IMG/VR virus record: IMGVR_UViG_3300028025_000988
Span: 1 to 39,331 of that record
Reading direction: 5' to 3' (one strand)
DNA from: a virus
Length of the DNA stretch: 39,331 nt
The notes under the pieces are model-generated. The model searched no databases, was not told where the DNA came from, and saw only the letters and a list, made by a program, of their open reading frames with translations. Below, piece after piece: positions 1 to 39,331 of the stretch. Every line of letters starts with the position of its first letter. Position 1 is the first letter of the stretch. The translations under genes and the position numbers were made by a program.

Positions 1-180
1 CCCCCGATTATACCTTCTAGCGTTAAATTGTCGATAAATCTATATGTCGATATGTCGATATTTTGAGGGTAGGGTTATTAAACTAGGGTACGGGGGGCAT
101 ACATAGTATCCCATAAAATATTTTTGTTATATAATAGCCCCCCGTATATATACCTAAATCGGACATATTATAAGTATTTT

Positions 181-197
181 ACCGAACTTTGTTCGGT
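181..197. promoter_or_regulatory. Perfect 7-bp hairpin / inverted repeat
   Basis: ACCGAAC (181-187), loop TTT, GTTCGGT (191-197): a perfect 7-bp inverted repeat. It is followed by a T-rich but interrupted run (TTCTGTATTT), so it could be a weak terminator or an operator next to the TTGAAC box at 206-211. The sequence cannot decide between the two. Confidence 0.45.
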
Positions 198-249
198 TTC
201 TGTATTTGAACAGGTTATCTATATATGTAATAGTAATTCCATATATAGG

Positions 250-276
250 GAGTTGGCTCCCTTTATCCGCCAACTC
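250..276 (+). promoter_or_regulatory. 8-bp stem-loop in the terminase leader
   Basis: GAGTTGGC (250-257) pairs perfectly with GCCAACTC (269-276) across an 11-base loop, about 80 bases upstream of the terminase start. It is followed by TTATAGTATATATAA rather than a T run. It may be an mRNA leader structure, a processing site or a terminator of transcription entering from the window edge. Confidence 0.45.
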
Positions 277-358
277 TTATAGTATATATAATATATATAA
301 TGGGAGAGTTCTGCCCGTTTAGACTTACCGTTAAATAACCGTTTTACTAGGAGGCTTC

Positions 359-2227
359 ATGGGACGAAAGCCTGGCAAACAAGACATTCCCAAGGAGGCT
401 GCTAAGAAGCAGGTCCTGGAACTTCTGACCCAGGGTAGCACCATCACTGACGCCATGAAGGCTGTTAATCGTAATGATGTTACCTTCCGCCAGTGGTCGA
501 TGTCTGACCCTGAGTTCAAGGCTGAGGCCGATAAATCAAGACTTGCTGGTAAAGGTGTTAAGGCTGACCTTGCCAATCTGAAGGATATCTCGTTTGAGGA
601 TTTCTCCGAGCAATTCTTAGACACCAAGTTGTTCGACCACCATAAAGACTGGGTGGACCTTATCGAAGGTCGGGAACCCCGTTGGCTACATCCATCTATG
701 ACCTACGAGCCTGCGGCCAGCAACCGAGTTCTAATTAACGTACCACCTGAGCACGCCAAGTCCACAGTCATCACAATCAACTATGTGACCTATCGCATAG
801 CCGTAGACCCTAACGTGAGAATCATTATTGTCTCTAAGACTCAAGGTATGGCTAGAAAATTTTTAAGTGCAATCAAGACCCGTATGTCCCACCCAAACTG
901 GACTAAGTTACAGATGTCCTTTGGACCTAACGGCGGATACAAGGCTGACTCACCTACTTGGTCAGCAGATATGATTTACCTAGGTACTGGACGCGACTCT
1001 GGCGAAAAGGACCCTACGGTTCAAGCATTAGGATTCGGGTCTCAAATTTACGGTGCTCGCGCCGACCTGATTATCCTAGACGATGTGGTGATGAACTCAA
1101 ACTCTCATGAGTGGGAAAAGCAAATTGAATGGCTTCAGAAAGAAGTCATCACCCGTCTGGGACGGCACGGAAAACTACTTATCGTAGGAACCCGTGTCGC
1201 CCCTATAGATTTATATAAGATGATAAGAGATAGCGACCAATGGACAGGTGGCAAGTCTCCCTTCACTTACTTCTCCCAACCAGCGGTTCTGGAGTTTGAC
1301 GAGAAACCAGCCAACTGGAAAACACTATGGCCTTGGACGGATAGGGCTGAGGGGGAACAGGATGAAGCAAATGAAGAAGGATTATATCCAAAGTGGGATG
1401 GACCCTCACTCTTTACTAGAAGGTCTGAGGTTGCTCCGTCAGTATGGGCAATGGTCTACCAACAAGAAGATGTTGTCGAAGACGCAATCTTCCCACCAAC
1501 AGTTGTCGCAGGATGTGTCAATGGAATGCGAAAGCGCGGACCTCTCAAGGCTGGAACACCAGGCCATCCAAGCCGCGTTGAAGGTACTTACACAGTTATA
1601 GGTTTTGACCCTGCTGTATCAGGCAGGTCTGCTTTCGTAGCGGTTACATTTAACCGAGGTGATGGCAAAGTTTATGTTTTAGATTGCGTAAACATGGTTG
1701 ACCCTACTCCCCAAAAAGAGCGTGCTCTAATTGAAGAGTGGGTAGAAAGATACTCCCCTCAAGAGTTTCGAGTTGAAATCAACGCCCATCAAAAGGCGTA
1801 TCAGATGGACACTGACTTAGTTCAGTATTTAGCCCAGTATGGTTGTAAGTTAAATCCACACTTTACTGGTAAGAATAAATGGGACACATCATTTGGTGTG
1901 GCCTCTATGTCCGCCTTATTTGGCGGTCTGCGGGACGGCAGATTTCAAGATAACAACCTAATAGAACTTCCATCTAATGAAGGTTCTGAAGGTTTAAAAT
2001 CTCTGGTACAACAATTAATTACTTGGAAGCCAGATACTAAAAACCCAACCGACTGCGTGATGGCCCTATGGTTTGCTATCATTCGAGTACGTGAACTAAT
2101 GCAACAAACATCCTTTGCCACTAAGTATGCCAACAACAGGTGGGCAACTAGACGTCAAAAGGATATGCGACACTCAATCAATTTAGATGATGCCTTTGCT
2201 GAGCAATGGGCTGAAACTTACGGATAA
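359..2227 (+). CDS. terL: Terminase large subunit with N-terminal HTH
   Basis: This is the DNA-packaging motor: an ATPase that pumps DNA through the portal and a nuclease that cuts the concatemer. The 622 residues hold a Walker A-like motif (VPPEHAKST, 128-136), Walker B (LIILDD, 237-242) and a VGTR coupling motif (276-279). The RNase H-like nuclease acidic residues are probably D417 (GFDPA), E473 (RVEINA) and D565 (PTDCVMALW). Residues about 17-60 read like the helix-turn-helix of a small terminase subunit (QVLELLTQGSTITDAMKAV, then WSMSDPEF). No separate small-terminase gene precedes it. The start has a strong AGGAGG at 349-354. First gene of the late rightward operon, followed 8 bases later by the portal gene. 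Confidence 0.95.
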   Translation: MGRKPGKQDIPKEAAKKQVLELLTQGSTITDAMKAVNRNDVTFRQWSMSDPEFKAEADKSRLAGKGVKADLANLKDISFEDFSEQFLDTKLFDHHKDWVDLIEGREPRWLHPSMTYEPAASNRVLINVPPEHAKSTVITINYVTYRIAVDPNVRIIIVSKTQGMARKFLSAIKTRMSHPNWTKLQMSFGPNGGYKADSPTWSADMIYLGTGRDSGEKDPTVQALGFGSQIYGARADLIILDDVVMNSNSHEWEKQIEWLQKEVITRLGRHGKLLIVGTRVAPIDLYKMIRDSDQWTGGKSPFTYFSQPAVLEFDEKPANWKTLWPWTDRAEGEQDEANEEGLYPKWDGPSLFTRRSEVAPSVWAMVYQQEDVVEDAIFPPTVVAGCVNGMRKRGPLKAGTPGHPSRVEGTYTVIGFDPAVSGRSAFVAVTFNRGDGKVYVLDCVNMVDPTPQKERALIEEWVERYSPQEFRVEINAHQKAYQMDTDLVQYLAQYGCKLNPHFTGKNKWDTSFGVASMSALFGGLRDGRFQDNNLIELPSNEGSEGLKSLVQQLITWKPDTKNPTDCVMALWFAIIRVRELMQQTSFATKYANNRWATRRQKDMRHSINLDDAFAEQWAETYG

Positions 2228-2235
2228 GGAAACTA

Positions 2236-3993
2236 ATGGCTCTTACCATTGAACAAATTGCAGCACGGGTTGAATCCCTTAAGTACCGTGCATCAGAGCG
2301 TGATGCTCGTGCAGGCGATGTGCTATCTGTGCGTCAGGGTAAAATTGCCGAAGTCTATCCAGATTTCTTCCCTGAAGGTGTAGACGCAAACGTAGTTGCA
2401 AACTTTATCGATATCGTAGCCCGTGACCTATCTGAGGTTATGGCACCACTACCTGCAGTTAACTGCTCTAGTGCATCACAAACCAATGACCGTGCTCGTC
2501 GCTTTGCTGACAATAGAACACGCATTGCCTCAAATTATTTTAACAACTCTGACCTTCAGGTATCTATGTATACTGGAGCAGATTACTATGTAACATATGG
2601 TTTCGTCCCATTCATTATTGAGTTGGACGATGAAGCGAAGTTGCCTCGTATCCGCGTAGAAAACCCTCGGATGGCTTATCCTGAGTTTGACCGCTACGGA
2701 CGATGCATCTCCTTTGCTAAGGTATACTCATTAACTCTTGGAGAGTTAGTTGCTCAATTCCCTGAATACGAAGTACAACTACTTGGTCGTTCAGGTTTCA
2801 AACAAGACACTAACACTCTAACAGATATCGTACGTTATTACGATAAAGACCAATCTGTGGTCTATGTACCTAGCCGTGAAAATTTAGTTTTATCCCGTGC
2901 AAAGAATCCAATAGGAAAGATGATGGTTGTAGTAGCCAAGCGTCCTACTATTGATGGGGAGATGCGAGGACAGTTTGATGATGTTATTGGTATTCAGTTG
3001 CTCCGTAATCGTTTCGCTATGCTCGCTATGGAGGCTGCAGAAAAATCTGTACAATCTCCTATCGTCGTTCCAATGGATGTTCAGGAACTACAACTCGGCG
3101 GAGACTCAGTCATCAGAACAAATACTCCAGGTGGAGTTAGAAGAGTCGAACTCAATATTCCGCAAGGTGCGTTCACGGAACAAAACTTGCTCAATCAAGA
3201 ACTTAGAATTGGTGCTCGTTATCCAGAGGGACGAACAGGTAACGTCAATGCATCTATTGTCACAGGCCAAGGCGTCCAGGCTCTCATGGGAGCATTCGAT
3301 ACTCAAGTTAAGTCAGCCCAAGCAATATTTGCGTCAGCACTTAGAGATGTAATTGGTCTTTGTTTTGAAGTTGATGAATCTATATTTGACATTCAAAAGA
3401 CAATTCGTGGCGTAGATGCTGGTTCACCTTACGCATTAGAGTACAAGCCAAGTAAAGATATTAAGGGAGATTACTCCGCTGATGTTCGTTACGGTATGCT
3501 TGCTGGTTTGAATCCAGCACAAGGATTAATATTTATGTTACAGGCTCTTGGAGGCAAGTTAATCTCTAAGGATATGGCAATGAGAGAGTTACCATTCAAT
3601 GTTAATGTTAGCCAAGAGCAAGAGAAAATTGAAATTGAAGATATGCGTAATGCTCTTATTTCTTCACTTCAAGCATACACCCAAGCCATTCCGCAAATGG
3701 CCACTCAAGGACAAGACCCTTCTGAGATTGTTACAAAGATTGCTAACGTTATTAAGTCACGACAAAAGGGACAGAGCATCGAAGACGCAATAGAACAAAC
3801 CTTTGCGCCTAAAGAACAAGTTCCTCCTGCTGGTGCTCCAATGGTTGAGCAACCGTCCCCTGCTCCCGCTGCGCCAGTAGGAGGTCTACCTCCAGTTGAA
3901 GAACAAGGAGTACCAGACGTTCAAAGTTTACTATCTAGTTTAACTTCAGGTGGAGCAGCAAACGCAAGTGTAAGAACAATTCGTAGACGATAG
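2236..3993 (+). CDS. Portal protein
   Basis: A 585-residue protein directly downstream of the terminase, the classic portal position. It is expected to form the dodecameric ring at one capsid vertex through which DNA enters and leaves and on which the terminase docks. Length, mixed alpha/beta composition, the acidic N-terminal helices and a long helical stretch around residues 360-500 fit portal proteins. The C-terminus is a Pro/Ala-rich low-complexity tail (about residues 525-556) that is probably disordered. Assignment rests on position and general resemblance; no short diagnostic motif exists for the family. The start is preceded by AAGGAAACTA. Confidence 0.85.
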   Translation: MALTIEQIAARVESLKYRASERDARAGDVLSVRQGKIAEVYPDFFPEGVDANVVANFIDIVARDLSEVMAPLPAVNCSSASQTNDRARRFADNRTRIASNYFNNSDLQVSMYTGADYYVTYGFVPFIIELDDEAKLPRIRVENPRMAYPEFDRYGRCISFAKVYSLTLGELVAQFPEYEVQLLGRSGFKQDTNTLTDIVRYYDKDQSVVYVPSRENLVLSRAKNPIGKMMVVVAKRPTIDGEMRGQFDDVIGIQLLRNRFAMLAMEAAEKSVQSPIVVPMDVQELQLGGDSVIRTNTPGGVRRVELNIPQGAFTEQNLLNQELRIGARYPEGRTGNVNASIVTGQGVQALMGAFDTQVKSAQAIFASALRDVIGLCFEVDESIFDIQKTIRGVDAGSPYALEYKPSKDIKGDYSADVRYGMLAGLNPAQGLIFMLQALGGKLISKDMAMRELPFNVNVSQEQEKIEIEDMRNALISSLQAYTQAIPQMATQGQDPSEIVTKIANVIKSRQKGQSIEDAIEQTFAPKEQVPPAGAPMVEQPSPAPAAPVGGLPPVEEQGVPDVQSLLSSLTSGGAANASVRTIRRR

Positions 3994-4010
3994 CAGCAGA
4001 AGGGGACATC

Positions 4011-4580
4011 ATGACAACACTTGCTGCTATACAAGGCGACGGATGGTGTGTTATCGGAAGCGATTCACGTTCATCTGATGAATCTGGTCGTCCAATTGAA
4101 ATGGCAACACACAAGATTATTGAAAACAATGGAGTGTTGATTGCAGGTTCTGGTTCTGGTAGAGGTTCAAATTTATTACAGTTCGGATGGAAACCACCTA
4201 GACCTAAACTAAGTGAAGACTTAGATGTCTTCATAACTAAAAGATTTATACCATCTATGAGAAAATTATTCATAGATGCAGGTTATGATATGAAAGAAGA
4301 TGGGGACCATGCTTCGCACGATTCGCAATTTATTATTGGCATTCGCGGTATACTTTATCCTATTTTTGAGGATTACAGTTGGGACCGTGATGTTCGTGGC
4401 GTTTATTATTCTGGTTCTGGTAGCGATATTGCCCTTGGTGCTATGGAGGCTTATAGAGTACGCAGCGCTGATGATGCTTATAAAGCAGAAAAAATTATCA
4501 GAAAGTCAATTGAAATAGCAACCAACTGGGATATATACTCAAGTGGTCCAATTATAACTAAAATACAATATTCTAAGTAG
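4011..4580 (+). CDS. HslV/proteasome-like Ntn hydrolase (putative phage protease)
   Basis: A 189-residue protein with the signature of proteasome beta/HslV threonine peptidases. After removal of Met the chain starts TTLAAI, giving an N-terminal nucleophile Thr1. GSDSR puts Asp at mature position 17, exactly as in the family, and Lys falls at mature position 34 (family Lys33). GVLIAGSGSGRGS (41-53) matches the family's conserved glycine segment, and SGSGSDIALGAMEA (134-147) matches the GSG-...-ALGA segment with the active-site serine. The C-terminal WDIYSSGPI resembles HslV. It lies between portal and scaffold, where many phages encode the prohead maturation protease, so a head-maturation role is plausible. 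No HslU-like unfoldase is visible. Confidence 0.8.
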   Translation: MTTLAAIQGDGWCVIGSDSRSSDESGRPIEMATHKIIENNGVLIAGSGSGRGSNLLQFGWKPPRPKLSEDLDVFITKRFIPSMRKLFIDAGYDMKEDGDHASHDSQFIIGIRGILYPIFEDYSWDRDVRGVYYSGSGSDIALGAMEAYRVRSADDAYKAEKIIRKSIEIATNWDIYSSGPIITKIQYSK

Positions 4581-4588
4581 GAGGAACA

Positions 4589-5044
4589 ATGGCTGAAAAT
4601 CGCGGAGGACCTCGTCCAACGGCACCACAAAATAATCCTGCCAACGTTTCCGCAACTGGTGGAGCAGGACAATCTGGTACACAAGGTGCTAAATATTATT
4701 CAGGTTTGCCTTACGGACAAGGGCAAGCAATGATGGCGCAACAACAAGCAGCACCTATGGCTGCAGGTAGACCAGCGCCAATTATGAATCCTATTGATTC
4801 TTTTCCTGCCCCTATGCCATTATCTGAGCCATCAACAATGCCAGATGTTCCAGTAACTGATGGAGCAGCAATGGGTGCTGGTGCAGGCATGGAGGCTTTG
4901 ACAATGCCACAAGAACAAGACAATGATGTTGAGAAACAAAGACTATTATCTTATCTACCAGCACTGGAGGCAGCCGCACAAAGCCCAAATTCATCACAAG
5001 CATTCCGTAATTATGTGAGAATTCTAAGGGCTAATCTTCTATGA
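4589..5044 (+). CDS. Pro/Gln/Ala-rich small virion protein, unknown
   Basis: A 151-residue protein, low-complexity for its first 110 residues (Gly, Pro, Gln, Ala, Met repeats) with a short helical acidic C-terminus (about 113-151). It has a strong ribosome site (TAGGAGGAACA) and its stop overlaps the next start (ATGA at 5041), so it is coupled to the large internal protein. I do not recognise a domain. Position suggests a head-associated or minor virion component; the disordered N-terminus suggests a linker or assembly role. Confidence 0.75.
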   Translation: MAENRGGPRPTAPQNNPANVSATGGAGQSGTQGAKYYSGLPYGQGQAMMAQQQAAPMAAGRPAPIMNPIDSFPAPMPLSEPSTMPDVPVTDGAAMGAGAGMEALTMPQEQDNDVEKQRLLSYLPALEAAAQSPNSSQAFRNYVRILRANLL

Positions 5045-8000
5045 GTGATAGAGAAGCGGCACAAAAAGCATATCAAGATATGCAGAAGTCAAAGAATCCT
5101 TCTGCCTTTGATACAATGGGTTCATTCAACAGTTACTATGCTGGTTGGAATGTTAATGAGGTTAACTCTCTGCCAATGGATATGGGTAAATCCATACCAG
5201 CAAAGGATAGAGCAGAGGCTATTAATGCCTTTAATAGGTATCTTAAAAAACCAGGTACACCTCCTGCTCCAACACCACAGCCTCAAGAACAAGGATTTTT
5301 TTCTAGAGCATTTGAAAAAGTTGAGAAGGCTTACAACTTTACAACACAGGCTGTATCATTTGGTTTAACACTACCAGAAAAGAATAATCCTATTTGGGAT
5401 GGCGACTTTTCACTAGGAGATGTTAAGTCTGCCTGGGACCAATCAAGAGATATCTCTGCTGGTCGCTCTATTATGCGTACATTAGTTGGAAGACCATTAG
5501 ATACTTTTGAAGATGCTTTTAGCGGCTTAGTAAAGACAGTAAGTTTCGGAAAACTTTCAGGTGCTGATAAGTTTTTACAAGAGCACATATTATTTGCAGC
5601 CAATGACTTTGATATCTTTAGTAAACAACAAAGAGAAGAAGCATTCCGCGAACAGAACGTTGGACGCTTTACATCATTTGGTACAGATGTAGTAGCCCGA
5701 TTTGTTCTAGACCCAACAATTATAGTTGGTAAAGCAATTAAGGTTTACAAAGGTATTACCTACGGTGTTAAAGGTTTAAATGACCTTAATGCTATCCTGG
5801 CTGGGGAGAAGACTGGATTTAAAGCCAATAAGGTAAAAGCAACCTTTAATGATTTTATTACTAAAACAGATGGTATGGATGCTGCTGATTTATTCAGAGT
5901 AAAGGCTATTCGTGAGTCTGCAAATCCTGCATCATTTGCTGATATTATGGCAGATGCAAACAAGATTGAAGATATAGCACTTCGTCATGCTGCTAAAGCA
6001 GATATTGTTAAGATGGCTATGGGCGATGCTGGTGCAGCAAAAAGATTAATGGACACTAATCGTACCCTTGCTACAAAGATTGCCAACCTTGAAGATGAAA
6101 TTGCTGATGCCAAGTATTTTGGTGCTGGACTAGACAAGGCAACTGGTCAACTTACATTTGACTTAGTAAACAAGGGACCTGATTTAGAGAAGGCTGTTGA
6201 GAATGCAGCACTTTATTCTGACGAATTAGCCGAGTTAACACAAAAATTAAATGCTGAGGCTATTCTGGACCCAACAAGAGTACCTCAATTTAATCAAGTT
6301 TCCAAACTTAGACAAGCGGTTTCTGGAAGCCAGAAGTTTATTGACCTACGTGCTGGCGCAGCAGGTGCTCCTATTCGCGTTCTTACTGGATTTTTTTACA
6401 AGCGTCCTAGAGGATGGGTAGATTTTACCGATAATCAGTCAGTTCAAACTGTAGATAACCTGCTTAGTCGTGTACGTGGTATAGCGGAGAAGCAAGAACT
6501 CTCATATACTACGCAGATTACATCTCTTAAAAATAGACTTAATACACAAACCCTTGCTCCTGCAGAAGTTAAATCACTTAAGACTCAGATTAAAGGTCTA
6601 GAAGATGATTTAAAGAAGGCTTCGTTTACAGTTCAGCGTAAAGATACATTGTTTAACGAGTATGTTGCTGCTACAAATGCAGCAGAACGTGCCAATGCTT
6701 TCCAAAAGATTGAACAAGAATTATTTGATACAGTTGCCAAGCAATTCGGATTTGATGAAAGTGATATCCGTCAGGCGTGGTCTTTATTTTCAGGTGGACG
6801 TGCTAAAGCACACAACATTATTCGTGAAAGAGCATACACTGGTGCTACAAAAACTCTACCAGATGGAAGAGTTGTACCAGTAGGCTCAAAGGCTACACCT
6901 ATTCTTGGTTCTGAAGACTTAAAATACATTATTCCTTTACCATTGAACGAGACTCAACTAGTAAAGCAGTTGCCAGTTCTTGATATTGACACTATGTATA
7001 ACGCTTTAAACCGTTTATCTAGAGCACGTCGCTCAGATGCTGCTGGTGTATACTATAAAGGTAAGGCTGGAGCAACAGACCTTATTGATGGTCTAGATTC
7101 CTTAATTAAGTTTGAGGTTCTTGCTCGCCTTGGCTACCCTGTACGTAACGTATCAGAGGGAATCATGCGTATTCTTACCACAACTGGGCCAATGGCTATT
7201 GTTGCTGGGTTAAAAGAATCTAGTAGAAAACTAATTACTAATAGATTCTCTGGTGCATCGCTAGATGATATATATCGCTGGTCAGATGATGTTAAACTTC
7301 AGACATACCGTGATGAATTAGACGCAATGCGTGACCTTGCTGATGACCCAGACCTAATCGATTCTCAAATTAAAGAGATTGATGGTATGTTAGATGGTAC
7401 TATTAAGGTACAAGATAAGTTTGGTTTAGGTCTACGTGAGGTAGATGGCATAACCTACGAGGACGCACTAGGTGCCACACCTGAACGTGCAGAGTTTATT
7501 AAGAACAAGTTTATTGCTGAGTCTGCAAGAATTGTTGATGCACACTTATCAAGTAGTAGAAACAAACTAAACAATGTGTTTGAATCTACTGGAGATTTCG
7601 TAGTAATAAAGGGCGATGACCCTAACTGGACACAGGCTTATGAAAGAGTAGTAAACCGCCAGGTTCGTAACTCTAAGATTACACAAATCTTACTACAAGA
7701 TAAACCAAGAGAGCAACTGATTGATGAAGCCGAATACTTCCTATTAAAGACCAAAGAGGGTAGAGATATCCTTAGAGTACTGGGTATGGGTAGAGATGCT
7801 CGTTCTATTGCAGAAGCCAATATGGATAACATTGATGAGTTATTCCCAGCATTTGCAACTGGTTTAAAAGAGATTGCTAAGACTCGTAAGATTACACCAG
7901 ATGATATTAAGAAAGCATTTGGTACAGATACACTAAACTACCCAGCAGTTAACGCTGCTCAGGTTGGCGCTGCTAATGGTACACACCAAGCAATTAGATT

Positions 8001-9720
8001 CTTCTCATCTATAAGAGATAAGTTCTATAAGAGTTTTGGTGAAATGCCAGAATCTAATCTTGTTCGTCACCCCATGTTTGTTGATTTATATCGCAAGCGT
8101 ATGGATTCTACTATTAGAAATGCAATTGATACATATCCTGGTGATACAATTCCACCAGAGTATATCCGTAAACTAGAGTTTAATGCACGTCAATGGGCAA
8201 GAGCAGAATTACGCCGCTCCCTTTATGATACATCTGAGAGAGTAGATGCTGCCTATACACTAAGATATGCATTCCCGTTCTTTGGCGCATTCACAGATGT
8301 TATTGAAAAATGGGGTCGCATTATAGTAAATGACCCATCAGCATTCGGTAAGTTACAAACTGTGTACAACTCTCCAGACCGTATGGGATTAACAGAGGAA
8401 CGAGATGGTAAGACATACATCAATGTTCCTGGTGAGTGGGTAAAGCGTGGCTCATTTGGTCTAGTAGATAGACCTTTGGCTATTCCTAAAACAAGCCTTG
8501 ACTTATTATTCCAAGGTAATGCTTGGTGGAATCCAGGCGCAGGATGGTTCGTTCAAATTGGTGCATCTCAATTAATCAGGGCTATACCTGATTTAGAACG
8601 CAATGCATTAGTTAAAACAATATTGCCTTATGGTCCAACTGGTACAAGTCCAGGAGAATTCACTAAGGATTTATTAATTCAAAACCAGGCACTGCGTAAA
8701 GCATGGGCTAGGTTTGATGAGAATGACCCAACACGTCGCAACCTTACAGTCCTTATTGCTATGGAAGAAAACCATAAGTTTGACAATGGACTAAGAACAT
8801 CTCAACCAACCGCTAAAGAGATTGACGATAAGGTCAAAAGAATACTTGCGCTAGAGGTTGGTGCTAGAGCAGTCCTTCCTTTTGCTACTAACTTACGTTC
8901 TCCTTATCAATTCTATATTGATGAGTTCCAGAGATTACGTGAAGAAGACCCACAAACCGCATCTGAAAAATTCTATGATACATATGGTGAGGAATACTTC
9001 CTATTCTCTACCAGTCTATCTAAGAATAATACAGGTATTGCTGCAACTATCGATGCGGAAAAACGTTCAAGAGAACTATCTGACTTGATTGCAAAGGGTC
9101 CTGAGTATGGATGGTTTGTTGTTGGAGATGTTAATGCTGGAGAATTCTCTCCTAGCGTTTATCAAAGTCAAAGAAACACACCAGTTGCGCCAGGAAGTAC
9201 AAAGAAGTTCCGTGAATCACAGGACCCATACGAGGCAGTTGCTGCTACTCAGGCTGAAAAGGGATGGATTACCTACAACAAAGGTATGGATATTATCGAG
9301 GCTGAACGTATAGGACGAGGCCTGCCTAATCTAAATGGTATTGATGCAGAGGATTTAAGAGAACGTAAAGAAATATTTATACAACAATTAGAAGACGAGA
9401 ACCCTGCATGGGCTAAGGTTCGTGGTGAGATTAATACTAAAAAGGTAATCAACTTCTTAAAGTTTGCAAATGAAGTTGTTAATGACCCTAGAACTAAAGG
9501 TCGCAGTGATATGCGAGGCATGGCAGACTACCTAGAGGGTAGAGAATATGTTCGCCAAATGCTAGCAGAAAGAGACAGTAAGTCTATAGATGCTGTTGGC
9601 AATGCTGACCTTAAAGAGATGTGGGATACATTCACTAGTGGACTACTAGATGAATACATTTCATTCAGCAGAGTATATACAAGAATACTTGAAAAAGATA
9701 ACCTTACGGAGGGCTTATAG
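5041..9720 (+). CDS. Giant putative internal virion / DNA-ejection protein
   Basis: At 1559 residues this is the largest protein in the window. Predicted mostly alpha-helical, with coiled-coil-like stretches at about residues 335-420 and 485-545, and a short hydrophobic aromatic segment near 1075 (YAFPFFGAF) in an otherwise soluble chain. No lysozyme, transglycosylase or protease motif is evident. With the next three genes it forms a block between portal and scaffold resembling the internal core or ejection-protein sets of short-tailed phages. A tape-measure role is the main alternative, but the long hydrophobic segments typical of siphovirus tape measures are not obvious. Start overlaps the previous stop (ATGA); stop overlaps the next GTG start. 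Confidence 0.7.
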   Translation: MSDREAAQKAYQDMQKSKNPSAFDTMGSFNSYYAGWNVNEVNSLPMDMGKSIPAKDRAEAINAFNRYLKKPGTPPAPTPQPQEQGFFSRAFEKVEKAYNFTTQAVSFGLTLPEKNNPIWDGDFSLGDVKSAWDQSRDISAGRSIMRTLVGRPLDTFEDAFSGLVKTVSFGKLSGADKFLQEHILFAANDFDIFSKQQREEAFREQNVGRFTSFGTDVVARFVLDPTIIVGKAIKVYKGITYGVKGLNDLNAILAGEKTGFKANKVKATFNDFITKTDGMDAADLFRVKAIRESANPASFADIMADANKIEDIALRHAAKADIVKMAMGDAGAAKRLMDTNRTLATKIANLEDEIADAKYFGAGLDKATGQLTFDLVNKGPDLEKAVENAALYSDELAELTQKLNAEAILDPTRVPQFNQVSKLRQAVSGSQKFIDLRAGAAGAPIRVLTGFFYKRPRGWVDFTDNQSVQTVDNLLSRVRGIAEKQELSYTTQITSLKNRLNTQTLAPAEVKSLKTQIKGLEDDLKKASFTVQRKDTLFNEYVAATNAAERANAFQKIEQELFDTVAKQFGFDESDIRQAWSLFSGGRAKAHNIIRERAYTGATKTLPDGRVVPVGSKATPILGSEDLKYIIPLPLNETQLVKQLPVLDIDTMYNALNRLSRARRSDAAGVYYKGKAGATDLIDGLDSLIKFEVLARLGYPVRNVSEGIMRILTTTGPMAIVAGLKESSRKLITNRFSGASLDDIYRWSDDVKLQTYRDELDAMRDLADDPDLIDSQIKEIDGMLDGTIKVQDKFGLGLREVDGITYEDALGATPERAEFIKNKFIAESARIVDAHLSSSRNKLNNVFESTGDFVVIKGDDPNWTQAYERVVNRQVRNSKITQILLQDKPREQLIDEAEYFLLKTKEGRDILRVLGMGRDARSIAEANMDNIDELFPAFATGLKEIAKTRKITPDDIKKAFGTDTLNYPAVNAAQVGAANGTHQAIRFFSSIRDKFYKSFGEMPESNLVRHPMFVDLYRKRMDSTIRNAIDTYPGDTIPPEYIRKLEFNARQWARAELRRSLYDTSERVDAAYTLRYAFPFFGAFTDVIEKWGRIIVNDPSAFGKLQTVYNSPDRMGLTEERDGKTYINVPGEWVKRGSFGLVDRPLAIPKTSLDLLFQGNAWWNPGAGWFVQIGASQLIRAIPDLERNALVKTILPYGPTGTSPGEFTKDLLIQNQALRKAWARFDENDPTRRNLTVLIAMEENHKFDNGLRTSQPTAKEIDDKVKRILALEVGARAVLPFATNLRSPYQFYIDEFQRLREEDPQTASEKFYDTYGEEYFLFSTSLSKNNTGIAATIDAEKRSRELSDLIAKGPEYGWFVVGDVNAGEFSPSVYQSQRNTPVAPGSTKKFRESQDPYEAVAATQAEKGWITYNKGMDIIEAERIGRGLPNLNGIDAEDLRERKEIFIQQLEDENPAWAKVRGEINTKKVINFLKFANEVVNDPRTKGRSDMRGMADYLEGREYVRQMLAERDSKSIDAVGNADLKEMWDTFTSGLLDEYISFSRVYTRILEKDNLTEGL

Positions 9721-10454
9721 TGACCGAGAAAAAAGGCGGGGCTTTAGATGTATTAAAGTCAAGTAGAGGAAGTTCTACTAGCGTTAAGGGTAAAGTATAT
9801 TTAAATACTCCAGGCGGAACCTCAACTATCACATTAAAAAGAGGCGGCAAGAAAATAACTTCTCCAATCGAAGGTGCTGGTGCAGTAACCGTAACAGATG
9901 CAAAGAAGAGATACTTTGAAGACCCTGCTGTTCAGTCAGGATGGTTATCTACCCTAAGTAAAAATGGATTTGGTGATGTATCTCCTGCAAAGGGACAGGC
10001 ATTATATGAGATGGCTGTTGATGGTGCTAGTAAATTTTACTCACAATCTGGTGGCACACAAAAGATAACACCTGAACAATATGTACAATGGTATGCTAAA
10101 GACCAAGGAATACTTGGTGGTGGTGGTCCATCTGTGTCAGTACAGAAATACTTATTCCAACCCGAAGAAATACAGTCTTTAATTGATGGTACTCTTAAAG
10201 GAGTATTAGGACGCAAGGCTACACAGGCTGAGAGCAAAGAGTTCTACACCGCTATCCAGGATATGATTGATAAGGGAACCGTTACTACAACCAAGAAGGT
10301 GGGCGGTAAAACTATTACTGAAATCAAACCTGGTTATAGTAAGGAAAAAGCAGAGGCTCTGATTACTGAAAGAGTTAAAGCCCAGTCACCACAAGACTAT
10401 GAAGAAGCGCAAAGTTTAGGCTTTGCTGACTTCTTAGGAAAGTTGAAGGGCTAA
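9720..10454 (+). CDS. Putative internal virion protein, unknown
   Basis: A 244-residue protein starting at GTG that shares its first base with the preceding stop codon (TAGTG), so translation is coupled to the giant protein. The N-terminal 60 residues are basic and Gly/Ser-rich; the remainder is helical, with FQPEEIQSLIDGTLKGVLGR around 142-161 resembling a structural repeat seen in virion proteins. No enzymatic motif is recognised. Its position within the 5041-12778 block argues for a packaged or ejected virion protein. Confidence 0.7.
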   Translation: MTEKKGGALDVLKSSRGSSTSVKGKVYLNTPGGTSTITLKRGGKKITSPIEGAGAVTVTDAKKRYFEDPAVQSGWLSTLSKNGFGDVSPAKGQALYEMAVDGASKFYSQSGGTQKITPEQYVQWYAKDQGILGGGGPSVSVQKYLFQPEEIQSLIDGTLKGVLGRKATQAESKEFYTAIQDMIDKGTVTTTKKVGGKTITEIKPGYSKEKAEALITERVKAQSPQDYEEAQSLGFADFLGKLKG

Positions 10455-10455
10455 T

Positions 10456-11289
10456 ATGGCAGAATCAGTAGCAACAGCATACGGTATTACTGCCGATTTA
10501 ATTAGAGCATTCCCAGAACTTCAAAAGGTTTATGACCTATACAAAGCAGGAGATACTACTCAGGCTGAATTAGAGTACTATAAGACTAGTTATTATAGAA
10601 ACCTTACTACAACATCTAAGAATAGAGCACAACAAAAAGCCTCACAACCTGGCGTTTACAATCAGGGACTAGAGACATTTAAGTTAGAACAACGTAGACG
10701 TTTAATTACTAAAGGTATTAATCTAGATGAGGCTACCTTTAACTCTATAATGCAGGGTGCTTACGATAAAGGTCTTGATGATAATCAAATAGACCTACAG
10801 GCATTAAGTAAGTTTAAGGGTACTGTTGGTGGAGAAACCCTAGGTAGAGTTCAAACCCTAGAAGAGTATGCCAAATCATTTGGTATGTCTTACTCACCAA
10901 CCACGTTAAACTCCTGGTCTCAAGGTTTAGTTTCTGGAACAAATACTATATTTGATATACAAGAAAAGATTCGTAGAGATTCAGCCAGTGCATACCCTGT
11001 ATTTGCAGATGATATTAATAAGGGAACTAGCGTAGATGCACTTGCATCCGCATATAAAAACTCTATGGCTACTATATTAGAAATAGATGCAGATACTATA
11101 TCTTACAACGACCCTACATTCCGTAGAGCATTACAGTATATAGGTCCAGATGGTAAGCCTGCAGTTAAACCTATATGGCAATTTGAAGCAGAGTTACGCC
11201 AAGACCCTCGTTGGGATTTAACAGACAATGCTAGGGCTACTGTTGATTCGCTATCATTAAAAGTCCTTCGTGATTATGGAGTAGCATAA
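10456..11289 (+). CDS. Putative internal virion protein, unknown
   Basis: A 277-residue, mainly helical, fairly hydrophilic protein, one base downstream of the previous stop and one base upstream of the next start. The sequence is rich in Tyr, Asp and Thr with no transmembrane segment and no motif I can name. It belongs to the compact four-gene block (5041-12778) interpreted as internal or ejection proteins. Coding is supported by tight packing and codon use matching the neighbours. Confidence 0.7.
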   Translation: MAESVATAYGITADLIRAFPELQKVYDLYKAGDTTQAELEYYKTSYYRNLTTTSKNRAQQKASQPGVYNQGLETFKLEQRRRLITKGINLDEATFNSIMQGAYDKGLDDNQIDLQALSKFKGTVGGETLGRVQTLEEYAKSFGMSYSPTTLNSWSQGLVSGTNTIFDIQEKIRRDSASAYPVFADDINKGTSVDALASAYKNSMATILEIDADTISYNDPTFRRALQYIGPDGKPAVKPIWQFEAELRQDPRWDLTDNARATVDSLSLKVLRDYGVA

Positions 11290-11290
11290 T

Positions 11291-12778
11291 ATGGCAACAC
11301 CTAAAGTTCCTATTGCTAGTACAACTAAGGTTACATCAGGTCAAACAATATCTGGTATTGCAGCAAAAGCAGGAGTAAGCGTTGCTGCTATTGCAGCCGC
11401 TAACCCACAGATTACAAACCTAAATAAAATTAATGTTGGACAAACAATTAAAATTCCAGTTGTTAATACAACAGTTAAGACTGCAGGTTCTACCTATGCT
11501 GGTGGAGTAACTGGCGGAGCAAATCCTTTTGCGTCTGGTTCTACTGTCAGTGCAGCCAAACTTGAAACAATTTCCAATGCAGCAGGTATTGCTCCAGTAA
11601 CACCGTCTACAACACCTAGTGGAACCCCATTTGGTCAAGCAGATAGTGCAGCGGGAAGAGCGGCAGCGGATGCAGAGGCTGAGCGTTTAAGATTGCTAGC
11701 AGAGCAAGAAAGACTGCGAAAAGAAGCAGAAGAAAAACTAAGACTAGCCCTAGAAGAATTAGAAAGAGCAAGATTAGCAGCAGCCGCAGCAGCGGCAGCC
11801 AATGATGCAAATGCATTAGCGGCAGCGCAAGCAGCGCTAGCAGCAGCACAAGCGGCAGCAAACTCAGCAGCGACAACACAGACAGCGCAAACTACATCTC
11901 AAGATGCAGCAGTAATAGCAGCAGCAAATGCTGCAGCAGAAGCCGAAAAGGTTGCAGCCCAGCGTGAGTCTGTTGGTAAGATTATAGCAGATAGATTTGC
12001 TCAATATGGATTATCATCACTTGGAACCAAAGTATTAGACCTTGCTCGTAAAGGATATACTGAAGCAACTATTACTTTAGAGTTACAGAATACTGATGAG
12101 TATAAGGCTAGGTTTGCTGCCAATGCTGAGAGACAGAAAAAAGGTTTATCAGTTTTAAGTCCAGCAGAATACCTAAGCGTAGAAGATGCATATCGTCAAA
12201 CACTTAGAGCCTATGGATTAAAGCAATTTGATAACGATACATATGTTCGTCAATTCATTTCCAACGATGTGTCTCCATCAGAGTTATCTACTCGTGTAAT
12301 TACAGCAGTTCAGAGAGTTCAGAATGCTGACCCAGCAATTGCTAGAACACTACGTGATTACTATGGTATTGGTAGTGCTGATATGGTTGCCTATGTTCTT
12401 GACCCTAATGAGCAATTACCTAAGATTCAACGTCAAGTTGCAGCAGCAGAGATTGGTGCAGCAGCAAGACTACAAGGTCTTGAGGCTGGCGTATCTGTAT
12501 CAGAACAACTTGCAGCACAAGGTATTACTCAAGCAGAAGCACAAAAGGGATACGCAACTATTGCGGATATCCTACCTACTGCAGAGAAGTTAAGTTCTAT
12601 CTACGGAAATCAATTAGATAGATACGGCCAAGGAGAAGCAGAACAAGAAGTATTTAATACTTTGGCATCTGCTCAACGTAAGCGTAAAGCGCTTATTGAA
12701 AGAGAGACTAGTGCATTTGGTGGTAGGTCTGGAACATCCAGAGCATCACTTTCAACTGGACTAGGCGGACAAATATAG
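11291..12778 (+). CDS. LysM-domain virion protein with Ala-rich coiled coil
   Basis: A 495-residue protein with a LysM peptidoglycan-binding domain at about 12-56 (VTSGQTISGIAAKAGVSV, then NPQI and INVGQTIKIP). A Ser/Thr linker follows, then a long Ala/Glu/Arg-rich coiled coil at about 120-225 and a helical C-terminal half. LysM domains bind the N-acetylglucosamine of cell walls, so this protein may contact host peptidoglycan during DNA entry. No cell-wall hydrolase domain accompanies it, so it would bind rather than cut. Last gene of the internal-protein block, followed by a 121-base gap. Confidence 0.75.
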   Translation: MATPKVPIASTTKVTSGQTISGIAAKAGVSVAAIAAANPQITNLNKINVGQTIKIPVVNTTVKTAGSTYAGGVTGGANPFASGSTVSAAKLETISNAAGIAPVTPSTTPSGTPFGQADSAAGRAAADAEAERLRLLAEQERLRKEAEEKLRLALEELERARLAAAAAAAANDANALAAAQAALAAAQAAANSAATTQTAQTTSQDAAVIAAANAAAEAEKVAAQRESVGKIIADRFAQYGLSSLGTKVLDLARKGYTEATITLELQNTDEYKARFAANAERQKKGLSVLSPAEYLSVEDAYRQTLRAYGLKQFDNDTYVRQFISNDVSPSELSTRVITAVQRVQNADPAIARTLRDYYGIGSADMVAYVLDPNEQLPKIQRQVAAAEIGAAARLQGLEAGVSVSEQLAAQGITQAEAQKGYATIADILPTAEKLSSIYGNQLDRYGQGEAEQEVFNTLASAQRKRKALIERETSAFGGRSGTSRASLSTGLGGQI

Positions 12779-12899
12779 AATCCTGACATGGACCTATCGG
12801 CCCCATGCAGCGTATAAGACCGAGAGCAAGAGCCAACCAATTTCCCCGAATTGACTTGAGGCTTGCGACTAACAACGAATAGAAGGGTGGATAGTTGCT
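12779..12899 (+). promoter_or_regulatory. Gap before the scaffold gene; possible promoter or leader
   Basis: This 121-base gap is one of the few in the late operon and precedes the scaffold and capsid genes, which need high expression. TTGACT occurs at 12851-12856, identical to the -35 of the leftward promoters, but 17 bases later there is only AACGAA, not a good -10. CATGG...CCATG can form a weak hairpin near 12788-12806. A promoter is possible but unproven. Confidence 0.25.
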
Positions 12900-13388
12900 A
12901 TGAGCAACAACTACTGGGAAGACGAAGACGAAGACCTAGATACCGACCAAGGATTTTCTGGTGATGGTAGTGACTTAATTAAGAAACTACGTAAAGCCAA
13001 GAGAGCCGACGAGAAGCGTATTAAGGAACTCACTGAGCAACTTGAGGGATTATCCAAAGTGCAGCGTGAGCGAACTGTCAAAGAAGTCCTAGAAAAGAAG
13101 GGCGTAAACGCTAAGGCTGCACGCTTAATTCTTAAGGACATTGATGATGTTAACGAGGAGTCAGTTTCTAATTGGCTCGATGATAACGCAGATTTGTTTG
13201 GAATACAGGTGCAGGAAAATGAGCCTAAGATGGGAGAACAAGACCGTGCTGCTCTAAGACAGCAGGATGTTCTAACACAGGCCGCGTTCACTCCTGACAG
13301 AATGGAAGAAATCAATTCAAGAATAGACAATGCAGATTCTATGGATGCATTGCTAGATGTTCTCCGTTCACAACAACAACAATCATAG
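12900..13388 (+). CDS. Capsid scaffolding protein
   Basis: A 162-residue protein immediately before the major capsid gene. The N-terminus is very acidic (YWEDEDEDLDTD). It is followed by a charged coiled coil (about 24-62), a GVNAKAARLIL segment and an acidic helix (SNWLDDNADLFG). This order is typical of siphovirus-type scaffolds, which template procapsid assembly and then exit. The C-terminus is Gln-rich. If the Ntn hydrolase at 4011 is a maturation protease, this protein is a natural substrate candidate; that is inference. Confidence 0.85.
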   Translation: MSNNYWEDEDEDLDTDQGFSGDGSDLIKKLRKAKRADEKRIKELTEQLEGLSKVQRERTVKEVLEKKGVNAKAARLILKDIDDVNEESVSNWLDDNADLFGIQVQENEPKMGEQDRAALRQQDVLTQAAFTPDRMEEINSRIDNADSMDALLDVLRSQQQQS

Positions 13389-13411
13389 TTTCTAGTCACT
13401 GGAGGTGACGA

Positions 13412-14359
13412 ATGGCATATGTATCAACAGCCTCTGACAATCTCGGAGGAACCGCTGGTGGTGCTGGTCTAGTACAGAAGGCGTATGACCGTCTTCTAGA
13501 ATTCGCTCTCCGCTCTGAACCACTAATTCGTTCAGTCGCAGATAAGCGCCCAGCCCGTCAAGCAATCCCTGGCTCAACCGTTGTTCTACAACGTTATGTT
13601 GACCTTTCAGCAGCAACAACTGCTCTAACAGAAACAACTGACCCAGATGCAGTAGCAATGTCAACGCCAACATCAGTAACCATTACTCTTGCAGAGTACG
13701 GTAACTCAGTGTTGGTAACACGTGCATTAGAGTTATTCTCTCTTGCAGATGTTGACCCTGCAATCGCAAACATTATCGCTTACAACCTAGCAGATTCTAT
13801 CGACGCTGTAGCAATGACAACATTGCGTGGCGGTTCAAACGTAATCTACTCAGGTTCAACAGCAACATCAACTGCAACTGTAACAGCAGCCGCAACACTA
13901 TCTTCAGCAAACATCCGTAGGGCTGTAGCGAAGTTACGTGCTAACAAGGCTAATGGTCGCAAGGGTTCACTATACTGGGCTGGAGTACACCCAGAGGTAT
14001 CCCACGACCTACGTGCTGAGACAGGTTCAGCAGGATGGTTACTTCCTAACCAATACGGTTCTTCACAAGACCGAATTTGGGCAGGAGAAATTGGAACATA
14101 CGAAGGTGCATACTTCGTAGAGTCTCCACGTCTGTACACAGCAACTGACGGTTCTTCATCTGCAAAGGTGTACCGCACAATTATTGCTGGACAACAGGCA
14201 TTGGCTGAGGCAGTTGCCGAAGAGCCACATGTAGTTATCGGACCAGTCGTTGACCGCTTGATGCGTCATCGTCCAATGGGCTGGTACGGAGTTCTAGGTT
14301 TCGCACGTTACCGTGAAGAAGCACTATTCCGTATTGAGTCAGGTTCATCAATCGCTTAG
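13412..14359 (+). CDS. Major capsid protein (HK97-fold, by inference)
   Basis: A 315-residue protein right after the scaffold gene, with the strongest ribosome site in the window (GGAGGTGA at 13401-13408), as expected for the most abundant virion protein. The N-terminal arm is followed by a helix (DRLLEFALRSEPLIRSVADK), the beta-rich ITLAEYGNSVLVTRALELFS region, and a C-terminal VIGPVVDRLMRHRPMGWYGV segment typical of phage capsid proteins. Codon use is more biased than in neighbouring genes. The HK97 fold is known for this class of protein, not read directly from the sequence. Confidence 0.9.
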   Translation: MAYVSTASDNLGGTAGGAGLVQKAYDRLLEFALRSEPLIRSVADKRPARQAIPGSTVVLQRYVDLSAATTALTETTDPDAVAMSTPTSVTITLAEYGNSVLVTRALELFSLADVDPAIANIIAYNLADSIDAVAMTTLRGGSNVIYSGSTATSTATVTAAATLSSANIRRAVAKLRANKANGRKGSLYWAGVHPEVSHDLRAETGSAGWLLPNQYGSSQDRIWAGEIGTYEGAYFVESPRLYTATDGSSSAKVYRTIIAGQQALAEAVAEEPHVVIGPVVDRLMRHRPMGWYGVLGFARYREEALFRIESGSSIA

Positions 14360-14373
14360 TTGATTGACGGCTT

Positions 14374-14399
14374 AGCAGGGAGCACACGTGTTTCCTGCT
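14374..14399 (+). terminator. Hairpin after the capsid gene, possible attenuator
   Basis: AGCAGG (14374-14379) pairs with CCTGCT (14394-14399), and the loop contains the palindrome ACACGTGT. No T run follows, so it is a poor intrinsic terminator. It may act as an mRNA-stabilising 3' structure or partial attenuator that sets capsid expression above that of downstream genes. Confidence 0.35.
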
Positions 14400-14425
14400 T
14401 GGCAGTAAGTTCATTAAGGAGAATA

Positions 14426-14695
14426 ATGACAGATTATATTTTTACAACACCAGTTGTTGAAGAGGGACCTATAGGTAAGCATCGTCTATTTTATTTCTAT
14501 AAAATGGATAGAGGCATAAGTATAGTAAAGAATAGCGGAACTTACTCTAAAGTAAGATTTCCACTAGATGAATCTGTTGCTGACTATGATGAGTTTTATC
14601 TAGGTGGGCATAAACATATAGTAGATGACGTTACAAAATCAGCACTTATTGCATCTGGATTAGGAATAACAGAGGCTAATTTTACACTAGCATAA
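14426..14695 (+). CDS. Small head-proximal protein, unknown
   Basis: An 89-residue protein. The start at 14426 is chosen because AAGGAG lies at 14416-14421; upstream in-frame codons run through the intergenic hairpin. The sequence (MTDYIFTTPVVEEGPIG...) is beta-rich with several aromatic residues, and its position just after the capsid gene suits a head-decoration, stopper or connector protein. No family recognised with certainty. Confidence 0.7.
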   Translation: MTDYIFTTPVVEEGPIGKHRLFYFYKMDRGISIVKNSGTYSKVRFPLDESVADYDEFYLGGHKHIVDDVTKSALIASGLGITEANFTLA

Positions 14696-14704
14696 GGGAC
14701 GAAT

Positions 14705-15016
14705 ATGGCGTATCACTGGCAAGACCATCCTGTAGAAGTCGAAGGATGCTTTGGATGTAAGGTAATAAATCTTCAAGTAAATGCAGGAGATGCTAAAAGA
14801 GATATTCCAGATAAAAAATGGAATGCAGAATTGCAGGCTTATCGAGATGCAAGAGCACAGGGTATTCAACCAGCAGGTACAACTATGCGTCATGTAGAAG
14901 AAGCGCACAAAGCATCAGAGATTTTAGGCAAAGCGTATAATGCGGACACTATGCCTAAGACGAAAGATATCACACCAAAAGCCGCAGCCGTAATGAAAGA
15001 GATAGGACAAATCTAA
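14705..15016 (+). CDS. Conserved small protein with a CxxC, unknown
   Basis: A 103-residue protein starting MAYHWQDHPVEVEGCFGCKV. The GCFGCK pair could bind metal, and the remainder is a charged helical region. It is preceded by AGGGACGAAT and its stop overlaps the next ATG (TAATG). Similar short CxxC proteins occur near capsid genes of actinophages as far as I recall, but no function is established. It leads the cassette of tiny basic proteins. Confidence 0.7.
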   Translation: MAYHWQDHPVEVEGCFGCKVINLQVNAGDAKRDIPDKKWNAELQAYRDARAQGIQPAGTTMRHVEEAHKASEILGKAYNADTMPKTKDITPKAAAVMKEIGQI

Positions 15017-15138
15017 TGCCAAAAGTAGGAAAAATGGAATTCCCTTACACTCCAAAAGGTAAGGCTATGGCCAAGAAAGCAGCAAAGAAAGCCGCTGCTA
15101 AGAAAATGGTTATGAAAAAAATGGGTAAGAAGAAGTAA
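15016..15138 (+). CDS. 40-residue Lys-rich protein
   Basis: A 40-residue ORF beginning MPKVGKMEFPYTPKGKAMAK and continuing with alternating Lys/Ala and a KKMGKKK end. It is coupled to the gene before (TAATG overlap) and the next gene starts one base after its stop. Extremely basic, with no acidic residues except one Glu. Likely a DNA- or RNA-binding peptide packaged with the genome, or a minor head component; function unknown. Confidence 0.7.
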   Translation: MPKVGKMEFPYTPKGKAMAKKAAKKAAAKKMVMKKMGKKK

Positions 15139-15139
15139 C

Positions 15140-15334
15140 ATGAATAACCCTAAGGCTAAAATATTAAAAGGCCAAGCGGCTATTAAAGAGTTTCAAAAAC
15201 AAATATCTCCTCAAGGTATGGCTGCAGCAGAGGCTGCCGCTAAAAGAGCACTAGAACAAAGATACCCAGGAATGTTTAATAGTATACCTGAAAAGCGTAC
15301 AACCGCTGGCGTAAAAAAGAGTATGGTAAAATGA
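15140..15334 (+). CDS. Small basic protein, unknown
   Basis: A 64-residue protein (MNNPKAKILKGQAAIKEFQK...) with an Ala/Lys/Glu amphipathic helix in the middle and a KKSMVK end. Its stop overlaps the next start as ATGA. No SD as strong as the capsid gene's is seen, so translational coupling to the preceding ORF is likely. Second member of the basic-protein cassette. Confidence 0.7.
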   Translation: MNNPKAKILKGQAAIKEFQKQISPQGMAAAEAAAKRALEQRYPGMFNSIPEKRTTAGVKKSMVK

Positions 15335-15486
15335 AAAAGACAAAAGCCCAAAAGAAAATCTCTAAGGTAATGAAAGAGTTCAAGGCTGGCGAACTTAATG
15401 TTGGCAAGTCTAAGAAGAAGGTAAAGTCTAAGAAGCAGGCAATTGCTATTGCCCTATCTCAGGCTGGTAAGTCAAGGAAGAAGTAA
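15331..15486 (+). CDS. DUF6496-like small basic protein
   Basis: A 51-residue protein whose core KVMKEFKAGELNVGKSKKKV followed by KSKKQAIAIALSQAG matches the pattern I recall for DUF6496, a short Lys-rich family of unknown function in bacteria and phages. The start overlaps the previous stop (ATGA) and the stop overlaps the next start (TAATG). Likely nucleic-acid binding from composition only. Confidence 0.75.
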   Translation: MKKTKAQKKISKVMKEFKAGELNVGKSKKKVKSKKQAIAIALSQAGKSRKK

Positions 15487-15629
15487 TGTCGTCGGGTCAA
15501 CGTAAGCGTCATGACGGTTGGAATAAATCAATTATGCGAGATGGTGTAGTTGTTATTCTTCGTAAGGATGGGCGCGAAAAGATGCGCCTTGACCCTAAGA
15601 CAAAAGAACAATTAAAGGGGACTAAGTGA
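15486..15629 (+). CDS. 47-residue basic protein, unknown
   Basis: MSSGQRKRHDGWNKSIMRDG, then a short beta-like hydrophobic stretch (VVVILRKDGR) and a charged tail. It is coupled by TAATG to the previous gene and overlaps the following GTG start by four bases. Less purely Lys-rich than its neighbours and probably a small folded domain. No family recognised. Confidence 0.7.
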   Translation: MSSGQRKRHDGWNKSIMRDGVVVILRKDGREKMRLDPKTKEQLKGTK

Positions 15630-15808
15630 AAAAGAAAACAAAGTCTAAGGTCAATGCTGCTGGTAATTATACTAAGCCTAAGATGAGGGCTAAGTTGTTC
15701 AAGAAGATTAAGGCTGGTTCTAAGGGTGGAGACCCTGGAGAATGGTCAGCCCGCAAAGCACAACTACTTGCAGTTCAGTATAAGAAAGTAGGCGGAGGCT
15801 ACAAATAA
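15626..15808 (+). CDS. Conserved phage small basic protein
   Basis: A 60-residue protein, GTG start overlapping the preceding stop. The motif pattern KKKTKSKVNAAGNYTKP, KAGSKGGDPGEWSARKAQLL and a KKVGGGYK end is one I recognise from many unrelated phages near structural genes, without an assigned function. The strong conservation of Gly and Trp suggests a defined fold. Possibly a minor head or DNA-binding protein. Confidence 0.8.
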   Translation: MKKKTKSKVNAAGNYTKPKMRAKLFKKIKAGSKGGDPGEWSARKAQLLAVQYKKVGGGYK

Positions 15809-16050
15809 TGGCACTTGCTAAATCTCAAAAGTCTTTGAAAGACTGGACTAAACAAAAGTGGAAAACCTCTGATGGTAAACCATCTAAAGGTAAGAAGAGA
15901 TATCTACCTGAGGCTGCTTGGGCAGCATTAAGTCCTGCAGAGAAGGCAGCAACCAATAAGGCTAAGGCCGCTGGTAATGCTAAAGGAAAACAGTTCGTTA
16001 AACAACCAAAGAACATAGCAAAGAAAACCGCAAAGTATAGGGGCAAATAA
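15808..16050 (+). CDS. DUF5872-like basic protein
   Basis: An 80-residue protein with the pattern SLKDWTKQKWKTSDGKPS, RYLPEAAWAALSPAEKAAT and GKQFVKQPKNIAKKTAKYR, which matches what I recall of DUF5872, found in phages and large DNA viruses. Net charge is strongly positive. Starts within TAATG of the previous gene and ends in TAATG of the next. Likely a chromatin-like or virion-associated protein; function not established. Confidence 0.8.
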   Translation: MALAKSQKSLKDWTKQKWKTSDGKPSKGKKRYLPEAAWAALSPAEKAATNKAKAAGNAKGKQFVKQPKNIAKKTAKYRGK

Positions 16051-16331
16051 TGGCTGACTCAGTATTAAAAAGAATCGGAGTATCTGGTTACAATAAACCA
16101 AAGCGTACTCCTAATCATCCTAAGAAGTCACACGTAGTAGTGGCTAAGGTAGGAGATAAAGTAAAGACTATCAGATTTGGTGAGCAAGGTGCAAAGACTG
16201 CAGGTGCTCCTAAGGCTGGTGAATCAGACCGTATGAAAGCAAAACGTAAATCTTTTAAAGCAAGACACGGCAAAAATATTGCTAAAGGCAAAATGAGTGC
16301 AGCCTACTGGGCGGACAAGGTTAAGTGGTAA
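16050..16331 (+). CDS. Conserved phage small basic protein
   Basis: A 93-residue protein with VGDKVKTIRFGEQGAKTAGA and a C-terminal SFKARHGKNIAKGKMSAAYW then ADKVKW, a combination widespread in phages and usually left hypothetical. The end resembles the ARH...AYWA module of a small zinc-free basic domain. Last gene of the basic cassette; the next gene starts one base after its stop. Confidence 0.8.
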   Translation: MADSVLKRIGVSGYNKPKRTPNHPKKSHVVVAKVGDKVKTIRFGEQGAKTAGAPKAGESDRMKAKRKSFKARHGKNIAKGKMSAAYWADKVKW

Positions 16332-16332
16332 T

Positions 16333-17082
16333 ATGAGTACCAAGGGGACTAAAGATTCTGTAGCAGTTGTATGGTGTGACAATGGTATGGTAGATGGCAA
16401 GTTTATGCAAGGCGTAACAGATGTAATGTTAAAGTCTGGCGTAGAGTTTGCTACATCATTACGTAGCCAAGGAAACCAAATTGCTAGACAGCGACAAACA
16501 GTTATTGATTACTGGTATGATAAGACTGATTATGAATGGCTACTATGGGTAGATTCAGATGTAGTAATTAGTCCAGAAAAGTTTAGATTATTGTGGGATA
16601 ATAAGGATGCTAAAGAGCGCCCATTAGTTACTGGAGTATATTTTACTACAGACAATCCTGAGGAACCTTTGATGGTTCCAATGCCTACAGTATTTAGTTT
16701 TGTTAATGATGGAGATGGTGGCTTTGGATTATCCAGGGTACATCCACTACCTGAGAATCAACTGATTAAGGTAGATGCAGCAGGATTTGGATTTATTCTA
16801 ATGCACCGCAGCGTAGTTGAAAAGGTAAGAACCGTAGCACCAGATGGACAGGTGTTTATGGAAATGGGTAGAGGGACTAAGTTTATAGGCGAAGATATAT
16901 TCTTCTTTGCACTATGCGATAAGGCAGAGGTTCCGCTCTATTGCCATACTGGAGCCACTGCTCCACATATGAAACGATTTTCATTTGATGAACATTATTA
17001 TAAGGCATTTTTTGGTAAACCTAAAGAAGAGCCTAAGTCAAAACTTATCACCCCTGATAAAAAAATCATTACACCTAGATAG
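16333..17082 (+). CDS. Glycosyltransferase-like protein (GT-A fold)
   Basis: A 249-residue protein from ATG 16333, chosen because it follows the preceding stop by one base; an in-frame upstream start at 16297 would overlap the neighbour. An N-terminal nucleotide-binding-like part leads to WLLWVDSDVVIS with a D74-S75-D76 metal-binding DxD motif. A later GEDIFFFALCDKAEVPLYCH stretch (about 203-222) resembles the acceptor/base region of family 2-type glycosyltransferases. The C-terminal 25 residues are Lys/Pro-rich. Placement among virion genes suggests glycosylation of a capsid or tail protein, or modification of host surface sugars. Sugar donor cannot be read. Confidence 0.75.
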   Translation: MSTKGTKDSVAVVWCDNGMVDGKFMQGVTDVMLKSGVEFATSLRSQGNQIARQRQTVIDYWYDKTDYEWLLWVDSDVVISPEKFRLLWDNKDAKERPLVTGVYFTTDNPEEPLMVPMPTVFSFVNDGDGGFGLSRVHPLPENQLIKVDAAGFGFILMHRSVVEKVRTVAPDGQVFMEMGRGTKFIGEDIFFFALCDKAEVPLYCHTGATAPHMKRFSFDEHYYKAFFGKPKEEPKSKLITPDKKIITPR

Positions 17083-17090
17083 GATAAACA

Positions 17091-17366
17091 ATGCCAACAG
17101 GTACCGCTGGTAGCACACTATGTGCTGAATTAAATCGCCTAGCAAATGGTGGGACTTACCCTGCAATAACAGCATTTCTTGATGAACAAGGTGCTGCTAA
17201 TAAATGGGCTGGAACTACAGGTCAAGCAATAATTGGAGCCTTAAATAAAAAGGCAAGCGCTGGCAGAGCACCTTCTGCTTATAAAGATTTAAATGGTATC
17301 TGTAATGAACTTGCTGGAACTACTAACAAATCTGCGGTTGACGCATTAAGGACTATAGCCTCGTGA
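17091..17366 (+). CDS. Small head/tail-junction protein, unknown
   Basis: A 91-residue Ala/Gly-rich protein (MPTGTAGSTLCAELNRLANG...) with two similar halves: CAELNRLANG...AITAFLDEQG...WAGTTGQAIIGALN and CNELAGTTNKSAVDALRTIA, suggesting an internal duplication. Its stop overlaps the GTG of the connector candidate (GTGA). Position suggests a neck or virion-surface protein; I recognise no family. Confidence 0.7.
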   Translation: MPTGTAGSTLCAELNRLANGGTYPAITAFLDEQGAANKWAGTTGQAIIGALNKKASAGRAPSAYKDLNGICNELAGTTNKSAVDALRTIAS

Positions 17367-18283
17367 CAACTACCTTATCTAATATGATGGATGAAGTATC
17401 AACTAATCTATCTGGTTATACTTATCAGCAAGAAAGAACTACATATCTAAGAAGTAGTGTTACTACTACAGTATCTACATCTGCGGCACCTACAATTCTA
17501 GCCCTTGGCTCAACAGAGAATGTTGGTAAGGGTGTAGTAGAAATTGGTGAAGAGTTAATGTGGATTGACACATTTGACAGAGTAGGCAATACTGCATCAG
17601 TATCTCCATATGGAAGAGGATATCTAGGTACTAGTGCTAGCACGCATAATGCTGATTCTAAAGTAACCATATCCCCAATCTTTCCACGCTCAACAATTAA
17701 AAGAGCAATCAATGATACTATCCGTGCCGCTGGTTCTATGGTGTTTGCTGTAAATAGTACAACATTTACTTATAACGCAGCCGAAACAACTTATGCTTTC
17801 AATAATTTAAATATTCAAAATATCCTAAGCCTAATGTGGCAAGAGGTTGGACCATCTAAAGAATGGCGACCAGTACGTCGTTGGTCTTGGGATTCTGCAG
17901 CCGACACTACAGAGTTTGGTGCAGGAGCACAGACTGTAACAATAGGGGACTACATTACACCAGGAAGAACTGTCAAGGTTATATATGCTACTGACCCAGT
18001 AGCATTTGAAACTAATGGACAAGACTTTGCAACACAAACTGGACTACCAGAATCTTGCAAAGATGTAATAATCCTAGGTGCATCTTATCGTTTGCTAACA
18101 TATCTAGACCCTGCACGTGCTGCTCAAATATCACCACAGGCTGACGAGACTGATAGCAAGCGACCTTACGGAGCATCACAGAGTGCAACAAAACAACTCT
18201 ATGCTTTGTACGTGCAACGCCTACAAGAGGAAACTCAGAGGCAGCAAAATCAATACCCAATCCGTGTCCACTACAGCCGATAG
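17363..18283 (+). CDS. Putative head-tail connector / tail tubular-type protein
   Basis: A 306-residue protein from GTG 17363, overlapping the previous stop. Helical N-terminus (TLSNMMDEVSTNLSG), a beta-rich central domain with repeated Thr/Val/Gly strands, a KRAINDTIRAAGSMVF helix and a late LPESCKDVIILGASYRLL helix plus Gln/Arg-rich end. The helix-beta-helix layout, the place before fibres and the length are compatible with a connector such as the tail tubular A group of short-tailed phages. The assignment is by position and layout only. Confidence 0.55.
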   Translation: MTTTLSNMMDEVSTNLSGYTYQQERTTYLRSSVTTTVSTSAAPTILALGSTENVGKGVVEIGEELMWIDTFDRVGNTASVSPYGRGYLGTSASTHNADSKVTISPIFPRSTIKRAINDTIRAAGSMVFAVNSTTFTYNAAETTYAFNNLNIQNILSLMWQEVGPSKEWRPVRRWSWDSAADTTEFGAGAQTVTIGDYITPGRTVKVIYATDPVAFETNGQDFATQTGLPESCKDVIILGASYRLLTYLDPARAAQISPQADETDSKRPYGASQSATKQLYALYVQRLQEETQRQQNQYPIRVHYSR

Positions 18284-18291
18284 GTAAATAA

Positions 18292-20394
18292 ATGACAGTA
18301 CGCAAATATTCATCTCGTTCTCAACAAACGACACTAGCATCAGCAATTGCAGCAGGCGATTTAACCATGACTGTAATTTCTGGCTCACAATTAATGGGTG
18401 GTAAGACACCATCATCTACTGAAACATATACAGTTGTCATCGACCCAGATACAGCGCTTGAGGAAATTGTAGATGTAAAAACTTATTCTTCGGGGAATAC
18501 CCTAACTATTGAACGCGGTAAAGATGGCTCAACGGCTGTAGGTCACTCTGCTGGTGCGGTAGTTCGCCATATGATTATTGGTCGTGACCTTCAAGAGGCT
18601 AACGACCACATTGAAAATACTACAACTGCACACGGATTAACCCTTGCAAATGTAACTTTATCAACTGGCACAGGCAATGTATCAACTACAATGCTTGCGG
18701 CTAATGCAGTAACTACTGCAAAGATTACAGATGCAAATGTAACTACAGCAAAGATTGCAGATTCCGCTGTCACATCTGCTAAAATTGCTGACCTTACAAT
18801 TGCCACTGGAGACATTGCAGACTCTGCCATTACAAGTGGTAAGATTGCTACTGGCGCAGTAGGAACAACTAAGATTGATGACCTATCTATCACAGAAGGA
18901 AAGATAGTATCTTCAGCCGTAACTGCTGCTAAGATTGCAACAGATGCTGTAACTACAGCCAAGATTCAAGATGGCGCAGTCACAACTGGTAAGATTGCAG
19001 ATGGAACAATTGTTAACGCAGACATCAATGCTTCTGCAGCAATTGACAAGACTAAGATTTCTGGAACTGCTATTACTGCTGGTGATACTGGCACAGTAAC
19101 TAGCGCAATGATTGCCGATGGCACAATTGTAAATGCTGATATAAATGCATCTGCTGGTATTGCTTATAGCAAACTATCCCTTGGTGGAACTATTACCTCT
19201 GCTGACCTAGTAGATGGAACTATCGTAGCAACAGATATTGCTGATGGAACTATTACTGCAGCCAAGATGGTTACTGACCCATATGCCCGTGCTAACCACA
19301 CAGGTACACAACTGGCAGCAACTGTCTCAGACTTTGATACACAGGTAAGAACATCTCGCTTAGACCAGATGGCTGCGCCTACTGGCTCAGTATCTGTTAA
19401 TAGCCAGAAGATTACATCTCTTGCTACACCTACATCTAACGCAGATGCTGCTACTAAACTCTATGTAGATACAAAGGTTGCAGACCTAGTTAACTCTGCT
19501 CCATCTACACTTGATACTCTTGGTGAGATTGCAACAGCAATCCAAGCAGGTGGAACTGTTTACGACTCATTCGTACTTAAGGCTGGAAGCACTATGACTG
19601 GTGCTCTTACTCTTTCAGGTGCTCCTACAGTTGACCTACACGCTGCTACAAAGGCGTATGTAGATACTGTGGCTGGTTCTGCTACTGCTGCTGCAGCCTC
19701 CGCTGCTGCTGCTGCTACAACCTACGATAACTTTGATGACCGTTACTTAGGTGCTAAGTCATCTGCTCCATCTGTAGACAATGATGGCAATGCTCTTATT
19801 ACTGGTGCTCTATATTGGAACTCAGTATCTGCAACTATGTTTGCTTGGACAGGTTCTGCTTGGGGTTCAATTTCCTCAACTGCTGCAATCTATCGCTATC
19901 GCTACGTAGCAACTGCTGGTCAAACAACAGTATCTGGTACAGATGCTAACGGCTTAACACTTTCCTATATTGCTGGCAAAGAGCAGGTATACCTTAACGG
20001 TGTACTCCTTGTCCGCGATACAGATTACACAGCATCTAATGGAACAAGCCTTACTTCTCTTGCTGCTCTTGCAGTTAATGATGTTGTAGAGATTATTACC
20101 TTTACAGCCTTTGACCTAGCAACAGCAATTGATAAGGCTTTATTTGACGCTAAAGGTGACATTCTTGTAGCAACTGCTGCAGATACACCAGGAAAATTAA
20201 CTTTGGGTACAAACGGATACGTACTCAAGGCAAACTCAGCAACAGCAACAGGATTGGAATGGGGCGTTTACGACCCTCTTCCTAGCCAGACATCAAACTC
20301 TGGTAAGTACTTAACGACAGATGGTTCAACAACTTCTTGGGGAGCCATTACAACAGACCCTACCCCAACAGCATTTATGCTAATGGGTGCTTAA
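18292..20394 (+). CDS. Tail fibre with decapeptide repeats
   Basis: A 700-residue fibre-like protein. The N-terminal about 115 residues form a beta-rich attachment domain. About 137-330 is a run of ten-residue repeats of the type xAVTTAKIAD. Two phage-fibre collars follow (ITSLATPTSNADAATKLYVD near 374-393 and MTGALTLSGAPTVDLHAATK near 435-454), then an Ala-rich segment and a C-terminal receptor-binding region. Such proteins trimerise and bind the host surface. The C-terminal LTLGTNGYVLKANSATATGL recurs in related form in the second fibre at 22021. Expected to set host range. Confidence 0.9.
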   Translation: MTVRKYSSRSQQTTLASAIAAGDLTMTVISGSQLMGGKTPSSTETYTVVIDPDTALEEIVDVKTYSSGNTLTIERGKDGSTAVGHSAGAVVRHMIIGRDLQEANDHIENTTTAHGLTLANVTLSTGTGNVSTTMLAANAVTTAKITDANVTTAKIADSAVTSAKIADLTIATGDIADSAITSGKIATGAVGTTKIDDLSITEGKIVSSAVTAAKIATDAVTTAKIQDGAVTTGKIADGTIVNADINASAAIDKTKISGTAITAGDTGTVTSAMIADGTIVNADINASAGIAYSKLSLGGTITSADLVDGTIVATDIADGTITAAKMVTDPYARANHTGTQLAATVSDFDTQVRTSRLDQMAAPTGSVSVNSQKITSLATPTSNADAATKLYVDTKVADLVNSAPSTLDTLGEIATAIQAGGTVYDSFVLKAGSTMTGALTLSGAPTVDLHAATKAYVDTVAGSATAAAASAAAAATTYDNFDDRYLGAKSSAPSVDNDGNALITGALYWNSVSATMFAWTGSAWGSISSTAAIYRYRYVATAGQTTVSGTDANGLTLSYIAGKEQVYLNGVLLVRDTDYTASNGTSLTSLAALAVNDVVEIITFTAFDLATAIDKALFDAKGDILVATAADTPGKLTLGTNGYVLKANSATATGLEWGVYDPLPSQTSNSGKYLTTDGSTTSWGAITTDPTPTAFMLMGA
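18700..19026 (+). repeat. Array of eleven 30-bp coding repeats in the tail fibre
   Basis: Codons for residues about 137-245 form consecutive ten-residue units with the consensus [D/S]xAVTTxKIA; the AAGAT codon pair for Lys-Ile recurs every 30 bases. Degenerate units continue to about 19270. Repeats differ at synonymous positions, so this is an old amplified fibre shaft, not a CRISPR. Length changes by recombination would lengthen or shorten the fibre. Confidence 0.8.
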
Positions 20395-20415
20395 CCAACA
20401 CTAAGGAGAATATAA

Positions 20416-20745
20416 ATGCCAACAGTATACAAGGTGCTTGGTCAAAGTAACCCAAGCGCAACAACAGCAACAACTCTATATACAGTACCTGCAAGTACTT
20501 CAACAGTAGTATCTACTGTAACGGTAGCAAACCTTGCTGGAACTAGTGCTACATATCGTATCTCTGTTAGACCTGCTGGTGCAGCACAGACTAATGCAAT
20601 GTATGTTGCTTACGATGTGACTGTAGGTGCTCTTGATACAACAACATTAACTCTTGGACTTACACTAGCAACAACTGATGTTGTTACAGTATATGCTTCA
20701 ACAGCCACTTTAGCATTTCAAGCATTTGGAAGCGAGATTTCTTAA
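20416..20745 (+). CDS. Small fibre-associated beta protein
   Basis: A 109-residue Thr/Ala/Val-rich protein (MPTVYKVLGQSNPSATTATTL...) predicted as a beta-sandwich, preceded by AAGGAGAATATAA. Homologous-looking proteins commonly neighbour fibre genes in aquatic phages. It is probably a fibre cap, adaptor or decoration protein. Its stop overlaps the start of the glycine-rich adhesin (TAATG). Confidence 0.75.
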   Translation: MPTVYKVLGQSNPSATTATTLYTVPASTSTVVSTVTVANLAGTSATYRISVRPAGAAQTNAMYVAYDVTVGALDTTTLTLGLTLATTDVVTVYASTATLAFQAFGSEIS

Positions 20746-21800
20746 TGACAGTAAAAAGTGTAAAGACAGGTAATTCTACCTCTTTAGCAGTAGGTAATAC
20801 TAGTGTTGCAACTCCAACACCACCTACAATTGGAACCGTAACCTTAGCAGCACTTACTGCAAGCGTTCCTTTTACCCCAAGTACCATTGGTGCTGTTGCA
20901 ACATCTTATATTGTGACATCATCACCTGGTGGAGTAACAGCATCAGGGTCATCATCTCCTATTACTGTAACAGGTTTAAGCGCAGCAACAACATATACTT
21001 TTACAGTTGCTGGTATTAATGCAAATGGAACTGGTACGGCAAGTACTCCTTCAAGTAGTAAGACTACTGGAACTTTAGTTTCACAAATATTTAACTCAAC
21101 TGGCACCTGGACTGCTCCTGCTGGAATTACTGATATTGAACTTCTTGTAGTTGCAGGTGGAGGCTCTGGTGGTAATAGTGCTAGCGCTGGTGATAGTGCT
21201 GGTACTGGCGGTGGCGGAGGTGGTGGTGTTCGTTACTTCGCTACTAGAACAGTAGTCCCTTCAACTGTTTATACTGCAACAGTTGGTGGCGGAGGTAGTA
21301 ACTCAGCAGGTACAGCCTCATCGTTTAGTGGTTCTGGATTTACTACTGTGTCTGCCTCTGGTGGAGGTAGAGGTGCTGGTTCTAGTGCTGGTAGTACTGG
21401 CGGTTCTGGTGGAGGCGGCTGCTCTAGTAACGTGAACGCAAGTTTTACAAATGGATATAGCGGAAACTCTGGAGGATATACACCAGTAGAAGGATATGCT
21501 GGCTCAAATCAAGTTAGCGGTGCAACTAGCGGTGGTGGCGGAGGTTCAGGTAGTGCTGGCTCTGGTACTAGTGGTGGTAATGGCACAACATACTTTGGAA
21601 CAAAATATGGTGCAGGTGGTGCTGGAGGATTTATTGGTGGGAGTGTCTACGGAAGTGTTGATACTGGCGGTGGTGCTTTTACTAGTAATGCTAGCGGTGC
21701 AGGTGGAACAAACGTAGGCGGTGGTGGCGGTGGTGTAGGTAACTCCCTTGCCAGTTCACCTGGAGGAAGCGGTAGAGTGATTGTGAGGTATTACGCATAA
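20745..21800 (+). CDS. Fibronectin III plus glycine-rich tail adhesin
   Basis: A 351-residue protein with a fibronectin type III-like domain at about 23-108 (PTPPTIGTVTLAALT ... ITVTGLSAATTYTFTVAGIN). A short beta linker (IFNSTGTWTAPAGITDIELL) is followed by a Gly/Ser-rich C-terminal domain from about 135 to the end with many GGGG runs. The design matches phage adhesins whose polyglycine loops expose variable receptor-binding segments. It starts on the stop of the preceding gene and ends on the start of the next (TAATG), within the fibre cluster. Confidence 0.85.
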   Translation: MTVKSVKTGNSTSLAVGNTSVATPTPPTIGTVTLAALTASVPFTPSTIGAVATSYIVTSSPGGVTASGSSSPITVTGLSAATTYTFTVAGINANGTGTASTPSSSKTTGTLVSQIFNSTGTWTAPAGITDIELLVVAGGGSGGNSASAGDSAGTGGGGGGGVRYFATRTVVPSTVYTATVGGGGSNSAGTASSFSGSGFTTVSASGGGRGAGSSAGSTGGSGGGGCSSNVNASFTNGYSGNSGGYTPVEGYAGSNQVSGATSGGGGGSGSAGSGTSGGNGTTYFGTKYGAGGAGGFIGGSVYGSVDTGGGAFTSNASGAGGTNVGGGGGGVGNSLASSPGGSGRVIVRYYA

Positions 21801-22021
21801 TGGCACATTTTGCAGAAATAGATTCAGATAATAAAGTACTTAGAGTTCTCGTTGTAGACAACTCTCAAGAAAATAGAGGACAACAGTTCCTTGCTAATGA
21901 TTGCAATCTTGGTGGTACTTGGATTCAAACATCTTATAATGCTAAATTCGGTGGCAAGTTTGCTGGCATTGGCGATGTATGGGATGGCACTAACTTTACA
22001 ACCCCAACGGAGGATAACTAA
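21800..22021 (+). CDS. Conserved fibre-associated small protein
   Basis: A 73-residue protein (MAHFAEIDSDNKVLRVLVVD... then GGTWIQTSYNAKFGGKFAGI and a VWDG end). This layout is a short protein I recognise from many cyanophages, pelagiphages and other aquatic phages, typically next to tail fibres and without a proven role. Perhaps a fibre tip or chaperone. Both ends overlap neighbours by one base (TAATG). Confidence 0.8.
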   Translation: MAHFAEIDSDNKVLRVLVVDNSQENRGQQFLANDCNLGGTWIQTSYNAKFGGKFAGIGDVWDGTNFTTPTEDN

Positions 22022-23268
22022 TGTCCAAAGCAAGAGACCTAGCCAACGCAGGTACCGCACTAGGTGCTGTAACTGCAACCGAACTAGGATATGTAGATGG
22101 TGTTACCTCTGCTATCCAGACACAGATTGATAGCAAGATAGGTTCTGCATCAGCAATTAACCCTACTATTGTAAATGCTAAGGGTGATTTAATTTCAGCA
22201 AGTGCAGATAATACACCTGCTATTTTAACTGTTGGAAATAATGGCGACACACTTGTCGCGGATAGTGCCACCGCAACTGGATTAGCCTACATACCATTAA
22301 ATAACGCAGGTAAAAATTTAGCAATTAACGGAGCGGCTCAAATCTGGCAGCGTGGTACTTCTGTAACAGGTACTACATCTGCATTTTGCGCTGATAGATT
22401 TCAGGCTTACCGAAATACAACAGGTTCAACCTTTAGTCGTCAAACAACTAGCGATACAACAAATCTGCCTTTTATTCAATATTGCATTAGAGCGCAACGC
22501 AATAACGCTGATAGTGCAACAAACGCAATATGGGTAAGTCAGACTTTAGAGTCTGTAAACTCTATTCCTTTTGCTGGTAAGTCAATTACTTTTTCTTTTT
22601 ATGCTCGCAAAGGTGCTAACTTTTCAGCGGCTTCAAATGCTTTAACTGTTAATGTATCAAGCGGAACAGGCACAGACCAAAATATATTTAGTGGATTTAC
22701 TGGCAGTACAAGTGTTATAAACAGTACCGCTACATTAACTGCAACTTGGCAGCGTTTTACTTTTACAGGAACAGTTGCCGCAACTGCTACTCAACTTGCT
22801 TTCTATACTGTTTATACTCCAGTAGGAACAGCAGGCGCAGCAGATTATTACGAGATAACTGGTATGCAATTAGAGCAAGGCTCAACTGCAACTACTTTTC
22901 AAACTGCAACTGGCACACTTCAAGGCGAGTTAGCCGCTTGCCAAAGATATTTTGAAAAATCCTATGATATTGCAACCGCTTTAGGAACTGCCGAAGAAGA
23001 TATGGCAATTTGGGGTACCGCCAGCGCGGGTGATTTGACTCTTATAAGTGGCGTGGTTCAATTCAAAGTAACAAAAAGAGTAACGCCAACAATAACAATT
23101 TATAACACAGCAACTGGAGCGACTGGAACTTTTGTTGCTGGTGCTTCAACAATGACTGTTGCAAGCACTGTACGAAGCCAAAATGGTATAGGTCGCGTAT
23201 ATACCACAGCAAATATGGGGTCTGGCACATATACTAGACTTCACTACACAGCAAGTTCGGAGTTATAA
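22021..23268 (+). CDS. Second tail fibre / receptor-binding protein
   Basis: A 415-residue protein. The N-terminal about 95 residues carry the fibre module (ELGYVDGVTSAIQTQIDSKI, IVNAKGDLISASADNTPAIL), which is used by trimeric fibres to join shaft to tip. From about 100 on follows a jelly-roll-like domain (NLAINGAAQIWQRGTSVTG ... ITFSFYARKGANFS ... YYEITGMQLEQGS). A late LQGELAACQRYFEKSY helix precedes the tip. The layout suggests a carbohydrate-binding receptor-binding protein. Confidence 0.85.
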   Translation: MSKARDLANAGTALGAVTATELGYVDGVTSAIQTQIDSKIGSASAINPTIVNAKGDLISASADNTPAILTVGNNGDTLVADSATATGLAYIPLNNAGKNLAINGAAQIWQRGTSVTGTTSAFCADRFQAYRNTTGSTFSRQTTSDTTNLPFIQYCIRAQRNNADSATNAIWVSQTLESVNSIPFAGKSITFSFYARKGANFSAASNALTVNVSSGTGTDQNIFSGFTGSTSVINSTATLTATWQRFTFTGTVAATATQLAFYTVYTPVGTAGAADYYEITGMQLEQGSTATTFQTATGTLQGELAACQRYFEKSYDIATALGTAEEDMAIWGTASAGDLTLISGVVQFKVTKRVTPTITIYNTATGATGTFVAGASTMTVASTVRSQNGIGRVYTTANMGSGTYTRLHYTASSEL

Positions 23269-23423
23269 TGATTAAATATGAATTAATTGAACCAACTGGA
23301 ACAGCACCTTCTTGCTTAAAAGCAACGGATGAAAATGATGTTATTTCATTTATTCCATTAGACCCTTCTAACTCAGATTATCAGGCATATCTAGCGGAAC
23401 AATCCACCCCAAGTGTTGACTAA
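23268..23423 (+). CDS. Short fibre-assembly-like protein
   Basis: A 51-residue ORF (MIKYELIEPTGTAPSCLKAT ... ISFIPLDPSNSDYQAYLAEQ). The IPxDPxNxDYQxYL pattern is a recurrent short phage protein downstream of fibres, often considered a fibre chaperone or tip peptide. The start lies on the previous stop (TAATG). Too short for most gene callers but clearly of a known type. Confidence 0.8.
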   Translation: MIKYELIEPTGTAPSCLKATDENDVISFIPLDPSNSDYQAYLAEQSTPSVD

Positions 23424-23535
23424 ATACTTTAGAACATACAAACAAAAATACTTTGGTTGCCGTATAGGCAAGCATATTTATTATGGAGTATCTAATGGTA
23501 CCGCTTGTCTTACCTGTAATTGGAAAGATATTTAA
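23416..23535 (+). CDS. Possible 39-residue Cys-containing micro-protein
   Basis: An ORF starting at TTG 23416 (GTG 23413 also in frame) and overlapping the end of the previous gene by eight bases. It encodes LTKYFRTYKQKYFGCRIGKH then YYGVSNGTACLTCNWKDI, with Cys at 15, 31 and 34 that could bind metal. It fills an otherwise unexplained 132-base gap before the big tail gene. Non-ATG start and small size keep confidence low. Confidence 0.4.
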   Translation: MTKYFRTYKQKYFGCRIGKHIYYGVSNGTACLTCNWKDI

Positions 23536-23555
23536 CAACTATTTAAAGGAGCACT

Positions 23556-25757
23556 GTGGCTGGTCGTGATATAACCGAAGGTCGTTCTAGTAGAGCGATT
23601 GCGGTTGACTTAGGTATTGTATCTTCATCTGCAGTATGGCAAAATACTGCTGAAGCATACGATGTAGCAATTGGTGGCTTGCCATTCTTCTTTGCTATAT
23701 CAGACAGCAAACCATACTTAAGACAGACTGCACCGTTTCGTAAAGACCAATTTGATAATGGTTCAGAACCAGGTGAGCAATCACTTGCTGGTTGGTGGCT
23801 TCGTTCTCAGTCATCATTTCATAGTGGTACTGGAATCAAGTTCTATGACCCATCTACTGGTGAAACAGTAGCACATAGATTTACAGATAGCAAGGGTGTT
23901 AATGTTTGGACTAAGGGACAAGTAACCTTACTTAAAGACACTGCTACTACACACTATACATCTGGCCCAATACAGAGCAATGGTAGACCATTTCAGATTG
24001 CCCGCTCTATTGAGTATGGCACAACTAATGGCGTTCTACTATGGGATGAGTATGATGTAGATAAGATTGCAGAAGATGGGACAGTCACACACTTCTTGGA
24101 TTATGCAACAGGTGCTGACTATGCAGTTAATGCTATATGTGATGATGGCACCTATGCTTACTGGATTACCAATGTTTTAAATACTGGCACTCCAAGACTA
24201 CGTGTATACAAGAAATTATTAACTGGCGTATCTGGTGCTGGTGACACTCTTATGATTAGCGACAATGGTATTACTGTAACTAATGCAGTAATGGAGTATG
24301 TCAAAGACCGTATTGTTATGTGTATCAACAATAAGATATATGAAATATCTTCATCAGCATCTGCTCTACCAACTGCTGTATATACACACAGTGATACTGA
24401 TATTGTATTCTCAAGCATTACCGCTTCTGGTCCAGCCATCTATGTATCAGGCTATAGTGGTACCCAGTCAAGCATATTTAAATTTACTCTTAATACCTCT
24501 GGTGTTATGCCAACTCTTACTACTGCTATTACTGCAGCAGAAATGCCAGTTGGAGAGATTATCCATAAGATTTATTACTACCTAGGTTACATGATGATAG
24601 GTACTAACAAAGGAATCCGTGCAGCAGTTGTCTCAGACCAAGACGGCTCCATCCAATATGGTCCACTAATTGTGGAAACAACACAGCCTTGCTATGACTT
24701 TGCTGCACGAGACAGATTCGTCTGGTGTGCAACTGGCGTAGATGGGGCGCCAGGAGTTATCCGTATTGACCTTGGCAATGAGATAGAAACTTTACGTTTT
24801 GCTTACGCTAATGACTTATATGTTAGCGGTACATCTGGATATAGCACAACAACTTGTGCATTTGCTGGTACAACAGACCGATTAGTATTTGCTACTACAG
24901 CAGTTAATGCTGGCTCAATAAGTAACAAAGCACTCACATCTGACGTAGCAACTTTAACCACATCTGCAGCACACGGCCTAGCAGTTGGTGATGAAGTATG
25001 GGTAGAGGGTGTTGACGCTACATTTAATGGCAAGTACACAGTTACTGGCGTACCAACTACTACTACATTTACTTACGCTAAAGTTAATACTAACGTAGCA
25101 TCTGCTGCCGTATCACCTGTTGGTAAGGTTAACAAGGTGGGTAGTATTAACATTGAAGCAAGTGCAACATTAACATCTACTGGCTATCTAACTAGTGGTA
25201 ACATTCGATATGGAACATTAGAGCCGAAAAACTTTAAACGCTTACTGGCTAGAGGTGACTTTAATTACGGTTCATTAACTCTTGAGACTGTAGATAAAAA
25301 CAATACTGAGTATGACCACATCACATATACATCTGTGGTGCCACCAGTAGAAGTAACTACATCTCAACCCGAATCGGCACAAGAATATGTAGCATTTAAA
25401 TTTTTATTTGCAAGAGATACTACCGATACAACAAAGGGTCCAGTGTTTAAGGGTTATCAATCCAAGGCTACTATTGCTACACCACGCCAACAGGTTATGA
25501 GATTCCCAGTATACTGCTTTGATGTTGAGACAGATAAGTACAATGTCCAAACTGGATATGAAGGCAGAGCCTTTACTAGAATTCAAGCATTGGAAAATAT
25601 AGAAGAAGATGGTGACGTAGTCACAATGCAAGACTTTACAACAGGAGAACAACGCCAAGTTGTTATAGAACAATTGGCATTTACAAGAGCAACTCCACCA
25701 GATAGAGGCTTCTCTGGCTTTGGTGGTATTGTAGAAATCACTATCAGAACGGTATAA
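23556..25757 (+). CDS. Large tail protein (nozzle / tail hub candidate)
   Basis: A 733-residue protein from GTG 23556 with AAAGGAG at 23545-23551. It is beta-rich and repetitive, with a propeller-like pattern over about 100-430 (WTKGQVTLLK, AICDDGTYAYWITN, ICDD/ATGVDG units). A small beta insert lies at about 461-508 (SAAHGLAVGDEVWVEGVDA) and a C-terminal hub-like region follows. Actinophage tail proteins with the EPGEQSLAGWWLRSQSSFH segment have this architecture. In a short-tailed virion it would be the tail tubular B or nozzle counterpart; in a siphovirus, a minor tail protein. Position at the end of the tail module fits either. Confidence 0.75.
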   Translation: MAGRDITEGRSSRAIAVDLGIVSSSAVWQNTAEAYDVAIGGLPFFFAISDSKPYLRQTAPFRKDQFDNGSEPGEQSLAGWWLRSQSSFHSGTGIKFYDPSTGETVAHRFTDSKGVNVWTKGQVTLLKDTATTHYTSGPIQSNGRPFQIARSIEYGTTNGVLLWDEYDVDKIAEDGTVTHFLDYATGADYAVNAICDDGTYAYWITNVLNTGTPRLRVYKKLLTGVSGAGDTLMISDNGITVTNAVMEYVKDRIVMCINNKIYEISSSASALPTAVYTHSDTDIVFSSITASGPAIYVSGYSGTQSSIFKFTLNTSGVMPTLTTAITAAEMPVGEIIHKIYYYLGYMMIGTNKGIRAAVVSDQDGSIQYGPLIVETTQPCYDFAARDRFVWCATGVDGAPGVIRIDLGNEIETLRFAYANDLYVSGTSGYSTTTCAFAGTTDRLVFATTAVNAGSISNKALTSDVATLTTSAAHGLAVGDEVWVEGVDATFNGKYTVTGVPTTTTFTYAKVNTNVASAAVSPVGKVNKVGSINIEASATLTSTGYLTSGNIRYGTLEPKNFKRLLARGDFNYGSLTLETVDKNNTEYDHITYTSVVPPVEVTTSQPESAQEYVAFKFLFARDTTDTTKGPVFKGYQSKATIATPRQQVMRFPVYCFDVETDKYNVQTGYEGRAFTRIQALENIEEDGDVVTMQDFTTGEQRQVVIEQLAFTRATPPDRGFSGFGGIVEITIRTV

Positions 25758-25761
25758 TACT

Positions 25762-25956
25762 ATGACGCCTAACGACTGGGCTGCACTTGCTGTGGCTGCA
25801 ACTACTTTAATCGGAGCACTAGCAATGGGTGTAAGACACTTAGTTAAACACTATCTGTCTGAACTTCGCCCCAATTCTGGCTCAAGTATAAAGGACCAGG
25901 TCAATAGGCTAGAACAAAAAGTGGATACCCTTTTCAATATCTTAATACAAAAGTAG
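25762..25956 (+). CDS. Small membrane protein, holin-like (DUF2746-like)
   Basis: A 64-residue protein with one transmembrane helix (about 6-26, WAALAVAATTLIGALAMGV), a short basic segment and a C-terminal coiled coil (IKDQVNRLEQKVDTLFNIL). This single-span plus coiled-coil design is common in phage lysis cassettes and is like DUF2746 proteins. It may be a holin or a spanin-like accessory. The second holin candidate is at 26994. Confidence 0.7.
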   Translation: MTPNDWAALAVAATTLIGALAMGVRHLVKHYLSELRPNSGSSIKDQVNRLEQKVDTLFNILIQK

Positions 25957-25962
25957 AAAGTA

Positions 25963-26547
25963 GTGGGGATGAAGGCAGATAATTTTCCGAGATGGTTCTA
26001 TGACAACAACACGGTCAGCGATTTTGAAGTAGGACTAGTAGAGTTTAAAGACAAAAAGAATCTTAAGTTCCTACAGATAGGTGTCTTTACTGGCAACGCA
26101 TCTGCTTGGTTACTAGAGAATATTCTTACCGACCCATCATCATTGCTTATAGACATAGACCCTTGGTGTGGTAACCTGCCTCACGAATCAGTCTATGACT
26201 GGGACGATATACAAGAAGCATATAAAGAACAGATAAAACCACATGCTAAAAAGGTAGAGGCACATAAAGCATTTAGTGGTGACTGGTTAAAAGAACATAG
26301 AGAAGTTAAGTTTGATTTTATCTACATCGATGGTGACCATCTACCTGAATCGGTAACATTAGATGCCGACCTATCTTGGGACTTGCTTAAGTCTAAAGGT
26401 ATTATGGCATTTGATGATTATGAATGGGACCATCCAGATGGCACAGATAAGAATCCTAAACCAGCAATAGATGCCTGGTTGAATAAACATAAAGATGAAA
26501 TAGAAATCCTACGTAAGGGATGGCAAGTATGGATAAGGAAAAAATAA
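25963..26547 (+). CDS. Class I SAM-dependent methyltransferase (family 24-like)
   Basis: A 194-residue protein with motif I FLQIGVFTGN (36-45), the acidic end of strand 2 LLIDIDPW (61-68), and FDFIYIDGDH (117-126) with DLLKSKGIMAFDDYEW (140-155). This set matches Methyltransf_24-type small-molecule or sugar O-methyltransferases rather than DNA methylases; no DPPY or SPPY catalytic motif is present. GTG 25963 and ATG 25969 are both possible starts. It sits unexpectedly between a holin-like gene and the endolysin. Substrate unknown: a surface sugar, virion glycan or cell-wall component is possible. Confidence 0.75.
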   Translation: MGMKADNFPRWFYDNNTVSDFEVGLVEFKDKKNLKFLQIGVFTGNASAWLLENILTDPSSLLIDIDPWCGNLPHESVYDWDDIQEAYKEQIKPHAKKVEAHKAFSGDWLKEHREVKFDFIYIDGDHLPESVTLDADLSWDLLKSKGIMAFDDYEWDHPDGTDKNPKPAIDAWLNKHKDEIEILRKGWQVWIRKK

Positions 26548-26997
26548 ATGACAACTGTTGCCAAGAGAGCCACACCTGCTGCAATTGCTGTTCTCCGTCA
26601 AGCGACGGCGTTAAGACCGAAGCGCAAGAAAGCAAGCGATGGTCTGCTACCATCTGCTGCTCATCTGAAAGCAAGCCCAACTTCGGACCACAATACTGGG
26701 CTAGCAGTAGACTTGACTCATGACCCTGAGAATGATATCAACTGTCACGAAGTCTACGCACATCTTAAACTAGACGGACGAGTTAAGTATCTTATATTCA
26801 AGGGTAAGATTTGGTCAGCCGAAAAGGGTGACAGAGAATATACTGGTTCTAATAAACATAATAAACACATACATATTTCCATCAAAGATAACTGCGGTAA
26901 TGATACATCACCTTGGTTTCCTTGGCTGGGAAAAGCAACGACACTCAACAAGGTGGTAGCCTCTACAAAGCCACTACCAAAGAAGGAGAACAAATGA
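26548..26997 (+). CDS. Endolysin, M15-type zinc peptidase
   Basis: A 149-residue protein with the zinc-site pattern SDHNTGLAVDLTHD (H48, D55) and KHNKHIHISI (H107, H109). These are the SxHxxGxAxD and HxH signatures of M15 / VanY-type D,D- or L,D-carboxypeptidases used by phages to cut peptidoglycan stem peptides. No secretion signal or cell-wall-binding domain is visible, so export through a holin is expected. Its stop overlaps the start of the downstream holin candidate (ATGA). The last 20 residues are Lys/Pro-rich. Confidence 0.85.
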   Translation: MTTVAKRATPAAIAVLRQATALRPKRKKASDGLLPSAAHLKASPTSDHNTGLAVDLTHDPENDINCHEVYAHLKLDGRVKYLIFKGKIWSAEKGDREYTGSNKHNKHIHISIKDNCGNDTSPWFPWLGKATTLNKVVASTKPLPKKENK

Positions 26998-27206
26998 AAG
27001 ACTTAATCGAAAGACTAAAGAGCGACAAGACTAAGGCTGCAGTTAAGTCTTACCTTCGTGCTGTCCTAGCATCAGCAATCACAATGGGACTAGCACTTGC
27101 TGCTGACTTAGCCCCTGAGTACGCAATCCTAATCGGTTCCATAGCGGGACCATTGGCTAAATGGGCAGATAAGACCGAAAAAGAGTTTGGTCTAGGAGCC
27201 GAATAG
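26994..27206 (+). CDS. Holin candidate
   Basis: A 70-residue protein from ATG 26994 with GAAGGAGAACA just upstream, overlapping the endolysin stop. A basic amphipathic N-terminus (LIERLKSDKTKAAVKSYLRA) is followed by two hydrophobic segments, AVLASAITMGLALAA (about 21-35) and YAILIGSIAGPLA (about 41-53), and a charged tail. This fits a small class II holin that lets the endolysin reach the wall. Last gene of the late operon; the terminator follows 42 bases later. Confidence 0.8.
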   Translation: MKDLIERLKSDKTKAAVKSYLRAVLASAITMGLALAADLAPEYAILIGSIAGPLAKWADKTEKEFGLGAE

Positions 27207-27248
27207 ATACCTCTAATTAGCCTTTAAAGGGCCTTTATAGACATTTAA

Positions 27249-27290
27249 CCCCCCCCGACTTAGTAGAAATACTAGGAAGGGGGGTCTTTT
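27249..27290 (+). terminator. Strong intrinsic terminator of the late operon
   Basis: A C run at 27249-27256 pairs with the G run 27279-27284. An inner stem TAGTA / TACTA is closed by a GAAA tetraloop, and TCTTTT follows at 27285-27290. This is a textbook rho-independent terminator, placed after the holin and before the replication operon. Confidence 0.9.
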
Positions 27291-27335
27291 GTCGTTCTAT
27301 CTCGTGTTTTTCTATCTCTATATATTATATATTAT

Positions 27336-27360
27336 AGACCCCAAAGGGGTCTTATTATTA
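27336..27360 (+). terminator. Second tandem intrinsic terminator
   Basis: AGACCCC (27336-27342), loop AAA, GGGGTCT (27346-27352), then TATTATTA. A perfect 7-bp GC-rich stem with a T-rich tail, 50 bases after the first terminator, giving near-complete insulation of the two rightward operons. Confidence 0.85.
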
Positions 27361-27402
27361 TATATTATATATACAATTATACAAACCTGAATTCTTTATG
27401 TA

Positions 27403-27463
27403 GGTACGACTGATTATAACTACGTACCCACAGTATCCTGTGGATATGTATATACTATCTGAC
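27403..27463 (+). promoter_or_regulatory. Putative operator/promoter for the replication operon
   Basis: Between terminators and the first gene lie two adjacent inverted repeats: GGTACG (27403-27408) with CGTACC (27423-27428), and CCACAG (27428-27433) with CTGTGG (27438-27443). A -10-like TATACT is at 27451-27456, seven bases before the ATG at 27464, so a transcript would start at or next to the start codon (leaderless or nearly so). No good -35 is seen; the palindromes occupy its place, suggesting activator- or repressor-controlled transcription. Confidence 0.45.
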
Positions 27464-27655
27464 ATGACAATACAACTTGGGGAATACACCCTACCTGAAC
27501 ACATATCATACTCCGCATTTACTACATACGCCGACTGTGGTTATCAGTACTACTTAGGTCGACTACTTCAGTTACCTGAACAACCATCAGTTTGGTCAGT
27601 GGGTGGCTCTGCCTTTCACTCAGCCACAGAAGCATGGGACTTGGAGAATCTATGA
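27464..27655 (+). CDS. N-terminal part of a split Cas4/RecB-family nuclease
   Basis: A 63-residue protein from ATG 27464, chosen because the -10-like box precludes the GTG at 27440. It carries ISYSAFTTYADCGYQYY (14-30) and VGGSAFHSATEAW (46-58), the first motifs of Cas4/RecB-type PD-(D/E)XK nucleases, with the single N-terminal Fe-S cysteine (C25) and the helix-embedded H52/E56. It ends there: the catalytic core lies in the gene at 27857, which is in the same reading frame. The intervening frame contains several stops. Its TGA overlaps the ATG of the inserted ORF (ATGA at 27652). Confidence 0.75.
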   Translation: MTIQLGEYTLPEHISYSAFTTYADCGYQYYLGRLLQLPEQPSVWSVGGSAFHSATEAWDLENL

Positions 27656-27885
27656 TTGAAATAGTTAACGAAGATGGTTCGACTACTATGACCTACAAAA
27701 CTTACTCAGCCATTATGCGTGAGCGATATGAAGATGGGTTGAAGGAAACCTGGGCTGTTGCAATGGGCTCCATCAATTCGCTTATCGATAAGACAACAGA
27801 TGAAATTGAACTTCTTGGTTTACAACATGCTAAAGCAGTTCTTAAGGAGGCACTAAGTGGTCACCGCTCAAAGTCTCTGGACTGA
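27652..27885 (+). CDS. 77-residue ORF inserted between nuclease parts, unknown
   Basis: MIEIVNEDGSTTMTYKTYSA ... AKAVLKEALSGHRSKSLD. It is coupled at its start to the N-terminal nuclease gene (ATGA, with GGAGAA at 27643-27648) and overlaps the next gene by 29 bases. It sits in a different frame from the nuclease halves, which are in frame with one another. The sequence has a helical, charged character and no motif I know; it may be a structural bridge between the nuclease halves, an inserted gene, or a relic. Codon use resembles the neighbours. Confidence 0.65.
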   Translation: MIEIVNEDGSTTMTYKTYSAIMRERYEDGLKETWAVAMGSINSLIDKTTDEIELLGLQHAKAVLKEALSGHRSKSLD

Positions 27886-28462
27886 TGCTTGGAATAAGGA
27901 AGCCGAAGGTAAAGATTTAACCTTTGCTCGTGTTGGTGGTAGGACATCTAAAGCATTTCCTAACAGAGAGAATGTAGATTTCTGGCAACAGACTGGACCT
28001 GAATGGGTTCAATCATACATCGAGTGGCGCAAGGCTAATCACAATTGGAAAATTTGGCACACTCCTGAAGGCGCACCCGCCGTAGAGTTGGGGTTAACTC
28101 CAGTCTTTGCTGACGTACCAGTGAAGATGGTTCTTGATAGAGTGTTTGAAGTCGATGGTGAGTTGGTCGTGGTTGACCTCAAGACTTCACAACAAACCCC
28201 AACTAGTACCTTACAACTTGGCTTCTACAAACTAGGATTGAAACAAGTCTTAGGTGTAGATGTCAAGTATGGTGCATACTGGATGGCAAGACAACAAGGT
28301 ACATCCGCTATGGTAGACCTTAGTGATTATACCGAAGAGAAACTTGAATACTTAGTTCGTTCCTTCGATATGGCACGTAAGGCTGGTATATTTATTCCCA
28401 ATACAAACAACTGCAATCGTTGTGGATTAACAGAGTACTGTCAATTCACTTCGAAGAAATGA
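27857..28462 (+). CDS. C-terminal catalytic part of a split Cas4/RecB-family nuclease
   Basis: A 201-residue protein from GTG 27857 with an excellent AAGGAGG at 27844-27850. It holds the PD-(D/E)XK core: VLDRVF (D94), VVVDLKTS (D107, K109), QLGFY (Q120) and three C-terminal cysteines C186, C189 and C195. In Cas4 and AddB-type enzymes one N-terminal and three C-terminal cysteines hold a 4Fe-4S cluster; here the N-terminal one is on another protein (27464). The likely role is single-strand-specific exonuclease in phage recombination or replication. Related actinophage proteins, as I recall them, are a single chain of about 260-300 residues. Confidence 0.85.
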   Translation: MVTAQSLWTDAWNKEAEGKDLTFARVGGRTSKAFPNRENVDFWQQTGPEWVQSYIEWRKANHNWKIWHTPEGAPAVELGLTPVFADVPVKMVLDRVFEVDGELVVVDLKTSQQTPTSTLQLGFYKLGLKQVLGVDVKYGAYWMARQQGTSAMVDLSDYTEEKLEYLVRSFDMARKAGIFIPNTNNCNRCGLTEYCQFTSKK

Positions 28463-28469
28463 GATAACA

Positions 28470-28859
28470 ATGGCAAATGAAGACTGGAAACTACAAGTTT
28501 CCTATAAGACACCATCAGGTGATATGATAAATATCCGTGCTAATACTGCGGATGAATTGTCTGTGCTACTTGAAGGCATAGGCGATTACTCTACACAGAT
28601 TTCATCTGTGCAACAGAAGGTAGTAGGTGCTTACACACTTGCCCCTTTATCGACCACGAGTTCCACTATCGGCACAAAGCCATTAGTATCCTCGCCTCCA
28701 ACCCAGGTATCGCCAGCGCCAGGTACAGCGTCACCCGTATGCAAACACGGAGCCCGTATATGGCGAGAGGGAATCAGTAAGGCTAGTGGTAAACCATATG
28801 CATTCTGGTCTTGTCCTTCACCTCAAGGAACACCTGACCAATGCAAACCAGTAAACTAA
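28470..28859 (+). CDS. Zinc-ribbon protein of the replication operon
   Basis: A 129-residue protein with a folded N-terminal region (LQVSYKTPSGDMINIRANTA), a Pro/Ser/Thr-rich linker (about 55-88) and a C-terminal ribbon (CKHGARIWREGISKASGKPY then WSCPSPQGTPDQC). This C-terminal motif is a recurrent companion of the Cas4-like nuclease in actinophages. It may bind single-stranded DNA and help load the nuclease or helicase; that is inference. Confidence 0.75.
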   Translation: MANEDWKLQVSYKTPSGDMINIRANTADELSVLLEGIGDYSTQISSVQQKVVGAYTLAPLSTTSSTIGTKPLVSSPPTQVSPAPGTASPVCKHGARIWREGISKASGKPYAFWSCPSPQGTPDQCKPVN

Positions 28860-28902
28860 AAAACTGGCACAAATCTTTTTTTGGAACTAGAAAGGAACCT
28901 GG

Positions 28903-29685
28903 ATGCGTACACTTATCCGCTCAGTTGGTCGTGCCAGTATTGGTGGGGAACCATTACCATCTTGCTTTAAGGCATTCGAGTCAAATAAGATTATCATCCG
29001 ACGCTCCGAAGTTTCTATGTTTGCAGCAGCACCAGGAGTTGGAAAATCCACACTCGCATTAGCCCTAGCATTAAAGATGAAGGTGCCTACACTTTACATC
29101 TCTGCTGATACTAATGCACATACAATGGCTATGAGATTAGCCTCTATGATTTCTGGAAAGAATCAAACAGATGTAGAAGGAATGTTGCAATCTGATGTTG
29201 GTTGGACTAGGGCTACTCTATCAAAGAGTAACCATATAGTTTGGTCATTTGAATCAGCACCAACATTACAAGACATCGATGAAGAGGTACAATCTTTTGA
29301 AGAACTATGGGGTTGTCCACCTACTCTAATCATAGTTGATAACTTAATGGATGTAGCCACAGATGGTGGTGAAGAGTTTGCTTCTATGAGAGCAATCATG
29401 AAGGAGTTGAAATACCTTGCACGTGCTACGAACTCGGCTGTTGTTGTTCTTCATCACACTAGCGAGGCTGTTCTTGGGACACCATGTCAGCCACGCTCTG
29501 CTATCCAAGGTAAAGTTGCACAACTTCCAGCACTTATATGCACGCTTGGTGTTGTTGGAACGTCGATGGGAGTTGCACCTGTTAAGAACAGATACGGCAG
29601 AGCCGATGCGGGTGGAGGTCTCATGACTTGGATTGCATTCAACCCTGAGTATATGTTCGTAGATGATATCCCAGAGAATCACTAA
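28903..29685 (+). CDS. RepA/DnaB-like replicative ATPase (AAA_25-type)
   Basis: A 260-residue P-loop ATPase with Walker A APGVGKST (43-50), Walker B LIIVDN (142-147) and VVVLHHTSE (about 183-191), typical of the RecA-like fold of the KaiC/RepA/DnaB group. The central region NAHTMAMRLASMISG matches RepA-type hexameric helicases. Without the N-terminal domain of full DnaB it is best called a helicase-like ATPase, probably the replicative helicase together with the primase genes downstream. SD GGAACC precedes the ATG. Confidence 0.8.
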   Translation: MRTLIRSVGRASIGGEPLPSCFKAFESNKIIIRRSEVSMFAAAPGVGKSTLALALALKMKVPTLYISADTNAHTMAMRLASMISGKNQTDVEGMLQSDVGWTRATLSKSNHIVWSFESAPTLQDIDEEVQSFEELWGCPPTLIIVDNLMDVATDGGEEFASMRAIMKELKYLARATNSAVVVLHHTSEAVLGTPCQPRSAIQGKVAQLPALICTLGVVGTSMGVAPVKNRYGRADAGGGLMTWIAFNPEYMFVDDIPENH

Positions 29686-29885
29686 TGCAAAAAGATATTA
29701 ACAACTACACTATAACTATAAGTAGAAATACCTTAGACTGCTGGGGTATAGGAATGGAGTACTATGGATTATTGGAGTTTGATGATGCTGATGTTCCATC
29801 AGTTATCGCTAGAGTTATTAGGTTTGATTTCATTTTTTTCTTTATTAATTTAACTAGGTACCCAAAGGTGGCATGGAAATCATAA
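29685..29885 (+). CDS. Small protein, unknown
   Basis: A 66-residue ORF starting on the previous stop (TAATG). The first half is hydrophilic; the second contains a hydrophobic aromatic stretch FDFIFFFINLT (about 47-57) that could be membrane-associated. It overlaps the next gene by 13 bases. I recognise no family. Coding is supported by coupling and lack of another gene in the interval. Confidence 0.55.
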   Translation: MQKDINNYTITISRNTLDCWGIGMEYYGLLEFDDADVPSVIARVIRFDFIFFFINLTRYPKVAWKS

Positions 29886-30397
29886 CATTATATTCTCTGA
29901 CCACACAGGAAGAGGCTATTGCTGTAGAGGTGGGATACCAAAGACAGAAGCCGTACTTTGGTGACCCTACTCGCAATGTTAATTATTCTGAAGGCGACCT
30001 ATGGGAGTTGTGGCAACACGCTGTTGCTGCGGGTAGTGAACTAGCATTCGCTAGAATGATTGGTAACACTACCTTCACTCCTCATTTTAATAAATGGAAA
30101 AGTGAGTTAGATATTCCTGGTCTTGGTGAGATTCGTTATTCATTTAATGACCAACCTAAATTAAGATATACATCTAGGGATGATGACTCATTAATATATA
30201 TCTTAATGACAGATGGAATGCGTCATAGAACTAGACGTACTGCACCAGATTGGCTAGGCACACCATATAAAGCCGCTGGTTGGTTATACGGAAGCGAGTG
30301 TAAATCAGATGAGTTTAAGTATAATGAAAAATCCTGGTACGTTCCAGTTCAATACTTAAAATCTATGGACACATTACCACTAGAATATGTTGGTTAA
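29873..30397 (+). CDS. Conserved phage protein, possible restriction-endonuclease-like fold
   Basis: A 174-residue protein with AAGGTGG before ATG 29873. The middle and end (IPGLGEIRYS, LRYTSRDDDSLIYILMTDG, AAGWLYGSECKS, WYVPVQYLKSMDTL) resemble a phage family I recall where an Arg-rich strand precedes an acidic pair and ends in a YVP-x-L motif, suspected to have a nuclease-like fold. Catalytic residues are not evident, so function stays open. Confidence 0.6.
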   Translation: MEIITLYSLTTQEEAIAVEVGYQRQKPYFGDPTRNVNYSEGDLWELWQHAVAAGSELAFARMIGNTTFTPHFNKWKSELDIPGLGEIRYSFNDQPKLRYTSRDDDSLIYILMTDGMRHRTRRTAPDWLGTPYKAAGWLYGSECKSDEFKYNEKSWYVPVQYLKSMDTLPLEYVG

Positions 30398-30400
30398 AGC

Positions 30401-30550
30401 ATGAGCAGAAAACTTAGGATTAGGAATCCATTTTATTTTGTTGACAACACAACTGATTGGACATCTATTAATTGTTTTCATTGTGGTAGAAATTTTGTAA
30501 TGTATATACCACATATTCGGACATCAAATTACTGTACGGAATGCGAATGA
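30401..30550 (+). CDS. 49-residue zinc-finger-like protein
   Basis: A short ORF (MSRKLRIRNPFYFVDNTTDW ... then CFHCGRNFV and YCTECE) with two CxxC pairs at 25/28 and 45/48, a clear zinc-ribbon signature. It starts four bases after the previous stop and overlaps the start of the resolvase (ATGA at 30547). Probably a nucleic-acid or protein-binding accessory of the replication operon. Confidence 0.7.
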   Translation: MSRKLRIRNPFYFVDNTTDWTSINCFHCGRNFVMYIPHIRTSNYCTECE

Positions 30551-30900
30551 GTTCATATGGCAAGCGTAAAGGCGCTACCTTTGAGACTAGTGTAGTTAAG
30601 TGGCTACGCTCCAAGGATATACTAGCCGAGAGATTAACCAAGGCTGGTGCTAAAGATGAGGGTGATGTCGTTGCTTTCTTAGATGGAGCAGCAAATATAT
30701 TAGAGTTAAAGGCAACAAAGAAGTTAGACTTACCACAGTTCTGGCGTGAGGCTGAGGTTGAGGCAGAGAATTATGCTAAGGCTAGAGGATTAAAAGAAGT
30801 ACCATATAAGTTCGTAATAGTTAAACGTAGACAGGCAGGCATAGACAAGGCTTGGGTGGTGGAAGATTTTGAACAATGGACTAAGAGGGCAGGCAAATGA
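30547..30900 (+). CDS. Holliday-junction resolvase-like PD-(D/E)XK nuclease
   Basis: A 117-residue protein from ATG 30547 (ATG 30541 also in frame; 30547 chosen for the ATGA coupling). GKRKGATFETSVVKWLR carries E13; DEGDVVAF gives D40; and LELKA gives E53 and K55, forming the E-D-ExK site of archaeal Hjc-type resolvases. The length suits the family. It would resolve branched replication and recombination intermediates before packaging. It overlaps the primase zinc-finger ORF downstream. Confidence 0.8.
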   Translation: MSSYGKRKGATFETSVVKWLRSKDILAERLTKAGAKDEGDVVAFLDGAANILELKATKKLDLPQFWREAEVEAENYAKARGLKEVPYKFVIVKRRQAGIDKAWVVEDFEQWTKRAGK

Positions 30901-31258
30901 CTTACCAAATATCAGAGAAATACTTTTACACTACGGAGCACAAGTACGACCAGGACACGGGCAAGTTAATCTCAAGTGTCCATTCCACTCCGACACACAC
31001 CAGTCGGGAAGTGTTAATCTCGACAATAACATTTACATCTGCTTCGCCTGCGGAGTCCAAGGTAATAGTTTACAAATTATCGCACAGCAGGAAAGGGTAG
31101 ATATACGTGAGGCAAAAAGAATCGCAGAAGGAATTGTTGGGACTAGCCAGTCAGAAGTACGCGGCAAACATTTATCAGGCAGAAGATTACCTCAGAAGCA
31201 GGGGTATAACAATGGAAGTGGCACGATTGGCACGATTAGGCGTAGTCGTGGAGGCTGA
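30869..31258 (+). CDS. DNA primase zinc-binding (CHC2) subunit
   Basis: From TTG 30869 this frame encodes 129 residues with CPFHSDTHQSGSVNLDNNIY and ICFACGVQGNSLQII: the CxxH...CxxC zinc finger of DnaG-type primases (C37, H40, C58, C61). The C-terminus is basic and low-complexity (GKHLSGRRLPQKQGYNNGSG ... RRSRGG), as expected of a free-standing protein. No ATG is in frame before the domain, so the start is uncertain. It overlaps the resolvase by 32 bases and the TOPRIM subunit by 152. Confidence 0.8.
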   Translation: MNNGLRGQANDLPNIREILLHYGAQVRPGHGQVNLKCPFHSDTHQSGSVNLDNNIYICFACGVQGNSLQIIAQQERVDIREAKRIAEGIVGTSQSEVRGKHLSGRRLPQKQGYNNGSGTIGTIRRSRGG

Positions 31259-31730
31259 GATTGGTCACGAACAATTCACTGGTAGATTATCTATACCTTA
31301 TGTTACTAAAACTGGTGTAGTAGATTTAAGATTCCGTTCTCTTAATCCTGCAGTTGAACCAAAGTATATGGGTATGACTGGTGCTGAAACTAGAATGTAT
31401 AATGTATTAGATATAGAAAGAGCGGGTGACTTCATTGGAATATGTGAAGGCGAGATTGATACACTTACTCTTTCTTCTCTCGTTGGAATTCCCTGTGTTG
31501 GTGTCCCTGGTGCAAACTCTTGGAAGAAGCACTACACACGATTGTTGGCGGACTTTGAACGGGTGTTTGTATTCGCAGATGGAGACCAGCCTGGAAAAGA
31601 ATTTGCCACTAGTCTTGCCCGCGAACTACCAGTTACTATCATTCAATTACCAGACGGACAAGATGTCAATTCTATGTATGTGCAAGAAGGTTCTTCATAC
31701 TTCAATCATAAGGTGGGTATAAATGAGTAA
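31107..31730 (+). CDS. DNA primase TOPRIM (catalytic) subunit
   Basis: A 207-residue protein from GTG 31107. YLRSRGITMEVARLARLGVV (29-48) and GRLSIPYVTKTGVVDLRFRS (59-78) are DnaG-like core motifs; GICEGEIDTLTL (111-122) with E114 and VFADGDQPGKEF (155-166) with D158/D160 form the TOPRIM metal site, and GQDVN follows. The zinc finger is supplied by the overlapping upstream gene in another frame. Together they should make primers for host or phage polymerase. It stops on the next ATG with an overlap. Confidence 0.85.
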   Translation: MRQKESQKELLGLASQKYAANIYQAEDYLRSRGITMEVARLARLGVVVEAEIGHEQFTGRLSIPYVTKTGVVDLRFRSLNPAVEPKYMGMTGAETRMYNVLDIERAGDFIGICEGEIDTLTLSSLVGIPCVGVPGANSWKKHYTRLLADFERVFVFADGDQPGKEFATSLARELPVTIIQLPDGQDVNSMYVQEGSSYFNHKVGINE

Positions 31731-32061
31731 AGAAATTCCTCCATGTCCTGAGTGTGGTGAGCGATTTGAAAATGTGTTCGAAGCAACTGACCATTTATTA
31801 GAGGATGATGAAGAGTTTGACCCAGCATTGGTGTTACCTAATGGTGCAAGATTAATGATAGGTTCTTTACTTAGATGTTTATTTAAGTATGCCGACAAAC
31901 CAGAACAGGTAAGGTCAATAACCCAATCTACATATATGACATTGTTTACGGCTGAAACACAACCCGAAGCAATCAAAGATATAGTAGATGAAATGATAAT
32001 CGAATCTCAGATGATGGAAATAGATGACGAACTTAAACAACTACTTGAAAAGGGGGAGTGA
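31723..32061 (+). CDS. Small zinc-finger protein, unknown
   Basis: A 112-residue protein with an N-terminal C2H2-like finger (CPECGERFENVFEATDHLLED, Cys 8/11 and His 23) followed by an acidic helical domain. Overlaps the TOPRIM gene by eight bases. I recall similar proteins after primase genes in actinophages. It may be a DNA-binding or replication accessory protein; no activity can be assigned. Confidence 0.7.
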   Translation: MSKEIPPCPECGERFENVFEATDHLLEDDEEFDPALVLPNGARLMIGSLLRCLFKYADKPEQVRSITQSTYMTLFTAETQPEAIKDIVDEMIIESQMMEIDDELKQLLEKGE

Positions 32062-32064
32062 GGA

Positions 32065-32430
32065 ATGGCAGATTATAACCCACTTGGAGGAACAAGGTTT
32101 CCACGTAAGTCAAGCACAGAAGATGGATGGGAATTTCGTTCTTACCCTGATAGTACCTCTTTTGAGTCAGCAGTTGGAGAAACCTACCAAGAATTATTAG
32201 ATTTACTATTGTCTAAACATAAAGATTATGGACCAAGAAACATTGCTGATGCACCTGGTGGTGCCATCAATGGATTGCGTGTGCGTATGCACGATAAGTT
32301 AGCACGGATAAATAACTTAGTTGATAGTGGAAAAAATCCAGAACACGAATCACTTGAAGATTCCTTCAAGGATATGGCGAACTACGCAATCATAGGGTTG
32401 TTAGTTCTTAGAGAGAAGTGGGACAAATGA
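32065..32430 (+). CDS. MazG-like all-alpha NTP pyrophosphohydrolase-like protein (DUF1599-like)
   Basis: A 121-residue protein whose core LLSKHKDYGPRNIAD, RVRMHDKLARINNLVDSG and EDSFKDMANYAIIGLLVL matches the helical DUF1599 / MazG-like group: EDxxxDMANY gives the acidic metal-binding helices. Such enzymes hydrolyse nucleotides or alarmones, or take part in nucleotide-modification pathways in phages. It sits between primase and metallophosphoesterase genes and overlaps the latter (ATGA), so nucleotide-pool control is likely. Confidence 0.75.
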   Translation: MADYNPLGGTRFPRKSSTEDGWEFRSYPDSTSFESAVGETYQELLDLLLSKHKDYGPRNIADAPGGAINGLRVRMHDKLARINNLVDSGKNPEHESLEDSFKDMANYAIIGLLVLREKWDK

Positions 32431-33167
32431 AAGTTATAGTCTGCGTATCTGATTTACAGGTACCGTACCATGACAGGAAGGCAGTCTCCGTACTGTCTAA
32501 GTTTATAAAACAATACAAACCTGACGAGGTGGTATCAGTCGGGGATGAAATGGATATGCAGACTATTTCAAAATGGAGTAGGGGTACCGACCTGGAGCAT
32601 GAGAAGTCTATTGCTAAGGATAGGGATGAAACCTACCGAGTACTTGAATCATTAAAGGTTAAGCATATGATTCGTAGTAATCATACAGATAGATTATTTA
32701 ATACAATTAAAACAAGAGCACCTGGACTAGCAGGTCTACCTGAATTAGAGTTAAAGAACTTTCTTAAACTAGATAACCTAGGTATTACTTATCATGAAAA
32801 ACCATATGAACTAGCACCTAATTGGTTGCTCTTGCATGGTGATGAGGGTAACGTTCAACCTACTGCTGGTGCTACCGCACTTGGACTAGCAAAGAGAGCG
32901 GGCATGTCCGTTGTGTGTGGACACACGCACCGCATGGGCTTGACACATTACACTCAGTCATACTTTGGTGGTCACCCTAAAACATTATGGGGTTTAGAAG
33001 TGGGTTGTCTAATGGATTTTAAGTTCGCTAGATATATTAAGGGTGGGTTATTCACATGGCATAAAGGCTTTGGTGTCTTATATGTAGACGGAAATAAAGT
33101 TATACCCCATCTTGTTCCAGTTAATATGGATGGTTCATTCGTATTTGATGGGAAGGTTTGGAAGTAA
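32427..33167 (+). CDS. Calcineurin-like metallophosphoesterase
   Basis: A 246-residue protein from ATG 32427 (GTG 32418 also possible; the ATGA overlap decides). It shows the full two-metal site order: SDLQVPYH (D9, H15), VGDEMD (D40), SNHTDR (N85, H86), LLLHGDEG and VVCGHTHRMG. Substrate cannot be read; phage relatives act on nucleotides or DNA ends, or resemble Mre11/SbcD-type nucleases without the capping domain. Lies within the replication operon next to a nucleotide hydrolase-like gene. Confidence 0.85.
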   Translation: MKVIVCVSDLQVPYHDRKAVSVLSKFIKQYKPDEVVSVGDEMDMQTISKWSRGTDLEHEKSIAKDRDETYRVLESLKVKHMIRSNHTDRLFNTIKTRAPGLAGLPELELKNFLKLDNLGITYHEKPYELAPNWLLLHGDEGNVQPTAGATALGLAKRAGMSVVCGHTHRMGLTHYTQSYFGGHPKTLWGLEVGCLMDFKFARYIKGGLFTWHKGFGVLYVDGNKVIPHLVPVNMDGSFVFDGKVWK

Positions 33168-33168
33168 T

Positions 33169-33879
33169 ATGGATTTTGAACGCATTGAAAAGTGGGACTA
33201 TATAGTAGTCGCTGTATCTTCTGAATACCATAAGAAATTTTCTATGGTTGAACTGGACGATATAAAGCAATCACTCTATCAATGGTTCGTAGAACATCCT
33301 AATAAATTAAATGAATGGGAAGCGATAGGTGAGAAGGATGCAAAGAATTTAATTTATCGTAGCCTACGCAATCAAGCATTAGATTATTGTCAGAGATGGA
33401 AAGCCAAGTCTGTTGGCTATGATACTGGTGATTTGTATTACTATGAACCTGATATGGTGGAAGCAATCCTTCCAGCAGTATTGCGTGGTGACTATGGTGT
33501 AACTCACAAGTTAAATCTAGGTCGTCCAGGTCGTCCATCTGCACCTAGTGAGGGTGGTAATCTTACAATAATTATGTTAGAGGTGGACGCTGCGTATTGG
33601 AAATTGAGTAAGGACGACAAGAAAATACTCTTCTTCCGACACGCAGAGTCCCTTGACTTCAAAGAGATAGCGAATCTCCTTGAGTTATTTAGCGAGGATA
33701 CAGTACGCATGAGACATAAGCGTGCTATTAAAAGATTAATAAATAAAATGGGTGGCTTCAAGCCTTATAAAGATAATGACTTCTCAGACAAAGAGCATGA
33801 AGAAGAAGATACCATAGAAGATACCGACAATAATACTCACGCAGAGAACAGGGATGAGCACGGGAGCGACGAAGAATAA
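33169..33879 (+). CDS. Sigma-70-like transcription factor
   Basis: A 236-residue protein starting at ATG 33169, one base after the previous stop. Residues about 30-95 are helical and resemble sigma region 2 (KQSLYQWFVEHPN, IYRSLRNQALDYCQRWKAKS). Residues 145-195 are a sigma region 4 helix-turn-helix (LSKDDKKILFFRHAESLDFK, SEDTVRMRHKRAIKRLINKM). The tail after 200 is very acidic. As the last gene of the replication operon it could direct host RNA polymerase to late promoters. Its stop is five bases from the stop of the convergent leftward operon. Confidence 0.75.
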   Translation: MDFERIEKWDYIVVAVSSEYHKKFSMVELDDIKQSLYQWFVEHPNKLNEWEAIGEKDAKNLIYRSLRNQALDYCQRWKAKSVGYDTGDLYYYEPDMVEAILPAVLRGDYGVTHKLNLGRPGRPSAPSEGGNLTIIMLEVDAAYWKLSKDDKKILFFRHAESLDFKEIANLLELFSEDTVRMRHKRAIKRLINKMGGFKPYKDNDFSDKEHEEEDTIEDTDNNTHAENRDEHGSDEE

Positions 33880-33883
33880 TACT

Positions 33884-34012
33884 TTAAATAAAGTTCTTCT
33901 CATCCCATAACTCTTCTTGTTCTGCTGGGTCTACCCACAGGCTCTCGCCATAGTCAGCCCAGAACTTTGCTAGCATTTCATCTTGCTCATCTTGTTCTGT
34001 AATATCAGTCAT
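33884..34012 (-). CDS. 42-residue acidic protein, unknown
   Basis: MTDITEQDEQDEMLAKFWAD then YGESLWVDPAEQEELWDEKN. Very acidic, with three Trp. GGGGAG immediately precedes a double ATG (34015 and 34012); either may be used. The start overlaps the end of the upstream gene. Small acidic early proteins in phages often inhibit host enzymes, but nothing here identifies a target. Last gene of the leftward operon. Confidence 0.65.
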   Translation of the reverse strand: MTDITEQDEQDEMLAKFWADYGESLWVDPAEQEELWDEKNFI

Positions 34013-34130
34013 CATCTCCCCACATTCTATCTGGTTCAAAGCATACACAATCAACTTCATCACAATCATCACAGGTTTGGTTGATACCTAGTGCGACATC
34101 ATCACCCATCAGGTACATAGGCTCACTCAT
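34005..34130 (-). CDS. 41-residue Cys-rich acidic protein
   Basis: MSEPMYLMGDDVALGINQTC then DDCDEVDCVCFEPDRMWGDD. Cys 20, 23, 28 and 30 form a compact metal-binding knot. ATG 34130 is chosen since AAGGTGATGAAG precedes it; a longer in-frame form would overlap two neighbours. Overlaps the upstream 28-residue gene and the downstream acidic gene. Function unknown. Confidence 0.65.
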   Translation of the reverse strand: MSEPMYLMGDDVALGINQTCDDCDEVDCVCFEPDRMWGDDD

Positions 34131-34209
34131 CTTCATCACCTTCTTCGATACCAAACATATCAGCAAATACTTTATTTGCTTCTTCAAGTATTTTAATTGT
34201 ATCTTCCAT
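34123..34209 (-). CDS. 28-residue acidic micro-protein
   Basis: MEDTIKILEEANKVFADMFG then IEEGDEDE. A perfect AGGAGG (34215-34220) five bases before its ATG and overlap with the next start (ATGAGTGA) argue for real translation despite its length. It forms one amphipathic helix with an acidic tail. Possibly a regulator or merely a translational coupler. Confidence 0.6.
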   Translation of the reverse strand: MEDTIKILEEANKVFADMFGIEEGDEDE

Positions 34210-34210
34210 G

Positions 34211-34387
34211 CTATCCTCCTGTTGAATAAAACCCAGTACCCTTAAAGATAACAGGGTTTGCCTGATACTCTCTTACCATTTCTCTATTGCATTGTGGACA
34301 CTCAACTAAGTCATCTCGGTTGTCAACGCTACGACTTAATTCAAGTAGTGTCTTGTCATCATTACATCTATACGAATAAGTTGGCAT
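34211..34387 (-). CDS. FmdB-type zinc-ribbon protein
   Basis: A 58-residue protein from ATG 34387: MPTYSYRCND ... VECPQCNREMVREYQ ... GFYSTGG. This is the FmdB / putative regulatory zinc-ribbon layout (the first Cys at 8, CPQC at 34-37, and the FKGTGFY end). GAGGAGATGTA precedes the start, and the ATG overlaps the upstream stop. Proteins of this type are thought to regulate transcription. Confidence 0.85.
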   Translation of the reverse strand: MPTYSYRCNDDKTLLELSRSVDNRDDLVECPQCNREMVREYQANPVIFKGTGFYSTGG

Positions 34388-34608
34388 TACATCTCCTCGT
34401 CGTCTGGTGTTGGTGCTGTTGCAAGAGTGCCGCATAAAGCACACTCCATATCTAAGAAATACATATCAATCTCACCTGTCTCTTTATCAAAGATAGTCTT
34501 TAAGTTCCAGACATTACAGCCACAAGGACATGTGGTAGTGGCTCTACCACGAATATCCATAGCAGACTTGTAGTCTGGCTTAAGTTCTGTAATATGTTTA
34601 GGTTTAAT
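34387..34608 (-). CDS. Zinc-ribbon protein with probable ATT start
   Basis: The frame encodes KPKHITELKPDYKSAMDIRG, then TTCPCGCNVWNLKTIFDKET and MECALCGTLATAPTP: CPCGC and CALC form a zinc ribbon. The first ATG is at 34560, without a ribosome site and within conserved-looking sequence. An ATT at 34608 sits in TAATT, exactly where other genes of this phage have TAATG, with AAGAAAGGA upstream, giving 73 residues. I annotate the longer form; the shorter 57-residue form (34387-34560) is the alternative. Similar proteins occur in actinophages. Confidence 0.65.
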   Translation of the reverse strand: MKPKHITELKPDYKSAMDIRGRATTTCPCGCNVWNLKTIFDKETGEIDMYFLDMECALCGTLATAPTPDDEEM

Positions 34609-35048
34609 TAGTAGTATCCTTTCTTAATAAAGAACTTCCACGCTTCGCAAGGTGTGTGATACCTGTTATAGATATAAGATAATCCTCTATCTATCTGCTT
34701 AGGCGCAGGAGTTTTGGGGTCAAGCCCTAATAGTTGTGGAATACCTCCAGCATTTTTACCCATTACTTTAACTTTGTTGTATGCGTTGGGTCTCCAATTG
34801 CTTTCTTTAGTCCACAACTTATTAAGGCATGACCATTGTTTATATTTCCACTCGTATAACTTATCCTGAGCATAAGCCTTACTATCCATAACTGTCCAAC
34901 TTTTGGATATATCTCCGTTAGTTGGAGTAGGTTCGCCAGTTTTGGTAGCAAGTACAACACCCAACATAAGTGATATCCCCATGCCGAGTAGAAATATAAA
35001 TACTTTTCTCACATCAAACCTTTTCTTCTTTAGTCTACTCGTATTCAT
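34608..35048 (-). CDS. Membrane-anchored lytic transglycosylase-like protein
   Basis: A 146-residue protein with a basic N-terminus, one transmembrane helix (about 16-34, VFIFLLGMGISLMLGVVLA) and an extracytoplasmic domain WSCLNKLWTKESNWRPNAYN (E82 as catalytic Glu), NAGGIPQLLG, QIDRGLSYIYNRYHTPCEAW. This matches the small SLT/resuscitation-factor-like transglycosylases of actinobacteria and their phages. The signal helix seems to be an anchor. It lies in the early-looking leftward operon, not in the lysis cassette, so a role in cell-wall remodelling or superinfection exclusion is possible. Confidence 0.8.
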   Translation of the reverse strand: MNTSRLKKKRFDVRKVFIFLLGMGISLMLGVVLATKTGEPTPTNGDISKSWTVMDSKAYAQDKLYEWKYKQWSCLNKLWTKESNWRPNAYNKVKVMGKNAGGIPQLLGLDPKTPAPKQIDRGLSYIYNRYHTPCEAWKFFIKKGYY

Positions 35049-35211
35049 TATCGAATAGACCTTCTAAGTCTTCTCTGTCGCTAGATAATTCCTCGTATGT
35101 AATGAATACCAAGTCGTCTAGTTCTCTGATAAGCGTACTTACTTTATCAGTAGACCAACCTGCTACCATATCATTAGTGATTACCCCTTGCCAGACTATA
35201 TCACTATCCAC
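35035..35211 (-). CDS. 58-residue acidic protein, unknown
   Basis: GTG start at 35211 with AAGGGGAATAA upstream, overlapping the WhiB stop; the end overlaps the transglycosylase start. MDSDIVWQGVITNDMVAGWS ... LDDLVFITYEELSSD. Acidic and helical; no motif recognised. Coding is supported by the tight overlaps at both ends and the absence of another gene in the gap. Confidence 0.65.
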   Translation of the reverse strand: MDSDIVWQGVITNDMVAGWSTDKVSTLIRELDDLVFITYEELSSDREDLEGLFDNEYE

Positions 35212-35632
35212 TTATTCCCCTTTCTTTCATAGTTCTCCTAACTTTATTTGCGAAGTTAACCTTGTTAGCGTACTCTGCTTTCTTCATACTCTTACCAAGT
35301 TTAAGTAACCTCTCACCTGGCATAGTGCCACCATATATACCATAGTATATCTGTGTACCACGCATACCAAGTTCTAAGCAATTAACTTTGGCGGGACAAT
35401 TACTACATATTGCTAGAGCCTGCGTAGCCCTGTCTACTTCTAACGCTACTCGCTCTCTCTGTTCTCTATTGAATGTCCACTTCTCACCGAACTCCTTCTC
35501 GGCTTCGCCAGCGAACCATAGGTCAGGGTCATGATGATTAACACATGACCCATCACTAACATCTAGGTCTAAGTCATTAAATAGATAGCCAAATACGCTA
35601 TACTTAAGACCAGTACCAAACGCACCCGCCAT
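35204..35632 (-). CDS. whiB: WhiB-family Fe-S transcription regulator
   Basis: A 142-residue protein with the WhiB cysteine pattern: SCVNHHDPDLWFAGE (C30), then CSNCPAKVNC (C76, C79, C85), and the GIYGGTMPGERL turn followed by a basic C-terminal tail (KSMKKAEYANK... KVRRTMKERG). WhiB proteins bind a 4Fe-4S cluster and region 4 of the primary sigma factor, changing promoter choice. Phage WhiB proteins can act as dominant regulators of host genes. The family is restricted to actinobacteria and their phages, which is the strongest host clue here. Starts on the upstream stop (TAATG). Confidence 0.92.
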   Translation of the reverse strand: MAGAFGTGLKYSVFGYLFNDLDLDVSDGSCVNHHDPDLWFAGEAEKEFGEKWTFNREQRERVALEVDRATQALAICSNCPAKVNCLELGMRGTQIYYGIYGGTMPGERLLKLGKSMKKAEYANKVNFANKVRRTMKERGISG

Positions 35633-35775
35633 TAGTTATGTATCCCATGAGTGAAGCAGATAGCCTGAACTGCCATTGTTAGTTCTGACTTCATCTTTTT
35701 CAACTCTTCATCTGTTAGATGTTGAGCGTCAGACTTTCTTATAAAGCAAGTCCATATGTAATCGTTCTCTATCAT
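35632..35775 (-). CDS. 47-residue protein, unknown
   Basis: MIENDYIWTCFIRKSDAQHL then TDEELKKMKSELTMAVQAIC. AGAGGATACC precedes the ATG at 35775, the same SD form as other leftward genes, and the stop overlaps the WhiB start (TAATG). Helical; two Cys. Not recognised; coupling with WhiB suggests co-regulation. Confidence 0.65.
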   Translation of the reverse strand: MIENDYIWTCFIRKSDAQHLTDEELKKMKSELTMAVQAICFTHGIHN

Positions 35776-35790
35776 GGTATCCTCTCTATA

Positions 35791-36081
35791 TTATGGACGA
35801 AATACTACTGAAGTGTATCCATCAAGTCGTGAGTGCTTAGCAATTAAGCCCTTCTCACCAGTCAAATGTTGATACTTGCCATTACCTAGCGATACCCATA
35901 CTGACTTAGGCTTGAACCTAGACTGATTAGGTAGTGCTTTAAGTACTGTTCCTCTTGGTTCATATCCATTAGCGTCATCTAAGTCAAACTGAATTGTTGC
36001 CAACTCATCTGATAGGTCTGCTAGTGTTAGCGATATGCTAGCCAAGTAGTTCTCTATTTGTTCTGCTGTCGTGGTTGTCAT
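35791..36081 (-). CDS. First gene of the 36081-33884 operon, unknown
   Basis: A 96-residue protein (MTTTTAEQIENYLASISLTL ... SVWVSLGNGKYQHLTGEKGL ... YTSVVFRP) with a helical N-terminal half and a beta-rich basic C-terminal half. It lies 58 bases downstream of the predicted start of a consensus promoter. A five-codon upstream ORF (36095-36078, MKGKV) ends over its start codon as ATGA. Function unknown; possibly a nucleic-acid-binding early protein. Confidence 0.7.
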   Translation of the reverse strand: MTTTTAEQIENYLASISLTLADLSDELATIQFDLDDANGYEPRGTVLKALPNQSRFKPKSVWVSLGNGKYQHLTGEKGLIAKHSRLDGYTSVVFRP

Positions 36082-36139
36082 ACTTTACCTTTCATTAGTT
36101 ATCCTCTTGGCAATTTACCAAGTGGTGTCTGTCGGTATC

Positions 36140-36175
36140 GGTAGTAATTATATCACTACCAATTCTAGAAGTCAA
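36140..36175 (-). promoter_or_regulatory. Consensus promoter with operator palindrome (P1)
   Basis: On the minus strand TTGACT (36170-36175), a 17-base spacer and TATAAT (36147-36152). The inverted repeat GGTAGT (36140-36145) / ACTACC (36155-36160) is centred on the -10 box, a typical repressor operator position. The -35 lies inside the last codons of the upstream amidotransferase gene. Drives 36081 to 33884. The leader also carries a CTTGG/CCAAG hairpin at 36106-36122. Confidence 0.85.
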
Positions 36176-37037
36176 GTGGTTCTTTCGTGTACCACTTGTT
36201 GCTTAGGTATCCATACTCCTGACCTATCTCCTTCTTATGATTAGGGTGATAGCATAAGCAGTCTAAGAAGTTCACTTCGCAGTCGAAGCAAGCCTCACAC
36301 ATCTGACAATAATATTCGTTCTCCCATAAGTCTACTATTGACTCGCAACTAGGACACTCGAACTTGTTCTCCTCATATAGAGAAGGTTTGAAGTGGTCGT
36401 CTATTGCTACAATATCATACACACTAGGCTCACCATAAGTGTGATTATAGGTGGTAGTGCGTGGCGTGGACACGATAGACTTGTGAGAGTTATTACTCCA
36501 CCACACACCATTGTCGTCCCAACTACCTAAGTTCTCGTTGATAATATAAATCTTGTACTGTGCGCTAGGGTCATTAGTCATGACGGCAACCTTGCTACCA
36601 CTAGCCCATGAACTAATCATATCATATACATAGTCGTCATCTAAAGCGGACACACCGCCTAGTCGTGGCAATAACTCCTCTGCCATAATCCTAGTGTCGC
36701 TACGCTTATCACCTTTAGGTATATGAATATCTAACACACCATTGTGCGCTAAGTAAGTATCATGCTCACCCACTACCTTGAAGGGGTGGCAATTAAGTTC
36801 GTTCTTTACTCCATGAGTAGCATACCTAGCGTGCCACATAGCATAGCCATTAGGATATTGCTCACGCAATTCTAAGAACCTAGCGATAGACTTCTTAGCG
36901 GACATACTGCGTTCTGATATAATACCAGCACCAGTATCTATCGCAAAGCCAAAGCCATGTGGGTTCTTACACGCACCAGTAGTAAGTTCATCTTTACTGG
37001 GTGTGGAATTAGGATTACACACTACTAATAGACACAT
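36165..37037 (-). CDS. Class II glutamine amidotransferase with C-terminal zinc ribbons
   Basis: A 290-residue Ntn-type amidotransferase. C2 is the N-terminal nucleophile after Met removal; NPHGFGFAID (25-34), HARYATHG (69-76) and LAHNGVL (96-102) are the family's glutamine-binding motifs. From about 228 on, eight cysteines (228, 231, 244, 247, 250, 253, 260, 262) form zinc-ribbon-like clusters. No synthetase or isomerase partner domain is fused. It is 12 bases downstream of the amidoligase gene, with which it probably works, supplying ammonia or removing glutamyl groups. Such pairs have been predicted to modify peptides or cell wall. Confidence 0.85.
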   Translation of the reverse strand: MCLLVVCNPNSTPSKDELTTGACKNPHGFGFAIDTGAGIISERSMSAKKSIARFLELREQYPNGYAMWHARYATHGVKNELNCHPFKVVGEHDTYLAHNGVLDIHIPKGDKRSDTRIMAEELLPRLGGVSALDDDYVYDMISSWASGSKVAVMTNDPSAQYKIYIINENLGSWDDNGVWWSNNSHKSIVSTPRTTTYNHTYGEPSVYDIVAIDDHFKPSLYEENKFECPSCESIVDLWENEYYCQMCEACFDCEVNFLDCLCYHPNHKKEIGQEYGYLSNKWYTKEPLDF

Positions 37038-37049
37038 ACATCTCCTCTC

Positions 37050-38261
37050 TTACGCATTGACCAACTCCTTACTGTTGATACTTAATGAGCGTACTTTGGA
37101 CATACGCTCATATAAGTCAGGGTAGTAGCCATTATTGGCTTCTACATAATCATAGAACCACTCCCAACCTAGCATACCTATCTTTACATCTGATATGTTT
37201 AGGTTGCGAGTATATTCTATACTAGCGTGTGCTAATTGTATAGCACTACGGACACCACTAGGCTTAGTAGTTCCCCTAAAGAACCTAAGTTCTAGCGTGT
37301 GGTCGTTCCGCGTATTTATAGCGGAGTGCCTCTCGGTGTTCACCCCTCTAGGGTCAGCCACCTTGTCGGCTAATGTAAAGTATGGTCTATCGTACTCATC
37401 ATACTTGTACACATCATTGAACTTTGCGTAGTCTGACTTACGACCAGCAAATCTCATCATATCAGGCGCGTTCTTGTACACTAGTGCCAACCACCTATGT
37501 ACATGTGCGCCACTCTTAAACCCCTCTCGACTCACATGTATATGTAGTCCGCAACTCTTAGCGTCCCATGCCCTTGCCTCTTGATGTTCTCTTAGATAGT
37601 CTAAGGTTCTATCAAAGTCTGGCATATCCGACCACTTAGTAAATGATATAGGGTGAGATACTAACTCGAAGCCACGATAGCCACCTTGACCGATACTGCT
37701 ATCCTGCTTCATATAGAACCACTCGCCTATATTTTCTGCTACATACCTAGCACTACTCGCTAGGTCGCCTGACCTAATCTCCATTTCCAATTCTATCCCA
37801 AAGTATAGATTATTCTTATCTTGACCTATAAACTTAGGGTCGGGCTTGTATGAGTAGTCGTGGATAAGGTTAGTCCTACCACCACCACCGCAACCCTCAC
37901 ACTCTCTTGCGTAGTATTGGTCGCAGTCATCACAATAAGAACCATTGTCCTCATAGCAACCCTCACACCAATACTCACCCCTATCCTCGATATGGTACAT
38001 GCTCTCATTGTCGGGATATGTACAACTACATCTCTCGCAATAGTTAGTGTGGTTCTCCCAACATGGCTCGCAATAATCACCGATACCTTCTACATAGTGG
38101 GTGTTATCATTGTGGCAATACTCCTCACAATAATTACACCATGCTCGGCAACTCTCGCATAGTAGGTCATCACCTACTAGCATGAAGTCGTCCTCGCTAG
38201 TAGATGTATAACTACATGTACCGCAACCATACTCGGTAGGTTCGTCATCATCTATCGGCAT
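37050..38261 (-). CDS. Amidoligase (COOH-NH2 ligase) with Cys-rich N-terminus
   Basis: A 403-residue protein. The first about 125 residues hold 18 cysteines in CxxC pairs (LIM/zinc-ribbon-like). From about 150 comes the amidoligase domain: YFGIELEMEI (153-162) with catalytic Glu residues, RGFELVSHP (196-204), a later CGLHIHVS and HTLELRFFRGT. These match the predicted amidoligase family, relatives of glutamine synthetase and Pup ligase, that form amide or isopeptide bonds using ATP. Target unknown. It lies directly upstream of the glutamine amidotransferase and downstream of the promoter P2 leader genes. Confidence 0.88.
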   Translation of the reverse strand: MPIDDDEPTEYGCGTCSYTSTSEDDFMLVGDDLLCESCRAWCNYCEEYCHNDNTHYVEGIGDYCEPCWENHTNYCERCSCTYPDNESMYHIEDRGEYWCEGCYEDNGSYCDDCDQYYARECEGCGGGGRTNLIHDYSYKPDPKFIGQDKNNLYFGIELEMEIRSGDLASSARYVAENIGEWFYMKQDSSIGQGGYRGFELVSHPISFTKWSDMPDFDRTLDYLREHQEARAWDAKSCGLHIHVSREGFKSGAHVHRWLALVYKNAPDMMRFAGRKSDYAKFNDVYKYDEYDRPYFTLADKVADPRGVNTERHSAINTRNDHTLELRFFRGTTKPSGVRSAIQLAHASIEYTRNLNISDVKIGMLGWEWFYDYVEANNGYYPDLYERMSKVRSLSINSKELVNA

Positions 38262-38262
38262 A

Positions 38263-38445
38263 TCAACTCCTTACTTTACCCGATACTTCTATGATTATAT
38301 CACTAATCTTATTCTTTAGCAAATCGGTGGTGAGAGCCATACCCTTAAAGTCGCCTCTATCGTACCAATTCGCTTGCGTTCTTAGAGAAGTTCTAATAAG
38401 TTCTAGTTCATCTCTAGTAAGTTCTATCACTATACCATTATCCAT
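38263..38445 (-). CDS. 60-residue early protein, unknown
   Basis: MDNGIVIELTRDELELIRTS then LRTQANWYDRGDFKGMALTT and LLKNKISDIIIEV. The ELTRDELELIRTSLRxxA pattern is a short helical protein I recall from actinophages. Its stop is one base from the amidoligase start. Probably a helical dimer; no function is known. Confidence 0.7.
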   Translation of the reverse strand: MDNGIVIELTRDELELIRTSLRTQANWYDRGDFKGMALTTDLLKNKISDIIIEVSGKVRS

Positions 38446-38447
38446 GA

Positions 38448-38549
38448 TTACCGACCCCTATACTCTAGGCGACCTTGTAATCTATTTACTCTAGCAACTA
38501 AACCGATAATCGCTAAAGTTTGGATTACTACCAGTATCTCCAATAGCAT
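38448..38549 (-). CDS. 33-residue single-span membrane protein
   Basis: MLLEILVVIQTLAIIGLVAR then VNRLQGRLEYRGR. A hydrophobic helix (residues 2-19) with a basic cytoplasmic tail, so positive-inside orientation is predicted. AGAGGATAGAGT precedes the ATG, like other leftward genes, and it is the first gene downstream of promoter P2. Could act at the host membrane early in infection, for example in superinfection exclusion; that is inference. Confidence 0.65.
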   Translation of the reverse strand: MLLEILVVIQTLAIIGLVARVNRLQGRLEYRGR

Positions 38550-38570
38550 ACTCTATCCTCTCTACTTATA

Positions 38571-38604
38571 CCTAAGTATAGCATACTTAGGGCATATAAG
38601 TCAA
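38571..38604 (-). promoter_or_regulatory. Promoter with 9-bp operator palindrome (P2)
   Basis: Minus strand: TTGACT (38599-38604), 18-base spacer, TATACT (38575-38580). A perfect inverted repeat CCTAAGTAT (38571-38579) / ATACTTAGG (38583-38591) covers the -10. Drives the small membrane protein, the 60-residue protein, amidoligase and amidotransferase genes. Confidence 0.85.
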
Positions 38605-38623
38605 GTACCCTCGACTTATGGCG

Positions 38624-38674
38624 TGTCGTAGTAGGGTATCGAACCCTAGAGAACCCGAACCTATCGGCTACGAC
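38624..38674 (-). ncRNA. tRNA-like element lacking an anticodon arm
   Basis: Read on the minus strand: a perfect 7-bp acceptor-like stem GTCGTAG (38674-38668) / CTACGAC (38631-38625). A D-like hairpin CCGA-TAGGT-TCGG (38667-38655) comes next, then six bases, then a 5-bp T-arm TAGGG / CCCTA with the canonical loop TTCGATA (38643-38637). Base 38624 (A) would be the discriminator; CCA is not encoded. There is no room for an anticodon arm (total about 51 bases). It lies between the stop of the 38684-39013 gene and promoter P2. Confidence 0.55.
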
Positions 38675-38683
38675 TATCGGTGT

Positions 38684-39013
38684 CTAGTTATACTCACCGA
38701 CTAATTTACGATAATTCTGCGCTTGCTCTGCCTCGAATTGTCGTCTGCGCTCATCAAGCGCAATTCTACGCAATTCTGCTTCGGTAAGTGGGGCAGGGGT
38801 AGCAGGGGCAACGACTTGCGCGACCTTACGGCTACGCTTAGCCAATTTAACCGCAGGACTATCCTCGATAGCCACGATTATATTGCCCGACTTATCACGC
38901 ACGACTAGATTAGAGAACCTGCGTGAGCGTGAACCCTTCCACGCTACGCTAGCCCGAACCTGTCTAGGCGGTGTGATAATGCTACCACTAACCCCGAAGG
39001 GGTTATATGGCAT
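38684..39013 (-). CDS. First gene of the far-right leftward operon, unknown
   Basis: A 109-residue protein (MPYNPFGVSGSIITPPRQVR ... WKGSRSRRFSNLVVRDKSGN ... LTEAELRRIALDERRRQFEA). Basic N-terminal half with a small beta segment, a Val/Ala/Pro-rich linker (about 63-76) and a C-terminal charged helix. Could be nucleic-acid binding. It is downstream of promoters P3 and P4 and a long structured leader; followed by the tRNA-like element. No family recognised. Confidence 0.7.
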   Translation of the reverse strand: MPYNPFGVSGSIITPPRQVRASVAWKGSRSRRFSNLVVRDKSGNIIVAIEDSPAVKLAKRSRKVAQVVAPATPAPLTEAELRRIALDERRRQFEAEQAQNYRKLVGEYN

Positions 39014-39034
39014 TACTCTCTACCTTCCGCTAGG

Positions 39035-39133
39035 GGATTAAGTAGTTAAGTAGTAAGTAGGGTCGTGATACCATAGGCGACCTACTGCTACTAATATCTA
39101 ATCAAGCCTACCTACTGCTTAACTACTTAATCC
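39035..39133. repeat. Long inverted repeat in the 39013 gene leader
   Basis: GGATTAAGTAGTTAAG (39035-39050) is the exact reverse complement of CTTAACTACTTAATCC (39118-39133), and with one wobble the stem extends to about 21 bp. A second inner stem AGTAGG (39056-39061) / CCTACT (39081-39086) lies inside. The left arm holds three short direct repeats of AAGTAG. It falls wholly within the transcribed leader expected from promoter P3, so a large RNA stem-loop is likely; an origin or protein-binding array is the alternative. Confidence 0.75.
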
Positions 39134-39156
39134 TTATTTAGTTTTGATTACTGCGT

Positions 39157-39185
39157 ATTCTATACGATAAACACGCATAAGTCAA
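39157..39185 (-). promoter_or_regulatory. Leftward promoter P3
   Basis: Minus strand TTGACT (39180-39185), 17-base spacer, TAGAAT (39157-39162). Same -35 as P1, P2 and P4. Transcription would start near 39150 and produce a leader of about 135 bases containing the long inverted repeat before the gene at 39013. Confidence 0.75.
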
Positions 39186-39205
39186 ATACCCCTAAGCGTG
39201 TCGTT

Positions 39206-39225
39206 AGTGTGAATTACATCACACT
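39206..39225. promoter_or_regulatory. Operator-like palindrome between P3 and P4
   Basis: AGTGTGA (39206-39212), six-base gap, TCACACT (39219-39225): a perfect 7-bp inverted repeat with spacing of one helical turn, as for a dimeric regulator. It lies just downstream of the P4 -10 and upstream of the P3 -35, so binding could affect both. Confidence 0.65.
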
Positions 39226-39237
39226 TATTCGGGGCGG

Positions 39238-39266
39238 ATTATACCATGCGACCCCTAAGAAGTCAA
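39238..39266 (-). promoter_or_regulatory. Leftward promoter P4, perfect -10 and spacing
   Basis: Minus strand TTGACT (39261-39266), 17-base spacer, TATAAT (39238-39243), followed by a GC-rich discriminator (CCGCCCCG). This is the closest match to the bacterial housekeeping consensus in the window and, with P3, gives tandem early promoters. Confidence 0.85.
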
Positions 39267-39331
39267 GTCTATTAGGTGTGATATAGGTCATAGAACAGAT
39301 GTTCGATTACTGGTGAGTAATATATTAAGGG

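What the first reader, a model, noticed from the sequence alone, without database searches (positions are those of the whole stretch)
27464..28462. Cas4-like nuclease split across two in-frame genes around an inserted 77-codon ORF
The N-terminal motifs with the lone Fe-S cysteine (C25) are on a 63-residue protein; the D/DLKT/QxxxY core and three Fe-S cysteines (C186, C189, C195) are on a 201-residue protein with its own AAGGAGG. Both are in the same frame, yet the about 200 bases between contain in-frame stops and encode an unrelated ORF in another frame, coupled at both ends. If functional, a 4Fe-4S cluster would have to form across two chains, perhaps with the middle protein as a bridge. An insertion into a formerly single gene explains the matching frame.
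Basis: partly seen in the sequence, partly recalled or inferred. Interest (0 to 1): 0.75.

Follow-up and report, generated by a model that had tools for sequence, protein, structure and literature searches.

The report
Phage nuclease permanently made in two pieces
A large family of viruses that probably infect common freshwater actinobacteria makes a DNA-cutting enzyme as two separate protein pieces that share one active site and one iron-sulphur site, and the gap between the two genes has repeatedly taken in and lost other small genes.

Summary
N (27464-27655, 63 aa) and C (27857-28462, 201 aa) are the two halves of a Cas4-like (PF12705) nuclease, with a 77-codon ORF M (27652-27885) between them. 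It is not a damaged gene. All 162 distinct relatives with both halves are split at the same point and none is fused. Two of the named relatives are the cultivated Planktophila phages LanE43AprF5 and E7. All 86 more distant homologues (about 25-36% identity) are single genes. Every split pair keeps Cys25 and His52 on N, and Glu77, Asp94, Asp107, Lys109 and Cys186/189/195 on C. All three ORFs are under purifying selection. An AlphaFold model of N tethered to C forms one domain resembling the AdnA/AddB/Cas4 nuclease fold. Best explanation: an obligate two-chain nuclease whose metal site and predicted Fe-S cluster span two chains made by separate, coupled translation. M is not a required bridge: whole relatives lack it and other lineages carry different ORFs in the gap. 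Split phage enzymes and 3+1 Fe-S ligation across chains are known, but I found neither reported for Cas4-like nucleases. Whether an early M insertion caused the split is unresolved. Assembly and cluster formation are inferred, not shown.

The parts
27451..27456 (+). TATACT, -10-like hexamer 7 nt upstream of N's ATG; probable leaderless start of the operon
   Evidence: A -10-like hexamer lies in the last 20 nt upstream of N in 63 of 117 distinct upstream regions, mostly 6-8 nt from the ATG; an SD-like motif precedes N in only 17 of 162. No good -35 in the window itself; leaderless status is inferred.
27464..27655 (+). N: N-terminal chain of the split Cas4-like nuclease (63 aa; C25, H52, E56)
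   Evidence: PF12705 positions 1-47; dN/dS 0.05; C25 and H52 invariant in 162 split and 86 intact homologues.
27652..27885 (+). M: 77-aa inserted ORF, ATGA-coupled to N and overlapping C by 29 nt; function unknown
   Evidence: dN/dS 0.19-0.27; found only between N and C (67 of 67 loci with both flanks); no Pfam match at E<=1 and no convincing PHROG match; model is a beta hairpin plus a helical hairpin, pLDDT 87.7, with no significant structural neighbour.
27844..27850 (+). AAGGAGG, Shine-Dalgarno of C, inside M
   Evidence: Direct reading; an SD-like motif precedes C in 43 of 56 M-bearing but only 2 of 106 M-less pairs.
27857..28462 (+). C: C-terminal chain (201 aa; E77, D94, D107xK109, Q120xxxY124, C186/C189/C195)
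   Evidence: PF12705 positions 81-247 and Cas_Cas4 PF01930; dN/dS 0.10; residues invariant.

Best explanation
N and C are two separately translated chains that assemble into one Cas4/AdnA-type PD-(D/E)XK nuclease of a phage in the freshwater actinophage (probably Nanopelagicales) group. The split lies in the connection between two helices. N supplies the metal-binding His52 and one Fe-S cysteine. C supplies the acidic and lysine core and three Fe-S cysteines, so both the catalytic site and the predicted Fe-S cluster are completed only on association. N probably starts a leaderless transcript. C is made by reinitiation at an overlapping start codon when it adjoins N, and usually from its own Shine-Dalgarno sequence when M lies between. 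M is an accessory, dispensable gene occupying the gap. By its neighbours (DnaB-like helicase, RusA, two-part primase) and by single-chain relatives near DnaB-like helicases, the enzyme most likely serves phage replication or recombination, not CRISPR. Shown here: the split, its age and universality in the clade, residue conservation, selection, the predicted joint fold. Inferred: physical N-C association, Fe-S cluster, nuclease activity, translation mechanism, biological role, host.
For: All 162 distinct N/C pairs are split and none fused. The split is one fully supported branch (100/100), against 86/86 uninterrupted homologues. Two of the split genomes (OX376641/OX376640) are the cultivated lytic Planktophila phages LanE43AprF5/E7 (PMC10202952). 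N keeps C25 and H52 and C keeps E77, D94, D107, K109, Q120, Y124 and C186/189/195 without exception. dN/dS is 0.05 and 0.10. AlphaFold of N-(67 out-of-frame residues)-C gives pTM 0.79 with N at 86-97 and most of C at 94-98 pLDDT while most of the tether is at 31-72. That model aligns across both chains to the AdnA nuclease domain (Z 16.8, 225 residues), ACE1 Cas4-family protein (Z 15.9) and AddB (Z 15.7). In M-less genomes C mostly overlaps N and has no SD (104/106); in M-bearing ones it usually has an SD (43/56). N and C persist even with 961 nt of other genes between them.
Against: No biochemical or interaction data. The alignment behind the model contains intact homologues, so the model would favour the intact fold whether or not the free chains associate. 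The Fe-S cluster is inferred from the four-Cys signature only.
Confidence: 0.83

Rival explanations
1. N and C are joined into one polypeptide by recoding (programmed frameshift, bypass or readthrough).
For: N and C are adjacent in conserved order, and both are needed for a complete fold.
Against: Relative to N, C lies in frame +1 in 79, +2 in 28 and 0 (with several stops between) in 55 pairs, so no single recoding event fits; 0 of 162 have a classical slippery heptamer near N's end. C has its own start codon, and usually an SD where N is distant. M-bearing genomes would need two shifts or a 200-nt bypass.
Confidence: 0.04
2. C works alone and N has been kept for another job (for example as a regulator or DNA-binding piece).
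For: N is a distinct gene with its own probable promoter.
Against: N keeps exactly the catalytic His and Fe-S Cys used in intact enzymes, in 162/162; C would lack a metal ligand and a cluster ligand; the joint fold is predicted with high confidence.
Confidence: 0.08
3. Decaying pseudogene fragments, or an assembly or read error.
For: The gene is interrupted compared with mycobacteriophage homologues.
Against: Same split in 162 distinct genome variants and in two cultivated phages; strong purifying selection on all three ORFs.
Confidence: 0.01
4. M is a required third subunit that bridges N and C.
For: M is under selection and occurs only between N and C.
Against: M is missing from seven whole or near-whole genomes with intact N and C; apparently lost at least twice within its clade; the slot is empty or filled by unrelated ORFs elsewhere.
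Confidence: 0.04
5. Origin: an M-like insertion created the split in the ancestor and M was then lost many times, leaving overlapping N and C genes (as opposed to the split coming first and M entering the gap later). Same two-chain enzyme either way, so this is not exclusive of the best explanation.
For: M-like ORFs occupy the same slot in three separate lineages (window clade, L557, L379), their divergence broadly follows that of C (r about 0.79 over non-independent pairs), and M is found nowhere else.
Against: Equal-cost parsimony prefers few gains; most of the deep diversity lacks M; other ORFs have entered the slot independently. The correlation was not tested against a tree-based null.
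Confidence: 0.35

Closest known systems
Single-chain Cas4-like (PF12705) exonucleases of mycobacteriophages, Cutibacterium and other actinophages (phrog_1870; for example D29 gp69, Rutherferd gp70)
   Same: Same domain, same invariant catalytic and Cys residues, same neighbourhood as a DnaB-like helicase gene.
   Different: One gene and one chain there; here two genes and two chains, with an insertion slot between them.
AdnA/AddB Fe-S nuclease domains and Cas4-family ACE1 (PDB 9np6, 4cej, 9iac)
   Same: Fold of the combined N+C model, Z 15.7-16.8 over 224-236 residues.
   Different: Those are single-chain domains, some inside large helicase-nucleases.
Split phage enzymes: Aeh1 nrdA split by mobE, T4 gene 60/39 with mobA, gene 43A/43B of Aeromonas phages 25 and 44RR (PMC2988022)
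   Same: A single enzyme gene broken into two co-oriented ORFs with an insert; the parts reassemble (shown for NrdA; 43A/43B co-purify with activity). The 25/44RR pair likewise has different inserts at one split gene.
   Different: Those inserts are homing endonucleases or untranslated sequence; M is neither by sequence search. Here the split spans a large clade, mostly with no insert.
Fe-S clusters ligated 3+1 across two chains: mitoribosomal mS25/bS16m [2Fe-2S] (PMC11452305), DPOR BchN/BchB [4Fe-4S] (PMC12518044)
   Same: Three ligands from one chain and one from another.
   Different: Not nucleases; origin by splitting one ancestral domain is not described for them in the passages read.

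Membership tests
Cas4-like / PF12705 PD-(D/E)XK nucleases | Catalytic motifs (His; Glu/Asp; D-x-K; QxxxY) | tested here: met
   H52 on N; E77, D94, D107xK109, Q120xxxY124 on C; invariant in 162 split and 86 intact sequences; PF12705 above cut-off for both chains.
Cas4-like / PF12705 PD-(D/E)XK nucleases | Four conserved cysteines for an Fe-S cluster (PMC5704561) | tested here: met
   C25 on N plus C186, C189, C195 on C, invariant. Cysteines only; the cluster itself was not tested.
Cas4-like / PF12705 PD-(D/E)XK nucleases | RecB-like/Cas4 fold | tested here: met
   Tethered N+C model aligns to AdnA, AddB and ACE1, Z about 16; the model is informed by intact homologues.
Cas4-like / PF12705 PD-(D/E)XK nucleases | Assembled Fe-S cluster and exonuclease activity | not testable with these tools
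   Needs purified protein.
CRISPR-associated Cas4 (CAS-Cas4) | Adjacent to cas1/cas2 | tested here: not met
   The neighbours scanned are a gp49-like protein, a DnaB-like helicase, RusA and primase.
Gene split by a homing endonuclease (Aeh1 nrdA type) | Enzyme gene in two co-oriented ORFs separated by an insert | tested here: met
Gene split by a homing endonuclease (Aeh1 nrdA type) | Insert encodes an HNH or GIY-YIG endonuclease | tested here: not met
   No Pfam match for M at E<=1; invariant residues T17, I21, M22, R25, Y26, G29, E32, L57, A60 fit neither motif.
Intron-interrupted gene | Catalytic intron RNA at the junction | tested here: not met
   No Rfam match at E<=1 in 27000-29000; M-less relatives have N and C directly abutting with no room for an intron.
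Split intein (trans-splicing) | Intein halves at the end of N and the start of C | tested here: inconclusive
   N and C hold no extra residues beyond the nuclease domain, leaving no room for intein halves, but no intein model was scanned on its own.
Programmed-frameshift gene | One fixed frame relation and a slippery site | tested here: not met
   C in all three frames relative to N; 0 of 162 classical slippery heptamers.

The most novel reading that the evidence does not exclude
The N|C junction is a plug-in slot: M and the other small ORFs found there (for example the 104-aa coiled-coil-like ORF of L353/L376 and the two ORFs of L344) are alternative accessory subunits or modulators that bind the two-chain nuclease at its split face and tune its substrate or timing.
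Probability: 0.15. Interest if true: 0.75.

Novelty: new variant of a known kind. Interest (0 to 1): 0.62.

Why it matters
If the two chains assemble as predicted, this is a natural, long-lived two-chain version of a Cas4-type Fe-S nuclease, in which neither chain alone has a complete metal site or cluster. That makes questions about cluster assembly and folding across chains testable with short proteins. It also suggests that a split phage enzyme can be a stable state of a whole viral clade, instead of a fresh scar, and that the breakpoint can act as a recurrent insertion site. The cultivated Planktophila phages make it testable in a real infection.

Tried and rejected
Programmed frameshift or bypass: rejected on frame statistics and absence of slippery sites. 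Intron: no Rfam match. M as part of the nuclease or as a homing endonuclease: no family match. Tblastn of M against the annotated phages collection gave nothing. Structure searches with M gave only insignificant, mostly helical matches; this does not show that its fold is new. An earlier alignment for modelling (A7) misplaced the start of the C rows and was replaced by A8. Bacterial genome contigs gave only three intact relatives, in Longimycelium and Amycolatopsis, plus two distant hits in long multi-domain, helicase-like ORFs. Literature searches found no report of a split Cas4-like nuclease; the library holds only part of the literature. The supplementary gene table of the Planktophila phage paper could not be read, so how its authors annotated N and C is unknown. 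The first two family searches failed on a wrong start coordinate for M and were repeated.

Full report
WHAT IS THERE. The window carries three overlapping, co-oriented ORFs. N (27464-27655, 63 aa) ends in ATGA, whose ATG starts M (27652-27885, 77 aa). C (GTG 27857 to 28462, 201 aa) starts inside M behind AAGGAGG. N matches PF12705 at profile positions 1-47 and C at 81-247, plus Cas_Cas4 PF01930, so together they make one nuclease domain with a gap at about positions 48-80. N and C share a frame, and the stretch between has five in-frame stops, N's own included. The window is a 39.3-kb viral record with terminase, portal, glycosyltransferase, WhiB and a sigma factor. The last three are also reported for the cultivated Nanopelagicales phages (PMC10202952).

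IT IS REAL AND CONSTRAINED. A first scan gave 80 close viral loci (83-100% identity in C). Every one for which enough upstream sequence is held has N as a separate ORF. Median pairwise dN/dS is 0.05 for N, 0.10 for C, and 0.27 for M overall (0.19 for its main type outside the overlap with C). The pairs are not independent, so these are descriptive.

THE SPLIT IS OLD AND UNIVERSAL IN ITS CLADE. Wider scans gave 162 distinct N/C pairs, down to about 57-59% identity in C. None is fused. Two phage records, OX376641 and OX376640, are Planktophila phages LanE43AprF5 and E7, isolated and sequenced on a Nanopelagicales host (the names match the record title of OX376641), so the split is not a metagenome artefact. 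In contrast, all 86 intact-type homologues examined (from viral contigs, mycobacteriophages, a Thermobifida phage and three actinobacterial chromosomes; about 25-36% identity to C) are uninterrupted. A maximum-likelihood tree puts the split genes on one side of a single 100/100 branch. That single genes are ancestral is inferred from their wider spread; the tree is not rooted.

THE CHAINS STILL CARRY A COMPLETE SITE BETWEEN THEM. In 162/162 split pairs and 86/86 intact homologues, C25, W44, G48, H52 and E56 (N) and E77, D94, D107, K109, Q120, Y124, C186, C189 and C195 (C) are unchanged. All Cas4 family members have the catalytic motifs plus four Fe-S cysteines (PMC5704561). Here one Cys and the His are on N, and three Cys and the acidic/Lys core are on C.

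FOLD. The window's frame was read through with its stops as glycine, giving N and C joined by 67 meaningless residues plus nothing of M, and modelled with 86 further rows. The model has mean pLDDT 84.7 and pTM 0.79; N is at 86-97 and most of C at 94-98, while most of the tether is at 31-72. It aligns over residues 7-329 to the AdnA nuclease domain (Z 16.8, 225 residues, 3.6 A), to ACE1 (Z 15.9) and to AddB (Z 15.7). More residues align than C has, so N takes part, although a few tether residues may be counted. Caveats: intact homologues in the alignment push the model towards the intact fold; it is not a two-chain prediction; coordinates could not be inspected.

HOW THE TWO CHAINS ARE MADE. 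In 106 pairs without M, C is in the +1 frame 79 times and the +2 frame 27 times; in M-bearing pairs it is nearly always (55 of 56) in frame 0 with stops between; no classical slippery heptamer was found. This argues against recoding and for separate translation. C has an SD-like motif in 43 of 56 M-bearing pairs but 2 of 106 M-less pairs, where its start codon typically overlaps or abuts N's end. N has a -10-like box in the last 20 nt upstream in 63 of 117 distinct upstream regions, mostly 6-8 nt from its ATG, and rarely an SD (17 of 162), which suggests a leaderless transcript. Coupling and leaderless initiation are inferred.

WHAT M IS. M occurs only between N and C (67 of 67 loci with both flanks; the same in an overlapping earlier set). 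It is absent from seven whole or near-whole (39-45 kb) relatives' genomes and was apparently lost at least twice within its clade. Remote M-like ORFs lie in the same slot in L379/L380 and L557. Other lineages carry different ORFs there: a 104-aa ORF in L353/L376/L377 and two ORFs (961 nt between N and C) in L344/L345. M's model is a beta hairpin plus helical hairpin without significant neighbours. So M is dispensable to the arrangement, and its role, if any, is unknown. Its divergence broadly follows C's (r 0.79 over 28 non-independent pairs), so an ancestral M insertion that split the gene, followed by many losses, remains possible.

RELATION TO WHAT IS KNOWN. Split phage enzymes that reassemble are established: Aeh1 NrdA, phage 25 gene 43A/43B, and by inference T4 topoisomerase (PMC2988022). 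3+1 Fe-S ligation across chains is established in mitoribosomes (PMC11452305) and, with an Asp, in DPOR (PMC12518044). A Cas4-type nuclease in two conserved chains was not found in the literature held. I therefore class it as a new variant of a known kind.

ROLE. Neighbouring genes (gp49-like, DnaB-like helicase, RusA-like resolvase, a two-part primase) and the single-chain relatives' position near DnaB-like helicase genes point to DNA replication or recombination. This is inference.

Noticed in passing
window 30869-31258 and 31107-31730: The DNA primase is also in two overlapping ORFs in different frames: a zinc-finger-like part (phrog_360) and a Toprim part (phrog_849 positions 128-337). phrog_360 is itself a short primase family, so this two-part form is probably common in related phages.
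   Followed up: partly
L078 2774-2998 (also L217): N carries a 12-codon in-frame tandem duplication and stays open.
   Followed up: no
L344/L345 601-1900; L353, L376, L377 1250-1900: Other ORFs sit in the N|C gap: a 104-aa lysine-rich, coiled-coil-like protein, and in L344 a second, longer ORF.
   Followed up: partly
window 27451-27463: Probable leaderless promoter: -10-like box 7 nt before N's ATG; relatives such as L214 and L264 have TTGACA and TATAAT with the ATG 6 nt after the TATAAT.
   Followed up: partly
window 36165-38261, - strand: A class-II glutamine amidotransferase-like gene next to an amidoligase-like gene, possibly a peptide or cell-wall modification pair.
   Followed up: no
window 27250-27290: A C-rich run, a G-rich run and T's just before the N operon look like a terminator.
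   Followed up: no
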